From IMG/VR virus record IMGVR_UViG_3300032053_000520, positions 1-23,893 of that record: a stretch of 23,893 nt of DNA. One strand, given 5' to 3'. The position numbers and the translations under genes are program-made. The DNA comes from a virus. The notes below the pieces were generated by a model. The model searched no databases. It saw nothing but the letters and a program-made list of their open reading frames with translations, and was not told the origin of the DNA. Below, piece after piece: positions 1 to 23,893 of this stretch; positions within the stretch are counted from its first letter, which is position 1, and each line of letters opens with the position of its first letter.

Positions 1-2
1 CG

Positions 3-848
3 TTTAAATCTGATGCTGAAAAACAAGACATCTTACGTCGAAAAGTTGTTCCTATGGGACGAGCTTCACGTGAATCATTGTCTGTGTTTGTGCCATTGCA
101 CAAGATGCTTATTGAACACATGATCTGTAGTGATAGCGATGTGTACTACGGGTATGAAAAACGCAATGAATGGTTTTTAGCTGATAGTGAGAATTTTTTT
201 CTCTATGATTTCTGTGTTCCAAAGCTCAAACTGATCATTGAGTACCAAGGGAAAGTGTGGCACCCAGATCATAGACTTGATGATAAAAAGTTATCATTGT
301 GGAAAAATCCACACGGAGTCACAGCATTGTCTGTGAAGACGAATGATGACAAAAAACGTGCATTTGCTGAACGTCATGGGTACCGCGTTGTGTATCTTTG
401 GGGAACTGATGATGCGTCAATCAACATGCGAACAGCATTTGACGCTATTACGCTAGCGGTGAATAATTCTACGTTGACAGTTCCAATTTCAAGCGTTAAT
501 AAATTGATGAATTGTTCATCTGTGTCAGTGTCTTCACCAGTTGGATTCAGCAACGTCACAGAATTTTACGTCAAGAACGATAAATCACTGTATGATATGC
601 TGTTGATCGATGGCCGTCGCTTACGATGTTCTGATGATCACTATGTTCGTTTATCAACCGGTCAATGGGCGTCTATTCATGATCTTGTCGCAGCACGGGA
701 TATCACATATAGTTCGATCATGATTAATACTGACATGGGTCCTCGTCAGGTATTGTCAGTAACGTATGTAGGTGTTGGAACGGTGAATGATATGACCGTT
801 GAACACCCAGAACATAGCTACTATGCGAATGGAATTGTTAGTCATAAT
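3..848 (+). mobile_element. Intein in PhoH P-loop with Vsr-like (EDxHD-type) homing endonuclease domain, 5' truncated by window
   Basis: The C-terminal splicing blocks are clear: a block F-like D-M-T-V-E-H-P-E-H-S-Y-Y-A-N-G run ends in S-H-N, and the next residue is Thr (849-851), a legal +1 nucleophile. Upstream, R-C-S-D-D-H (about 624-641) looks like the block B histidine motif. Before that, around 198-420, lies an endonuclease domain: F-L-Y-D-F, then L-I-I-E-Y-Q-G-K-V-W-H, then D-D-K-K-R-A-F-A-E-R-H-G-Y-R-V-V-Y-L-W. This matches the Vsr-fold homing nucleases (EDxHD group, as in I-Bth0305I and the phage split-intein endonucleases). The endonuclease therefore sits before block B rather than in the usual place after it. 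The intein N-terminus with its block A Cys/Ser is outside the window. Intein assignment is firm; the nuclease subfamily is from motif memory. Confidence 0.9.
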
Positions 849-1454
849 ACCGGCAAGACGCTCTTGGCAATCGGCGCCGCACTTGAACAATTGAATGGAT
901 TGGGAAATCCTTCTCGAGCAAGGTATGACAAGCTAATTGTCACAAGACCTGTTCAACCCGTAGGAAAAGACATTGGGTTTCTTCCTGGAACGCTTGAAGA
1001 AAAGATGGAACCTTGGATTGCTCCGATTCGAGATAACATCAATTTCTTGATGGGAAGCAAGAAGGGCTCTGCACGCCGCAAACCCAATGATCCCAACAAA
1101 CAGCGTGTTGGTGACGAGTATTATCTTTCAATCATGCAAGACAAAGGTTTGATTGAGATTGAAGCGATTACGTTCATTCGAGGTCGTTCAATCCCAAATG
1201 CATTCATCATCATTGATGAAGCACAGAACCTTTCAATGCATGAATTGAAGACTATCATCACTCGAGTGGGAGATGGAACAAAGATTGTTCTGACGGGAGA
1301 CATCGAACAGATCGATAACATTCATGTTGATCAATTCACAAATGGCCTCACATATGCAGTTGAAAGGTTTAAAGACTATTCAATTGCCGGTCACGTTACA
1401 CTCGTGAAAGGCGAAAGATCGGCCCTCGCGACGCTAGCATCACAAATTCTCTAA
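3..1454 (+). CDS. phoH: PhoH-like ATPase interrupted by an intein (5' end outside window)
   Basis: The reading frame is open from the first bases, so the ATG at 54 is internal to the intein, not a true start. Codons up to 848 belong to an intein (listed separately); the PhoH ATPase resumes at 849 with T-G-K-T, the end of the Walker A P-loop. Walker B is I-I-I-D-E-A-Q-N with the Asp at 1215-1217, followed by L-T-G-D near 1294, a typical PhoH pattern. The segment VTRPVQPVGKDIGFLPGTLE is strongly PhoH-like. The family comprises P-loop NTPases with an RNA-helicase-like core; phage copies are common in marine viruses, but their role in infection is not settled. Ser/Gly and first half of the P-loop lie upstream of the window. 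After splicing, the C-extein would contribute 201 residues. High confidence in family; function in the phage is unknown. Confidence 0.93.
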   Translation, partial: FKSDAEKQDILRRKVVPMGRASRESLSVFVPLHKMLIEHMICSDSDVYYGYEKRNEWFLADSENFFLYDFCVPKLKLIIEYQGKVWHPDHRLDDKKLSLWKNPHGVTALSVKTNDDKKRAFAERHGYRVVYLWGTDDASINMRTAFDAITLAVNNSTLTVPISSVNKLMNCSSVSVSSPVGFSNVTEFYVKNDKSLYDMLLIDGRRLRCSDDHYVRLSTGQWASIHDLVAARDITYSSIMINTDMGPRQVLSVTYVGVGTVNDMTVEHPEHSYYANGIVSHNTGKTLLAIGAALEQLNGLGNPSRARYDKLIVTRPVQPVGKDIGFLPGTLEEKMEPWIAPIRDNINFLMGSKKGSARRKPNDPNKQRVGDEYYLSIMQDKGLIEIEAITFIRGRSIPNAFIIIDEAQNLSMHELKTIITRVGDGTKIVLTGDIEQIDNIHVDQFTNGLTYAVERFKDYSIAGHVTLVKGERSALATLASQIL

Positions 1455-1466
1455 TATGAAATTTAA

Positions 1467-1562
1467 GGTTGTAAAGGTCGTATCCCGTGGAACAAAGGTA
1501 TGAAAAAATCTCAAGTTGATGAATCTGAACAACTTGCCACGCTCGCTTTAAAGATTCTTTGA
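1467..1562 (+). pseudogene. Remnant: NUMOD3-like endonuclease fragment joined to a second phoH-like tail
   Basis: This stretch is in the same frame as phoH, just after its stop and a second stop at 1464. It reads G-C-K-G-R-I-P-W-N-K-G-M-K-K-S, a good match to the NUMOD3 DNA-binding motif of phage GIY-YIG and HNH endonucleases, then continues D-E-S-E-Q-L-A-T-L-A-L-K-I-L and stops at 1560-1562. The last 14 residues match the real PhoH end (G-E-R-S-A-L-A-T-L-A-S-Q-I-L) at 9 positions, while the codons differ synonymously. An ATG at 1500 could express a 20-residue peptide, but there is no ribosome site. I read it as the scar of a homing endonuclease event at the phoH 3' end. The match is short, so the reading is tentative. 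Confidence 0.55.
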
Positions 1563-1592
1563 AGAAGAGTTGGACAGTCCTTACCGTTCTGC

Positions 1593-1602
1593 TGTATATT
1601 TG
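1593..1602 (+). promoter_or_regulatory. Candidate promoter -10 element (TG-TATATTTG)
   Basis: TGTATATTTG lies 9-18 bases before the ATG at 1611, where no Shine-Dalgarno sequence is present. A closely similar block (ACCGTTC, a short spacer, then TGTATA-TT) precedes the gene at 16676. If this is a -10 box, the transcript would be almost leaderless. It is a candidate only; no -35 box is obvious. Confidence 0.3.
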
Positions 1603-1610
1603 TCAATGCA

Positions 1611-2618
1611 ATGTCAGGACTACTCGATTCGAAAGCGCGCATCCTCGATAGCATCATAACGTTTGAAGGACGTAAGCAGATCTCAACAGGTCAGCTAAAG
1701 ATTGAGTACGTTTCATTCTCTGATGGCGCAACATTCTATAAGGCAGACATCGCTAGTGGTTCATCTGATGCCACAAGAAGACTATTTCTAGAAGCATGTA
1801 ACCTACCGCAGGATGAAATAACATTTGAAGCAGACGATTCTGGCAGGTTGCAATCGTTCAAGAATGACAGTGCATTACAGTTACAAGCTGGTCAGTTGAT
1901 CAGTTTTTCATTTACACCTCAAACAAAGGCCGTGATCACAGGATCGTCAGAAGGATTTACAACGCTTCGTGGACCACAATTTGCGTCACAAATTGAGGGA
2001 ATCTTGACGTCATCAATTGATAACTTCCAGAAACTCCAATTGATCGGAACACGTGACAAGATTTTTGATGATGAAGGATTCGCTATTGGAAATCCTAACA
2101 TTGAATTCGTTATTCACAATGATCGTCCAATAGCAAATCCAAACCAATGGGTCGCAAATGTGAATCATCTTGAAAGTTTATTCAGTGATCCTCGGTTGTC
2201 ACGATTGCCAAATTTCTATTACATGCCACCTGTGAATAAAGTCAATGATAAATCTATCGACAAAAGTGACAGTCGAAATTTGTCGATTCAACAGCTTGGC
2301 AATTTTCCGCCATGGGGCAAGACACATGTTGAACCACTTACATACGATCAGATCAAAGGAGAACTTGATTTGTATGAAAAGCAAGGTTACATGAAGACAG
2401 TTTCATTCGAACCAACGTCAAGGAAAAACTCTATTATTGCACAGTTCTTTGAGACGTCTTACGACACTGTTCGAAAACTTGATGTCATTGATTTTGGTAT
2501 GATTCAGAATTCAGACAGTCGCCAACCCGTGTCGCAGTTGTTCTTTGTTGGCAAAGTAATTGTTGATGATAACGACACTCATACTTTCATCCATTTGTTT
2601 ACGATGCTTTTCGAGTGA
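1611..2618 (+). CDS. Virion structural protein (tail/neck type), 335 aa
   Basis: The product is 335 residues, soluble, with no membrane segment or signal peptide. The N-terminus, L-L-D-S-K-A-R-I-L-D-S-I-I-T followed by G-R-K-Q, is a module repeated in diverged form at the start of the protein encoded at 11856 (F-L-D-x5-I-L-D-A-V-L-T then G-R-Q-F). Proteins opening this way are familiar from uncultured marine phage genomes, next to tail and baseplate genes, but I know of no assigned role. The gene is followed 6 bases later by the next structural gene, so the two are probably co-transcribed. No ribosome-binding site precedes the ATG. Structural assignment rests on context and on the shared module. 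Confidence 0.7.
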   Translation: MSGLLDSKARILDSIITFEGRKQISTGQLKIEYVSFSDGATFYKADIASGSSDATRRLFLEACNLPQDEITFEADDSGRLQSFKNDSALQLQAGQLISFSFTPQTKAVITGSSEGFTTLRGPQFASQIEGILTSSIDNFQKLQLIGTRDKIFDDEGFAIGNPNIEFVIHNDRPIANPNQWVANVNHLESLFSDPRLSRLPNFYYMPPVNKVNDKSIDKSDSRNLSIQQLGNFPPWGKTHVEPLTYDQIKGELDLYEKQGYMKTVSFEPTSRKNSIIAQFFETSYDTVRKLDVIDFGMIQNSDSRQPVSQLFFVGKVIVDDNDTHTFIHLFTMLFE

Positions 2619-2624
2619 TAATCA

Positions 2625-5081
2625 ATGTATTTTAATACCGAACGAAAACAAAATCTTCTACGCATTGATGACACATATGCTCATTTGGATGATATCCTTG
2701 CGAACAATGACATGATGTTTGATTTTACGTATTCTGTTTCACAGACACAGGTCATTCAGAGAAAGGCTCTCACTGTCAATGTGAGTGTTTTTACGAGAAC
2801 AGTCACGCCACCATCGATCATGGGAACTAGCGCGACAGGAAAAATAGACACTCGTGGGCTCATACACGCCGTGTTGTCAGCAATGTCCGACACCAAGAGC
2901 GCGATCAAAAACCAAGAAGATTACGTAGTTGCTCGAAAGACGAGCGACATCACTGCAAAAATAAATAACGAAATTGTCGGAAAGCTTGTCGCTGGTGTCC
3001 CAGCGTCAAAGATTCAACCGATGTATAAGAGTTCACTCAAACTCGTTTCAGCGGGTCGATTGAAAAAAGACAATGACACAAAGCCTGTCCTTCACATGTT
3101 GGCACATCCGACGTTGACTGACACGTATAGCGTTGTTTCAGCATCAATCGTAGAAGATACTCGAAAATTGATGTTTGACATGACGACAAGACAAGGTGTC
3201 GATCCTTCATCGATCGTAGGAATGACGCACAGAAGTGTTCCAGCATCAGATTCATTTGCTGGAACACTACGTCCAACGAAGTCAACTGAAGTCATGCTCA
3301 GCCCTATGTCAAGGCTTTTGAATTCACGAATTATCGATGCTTCGAGCATTGACAAAGAACAGACAAATGTCGATGTCGTTGATGAACAACTTATGCACGT
3401 TGTTGTGACTGAACCGATTGATAACATCGACATGAATGTCAAACTCTTGATTCCATTTTCAAAGAAAACGTTGTCGTCAAAAGATCCGACGAGTGTCTTC
3501 GTAAAATTTGAATTGATCGATTCTCAGACACTCGCTGCAATTGACACTGTGATCAAACCACTCGACGTCATGAATCATGTGAAAATGTTTCATACCCCTG
3601 TGAAACCCCCAATTGTCAAGTTGACGAAGGGTGAAATATCGACCCATGCGAATCTCGAAATAAAACAAGTCGACCCAGGTGCCACCGCGGTAGATGTGTA
3701 CAAAAGGACGATCTCTCGAGTTTCACCCGAACAAGATTCTTACTCTCTTATTGGAACATACGATGTAAAAGCAAATGAACAGTCACTGTTAGTTCAAGTT
3801 GATGTTTCGAAAAATTCAACGTTATTGTATCGTGTCGTTCCTGTAGGCCATGGTGTCCAGGGATTTGAATACACGAACGTCATTTCAACGGCTGAACGAT
3901 ATTCTCCGATCAAATCTATAGCTGTTTCTGCGTCTGCAACTGATACTGGCATTACGATTGAGGCCACAAACATTCCAACGTCTGCGTGTGCAATTCAATT
4001 TGTTGGTAGAAATTTGACAATAAATGAAAATGACTATCACAACGTGAGTGAACCAATGACAATAGATGATGCTATCAGACAAGCGGATCATGTGACATTT
4101 GTCGATAGTAATGCACGTTCAGGCTACATTTTTGAGTATGTAGTTCGATTGTTCTATTTGTCAGGAACAACCGAGATCTCAGGAAACTCTGTGATCGAAT
4201 TTGTCCAACCAAGACAAGGAAAAGTCGACACTCGAATCACTGACCTTGTCGTCAGCCACGACACAGAACCTAATGTGACATTTAGCATAAGTACACAAAC
4301 AGTCGATTCAAACATTGACGTTGTCAAAATGTTGCTCGAGAAACAGAACATGCTTGATCACTTTAAAGATGATGTGACACGAGAACGTGAGTTCTTGAAG
4401 AGCTTGATTGCTCATAGCATTCATCGTGTTGATTTGACATTTGGCACCCGCGAAGATTTTGGTGTCATCACAGGTGACAAGTTTTCCGACAGTGACCTGA
4501 GAAAAACCAACGCAGTTCAACCATTAAGGTATGGACATAAATATAGATATGAAATCTCAGCACTCTTGAGGGCCCCCGAGACCATGTTTGAGACGCTTCG
4601 AAAGGTCAGGACTGACCCAACCACCAAGAAATTGTACGAGTTCAATCCGGCAAAATTTTTGCATCCGCTTGCACTATCCCGAGGAATAATTGTCACGCCC
4701 ATGGGACTAAAGACGCGGTATGCAAAGACGTCGATGGAACACGGATTTGTTGGAACGACAGAATTCATTGATGTCTCATTTGACGCTTCTCTTGCCCATG
4801 TTGTTGATGCAACTGCAAGCAAGTTTGACAGGTCTTTGAATATCATCACTTGGAAAATGCAAGGTTCGACTGACATAGTTGATCATTTTTTGATCATGAA
4901 AGATGTTCACAACGTCAGGACGCTCGTTGGAAAAGTTCATTCAGAATTTCAACATGGAAATTGTCAATTTTTACACAGAGTTTCAGCTCGAGATGCAGGT
5001 CCAATCACGTATGTGATCGTTCCAATTTTCAATGACTATCGTACTGGCAAATCTGTTAACACGAACGTTGTCATCATATGA
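2625..5081 (+). CDS. Large virion protein with fibronectin-III-like segments, 818 aa
   Basis: This 818-residue product is rich in Val, Thr, Ser and Asp, as is usual for beta-sandwich virion proteins. Residues about 329-525 contain two immunoglobulin/FnIII-like segments: strand patterns such as V-D-V-Y-K-R-T then S-L-I-G-T-Y, and L-L-Y-R-V-V-P-V-G, fit the B-C and F-G strands of FnIII. A third such segment is at the C-terminus (about 710-818: W-K-M-Q-G-S-T-D-I-V-D-H-F-L-I-M-K, then F-L-H-R-V-S-A-R-D). Phage FnIII domains are usually on exposed tail, baseplate or fibre proteins and may aid surface attachment. The stop codon overlaps the next start (ATGA at 5078-5081), which indicates translational coupling. 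Exact virion location cannot be told from sequence. Confidence 0.72.
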   Translation: MYFNTERKQNLLRIDDTYAHLDDILANNDMMFDFTYSVSQTQVIQRKALTVNVSVFTRTVTPPSIMGTSATGKIDTRGLIHAVLSAMSDTKSAIKNQEDYVVARKTSDITAKINNEIVGKLVAGVPASKIQPMYKSSLKLVSAGRLKKDNDTKPVLHMLAHPTLTDTYSVVSASIVEDTRKLMFDMTTRQGVDPSSIVGMTHRSVPASDSFAGTLRPTKSTEVMLSPMSRLLNSRIIDASSIDKEQTNVDVVDEQLMHVVVTEPIDNIDMNVKLLIPFSKKTLSSKDPTSVFVKFELIDSQTLAAIDTVIKPLDVMNHVKMFHTPVKPPIVKLTKGEISTHANLEIKQVDPGATAVDVYKRTISRVSPEQDSYSLIGTYDVKANEQSLLVQVDVSKNSTLLYRVVPVGHGVQGFEYTNVISTAERYSPIKSIAVSASATDTGITIEATNIPTSACAIQFVGRNLTINENDYHNVSEPMTIDDAIRQADHVTFVDSNARSGYIFEYVVRLFYLSGTTEISGNSVIEFVQPRQGKVDTRITDLVVSHDTEPNVTFSISTQTVDSNIDVVKMLLEKQNMLDHFKDDVTREREFLKSLIAHSIHRVDLTFGTREDFGVITGDKFSDSDLRKTNAVQPLRYGHKYRYEISALLRAPETMFETLRKVRTDPTTKKLYEFNPAKFLHPLALSRGIIVTPMGLKTRYAKTSMEHGFVGTTEFIDVSFDASLAHVVDATASKFDRSLNIITWKMQGSTDIVDHFLIMKDVHNVRTLVGKVHSEFQHGNCQFLHRVSARDAGPITYVIVPIFNDYRTGKSVNTNVVII

Positions 5082-8000
5082 TCAAAACACTAACAAAGAC
5101 TGGCAAAACTAAGGCAAAGATGGGAAGTGTTGAGACACAATCTCTTCCTTCATCTGCACTTGTTTCAACATCGGGCGTTAGAGAATCAACAGCACTTGCT
5201 GCATCGTCAAAGGGGCCCTTGCCGTCGTATGAAATGTCAACACCACCAGGAACCACTGCTGTCATGCATACGTCTGACTCCTCAACGTATATGGTCTCTC
5301 CTAGTCTATCAATCATTGCAACAAAACTAGCGACTGATCCCACGTTTAGTATGCCGATAACTGGTGATGGAATCAGTCGAATTCTTCCAAGTTACACTAC
5401 TCGCATTGACTTGGGACAGTTTGGTCCAAAATCATCTGATGATATGTCAGTCACAACAAAGAAGATGTTGCCGTATGAGCAACTGACTGGGATATCTCAA
5501 GAGCGCCCGCAGATTGTCATGATGACAAATTTCAAACCACTTTATGACTTTGATCAGCGTGCTGCTTCTCAAGGTCGTGGAAGTGATATGGATTCAGCCA
5601 AACGGTATTTGAATTACATGACAGATGCAGGAATGTTTTTTGAGGCTCAAATGCATCTAAGAAGCCTTCGTCAATATGATGTAAAGGGTGTCATAGGAAC
5701 GCTCAAGGCACAATATCCACACCTTGCTCAACAATTCACTTCAAGGCGATCTGATTTTGCAAAAACGTTGGATGAGTTGAATACTTCTGTGAACTTTTTG
5801 TGGAGCCTTGTTAACACGACTGAAAAGACGAAGAGCCAACTTGACATACGTAGTGATGTACACATTGTAGATCCGACAGAAGTGATAAGAGATCACGTTA
5901 CACATTTCACGCCTGTTCGTTCTGAGGCGTTATTAGAGAATCTTACTACGACGATAGCTTCAACGTTGCCAACGTCATATACGATCGTTGACGTCATGAC
6001 GCAATTGGGATACACGGCAGAAAATGTTCGCCAAACGTATTCATCAACAAAATTGTGGATGCAAATGTTGCTTGAATTGAAGGAAGTCTTACGTACACAC
6101 TCACTGTCATTGATCGATATTGATCCTTCGAATCAAAGGAATGACACGAGTTCAATAAACTTGACGAAGAACACCGCAAAAAAGTTTGAGTTTAGCAATT
6201 TCTTGCCGACACTCCCAACAATTGACAAGTTGCGAAATGCAAAACCAGGAACAATTCCTGCAATCATTCAATCAATCACTGAGTCGTACAATTCAATCTA
6301 TGAAGATGTGCATCTCAAGTCAGATGAGATGAAAATTGCCGCATTAACAAACACGATTTCACGTGAATTCAGATATTCAAAGGGACTTGCAAGCGAAGAA
6401 CTAAAGAGAGTCTTGCTAGATTACTATGGTTACACCACTCAAGAGCGTGGAAATCCACTTGTTTTGGACTTCATTGTTGGTCGTTTTGGTGCGAATATTT
6501 CTGACATTCCAACGCTAAAAACAAATTCTCTTGTTAGTGTTGCACAACAACAGCCTGCGACAAACGTTGCAGTGTTGACGTTTGAATCAAAATATCTTGA
6601 GGGCGACACGGGAACGTTGACACCGGGCAGCACATATTATGTTGATTCAGCATTGATGACAGACGGTAAGAAGTTTGACACGACCAAGATGGAAGATCTC
6701 GCAAACCTTCTTGACAATACACACAACCAATTTAGCATCGTCGTAGATGCAATGAATTTGTTATCAGCTGACACAGTCGATGTGACGAATATTGCAGCTA
6801 GCAAATTTGTTCAAACATTGAGTAATCCTCGAACGTTGTTCTCTGAACTTTGGAAACAGTTTGTCACAACGACTGGAAATCCACTGCCATTGACTCGTGA
6901 TGATAGGTTGACGCCTGTATTTTCTGCTGCAAAATCAGATCCAAAACTACGTGCTACACTCATGCTGTATCTTGTTAGTCGAATGACGCGAGCATATGAT
7001 CCTAGCCTATTATTCTTTGGGTCGGATATAACAGAAGACAACACTCCTACGACAACAGCGTTGATCGACCAGATCATGAAGATCTTAGATGCTCAACCAT
7101 TGTCGACCGTCACGAGCACTGTAGCTGTAAAGAAGACAAAAACAAAGTTCGGTGATGCGTCTAGTTCTGGCGTTGTGTCGTCTTCTTCAAATATTGTGAC
7201 CCGCGAAGCGATAAGGGCATCACTAAAGTCGGGAACAAAACTCGTAACTACAATTCAGACACTCATGTCAAAGATGCTATCTGCGTTCCAGAAAGACAAT
7301 GCCGCAATAAATGTAGACGTAACGCGTTTTGGTGGCCACCTCGACACGGTCGTCATGATGGCATTTTTTGATCTGATCGTTTCAATGGTGAGCAAGTATG
7401 GAAATCAGGAATTTGTAGGTCATCAAGTTGATAAGGGAGTTGCAACGTTCACACTCAAATACACTGCTACGAATAACACGAATTCTATACATGAGATTGA
7501 CGGTCGATTGTTGCGTGAAATAACGTTGGCACAACACATCGTGTATAGCGTTTTGAACACTTCTCGCAAGCTTACAAACGTTGTTGGAAATGTTGTGAAC
7601 ATTCTAAAGAGTACCTCAACGGTCAAACAACTCAATGCTATTTCGTCATTGTTTGACGATCCAAATCTGATCCAAATGTTGTTCTCTGAACAACAGATCA
7701 TGATGCTTGCGTCTGCAGTCGCAGACTTACAACATGCTCTTACGACAGATTCTTCAGCAGGGACAGCACAAGGTGATATTGATGGAAGTGGAAAATTTGA
7801 CGCTGATGATGAAGTGAAGGCACTTGATGACTCAATTGTTACACCACAATTGCGTGATGCGTTGCTTGGACATGTTTCAACTGCTGAATTTGCTACAACG
7901 AAGGCATACAACAAAAAGATTCTTACTGTCGGAATTCCACTAGGTTTTGCGCGCCATCTCAAACAAAAGATAGATGTCAAGAAGCTTCAACGCTCGTCAT

Positions 8001-9064
8001 TTGACAACAAACAAAATGACATGATCAAAATTAATGTCTACAAAGTCAACCTACAGAATCAAGACATCATCTATAAGCCACAGAAATTCCTGTTCGAATT
8101 ATCACGATTTCCCGTGAGGAACAATGATTACATCAGGCCAGTCGACACGAATCAACCAGGCGGAATTTCGATAGATGACATCATGAACGCAATTCCAACA
8201 AGGGACGCATCAAAGTCATTCGGAGATGGAGCAAATGTTCAGTATCGTGTTGCATATGGAAATGCATCACACACACCTTTTGATGATAATTCATACTCAT
8301 TTCTAACACAAGATGATCGTGAAGAACTTCTTCGAAATCACATCAACAGTTACCTTTGGGAAGTGTACATCAAGATCATGACCGGGATCAGTACCGCTGA
8401 TCATAATTTTGATCTCGTTGAACCATCACGGTCAGTTGACCAGGATTTTATCAAGACGATGGTCGAACATGTAGTTCACCGAGCTGCAGCACTGACATTT
8501 TCAATGGCAAAATCAACGTCTTCACCCCCTCCCGCTGGCATCTTGTTTGCTGGGACGAGCAAAAAATCAAAATTTGGATCGACCCCACCCGATTTTTTAG
8601 TGGTGGGACCCATTGCTTCACGAGCACAGAAACCTGCGACAACGTTGACAACATCACTGTCAACAATGTCTCCAAAACAAACACCATTGTTGCTACACAC
8701 TCTTACGACTGTAAGCAACTTTGCAAACATGATGACACCGCTTGCATCGGGATTGATCCTTTCAAAGAGATTGATCCAACCGAAACAATTTGATAGAGTG
8801 TTCAATATCGTGGTAGATCCTGATGATTTTGAAATCGATTACGTACGCACGGTCGCGACGCCGTATGGAAAACAAGCATTAGAACTCATGATCATGAAGG
8901 GTGACATAGTCGCTGCAACAAATCAAACGCCTTCACAGTTCTCATTTGCGAGCGCAAACCAAGGCAACGAGTTCAAGGGCCATGACCGTGACAAGGGTGA
9001 GGGTGACTTGATCTTTGAGAAGTATATCGTGAACGTTGAAACGTTTGGAGAAGAGGAAGTTTAA
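5078..9064 (+). CDS. Very large virion protein with EF-hand/dockerin-like calcium loop, 1328 aa
   Basis: The longest gene in the window starts at the ATG that overlaps the stop of its upstream neighbour. The first 100 residues are Ser/Thr/Pro-rich and probably flexible; the centre is mostly helical (many L-x-x-L repeats), unlike the beta-rich neighbours. Residues 900-911 form a calcium-loop pattern, D-I-D-G-S-G-K-F-D-A-D-D, with acidic or polar residues at loop positions 1, 3, 5, 9 and 12, as in EF-hands and dockerin repeats; only one copy was seen, although dockerins have two. A second Ser/Pro-rich linker is near residues 1145-1200. No enzymatic motif was recognised. Position between structural genes and size suggest a baseplate, tail or fibre-associated component. 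Identity is otherwise unknown. Confidence 0.72.
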   Translation: MIKTLTKTGKTKAKMGSVETQSLPSSALVSTSGVRESTALAASSKGPLPSYEMSTPPGTTAVMHTSDSSTYMVSPSLSIIATKLATDPTFSMPITGDGISRILPSYTTRIDLGQFGPKSSDDMSVTTKKMLPYEQLTGISQERPQIVMMTNFKPLYDFDQRAASQGRGSDMDSAKRYLNYMTDAGMFFEAQMHLRSLRQYDVKGVIGTLKAQYPHLAQQFTSRRSDFAKTLDELNTSVNFLWSLVNTTEKTKSQLDIRSDVHIVDPTEVIRDHVTHFTPVRSEALLENLTTTIASTLPTSYTIVDVMTQLGYTAENVRQTYSSTKLWMQMLLELKEVLRTHSLSLIDIDPSNQRNDTSSINLTKNTAKKFEFSNFLPTLPTIDKLRNAKPGTIPAIIQSITESYNSIYEDVHLKSDEMKIAALTNTISREFRYSKGLASEELKRVLLDYYGYTTQERGNPLVLDFIVGRFGANISDIPTLKTNSLVSVAQQQPATNVAVLTFESKYLEGDTGTLTPGSTYYVDSALMTDGKKFDTTKMEDLANLLDNTHNQFSIVVDAMNLLSADTVDVTNIAASKFVQTLSNPRTLFSELWKQFVTTTGNPLPLTRDDRLTPVFSAAKSDPKLRATLMLYLVSRMTRAYDPSLLFFGSDITEDNTPTTTALIDQIMKILDAQPLSTVTSTVAVKKTKTKFGDASSSGVVSSSSNIVTREAIRASLKSGTKLVTTIQTLMSKMLSAFQKDNAAINVDVTRFGGHLDTVVMMAFFDLIVSMVSKYGNQEFVGHQVDKGVATFTLKYTATNNTNSIHEIDGRLLREITLAQHIVYSVLNTSRKLTNVVGNVVNILKSTSTVKQLNAISSLFDDPNLIQMLFSEQQIMMLASAVADLQHALTTDSSAGTAQGDIDGSGKFDADDEVKALDDSIVTPQLRDALLGHVSTAEFATTKAYNKKILTVGIPLGFARHLKQKIDVKKLQRSSFDNKQNDMIKINVYKVNLQNQDIIYKPQKFLFELSRFPVRNNDYIRPVDTNQPGGISIDDIMNAIPTRDASKSFGDGANVQYRVAYGNASHTPFDDNSYSFLTQDDREELLRNHINSYLWEVYIKIMTGISTADHNFDLVEPSRSVDQDFIKTMVEHVVHRAAALTFSMAKSTSSPPPAGILFAGTSKKSKFGSTPPDFLVVGPIASRAQKPATTLTTSLSTMSPKQTPLLLHTLTTVSNFANMMTPLASGLILSKRLIQPKQFDRVFNIVVDPDDFEIDYVRTVATPYGKQALELMIMKGDIVAATNQTPSQFSFASANQGNEFKGHDRDKGEGDLIFEKYIVNVETFGEEEV

Positions 9065-9065
9065 C

Positions 9066-10949
9066 GTGAGCACCTCACTACCATCACACGAGATTTATGC
9101 CGTTGACGTGCCCGAAGTGAAGAACTTCGATGCAAAATTCAAGTACAATTTCTTTGTGCCAGATGAACAAGTGTCAGAGATCAGTGGCATTCCTCGAGCA
9201 ATTTTAAGGGTTCCTGCGTCTGAAGTTGACACAGGATTCATTCAGTTCATCACCACACGTACACCCAGATTCACACTTTTTTCGTGGACGAGACCTTCAC
9301 TTGCTGACGTGGGCAAGAAAGTGTCTGATGTCCAGATGCGAAATAACGTATTTGACACAGGCGACAATAGCACATTGATTGCTGACAACTTGAAAAAGAT
9401 CATGTCAGAAGATAGTTTTTCATCGTATGATTTTGCGTCTGTGTCATTTCATGACGGTGAGATAGCAGAAAAGGTCTATAAGTTCGTTTCTGGAAGCCTT
9501 GAGTTGCACACACTCGATAACACGTACAATTCGAACGTCAGCACAAACAAAGCAGCGTCACAATTCTCAAATTTGCTCCCACAGAATATCAAACCACATT
9601 TCATCTTTGCTGCATTAGGAAATCCTGCTCGTTCAAATGGTTCACGATTTAGTTCAAATGGTTCACCAATAACAAAGAACTATTTTAGTCGACTGAAACA
9701 TGTCATTGTGAATTCACAAATAAACAGCAAGTTATTCCATGACGTCGTCAATAGGAATATGAGCGATCCAAATTCGCCGTTTTCAGCAGACATGAATTCT
9801 CTGCACCAGTTTTCGAAACAATTAAACAGAACCGTCAAACAACGATTCAGCACCGCGATCAATGAAAATGAGTTCAAGACAGTTGTTCCATTCGTTGACT
9901 TGAAAGTACAGCGAACTGCCCATCACGCAGAACATCAGGCGGCTCAAATTGTAGGATATGTCATTGACAAGTTTGAAGTGTCTTCTGACGGAACGACTAT
10001 CGAACATCCGCCCATAGTGATTGATAATCCCAAATCATCGACTTGTGTTGACATTCGTGTGAAGTACGGAAAGTCATATGCCTATTCGATGAGGACAATT
10101 GCACAGTTTACGCTCCCGGCAATAGACAATGACACAGGTGACATTGCAACTATCAAAGTTCTAATCAGTTCAAAACCATCGAGCAAAGTCTATGTCACTG
10201 CAACAGAATCTATCGCACCACCTGTTCCATCTGACATAAATTTTACGTGGAACTACGAGACAGACAAGTTGTTAGTACACTGGACGTTCCCGCCAAATTC
10301 ACAAAGAGACATCAAACAGTTTCAGGTGTTCAGAAGAGATTCAACGAACGTGCCGTTTGAACTCATCAAGGCATACAATTTTGACGATTCAATAACGCCG
10401 ATGGCATCTGGTGAGAGGCCTCGCTCTGATCTGTTAGAGTTCGTGACATCACCTGTGACATTCTATGTCGATGATGACTTTGATAGGTTCAAGGGCTCGA
10501 AGTATACGTACACCGTCTGTTCAATAGATGCGCACGGGATGACGTCAAACTATGGTGCACAGTATGAAGTCTGGTTTGACATGTTCAAGAATCGCCTTCA
10601 AAAGAAGCTCATAAGCCATTCCGGAGCTCCAAAACCATACCCAAATCTTTACCTTGAAGCAGATGCATTTGTTGACATGATAAACTTCTCTGGACAACAC
10701 ACAAAGAGGATGAAGCTATATTTCAATCCTCAGTACTATCAGGTAGAAGACGACCAGGGAAGTCAAACAAAAATCATTGAAACGAACCAAACGGGCGGAG
10801 CATACAAAGTCCAGTTCATTAATCTCGACAATCAAAAGAGCCAAATTTTGAACATAACGATCGATAACAGGCTTCAGGAAATTGTCCCAGAGGTTTCATA
10901 TCCCGTCTCACGTCTTGGTCCAGCGCGCAAATCTAGGAAACGAACATGA
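9066..10949 (+). CDS. Virion protein with fibronectin-III-like domain, about 627 aa
   Basis: I chose the GTG at 9066 because a GAGGAAG ribosome site lies just upstream (9053-9059) and the preceding gene ends at 9064; an in-frame TTG at 9036 would add ten basic residues inside the previous gene. Residues about 384-505 form an FnIII-like domain: V-P-S-D-I-N-F-T-W-N then L-V-H-W-T-F-P-P-N and F-Q-V-F-R-R-D, ending with Y-T-Y-T-V-C-S-I-D-A-H-G. This echoes the protein encoded at 2625 and suggests an exposed virion component. The C-terminus is very basic (R-K-S-R-K-R-T). A GIY-YIG endonuclease gene follows 25 bases later. Confidence 0.72.
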   Translation: MSTSLPSHEIYAVDVPEVKNFDAKFKYNFFVPDEQVSEISGIPRAILRVPASEVDTGFIQFITTRTPRFTLFSWTRPSLADVGKKVSDVQMRNNVFDTGDNSTLIADNLKKIMSEDSFSSYDFASVSFHDGEIAEKVYKFVSGSLELHTLDNTYNSNVSTNKAASQFSNLLPQNIKPHFIFAALGNPARSNGSRFSSNGSPITKNYFSRLKHVIVNSQINSKLFHDVVNRNMSDPNSPFSADMNSLHQFSKQLNRTVKQRFSTAINENEFKTVVPFVDLKVQRTAHHAEHQAAQIVGYVIDKFEVSSDGTTIEHPPIVIDNPKSSTCVDIRVKYGKSYAYSMRTIAQFTLPAIDNDTGDIATIKVLISSKPSSKVYVTATESIAPPVPSDINFTWNYETDKLLVHWTFPPNSQRDIKQFQVFRRDSTNVPFELIKAYNFDDSITPMASGERPRSDLLEFVTSPVTFYVDDDFDRFKGSKYTYTVCSIDAHGMTSNYGAQYEVWFDMFKNRLQKKLISHSGAPKPYPNLYLEADAFVDMINFSGQHTKRMKLYFNPQYYQVEDDQGSQTKIIETNQTGGAYKVQFINLDNQKSQILNITIDNRLQEIVPEVSYPVSRLGPARKSRKRT

Positions 10950-10974
10950 GAGTTTGTTGTAGGATGGTGATGGC

Positions 10975-11754
10975 ATGAATAAAAAGTTTTATGTATATGT
11001 TGATCTAACGTTAGATGGCGTGCCATTTTATGTTGGAAAAGGCGATGAAAAAAGAATAAAAGTAACAACACGAAATAAACATCACACAAACATAAAAAAC
11101 AAACATGGAATGATGCGTGAAATTGTTGTAGAGACTTCAAGTGAATGGCTGTCTGGTGAGATTGAGAAGGATCTGATAGCAGATCATCATACGTTTGTTG
11201 GTGACAAGTGTTACAACAACGTCGGGTGTAATTATACGTTGGGCGGCGAAGGCGTTTCAGGTAGGGTAACGAGTGAAGCAACTCGTAAAAAGATGCAAAA
11301 ACCAAAGAAACAATCAACACGTGACAAGATGAGCACGTATGCAAAAAACAGGCCACCTGAAGTTCGAAAGAAAATTGCCGATTCGTTACGCGGTAAATCG
11401 TTGTCTAGACAAACAAAAGACAAGATCAGACAAACGCTTACAGGAAGAACGTTGACGGAAGATCACAAAAACAATATCAAAAAAAGCATGTCTGCTGAAA
11501 CAGTTCGTAACAAGATGGGCGTTCAGAACAAAAGAGAAAACCTTTCTGCAAAACGACTTCTTCGTCTGTCAGAAGTTTCATCAAAGGGCGTTATGAAGTG
11601 TGATCGTTCTGGAAACGTGCTCGAGACGTTTCCATCGATAAATGCCGCATCAAAGTCTATAGGCGTTTCTGGAAGTGCAATCTCGCATGTTTTGTGTGGT
11701 TGGACAAAGACGTGTCAGGGATACCTATGGAAATATGCTTCTGTTTCAGATTAG
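10975..11754 (+). CDS. GIY-YIG homing endonuclease, free-standing (Seg-like), 259 aa
   Basis: The GIY-YIG nuclease domain covers about residues 5-95: V-Y-V at 7-9, the YIG-equivalent F-Y-V-G-K-G at 18-23, R27, a probable catalytic Glu within G-E-I-E-K-D-L-I, and N-Y-T-L-G-G-E-G at the domain end. The middle has several NUMOD3-type DNA-binding repeats (T-R-D-K-M-S, V-R-K-K-I-A-D-S-L-R-G-K-S, T-K-D-K-I-R-Q-T-L-T-G-R). Residues about 204-255 are a NUMOD1 helix-turn-helix (F-P-S-I-N-A-A-S-K-S-I-G-V-S then I-S-H-V-L-C-G). Such enzymes cut phage genomes lacking them and spread by repair. The domains appear intact. It lies between two structural genes, so it is an insertion in the late region. An AGGA motif 10 bases upstream may serve as ribosome site. 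Confidence 0.92.
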   Translation: MNKKFYVYVDLTLDGVPFYVGKGDEKRIKVTTRNKHHTNIKNKHGMMREIVVETSSEWLSGEIEKDLIADHHTFVGDKCYNNVGCNYTLGGEGVSGRVTSEATRKKMQKPKKQSTRDKMSTYAKNRPPEVRKKIADSLRGKSLSRQTKDKIRQTLTGRTLTEDHKNNIKKSMSAETVRNKMGVQNKRENLSAKRLLRLSEVSSKGVMKCDRSGNVLETFPSINAASKSIGVSGSAISHVLCGWTKTCQGYLWKYASVSD

Positions 11755-11759
11755 GTGTT

Positions 11760-11840
11760 ATGACAATTTCAAATAAAAAGGTACATGGGACGGCTGATGG
11801 AAGTAGTGCTTTAACGGTCATCGAACTGAGAAAAAGATAA
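11760..11840 (+). CDS. Possible 26-aa peptide, unknown
   Basis: An ATG five bases after the GIY-YIG stop opens a 26-codon frame (M-T-I-S-N-K-K-V-H-G then V-I-E-L-R-K-R). It has no strong ribosome site and no recognised relatives. It could be a small gene, or a displaced fragment of a gene end left behind by the homing endonuclease upstream. The only support is position and an ORF fitting exactly between two genes. Confidence 0.25.
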   Translation: MTISNKKVHGTADGSSALTVIELRKR

Positions 11841-11855
11841 AGGAATCAAATACTT

Positions 11856-12572
11856 ATGGGTTTTTTGGATGGATCGTCTAACAACATAATTCTTGACGCT
11901 GTGCTAACAGATGTTGGGCGCCAATTTCTTGCGCGCAATGACGGGAGCTTTTCGATTCATAAGTTTGGCCTCGGTGATGACGAGGTGAACTATACGATCA
12001 TTTCAAAGTATGGAAGAACGGTCGGACGTGAAAAAATTGAAAAGAACACGCCAATCTTTGAGGCACTTACGAACCAAAACCTTGCACAAAAGTACAGGCT
12101 GGTGAGCGTTTCTAACCCAAACCTCTTGAGGCTCCCAGCACTATCATTGAGCGGTGATGCAAATGTCGATGGAACGACCGGCATTGTGACACTCGGCAGG
12201 AATGCCCAGAAGACGGCGACGGCAACGATCGAACAGACGATCAAAAATGAAACGACAATCGACGTTGAGCTCCGCGATCAAACGTTCATTGTAGAGGTCC
12301 CAAACCTCTTCATCCAGGTTCTTCGGAACACCCCAGAGAATATCGACGGTCAACAAAAGGCAACATACATTCTTACTCGTTCACCCTCTGAGAATGCATT
12401 TGGCGGCTCTTCAGTGCAGTTCACGTTGTCGGTCAAATCAATCACTGATGCACTGTTCACCGTCTATGGTACGACTGCCAACAAGGCAAAGATCAAGGCA
12501 TACATCAAGGTCACAGGCGTTCAGTCAGGTGCAGTAAAAGACATCACTGTCATCATAGACAAGAACCTGTAA
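11856..12572 (+). CDS. Virion structural protein (tail/neck type), 238 aa
   Basis: The product begins G-F-L-D-G-S-S-N-N-I-I-L-D-A-V-L-T-D-V-G and continues F-S-I-H-K-F-G-L-G-D-D-E-V-N-Y, a conserved opening I recognise from many marine T4-like and unclassified phage contigs, without a known function. It shares the I-L-D-x-x-x-T-x-x-G-R core with the protein encoded at 1611, so the two may occupy related places in the virion. Residues about 90-238 are Thr/Val-rich and probably beta-structured. An AAGGAA motif (11839-11844) is placed about 11 bases before the ATG, a slightly long spacing. No membrane segment or enzyme motif was seen. Confidence 0.72.
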   Translation: MGFLDGSSNNIILDAVLTDVGRQFLARNDGSFSIHKFGLGDDEVNYTIISKYGRTVGREKIEKNTPIFEALTNQNLAQKYRLVSVSNPNLLRLPALSLSGDANVDGTTGIVTLGRNAQKTATATIEQTIKNETTIDVELRDQTFIVEVPNLFIQVLRNTPENIDGQQKATYILTRSPSENAFGGSSVQFTLSVKSITDALFTVYGTTANKAKIKAYIKVTGVQSGAVKDITVIIDKNL

Positions 12573-12607
12573 ATGAGAAATCGTATTACATTGACATTTC
12601 ACAGGGC

Positions 12608-12697
12608 ATGAAACTAGTTAGAATAACTGACATGGAACTTAAAATGTGCGTAAAGAATAACGAATTAGTTACAATCACCTCAAGATTGGAGGGGTAA
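12608..12697 (+). CDS. Possible 29-aa peptide overlapping the next gene's ribosome site
   Basis: The frame opens at ATG 12608 after a CAGGG motif and encodes M-K-L-V-R-I-T-D-M-E-L-K then V-K-N-N-E-L-V-T-I-T-S-R-L-E-G. Its last codons are the GGAGGGG ribosome site of the downstream structural gene, and its stop is four bases before that gene's likely start, so it may act as a coupling leader peptide. No family is recognised. It may also be chance. Confidence 0.35.
   Translation: MKLVRITDMELKMCVKNNELVTITSRLEG
12688..12694 (+). promoter_or_regulatory. Strong Shine-Dalgarno (GGAGGGG) that fixes the start at 12702
   Basis: GGAGGGG lies about nine bases upstream of the ACG at 12702 but 61 or more bases upstream of the first conventional in-frame start (TTG at 12756). 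This spacing supports translation starting at or near 12702. Confidence 0.6.
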
Positions 12698-12701
12698 TCC
12701 C

Positions 12702-13940
12702 ACGGCAATCTTCAAAGAAATTCTACCAAGCGACATTAAGACAGCGCGCTCATTTTTGAATCAGCTTATTGATGTGCTTCAAGAGGATGTGAGCGGATCA
12801 ACTTCACGTCGAAAGTATCAAGTCTTCGTCACCGGAGGAATCGGGCCCGGAGTTACGAGTTCGTTGTTTCAGACGATCTTTGATCAAGATTTTACGCTTC
12901 AGACTGCTAACCCAATCTTTGACATGACGATCGGCCTTCAACCGACTGGAAGCACTGTCATCTCAGCACAGACAGGGACTGATGCTGCAGGTAAGGAACT
13001 CTTTGCATCTTCATCGCTCATGATGCGTGAGAAGATGGACATCTACAGGCAGTTCTCAAAAAACCTTTTGGGTGATACGACTGCACTTTTTACAGCGCCG
13101 TTTGATTCGACCAGCGTTTCAGACATCATTGATGTCGGAATGTTCGTTGCTTTCAAGCGTCTGTTTGCTCGAGATCAGATCAAACGTGAGACCTTTGCAA
13201 TGAGGTTCTATCAGACCGCATCAGCGATCGGTCCAAACGGTCAGACTGACAACCCAGGCGGGTTAGTGAGCGGTCCATGGCATGGAAATCTTGATAGCAC
13301 CTCTATCTCTGGTTCAGCGATCTATACTGATATCGGCGCAGCGACAAACAAGCTTTCAACATTTGGTGGTCAGGTCGGAAATATCGTAGATTCAGCGAAC
13401 ACAGCACGAACAGTAGGTCTCATGTTCTACGATCGAGGCATCGCGGTGTTCGACTTGACGAAGATCACGTCAGCAAGTCAATTCATGTCTGGAAACATTG
13501 ATGCGATGCATCCTCTCGGGCGCATTACACTGGGTGCCTCAGGAACGCAGACGATGTTCAAGTCGAAGTTTATCCCAGACTTTGTCGTCTCGGCGTCAAT
13601 TGATAACGTCGTGGATCACGTCTGTGGTTGCAGGTTCGGTTCAGGTTCACAGACTGCAATGACGTTCCAGAACGTCACAAACATCAATAGCACGCTCATT
13701 TTCTGTCGAGCGCAGGCTGATGAATTCAACTATTCATCCAATCCAACTTTTACTGACGTTGATAGTAGGATTGTTGTGATTGATCCAGGACAAGAAGATA
13801 CCCAACAGTCATTCACTTTTATTACTAGTGTTGGACTTTATGATGCGAACGACAACTTGTTGGCGGTTGCAAAGTTATCGCGCCCGGTTGAGAAGTCGCC
13901 CGAGCGCGATCTCACTCTACGTATACGTTTAGATTTTTGA
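12702..13940 (+). CDS. Virion structural protein, about 412 aa, probable ACG start
   Basis: The first ATG/GTG/TTG in frame is TTG 12756, but the frame is open back to 12669 and the codons before it read A-I-F-K-E-I-L-P-S-D-I-K-T-A-R-S-F, the opening I expect for this family (normally preceded by Met). The codon at the Met position is ACG, correctly spaced from GGAGGGG. Conserved segments include Y-Q-V-F-V-T-G-G-I-G-P-G-V-T-S and F-D-Q-D-F-T-L-Q-T-A-N-P-I-F-D-M. The last 170 or so residues (V-G-L-M-F-Y-D-R-G-I-A-V-F; F-N-Y-S-S-N-P-T-F-T-D; a final L-R-I-R-L-D-F) form a module shared with the C-terminus of the protein encoded at 16676. Such proteins are abundant in marine phage contigs as structural proteins of unknown placement. 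Confidence 0.75.
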   Translation, partial: TAIFKEILPSDIKTARSFLNQLIDVLQEDVSGSTSRRKYQVFVTGGIGPGVTSSLFQTIFDQDFTLQTANPIFDMTIGLQPTGSTVISAQTGTDAAGKELFASSSLMMREKMDIYRQFSKNLLGDTTALFTAPFDSTSVSDIIDVGMFVAFKRLFARDQIKRETFAMRFYQTASAIGPNGQTDNPGGLVSGPWHGNLDSTSISGSAIYTDIGAATNKLSTFGGQVGNIVDSANTARTVGLMFYDRGIAVFDLTKITSASQFMSGNIDAMHPLGRITLGASGTQTMFKSKFIPDFVVSASIDNVVDHVCGCRFGSGSQTAMTFQNVTNINSTLIFCRAQADEFNYSSNPTFTDVDSRIVVIDPGQEDTQQSFTFITSVGLYDANDNLLAVAKLSRPVEKSPERDLTLRIRLDF

Positions 13941-13989
13941 TCAATAAAATCAATTACTTACGCACACAATCGATATTAATCACGTTTGG

Positions 13990-13997
13990 TATAAATA
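13990..13997 (+). promoter_or_regulatory. T4-type late promoter core TATAAATA
   Basis: TATAAATA is an exact match to the T4 late promoter element recognised by the sigma gp55 system. It is in the 95-base gap after a structural gene and 38 bases before the ATG of the GIY-YIG gene at 14036. I saw no other exact copy in the window. It would drive late expression of the endonuclease and perhaps of the small genes downstream. Confidence 0.6.
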
Positions 13998-14035
13998 AGG
14001 GTTGTTGATTTATTATCGTTGGGTTAGAATGATTC

Positions 14036-14755
14036 ATGGTACTTAGCGTGTACATCATAACATGTAGTGTCAATGCAAAACGTTACGTTGGATTTACACA
14101 TTTGTCAACTGATGAACGATTTAAGGGTCATGTGTCTGACTCTAGTTCTGGATCCTGTTTTGCGTTGCATTCTGCAATTAGAAAATATGGAGTTGAAAAT
14201 TTCACATGTGAAACTCACTCGTGTTATGCAACGCGTGCGCTCGCCGCAGAAGCAGAAATAAATCTGATAGTTGAGCTATCAACACATGTTTCTGGCGGTC
14301 GGGGCTATAACATGACATGTGGTGGTGAGGGTGTTGTTGGGCTTTGTGCAGAGTCACTGGCCCGCATGGGACAAGCTCATAAGAAAGAAAATTTGAAACA
14401 AAGCACTCTAGACAAAATGTCTGTTGCAAAACGTGGAAAAAAGCTATCAGATGTTACAAAAATGAGAATGTCAGTTGCTCACATGGGCAAAATATTCTCA
14501 AACGAGCATCGCCAAAAAATTGGCGCCGCGAACGGCGGAATAAACTGTAAACAAGAAACACGAGAAAAGTTTAGCAAAGCAAAAAGCAAGCCAGTTCAAC
14601 AATTAACGATGTCAGGTGAATTGTTGGCAACGTTTCCTTCAATGAAGGAAGCACAAAAATTAACGGGTGTACATTGGACAAATATCAGTAGGTGTTGTCT
14701 TGGAAGCGCCCGGACCGCGCGCGGATTTGTTTGGCGTTATGTATCTCAGATGTGA
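14036..14755 (+). CDS. GIY-YIG homing endonuclease, free-standing (Seg-like), 239 aa
   Basis: The nuclease domain covers residues 4-100: S-V-Y-I-I-T, then K-R-Y-V-G-F-T at 15-21, R28 within D-E-R-F-K-G-H, A-I-R-K-Y-G-V-E-N-F, a Glu-rich A-E-A-E-I-N segment with the probable catalytic Glu, and G-Y-N-M-T-C-G-G-E-G. NUMOD3-like repeats follow (L-D-K-M-S-V-A-K-R-G-K-K-L-S; M-R-M-S-V-A-H-M-G-K), and a NUMOD1-type helix-turn-helix ends the protein (F-P-S-M-K-E-A-Q-K-L-T-G then I-S-R-C-C-L-G). All key parts appear intact. Layout is the same as that of the gene at 10975, but the sequences are well diverged, so the two are not a recent duplication. A late promoter core is 38 bases upstream. Confidence 0.92.
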   Translation: MVLSVYIITCSVNAKRYVGFTHLSTDERFKGHVSDSSSGSCFALHSAIRKYGVENFTCETHSCYATRALAAEAEINLIVELSTHVSGGRGYNMTCGGEGVVGLCAESLARMGQAHKKENLKQSTLDKMSVAKRGKKLSDVTKMRMSVAHMGKIFSNEHRQKIGAANGGINCKQETREKFSKAKSKPVQQLTMSGELLATFPSMKEAQKLTGVHWTNISRCCLGSARTARGFVWRYVSQM

Positions 14756-14785
14756 CGTTCAATTTGAACATGATTGGATTTGTTA

Positions 14786-15133
14786 GTGGCAGACTATGCC
14801 TCACGTCTCAGCGTCTCTTTGACCGGTGATAGCACGACAAAGTTCTTTACCAAGTCACGTACACACGTTGCGACTGGATATACACGTATTGTCATCGGTG
14901 ATCGTGGTCCATATGTTGAGTTTGCACCAGAGATGATCATCGAAAATGCAATGCGCGAAGCAGATGCAGTTCACACATACTATCTCGAGCTTCGGACGAT
15001 ACCGGATGACGTGAAAGTGTATTTTCAGGTGTACCGCGTTGAGTATGCAGATTACGTCCCGGGCCTGTGTTATGTGTCACCGTTTGAACTCTATGATGAA
15101 ACTGGCACTGTCTTGATTGAACCAATCAGATAG
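14786..15133 (+). CDS. Small conserved phage protein, about 115 aa, function unknown
   Basis: I chose GTG 14786 because the product then starts M-A-D-Y-A-S-R-L-S-V-S-L-T-G-D; an in-frame TTG at 14774 would add four residues. Conserved-looking motifs are V-A-T-G-Y-T-R-I-V-I-G-D-R-G-P-Y-V-E-F and Y-F-Q-V-Y-R-V-E-Y-A-D-Y-V-P-G. The pattern is familiar from small hypothetical genes of marine phages. It has a mixed alpha/beta look and no membrane segment. It stands between a GIY-YIG gene and the leader-bearing small genes, nine bases before the next start, which suggests co-transcription with them. Confidence 0.68.
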   Translation: MADYASRLSVSLTGDSTTKFFTKSRTHVATGYTRIVIGDRGPYVEFAPEMIIENAMREADAVHTYYLELRTIPDDVKVYFQVYRVEYADYVPGLCYVSPFELYDETGTVLIEPIR

Positions 15134-15142
15134 TTATGTTTC

Positions 15143-15829
15143 ATGAAAATTCGTTACGGTGACCTCAAAAACATGATAAGTGAGGCAACACGGACGAAAA
15201 CGTTTGAACAGTTCAAAAAAGACTGGTCGGGCAAAAATGTCTTTGTGAGATTTGAAAAACCTCATTCTGGTATACCCGTAAGCTTAAATAGAAATCAAAC
15301 ATATGGCGACGTCTGGGGCGTCTGGGGATTCCATTTGAAATACTCGTGGCCAGAGAAACCGTCATTTTTGGTGTCGATGCAGGACGTGTATGTATATCGA
15401 TTGGTGTCTGGCTCCCGCGTGTTTGATACGGGAGCAAAATACACCGAATCTGATTTTGAACGAGATGAAAAGATCTTACGTAAAAACTATGGTGATGACG
15501 TTGATGTACCTAAACACTGGCGTGATTCAATGATAAAACACATTGTTGCTGATTATGGCGACGACTACGATGTTTCAAGCATTGTAGGTCCTGCGCTCGA
15601 AGACCTTAGTCCAATAAAAAGGCTCGATGCAATCATTTCAATGATGAAGACAACAAAGCAGCGAAATTTCATCTATCGCAAGTTGGGTTATGATGCAGTG
15701 ATCGATTCATCTGGCATCATCACCCGCGGCGTTTATGCTCCAGCTGTTGCGGGTGTCGTTTTAGACACAACCAAGATCCAGATACTTGATTCATACACTC
15801 AACCTCGTCGATGTCAAGAAGACGAATAA
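15143..15829 (+). CDS. Leader-bearing protein with ADP-ribosyltransferase-like domain, 228 aa (candidate internal head protein)
   Basis: The first 14 residues, M-K-I-R-Y-G-D-L-K-N-M-I-S-E, are the leader shared with the proteins at 15840, 16271 and 19947. The rest resembles phage ADP-ribosyltransferase-like proteins by pattern only: an opening strand N-V-F-V-R-F then Y-G-D-V-W-G-V-W-G-F, and near the end F-I-Y-R-K-L-G-Y-D-A-V-I-D followed by G-I-I-T and A-G-V-V-L-D-T-T-K-I-Q-I-L. In that group, a K-x-G-Y-D-x-[LIV]-[LIV] turn and a closing V-x-[FL]-x-x-x-x-I strand recur. I cannot point to all catalytic residues. By analogy with T4 Alt, which has a removable leader and is injected with the DNA, it may modify a host protein. 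The leader is seen; the enzyme call is tentative. Confidence 0.65.
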   Translation: MKIRYGDLKNMISEATRTKTFEQFKKDWSGKNVFVRFEKPHSGIPVSLNRNQTYGDVWGVWGFHLKYSWPEKPSFLVSMQDVYVYRLVSGSRVFDTGAKYTESDFERDEKILRKNYGDDVDVPKHWRDSMIKHIVADYGDDYDVSSIVGPALEDLSPIKRLDAIISMMKTTKQRNFIYRKLGYDAVIDSSGIITRGVYAPAVAGVVLDTTKIQILDSYTQPRRCQEDE

Positions 15830-15839
15830 TTATGCTTTC

Positions 15840-16274
15840 ATGAAGATCACGATTGGTGAATTGAAACATCTGATTAAAGAAGAGATTGATTTGACATCAT
15901 TATCTCATAATCGAAAAACAGATCTTTCTTCAGGACAAGTTTCACTTGTTGACTTTGTTGTTTTGTATCTTGGCGAAAATGGTCCCACTCGTCGAATTGA
16001 ACTTGAACGTGCAATTGATAAATTTCGTGGATGGGTTCCCAAGAAATTCGGAACTGAAACGAGACCTCAGGCTCATACAACAGCATCACACTTATTCTCG
16101 CGAGAATATGGTCATATTTCAAAGGGATTTGAAGATCTTGAATCTGATATAGGAAATCCAAATTATGGATTTGGAACGATGCAAACAACACTTTGGTTTG
16201 GCAATGCAAAAGGTGTGTATGCCTTGAATGCTAATGGCATGGCACGTTATGCAAAGATCGTAGGAACAAAATGA
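15840..16274 (+). CDS. Leader-bearing small protein, 144 aa (candidate internal head protein)
   Basis: I chose the ATG at 15840 over an in-frame upstream start at 15786, which lies inside the previous gene, because the product then begins with the shared leader M-K-I-T-I-G-E-L-K-H-L-I-K-E. After a polar linker, residues about 34-105 (L-V-D-F-V-V-L-Y-L-G-E-N-G-P-T-R-R-I-E-L, then H-T-T-A-S-H-L-F-S-R-E-Y-G) look like a winged-helix fold, which would suggest DNA binding, followed by G-V-Y-A-L-N-A-N-G-M-A-R-Y. That fold is inferred from helix and strand spacing only. The gene begins 10 bases after its neighbour and overlaps the next by ATGA, so the three leader genes form one operon. Confidence 0.68.
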   Translation: MKITIGELKHLIKEEIDLTSLSHNRKTDLSSGQVSLVDFVVLYLGENGPTRRIELERAIDKFRGWVPKKFGTETRPQAHTTASHLFSREYGHISKGFEDLESDIGNPNYGFGTMQTTLWFGNAKGVYALNANGMARYAKIVGTK

Positions 16275-16633
16275 AGATTAAACTTGGTGAATTACGACAG
16301 TTAGTTCGTGAAATGGCAAAGCCTGTGTTGCACGGAGCTCGCAATGGCAAGAAGTTTGAATTCGAAGGTATCCCACTCATCCTTGATACAAAGTCAGATC
16401 CAGAATGGGTCATTTTGACGACCTTAGATGGACAACCCGTTGCTCGACAGTCAAAGGATTCTTCAGGACACTACTATCAACAGAGTTCGTCAAATCCTGA
16501 TTATGAAGGTCGCGAAGGATACGCTCTTGACCAATTCCGTGACGGTGAATGGCACACGTATTCATCAGATGCCCACAAAGGTGAGCTCACGAATGGAACA
16601 TTCTTGCGCCGAACATTGAAGGACAGTTATTGA
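16271..16633 (+). CDS. Leader-bearing small protein, 120 aa (candidate internal head protein)
   Basis: The product begins M-K-I-K-L-G-E-L-R-Q-L-V-R-E, the shared leader. The remaining 106 residues are soluble and unrecognised, with a Gly/Ser/Tyr-rich middle (S-S-G-H-Y-Y-Q-Q-S-S-S-N) and a mixed beta pattern (W-V-I-L-T-T-L-D-G-Q-P-V-A). The start overlaps the stop of the previous gene (ATGA, 16271-16274), which is typical of coupled translation. If the leader is cut after R-E, a protein of about 106 residues would remain. No family is recognised. Confidence 0.65.
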   Translation: MKIKLGELRQLVREMAKPVLHGARNGKKFEFEGIPLILDTKSDPEWVILTTLDGQPVARQSKDSSGHYYQQSSSNPDYEGREGYALDQFRDGEWHTYSSDAHKGELTNGTFLRRTLKDSY

Positions 16634-16656
16634 GAGTGGTAGACCGTTCCTGACGT

Positions 16657-16665
16657 TGTATAGTT
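16657..16665 (+). promoter_or_regulatory. Candidate promoter -10 element (TGTATAGTT)
   Basis: TGTATAGTT stands 11-19 bases before the ATG at 16676 and is preceded by ACCGTTC (16643-16649). The same two blocks with similar spacing precede the structural gene at 1611. There is no convincing ribosome site. It may be a phage promoter producing a nearly leaderless transcript; similarity between two sites is the only support. Confidence 0.3.
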
Positions 16666-16675
16666 ACGACAGGCA

Positions 16676-19168
16676 ATGTCGATCTTCAAAGTAACGCCTG
16701 GCGATATTGAGTCGTTCACGGTCGTAACAAATCCATTCAGGACGTTCGTTTCTAGTTCTGCAGGCGTCACAGGGTCTGTCAATGTTTTTGCCCGTAGGTC
16801 TAGCATTGAGAAGGATGCATCCACATCTTCTGCGTTCGTTGACTCTGCACATGACGACGTTGACATAAACTCATCATTGATGTCACTTCAACAGACCGGT
16901 CGCATTGCAAGAAGCAATACGAACTTGCAACTAGCAGGCACGTTTCCTGGAATGATCTCGAGCTACATGGATCAGGTACATCATTTGGGTGCTTCGTCTC
17001 GTAAGAACAAGCAGATGTTGATCACTCGATTCACGCCGTCTTTTACCTTCACAGAGAATACGATGCGAAAGCTCGTTGTGAAAGACATCTTGACGAAGTA
17101 TCATCGGATCATCTATCCTTCGGCACATTGGGCATACACAAACTACAACTCACTCAACTTCTTCACTGCATCTACGCTGCCCACGTCGTCTTGTCTGATG
17201 TATCCAAACATCGATGGTGGGCCATACCACGCTGGCTACGTTTCAGGAACGTATTCAATGTCAGGCGCTTTCAGTTTTGACTTCTACATCAATCCTCGTT
17301 ACAGGACTGATAACATTGATGGGCAATTCAAGGCAGGAACGCTGCTTCATTTGTCTTCTTCGTACGCTGTTTCATTGGTCACCGGTTCATCGAAAGATGA
17401 AAATGGAATGCCGTTCGGTTACAGGATGAAGCTTCAGTTGAGTCACAGTGCTGATATTGTACCGTCTCTTGCAAAAAATGGCACGTATCCCAATGATCTG
17501 ATTTTCTTGTCAGATGACAATTCATTGCAGTGGAATCGTTGGCACCATGTCATCATAAGGTGGGGTACGAGTGCGATCAATCAAGGCACTGGTTCATTCA
17601 ACATCGACGGCATTGATAGAGGCACGTTTGTTATCCCATCTTCAACGATCACGCCTTTGCTTTATCCCGCGGGCGGACGTTCTGGTCCTGATGTCCTTTG
17701 TGTCGGAAACTTCTACGAAGGAAATAATACGGGATTCGGCGCTCAATCGTACTTCTTTGCAAACGATCCAGCGACTCGTGAAGGTCTGCAAGTATTGAAT
17801 GCAACTGTTGCGATTGATGAACCAACAAAGTACAGTTTCAATCACCCGCTTAATGCTGAAGTGCATGATCTGTCGATTAAGCGCATTTATATGTCAGATG
17901 ACTTCATTGCATTCTCTGCCTCGATGGGTCCAAAGTCATTGAACTCTGACACGGCGTTTTATTTGCCTCCTTTCTTTGTTCAGAACAGTCCATTCAGACA
18001 ATGGGTCGGTACGCATGGTGGAATTCTGCAGACGCCTTTCTTTGAAGTGAATGGAACGACAGACGATCCTTTCAACGTCGCGATGTCGTTCGGCGTCGGT
18101 GGACATTACATCAACATTGAGAACTTCTTGCGAGATTTTGCATCTGATGTCTTTCCGTTGGTTCATCACTTGTCCGCGTCAGCAATTCCGAATACGACAG
18201 CGCTTGAATCTGCGAATCAATTTCTGTATGATGATCCTCGAGTGCGCAAGCGTAATCTTCTGATCATGCCATGCGATGATGGATTGTTTGTCCCGAGCTA
18301 CGAACTACTGGCATCTGAGAGCAACAGAACAAAATCAACAGACGATGCGGGCGTTGAAGAGCTCAGTTACATCAACCTTGACAATCTTGTCTCGACCGCA
18401 TCGCTAATCTTTGGTTCTGCGTTTGAGACTGAAGGCGTGATCGCAACGTCAGCAGAACAATTCGTCAATGACTCGATCGGATTCACACCAGAAGTCCCAG
18501 GAAATTTGCCGGGTCGAGCATTCTTGGGATACGTGAACACTGTCAACAAGGCAGTTGCATCAGGAACGTTCGATGCAGGCGTCCAGACGGGTGCCCCACT
18601 TACCATTTTTCAAAGGACACGTGATGCTTCATCGAATCAGATGACGTTCTTCAACGTGAGCAACATTTTCTATGGCAAACGAATCCTTCCCGGAAGCTTC
18701 CAGATCACAGACTCTGCGATCACAGGTTCTTCACGAGCAATGAGCATCACGCTCAAGGATGATGGCCTAGGAAACATCTACCGTGCTGACTGTTTGACGA
18801 GTGCTTCGAAGTGGAATAGCGTCGGAAGCATCTTTTATGACGAGGGTGTCATTGCGATCAAAAGCCCACACTTGTATTTCTTTGGCAAGGAACAGTTCAG
18901 CATTTCATTCAGAGGTGAGCAGAACATTCATGTCATGAAGCTCGAGGTGATTGCACCCGCAAATCAACTAAATTCATCCTCAAATCCAAACTTCATGGAT
19001 GTGCCTGCATCAGGGTACAAGACTGACACCGATCCAGAGTTTGTGTATGTGACGAGTTTGAATTTTCATGATGAGAATTTCAATGTGATTGCAAAGACAC
19101 AATTGGCACAACCTATTGTGAAGCGTCATGGTGACAGGATAATGTTCAAAGTTGCATTCGACGTTTAA
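16676..19168 (+). CDS. Virion adhesin-like protein with laminin-G-like domain, 830 aa
   Basis: Residues about 190-410 resemble a LamG/concanavalin-like jelly-roll: F-S-F-D-F-Y-I-N-P, then L-Q-W-N-R-W-H-H-V-I-I-R-W-G (about residues 284-297), G-S-F-N-I-D-G-I-D-R-G-T-F, and a closing strand H-D-L-S-I-K-R-I-Y-M-S. The W-x-x-W-H-H-V motif followed by I-D-G is the usual LamG signature. Such domains bind carbohydrates, so a role in host-surface binding is plausible. The last 180 residues (S-I-F-Y-D-E-G-V-I-A-I-K; L-N-S-S-S-N-P-N-F-M-D; M-F-K-V-A-F-D-V at the end) match the C-terminal module of the protein encoded at 12702, suggesting a common anchor in the virion. No signal peptide or chaperone domain was seen. 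Confidence 0.75.
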   Translation: MSIFKVTPGDIESFTVVTNPFRTFVSSSAGVTGSVNVFARRSSIEKDASTSSAFVDSAHDDVDINSSLMSLQQTGRIARSNTNLQLAGTFPGMISSYMDQVHHLGASSRKNKQMLITRFTPSFTFTENTMRKLVVKDILTKYHRIIYPSAHWAYTNYNSLNFFTASTLPTSSCLMYPNIDGGPYHAGYVSGTYSMSGAFSFDFYINPRYRTDNIDGQFKAGTLLHLSSSYAVSLVTGSSKDENGMPFGYRMKLQLSHSADIVPSLAKNGTYPNDLIFLSDDNSLQWNRWHHVIIRWGTSAINQGTGSFNIDGIDRGTFVIPSSTITPLLYPAGGRSGPDVLCVGNFYEGNNTGFGAQSYFFANDPATREGLQVLNATVAIDEPTKYSFNHPLNAEVHDLSIKRIYMSDDFIAFSASMGPKSLNSDTAFYLPPFFVQNSPFRQWVGTHGGILQTPFFEVNGTTDDPFNVAMSFGVGGHYINIENFLRDFASDVFPLVHHLSASAIPNTTALESANQFLYDDPRVRKRNLLIMPCDDGLFVPSYELLASESNRTKSTDDAGVEELSYINLDNLVSTASLIFGSAFETEGVIATSAEQFVNDSIGFTPEVPGNLPGRAFLGYVNTVNKAVASGTFDAGVQTGAPLTIFQRTRDASSNQMTFFNVSNIFYGKRILPGSFQITDSAITGSSRAMSITLKDDGLGNIYRADCLTSASKWNSVGSIFYDEGVIAIKSPHLYFFGKEQFSISFRGEQNIHVMKLEVIAPANQLNSSSNPNFMDVPASGYKTDTDPEFVYVTSLNFHDENFNVIAKTQLAQPIVKRHGDRIMFKVAFDV

Positions 19169-19178
19169 TTTTACCTAG

Positions 19179-19349
19179 GCCAAGATTGATGGAACAAAGA
19201 GGCTCATTGAAGTAAAGCCTAAAGAGTTCATTGACACAGAGAAAAATATGCTCAAAACCGAAGCTGCAACTAAGTGGTGTCTTGAAAACGGATTTGATGA
19301 ATACCTGATTTTTACAGGTGATGAATTAAGAACGATGAAGATCATTTGA
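19179..19349 (+). pseudogene. 5'-truncated remnant of a PD-(D/E)xK (gp4/TnsA-like) nuclease
   Basis: The frame runs from just after a TAG at 19176 to a TGA at 19347 without a proper start, and reads K-I-D-G-T-K-R-L-I-E-V-K-P-K-E-F, then L-K-T-E-A-A-T-K-W-C-L-E-N-G, then L-I-F-T-G-D-E-L. It parallels the intact gene downstream: L-V-E-I-K-P and L-E-A-A-A-T-W-C-K-A-S-G there. E-x-K is the catalytic half of the PD-(D/E)xK site, and the N-terminal half with P-D-F is missing. It is probably the tail of a decayed paralogue of the head-completion nuclease, or of a related homing nuclease. Internal ATGs exist (19248) but without ribosome sites. Confidence 0.6.
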
Positions 19350-19359
19350 ATTAGATGGT

Positions 19360-19382
19360 GTAAGATATTCTCTTACGGAGGG
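19360..19382 (+). promoter_or_regulatory. Hairpin abutting a strong Shine-Dalgarno
   Basis: GTAAGA-TATTC-TCTTAC forms a perfect six-pair hairpin with a five-base loop (19360-19376). The ribosome site GGAGGG (19377-19382) follows directly, then five bases and the ATG at 19388. The hairpin could protect the messenger 5' end or regulate access to the ribosome site. Confidence 0.55.
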
Positions 19383-19387
19383 TAATA

Positions 19388-19495
19388 ATGACTGCTAAAT
19401 TGATTGTACTGATGGGCGTTCTCACGGGTTATGGCATCACCGGCGTTTGTCTTGGTGTCGAGCTCGTCTTGTTTGCCCATTACTTGGGCGTCTGA
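19388..19495 (+). CDS. Small single-span membrane peptide, 35 aa
   Basis: The product is 35 residues, beginning M-T-A-K-L-I-V-L-M-G-V-L-T-G-Y-G and ending F-A-H-Y-L-G-V. Almost the whole peptide is hydrophobic with small Gly residues, so it should cross or sit in the membrane once. Expression is well supported by GGAGGG five bases upstream, the best ribosome site in this part of the window. It stands eight bases before the head-completion gene. No family is recognised; possible roles include membrane disturbance at lysis or superinfection control, neither supported beyond hydrophobicity. Confidence 0.6.
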   Translation: MTAKLIVLMGVLTGYGITGVCLGVELVLFAHYLGV

Positions 19496-19503
19496 CATAT
19501 TAG

Positions 19504-19905
19504 ATGCCTGTCAAACGTAAGAAGCGCAAGAAGAAGCGCCATTACCACACAGGCGTCTACAAGTCGTCAAAGACCGGAGCTGAGTGCAAATTTCGTTCTG
19601 GGTGGGAAGAGAAGTACATGCAGTATTTGGACGCAGATGCGTCCGTCTTGACGTGGTCCTACGAGTCTGTCATCATCCCATACGTGAGCAACAAGAAGAC
19701 TGGCAAGCTGCGAAAGTACTATCCTGATTTCTTGGTCACGTACGTTGCGGGACATAAGATCCTTGTAGAAATCAAGCCCTCGAAGCGAGTGACACAGGTA
19801 AAGGTGGCAAAAAAGCTCGAGGCCGCCGCGACATGGTGTAAGGCCAGTGGAATGGCCCTACAAGTCATCACGGAAATTGAATTGAAGCAACTAGGTCTGC
19901 TTTAA
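19504..19905 (+). CDS. 4: Head completion protein, T4 gp4-like (TnsA-like nuclease fold), 133 aa
   Basis: The 133-residue product matches the layout of T4 gp4 (150 residues): a very basic N-terminus (K-R-K-K-R-K-K-K-R), F-R-S-G-W-E-E-K-Y at 30-38 (compare Y-R-S-N-W-E-K-F-F in T4), L-T-W-S-Y-E-S-V-I-I-P-Y, then Y-Y-P-D-F with D75, L-V-E-I-K-P with E89 and K91, and an ending I-T-E-I-E-L-K-Q-L-G (T4: W-T-E-D-G-L-R-A-L-G). Gp4 acts when DNA-filled heads are completed before tail joining; the fold is a PD-(D/E)xK nuclease and D75, E89 and K91 fit the active site. A truncated relative lies just upstream. Family call is strong; whether it cuts DNA here is unknown. Confidence 0.87.
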   Translation: MPVKRKKRKKKRHYHTGVYKSSKTGAECKFRSGWEEKYMQYLDADASVLTWSYESVIIPYVSNKKTGKLRKYYPDFLVTYVAGHKILVEIKPSKRVTQVKVAKKLEAAATWCKASGMALQVITEIELKQLGLL

Positions 19906-19946
19906 ACGTATTATTCTCGTGTCAATTGAAGAAGATACTTAATTCC

Positions 19947-20327
19947 ATGAAGATCAAACTCGGTGAATTGAAGCGAGTCATTCGTGAAGTTGGAAGCATG
20001 TCTCCTTCGATGTCTTTGAAGGGTGATCATGAGATGCACTTGAAAGCAGCGCTCAGGAAACATGGTCTTGGTGATGATCAAGATTTGCTTGATGATTTGA
20101 TGCAGATTTGGAACTATCGTGAGCCAAATTCATGGATGGGCCTTCGAAAGGCATATATCGACATATATTCTGATCCATCATCTGAAGATGAATTTGATGA
20201 GTTTGACACTGCAGAGGTGACTGCGGAACACGAAGGCGTCCCATCACCCGAGGTATTTATGGATGCATACAAAGCGATGGTTTGTGACCAAAAGCGTTTT
20301 GATAAGCGTTCATCGTACGAGTTTTGA
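19947..20327 (+). CDS. Leader-bearing acidic protein, 126 aa (candidate internal head protein)
   Basis: ATG 19947 is chosen over an in-frame TTG at 19926, since it gives the shared leader M-K-I-K-L-G-E-L-K-R-V-I-R-E at the very N-terminus. After it comes a helical segment (H-L-K-A-A-L-R-K-H-G-L-G-D-D-Q-D-L-L-D-D), W-N-Y-R-E-P-N-S-W-M, and a very acidic run (S-S-E-D-E-F-D-E-F-D). This gene is 3.3 kb from the other three leader genes, so the leader is not merely a local duplication artefact. The cargo has no recognised family. The acidic stretch could mimic DNA, as in some phage anti-restriction proteins, but that is a guess. Confidence 0.66.
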   Translation: MKIKLGELKRVIREVGSMSPSMSLKGDHEMHLKAALRKHGLGDDQDLLDDLMQIWNYREPNSWMGLRKAYIDIYSDPSSEDEFDEFDTAEVTAEHEGVPSPEVFMDAYKAMVCDQKRFDKRSSYEF

Positions 20328-20358
20328 TCTTGAGCGAGTGCTGTTGTACTGTTGAAGT

Positions 20359-20934
20359 ATGACACAGAAGAAACGTTACGCGCTTGGACTTGATGTGAGC
20401 ACTTCGTGCACAGGCATTTGCATCCTTGATAGGGACATTGAACCTGATGCAACTGGAAGTCACATTGTTTTGTTGGACCACGAGCCCTTCAAAAAGTGCA
20501 AGACGATGTGGGATAAGGCAGATCAGATGGGTCGTCAACTCACTTTGATCGCAGTGAATCATCTGATTCATGCTGACTTCGAAGTCTTTGTTGAAGAGGC
20601 GCTATTGGGATTCAGACCTGGACTTTCGTCTGCAACTACGATCGCATCGCTATTGCGATTCAACGGGATCGTGTCCTATCTCTCCAGAAATGTGTTCCAA
20701 GTTGAACCTCAGTTTGTCTCATCTTCTCACGCCCGCAAGGTGTGTGGCATCAAACTTCAGAGGACTGCTGCAGCAGGAAAGAGCCAAAAAGCCCAGGTAT
20801 TTGACCATATGTCAGCGAATGATTTGAAGCATGTTGTCTGGCCATTGAAGAAGAATGGCAAGATCATAGATGGTGCAGGTGATGCTACTGATGCATATGT
20901 GGTCGCTCGAGCCGGCGTTTTGATGAACAAGTGA
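20359..20934 (+). CDS. RuvC-like Holliday-junction resolvase (RNase H fold), 191 aa
   Basis: The order of acidic motifs fits RuvC-type nucleases: L-G-L-D-V-S-T-S-C-T-G with D12, F-V-E-E-A at 77-81 supplying E79/E80, and G-D-A-T-D-A-Y-V-V-A with D175 and D178. A K-rich patch (K-V-C-G-I-K-L, G-K-S-Q-K) lies between, as in related proteins. These enzymes cut branched DNA during recombination or before packaging; T4 uses the unrelated endonuclease VII (gp49), so this may be its functional substitute. The gene heads the replication/recombination block and is followed 24 bases later by the primase. No ribosome site is evident. Confidence 0.85.
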   Translation: MTQKKRYALGLDVSTSCTGICILDRDIEPDATGSHIVLLDHEPFKKCKTMWDKADQMGRQLTLIAVNHLIHADFEVFVEEALLGFRPGLSSATTIASLLRFNGIVSYLSRNVFQVEPQFVSSSHARKVCGIKLQRTAAAGKSQKAQVFDHMSANDLKHVVWPLKKNGKIIDGAGDATDAYVVARAGVLMNK

Positions 20935-20958
20935 ATCAATTTATTATATGATTTGTTT

Positions 20959-21945
20959 GTGATTCATACGTTGACAGAGAAACTCAACTTTTTTCAAGGT
21001 GTCTTTGGTTCTGGTAGGTTAGCGAGGAACTCAATCAACTTTGATGTTCGGTGTCCGATTTGTGCCCCTAAGGACCCATCAAAGAAGAAGTTGTCAATTC
21101 GCACAGATGATGATAGGTGTCATTGTTGGGTTTGCGGATTCAAAGCACATACTGTTGCACCCCTCATTCGAAAGTATGGGACGCTCGAAGACCTGATTAC
21201 GTACCGAGATAAGTTCATGCCTGCTTCAGAGGTGAATAGGCGGTGCATGATCATTACGCTTGATGACAAACCGAAGAAGCTCGCACTCCCAGATGATTTC
21301 AAACTTCTGACACTGTTAACTCGTGCCGACCCAGACGTAAAATCTGCCTGGCGATATCTTGCTGAGCGAAATGTATCTGAACGCGATGCGTGGTACTTTA
21401 AAATTGGAATCTCTGATGAAGGTCGATGGTCACGTAGGATCATTATCCCGTCATTCGATGCTGATGGCGAATTGAACTATTTTGTTGCTCGTGCAATAGA
21501 TCGTACCCGTAAGCCAAAGTATGACAACCCAGATGTCCTCAAGACACCAATCATCTTTAATGAGATCAACATAGATTGGTCACAAAGGCTCGTCTTGTGT
21601 GAAGGCGCTTTCGATATGTTCAAGTGCATCGACAACACCGTTCCACTCCTTGGTTCAGACTTCAATGAAGAATCTGCACTTTTCAACAAGATAGTGGCAA
21701 ATTCCACTCCCGTTGCACTTGCACTTGACGGAGACATGTGGCACAAAAAGACGCCAAGGATTGCTAAGAAGTTGTCTGAATATGACGTTGATGTTATCGT
21801 CGTTGATACACGAGCATGGGAAGATCCCGGTAAGATGACAAAGCAAGAGTTCAAGATTGCGCTCTCTCAGGCTCGCAAGATGGAATGGAACGATACGTTC
21901 ATGGATAGGCTTTCGAGGGCCTCGCGAACCTCGCTAAGGTTGTGA
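20959..21945 (+). CDS. DNA primase, zinc ribbon plus TOPRIM (DnaG/T4 gp61-like), about 328 aa
   Basis: Starting at GTG 20959 (TTG 20953 would add two residues), the protein has a zinc-binding C-P-I-C at 32-35 paired with C-W-V-C at 56-59. A TOPRIM domain follows: L-V-L-C-E-G-A-F-D with E215, and A-L-A-L-D-G-D-M with D257 and D259, the acidic residues that bind metal ions for RNA primer synthesis. Length is near that of T4 gp61 (342 residues). It would make primers for lagging-strand synthesis together with a helicase not in this window. No Shine-Dalgarno is seen; TATATG stands 14 bases before the start. A homing endonuclease has been inserted after it. Confidence 0.9.
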   Translation: MIHTLTEKLNFFQGVFGSGRLARNSINFDVRCPICAPKDPSKKKLSIRTDDDRCHCWVCGFKAHTVAPLIRKYGTLEDLITYRDKFMPASEVNRRCMIITLDDKPKKLALPDDFKLLTLLTRADPDVKSAWRYLAERNVSERDAWYFKIGISDEGRWSRRIIIPSFDADGELNYFVARAIDRTRKPKYDNPDVLKTPIIFNEINIDWSQRLVLCEGAFDMFKCIDNTVPLLGSDFNEESALFNKIVANSTPVALALDGDMWHKKTPRIAKKLSEYDVDVIVVDTRAWEDPGKMTKQEFKIALSQARKMEWNDTFMDRLSRASRTSLRL

Positions 21946-21984
21946 CTTTTGTACAGGTCACAGAGAGGTGATATATTTCACAAT

Positions 21985-22703
21985 ATGGGATATGTGTATC
22001 GATTGATAAATCGTGAAAATGGTTTGTCATATATTGGACAAGTTAGTCGACCAAAAAGACGATTGCCGATCGTCTTTATGAACACCACAAAGATGCTAGA
22101 AATGGATGCAAACATTTATTATCGTCTGCAATTCGTGAATTTGGTCAAGAAGCCTTTGATTGTGTTGAACTTGATCATAATGATGATCTTCAAAAGATTG
22201 ATGCTGCCGAGCGTTTCTATATCAAACAATTCAATACGAATGTTTCATGTGGGGGAGATGGATACAATATGACATCTGGGGGACAGGGGACAACGGGATT
22301 TAAATGGTCAGAGAAATCAAGAGATAAAAAACGTCAACATTGTCCTGTTGATTTAACTACGTTAGATGCTGATTTAAAAGAGTTATCTTGGATTGATGCT
22401 GCACAAAAATATAACGTAGCATGTTCGACGATTCGACGATGGGCTTTAGAATTTGGTATTCAGAAGTTACCAATTAAGCAAAAGTTCAATAATCAAATTG
22501 TTGGAAAGTGGACTGAAGCTGATGAAGTCAAACTACTTGAAATGTATTTGTTAGGATCGTCGCTTAGTGATATTGCTATGTGTTTGATTCGTAGTAAAAC
22601 AGCCATTGTTGTAAAACTTGCACGTTTGAAAAAGTTTCATAATGTAAAACAACGACGTTTTAGGAATCAACACATTGAGCAATTTTTGGTGCACAATGAT
22701 TAA
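21985..22703 (+). pseudogene. GIY-YIG homing endonuclease with Myb-like C-terminus, broken by a frame shift
   Basis: From ATG 21985 the frame reads G-Y-V-Y-R-L-I-N-R-E-N-G-L-S-Y-I-G-Q, a clear GIY-YIG start. Around 22055-22065 the homology passes to the -1 frame: I-A-D-R-L-Y-E-H-H-K-D-A-R-N-G, A-I-R-E-F-G-Q-E-A-F, A-A-E-R-F-Y-I-K-Q-F-N and G-Y-N-M-T-S-G-G-Q. The C-terminal part holds a helix-turn-helix (W-I-D-A-A-Q-K-Y-N-V-A-C-S-T-I-R-R-W) and a Myb/SANT-like segment (K-W-T-E-A-D-E-V-K-L-L-E-M-Y then A-I-V-V-K-L-A-R-L). One base is missing near CCAAAAAGACGATTG, in or just after an A run. The end overlaps the next start by eight bases. Either a dead gene or an assembly error. Confidence 0.85.
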
Positions 22704-23352
22704 GATTGCTCATCTAGCTGATGTGCACTGGCGTGGTCTCTCTAGACACGATGAATACGTTAGTGTTTTTAAAGAACTTGCTCGACAAGTCAAAGATCAA
22801 AAAATCGAACATATCTTTATTGGAGGTGATCTGTGGCACACGAAGACGATGGGAATCACACCTGAGGCCGTTGACTTGATGTGTTGGTGGCTTAGAGAGT
22901 TGGCATCTGTTGCTGAAGTACACTTGACGTTGGGTAATCATGATGGAAACCTCGTCAATACATCGCGTCAGGATGCAATTTCACCCATTGTAGATGCGCT
23001 TGAAAATGAACACATTCATTTGTACAAGAAGAGCGGAGTCTATGAATTCTCACCCGGATACAACTGGTGCGTATTCAGCCTCTTTGACATTGAAGGATGG
23101 CCAAACGTAAAGCCCGAGCAAGGTAAAATCAACATTGCATGTTACCATGGACCTGTTTGGGGCGCAAAGACTGAGACGGGATGGGACATCACTGATGGCA
23201 TCACTGTCGATTTTTTCAAGGACTATGATTTTGCCATGTTGGGCGACATTCATAAGACACAGTTCCTGCAATTTAGGGACGTTGAACTCATCGTTTCCGA
23301 GAGTGACTTAACGAATTATCCGAACGCAGAAGTGTTAGAGGTCATCGGTTGA
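22696..23352 (+). CDS. 47: Recombination nuclease subunit, T4 gp47/SbcD/Mre11-like, N-terminal catalytic part, 218 aa
   Basis: All the phosphodiesterase motifs are present in order: L-A-D-V-H with D9 and H11, G-G-D-L-W-H with D45, G-N-H-D at 80-83, C-Y-H-G-P with H151, and L-G-D-I-H-K with D184 and H186. In T4, gp47 with the ATPase gp46 resects DNA ends for recombination-dependent replication. T4 gp47 is about 340 residues, but this frame stops after 218; the missing part continues in the next frame one base later. I chose ATG 22696 instead of a TTG at 22675 because the family starts M-I-K-I-A-H-L-A-D. Its first eight bases overlap the end of the broken endonuclease gene. Confidence 0.9.
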   Translation: MIKIAHLADVHWRGLSRHDEYVSVFKELARQVKDQKIEHIFIGGDLWHTKTMGITPEAVDLMCWWLRELASVAEVHLTLGNHDGNLVNTSRQDAISPIVDALENEHIHLYKKSGVYEFSPGYNWCVFSLFDIEGWPNVKPEQGKINIACYHGPVWGAKTETGWDITDGITVDFFKDYDFAMLGDIHKTQFLQFRDVELIVSESDLTNYPNAEVLEVIG

Positions 23353-23353
23353 T

Positions 23354-23893
23354 ATGAAGACGTATAGGATTCGGGTAAAGAAACCGTGGATGGCGTATCC
23401 TGGGAGCACTTTGCAACAAAATTATGCTGAAGATCTCAAACATGGCTATCTCAAATGGGAGATCACCGATAGGGATAACTTCAATGTTGATTTTTACGAA
23501 TTGCCAAACGAAAAACCGTATGTGACCGTCGATTGGCAGAAAGACGCCAAGACGACGTTTTCGAAGGCTTCGATATATCCCACGGGTTCACGATTCAGGA
23601 TCAGGAGTTCGACGCACCTTGCCCAACAAGAAGTCCAGACACTCACTGCTGCATTGAAACAGCAACATAATGCCACTGAAGTGACGTTCAAAATTGATCA
23701 AGATCTCAACAAGAGCGTCATAACGACAGGAACGTCAACATTTTTGACAGACGACTTGAGAAATCATGACGTTCTTTTGAAGTTTCTGAAGGATTTTTAT
23801 AAGGATTCACGAGTCACTGATGACGAGTGGGATCAAGTTCATGATAAACTCAAGGCATACATCTCTTGGACGCCTGAAGAGGCGATGCGAAAT
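23354..23893 (+). CDS. 47: gp47/SbcD-like nuclease, C-terminal part (3' end outside window)
   Basis: The frame starts at ATG 23354, one base after the upstream TGA, and stays open to the window edge (180 codons). It begins K-K-P-W-M-A-Y-P-G-S-T-L-Q-Q-N-Y-A-E, which is the segment that normally follows the last catalytic motif of phage gp47 (compare P-G-S-x-x-Q-Q-N), then H-G-Y-L-K-W-E-I and E-K-P-Y-V-T-V-D-W. It is therefore the capping half of the same nuclease. Either the nuclease is made as two translationally coupled chains (TGA-T-ATG), or one extra T near 23349 splits a single gene. Gene 46 would be expected beyond the window. Confidence 0.82.
   Translation, partial: MKTYRIRVKKPWMAYPGSTLQQNYAEDLKHGYLKWEITDRDNFNVDFYELPNEKPYVTVDWQKDAKTTFSKASIYPTGSRFRIRSSTHLAQQEVQTLTAALKQQHNATEVTFKIDQDLNKSVITTGTSTFLTDDLRNHDVLLKFLKDFYKDSRVTDDEWDQVHDKLKAYISWTPEEAMRN

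What the first reader, a model, noticed from the sequence alone, without database searches (positions are those of the whole stretch)
15143..20327. Shared N-terminal leader on four dissimilar small proteins: a candidate capsid-targeting tag for injected proteins
The genes at 15143, 15840, 16271 and 19947 begin with M-K-I-x-x-G-[DE]-L-[KR]-x-x-[IV]-x-E and then differ completely. The codons for the leader vary synonymously (for example ATT/ATC and TTG/TTA/CTC), so selection seems to act on the peptide. In T4, internal proteins and Alt share a short N-terminal targeting peptide (M-K-T-Y-Q-E-F-I-A-E) that the gp21 protease cuts after [I/L]-x-E. Here [IV]-x-E ends the leader at residues 12-14 in all four. 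I infer that these are head-packaged proteins delivered with the DNA. The analogy is functional, not a demonstrated homology.
Basis: partly seen in the sequence, partly recalled or inferred. Interest (0 to 1): 0.85.

Follow-up and report, generated by a model that had tools for sequence, protein, structure and literature searches.

The report
Shared packaging tag on phage proteins
Four unrelated small genes of an uncultured T4-like virus of bacteria begin with the same 14-residue tag; relatives put such tags on dozens of different proteins, and the tag most likely sends them into the virus head to be trimmed and injected with the DNA, so it could be used to pick out a phage's injected proteins from sequence alone.

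Summary
MKIxxG[DE]L[KR]xx[IV]xE starts four genes (15143, 15840, 16271, 19947) with unrelated bodies; shuffled DNA gives none. The window is an IMG/VR fragment collinear with large T4-type phages that encode a gp21 prohead protease and gp23 capsid near this block. These phages carry up to 20 proteins with the leader (117 distinct; about 80 cargo families). Conservation covers residues 1-16 and stops there. Leader genes sit beside gp21 and gp23, and in junctions that are tight in relatives. The leader ends [ILV]-[KR]-E14; the capsid protein's own T4-homologous cleavage site reads L-[KR]-E in the same phages. One acetyltransferase-fold cargo occurs behind at least four dissimilar leaders, yet E stays at residue 14. 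Other cargos are an ADP-ribosyltransferase and an alarmone-hydrolase-like HD protein. In 257 Gb of bacterial and archaeal genomes the strict pattern found no comparable gene start. Best reading: a capsid-targeting propeptide that works like T4's, removed by the gp21-type protease, carrying injected effectors. It is not recognisably homologous to T4's peptide. Packaging, cleavage and injection are inferred; no virion data exist. The functions of the four window proteins remain unknown.

The parts
15143..15184 (+). leader 1, MKIRYGDLKNMISE, predicted cut after E14
15185..15829 (+). cargo 1 (rest of a 228-aa protein), orphan, function unknown
   Evidence: no family or relative
15840..15881 (+). 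leader 2, MKITIGELKHLIKE
15882..16274 (+). cargo 2 (rest of a 144-aa protein), orphan; C-terminus ARYAKIVGTK resembles the scaffold C-terminus RWAKLAGIAK
16271..16312 (+). leader 3, MKIKLGELRQLVRE; start overlaps the stop of the gene before (ATGA)
16313..16633 (+). cargo 3 (rest of a 120-aa protein), orphan
19947..19988 (+). leader 4, MKIKLGELKRVIRE
19989..20327 (+). cargo 4 (rest of a 126-aa protein), orphan, acidic
15130..15136 (+). ATAGTTA, late-promoter-like motif before leader gene 1 (weak; overlaps the stop of the gene before)
15826..15832 (+). ATAATTA, late-promoter-like motif before leader gene 2 (weak; overlaps the stop of leader gene 1)
12756..13940 (+). conserved structural-type gene on the left of the junction into which leader genes 1-3 are inserted (23 bp to the next conserved gene in G009)
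16676..19168 (+). conserved structural-type gene on the right of that junction
19504..19905 (+). gp4-like head closure protein (TnsA-like nuclease fold), left neighbour of leader gene 4
20359..20934 (+). RuvC-like resolvase, right neighbour of leader gene 4

Best explanation
The leader is a capsid-targeting propeptide. While the head is assembled, the amphipathic N-terminal helix (I3, L8, I11/I12, hydrophobic at 16) docks each late-made protein into the scaffold core of the prohead. The phage's gp21-type prohead protease then cuts after [ILV]-[KR]-E14, freeing the cargo inside the head, and the cargo is injected with the DNA as an early host-takeover or counter-defence protein. Leader plus cargo behave as cassettes inserted between conserved late genes. 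Shown by sequence: the leader, its boundary at about residue 16, diverse cargo, swapping of leaders on one cargo, protease and capsid genes in collinear relatives, and a matching ending at the capsid protein's own cleavage site. Inferred: docking, packaging, cleavage and injection.
For: Leader seen at viral gene starts, not at comparable cellular ones. 117 distinct leader proteins, about 80 cargo clusters, conservation dropping to background at residue 17. Gp21 and Gp23 in leader contigs and window relatives, with T4's His85 and Ser140 positions invariant. Leader genes next to gp21 and gp23. Window collinear with these phages; leader genes inserted in junctions that hold other leader genes in relatives. 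T4 gp23's cut site aligns with [VL]L[KR]E in eight capsid proteins. One GNAT-fold cargo behind at least four leader types with [ILVM]xE at residue 14 in 16/35 and at most 4 at any other position. Cargo includes ART-PolyVal and a RelA/SpoT-type HD domain beginning right after the leader. T4 precedent for tag, protease motif and injected ART: PMC9026906, PMC3012670.
Against: No virion proteomics. The window itself lacks gp21 and gp23 (fragment). G004 has 11 leader genes but no detectable gp21 or gp23. Residue 15 is often E and residue 16 conserved hydrophobic, so conservation runs two residues past the proposed cut. T4 internal proteins are basic; the window cargos have net charge +1, +2, -3 and -12. 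Capsid residue P2 is S, not K/R, in immuto and Mel-JY01. No cargo function in the window is known.
Confidence: 0.72

Rival explanations
1. The leader is a docking helix for the prohead scaffold or the inner capsid surface, but it is not cleaved; tagged proteins are core or minor head proteins and need not be injected.
For: Conservation runs to residue 16, past the proposed cut. The two largest cargo clusters lie beside gp21 in the scaffold cassette. The N-terminus of gp23 (MKSFTIDQLAQGIKE) resembles the leader although gp23 is predicted to be cut much further in.
Against: E is kept at residue 14 across dissimilar leaders, and the match with the capsid cleavage site would be unexplained.
Confidence: 0.13
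2. The leader is an address for something other than the head: a phage compartment, a membrane, a tail part or a host complex.
For: A short amphipathic N-terminal helix can serve many targets; leader genes are scattered over the genome.
Against: Association with gp21 and gp23 contigs and cassettes, and the protease-like ending.
Confidence: 0.08
3. The proteins are one fast-diverging family in which only the N-terminus is still recognisable, not a tag on independent cargo.
For: Most cargos are orphans, so a deep common origin cannot be excluded for them one by one.
Against: The leader stands in front of unrelated known folds (HD, GNAT, and in the second leader type ART), and one cargo family carries several leaders.
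Confidence: 0.04
4. The conserved stretch is a DNA or RNA element, for example a translation or recombination signal, and the peptide is a by-product.
For: Some leader genes share ATA[AG]TTA just upstream, and leader genes look like inserted cassettes.
Against: Leader codons vary synonymously and conservation follows amino-acid classes.
Confidence: 0.01

Closest known systems
Bacteriophage T4 capsid targeting sequence of internal proteins IPI, IPII, IPIII and the Alt propeptide (PMC9026906, PMC3012670)
   Same: Short N-terminal peptide shared by otherwise unrelated proteins, ending in a hydrophobic-x-E site for a gp21-family protease; variable cargo; one known T4 cargo is an ADP-ribosyltransferase.
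   Different: Peptide sequence unrelated beyond MK (T4's peptide scores -21.6 on the leader profile); 14 residues, not 10; basic residue before the Glu; up to 20 tagged proteins per contig; window cargos not basic.
Head proteins of giant phages phiKZ and SPN3US cut by diverged gp21-like proteases (PMC9026906)
   Same: N-terminal propeptides removed after x-E by a related protease, from many proteins packed with the DNA.
   Different: Motif S/A-x-E in phiKZ, as described in that review; a different phage lineage.
Polyvalent proteins predicted to be injected by phages (PMC5512222)
   Same: Predicted to enter the cell with the DNA; ART-PolyVal, the domain named after them, occurs behind the second leader type here.
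   Different: Those are multidomain chains; here the proteins are small and mostly single-domain, with a common tag.

Membership tests
T4-type capsid targeting sequence (as a working mechanism) | A short N-terminal peptide conserved on otherwise unrelated proteins | tested here: met
   117 distinct proteins, about 80 cargo clusters, conservation only in residues 1-16
T4-type capsid targeting sequence (as a working mechanism) | Peptide ends in the prohead protease motif [L/I]-x-E | tested here: met
   [ILV]xE at 12-14 in 110/117, strict [IL]xE in 93/117; three of four in the window are IxE, one is VRE
T4-type capsid targeting sequence (as a working mechanism) | A gp21-type prohead protease in the same phage | tested here: inconclusive
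   Absent from the 24-kb window, which is a fragment; present in 9/21 leader contigs and 14/18 relatives, including the collinear G023, G009 and G025
T4-type capsid targeting sequence (as a working mechanism) | Protein is packaged, cut after the Glu, and injected | not testable with these tools
   Needs virion mass spectrometry and infection assays
T4 internal-protein peptide family (homology) | Sequence similarity to MKTYQEFIAE | tested here: not met
   T4's peptide scores -21.6 on the leader profile, where leaders score 14 to 50
T4-type head module (phage lineage) | Window genes collinear with contigs that encode gp21, gp23 and a T4-like head cassette | tested here: met

The most novel reading that the evidence does not exclude
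Large T4-type phages use a general export grammar for injected proteins: several dissimilar 14-residue leaders (MKIxxGELRRIIRE, MKKLLTEWRKYLKE, MRLLREYIREMLTE, MKRELQVFKDFLEE), interchangeable on the same cargo and all measured to a protease site at residue 14, deliver 20 or more different effectors per virion, so that a phage's injected effector set can be read from N-termini much as secreted proteins are read from signal peptides.
Probability: 0.55. Interest if true: 0.88.

Novelty: new variant of a known kind. Interest (0 to 1): 0.74.

Why it matters
Which phage proteins enter the cell with the DNA is unknown for most phages, because they have no general sequence signature. A readable N-terminal tag would turn dozens of orphan genes per large phage into predicted injected effectors or anti-defence proteins, and would supply candidate packaging leaders beyond the T4 one for protein-delivery work.

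Tried and rejected
Chance: rejected. Host origin: rejected; the strict pattern shows no comparable gene N-terminus in 257 Gb of cellular genomes. L004, L005 and L020 (an HK97-type capsid gene starting MKITRGELQEIIHE) were set aside as probable chance matches among the viral hits. Relatives of cargos 1 and 2 in viral contigs: none. Cargo 1 looked ADP-ribosyltransferase-like by eye, but HMM scans and a PDB sequence search gave nothing and the single-sequence model was unusable (pLDDT 35), so no function is claimed. tblastn of a 20-residue consensus leader and of the gp21-adjacent leader protein in INPHARED found nothing. No held paper contains LRRIIREE, LRQIIREE, LRKIIREE or LKQIIKEE. PADLOC gave only weak scattered matches. 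The scaffold-like C-terminal motif RWxxLAG is only mildly enriched on leader proteins (2 of 89, post hoc p 0.014). The search for related loci with cargo-family alignments failed for lack of conserved stretches; a DNA motif scan replaced it.

Full report
WHAT IS THERE. The window is the whole of a 23,893-bp IMG/VR virus record. Exactly four genes match the leader pattern, at 15143, 15840, 16271 and 19947; shuffles give none. The first three form a compact operon, with 16271 starting inside the stop of 15840. The bodies are unrelated to each other and to any Pfam or PHROG family. The leader codons differ synonymously, so the peptide, not the DNA, is conserved.

IT IS NOT LOCAL. A scan of 2.9 million viral contigs with the DNA form of the pattern gave 26 stretches, about 22 of which are genuine gene starts. 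The same scan of 257 Gb of bacterial and archaeal genomes gave 22 stretches; most lie inside longer frames or look like chance matches, and the only short-gene starts are a 38-aa ORF seen three times (also in viral L005) and one weak 71-aa ORF. A profile built from the viral leaders finds 112 starts against 1 in shuffled N-termini at the same score. After fetching the larger contigs, G009 (278 kb) has 20 leader genes, G004 11, G011, G006 and G025 about 9 each, and the window 4.

ANATOMY OF THE LEADER. In 117 dereplicated proteins the consensus is M-K-[IL]-T-x-x-[EQ]-L-[RK]-x-[IL]-[IV]-[KR]-E-[E/A/V]-[LVI]. Information falls to background at residue 17. L8 is present in 113, [ILV] at 12 in 116, E14 in 111 and K/R at 13 in 89. 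[ILV][KR]E at residues 12-14 is found in 84/117 leaders but in 15/1005 other gene starts of the same phages; since the leaders were selected partly on these positions, that comparison is descriptive. The 116 cargos form about 80 BLAST clusters.

THE PHAGES ARE T4-TYPE. Nine of 21 leader contigs encode Peptidase_S77, the gp21 family, and eight encode Gp23 above the cut-off; 14 of 18 relatives found through a window tail protein or primase also encode the protease. T4's His85 and Ser140, the catalytic residues as I recall them, are invariant in the aligned proteases. The window is collinear with these phages: PhoH, the tail-type proteins, the gp4-like protein, RuvC, primase and the gene at 22675 all match in G023, G025, G009 and G006. 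In G009 that block lies 6-30 kb from gp21 and gp23, in a cassette ordered portal, X, gp21, leader protein, small leader-like protein, X, scaffold, gp23, then (after about 100 bp) another leader protein. The two largest cargo clusters are small proteins directly after gp21.

LEADER GENES ARE INSERTED CASSETTES. In G009 the homologs of 12756 and 16676 are about 5-25 bp apart, and those of gp4 and RuvC about 35 bp. In the window the first junction holds a GIY-YIG endonuclease gene, another small gene and three leader genes; the gp4-RuvC junction holds the fourth. The corresponding conserved-gene junctions of G011, G015, G023, L148, L167 and L172 hold other leader genes with unrelated cargo. This resembles the variable internal-protein sets of T-even phages (PMC3012670).

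THE PROCESSING SITE. T4 gp21 cuts after L/I-x-E, and the first ten residues of IPIII suffice for packaging, with residues 4 and 7 for targeting and 8 and 10 for processing (PMC9026906). When T4 gp23 is aligned with eight capsid proteins of leader contigs and window relatives, T4's cut site FLTE|A falls on [VL]-L-[KR]-E followed by S, V or A. The capsid site of these phages thus has the same hydrophobic-basic-Glu ending as the leaders. That is independent of the leader data, although few lineages are involved, and in immuto and Mel-JY01 the capsid residue before the Glu is S.

SAME CARGO, DIFFERENT LEADERS. A cargo family with the motif GYGPLLYD was collected by a DNA scan. Its 35 distinct members start with at least four dissimilar leaders, such as MKIRLGELRRIIRE, MKLLMENWREYLNE, MRLLREYIREMLTE and MKRQLQTFKEFIEE, or with none. 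[ILVM]xE ends at residue 14 in 16 of 35 and at any other single position in at most 4. G004 has nine genes of the second type next to eleven of the first, and members of this cargo family occur behind both types. The AlphaFold2 model of a leader-bearing member (mean pLDDT 88) shows the leader as a low-confidence helix before a well-predicted body whose best matches are almost all GNAT acetyltransferases (Z 5-6.8 over 90-120 residues; Foldseek alone gave no PDB match below E 0.001). The fold is therefore probably GNAT; the activity is untested.

OTHER CARGO. G023 carries a RelA/SpoT-type HD domain starting at residue 18-24 behind the leader MQIKYGNLRMLISE. G004 carries an ART-PolyVal domain at residue 19 behind MKQLLTEWRKYLKE, and a zeta-toxin-like kinase behind MDIKQLKQLIKE. 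T4 Alt is an injected ADP-ribosyltransferase, and HD alarmone hydrolases and ARTs are among predicted counter-defence proteins of jumbo phages and injected polyvalent proteins (PMC9026906, PMC7824862, PMC5512222). None of this assigns a function to the four window proteins, which have no detectable relatives.

EXPRESSION. ATA[AG]TTA lies within 50 bp upstream of 6/20 leader genes of G009 against 19/351 other genes (p 0.001), and the others include tail sheath, tail tube and lysozyme genes. In the window it precedes 15143, 15840 and 16676. This fits late expression but is weak, because the motif can overlap stop codons, was found post hoc, and is not enriched in every contig.

WHAT IS NOT SHOWN. 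No experiment places these proteins in virions. The window lacks gp21 and gp23 because it is a fragment. G004 lacks both as far as HMMs can see. Residue 15 is often E, and the conserved hydrophobic residue 16 lies beyond the proposed cut, so uncleaved docking stays possible.

VERDICT. It works like the T4 capsid targeting sequence but is not a recognisable homolog of that peptide, and it is used on a larger scale than in T4.

Noticed in passing
window 54-1454: The PhoH gene appears to carry an intein in its Walker A motif (YANGIVSHN|TGKT) with a DUF559-like nuclease part; PhoH of four relatives (G009, G023, G006, G025) has an uninterrupted Walker A.
   Followed up: partly
window 10975-11754 and 14036-14755: Two probable GIY-YIG-type homing endonuclease genes (by eye); the second lies in the same inserted block as leader genes 1-3, which may bear on how such cassettes move.
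   Followed up: no
window 21949-22703: Small reading frames between the primase and the 22675 gene that look like a broken or split homing-endonuclease insertion (by eye, not searched).
   Followed up: no
L235:1-12000 (G004): A second leader family, MKKLLTEWRKYLKE, on nine genes beside leader genes of the first type; two first-type proteins there (9904-10296 and 10293-10562) are extremely rich in Lys and Arg, as DNA-binding packaged proteins would be.
   Followed up: partly
L256:463-2784 (LR756508.1, 484-kb uncultured phage): A run of six consecutive small genes with leader-like N-termini, about 9 kb before gp23; two genes after gp23 start with short leader-like N-termini (MRLKEILLE, MRLKNVLLKE) and look ADP-ribosyltransferase-like by eye, with no Pfam match.
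   Followed up: partly
L080:8382-10286 (G009 scaffold) and homologs; window 16240-16274: The gp22-like scaffolds end in RWxxLAG; one leader protein of G009 ends the same way and window cargo 2 ends ARYAKIVGTK, a possible second, C-terminal tag.
   Followed up: partly
L085:4011-7628, L089:3543-4310, window 15130 and 15826: ATA[AG]TTA may be the late promoter of these phages: it precedes sheath, tube and lysozyme genes and some leader genes.
   Followed up: partly
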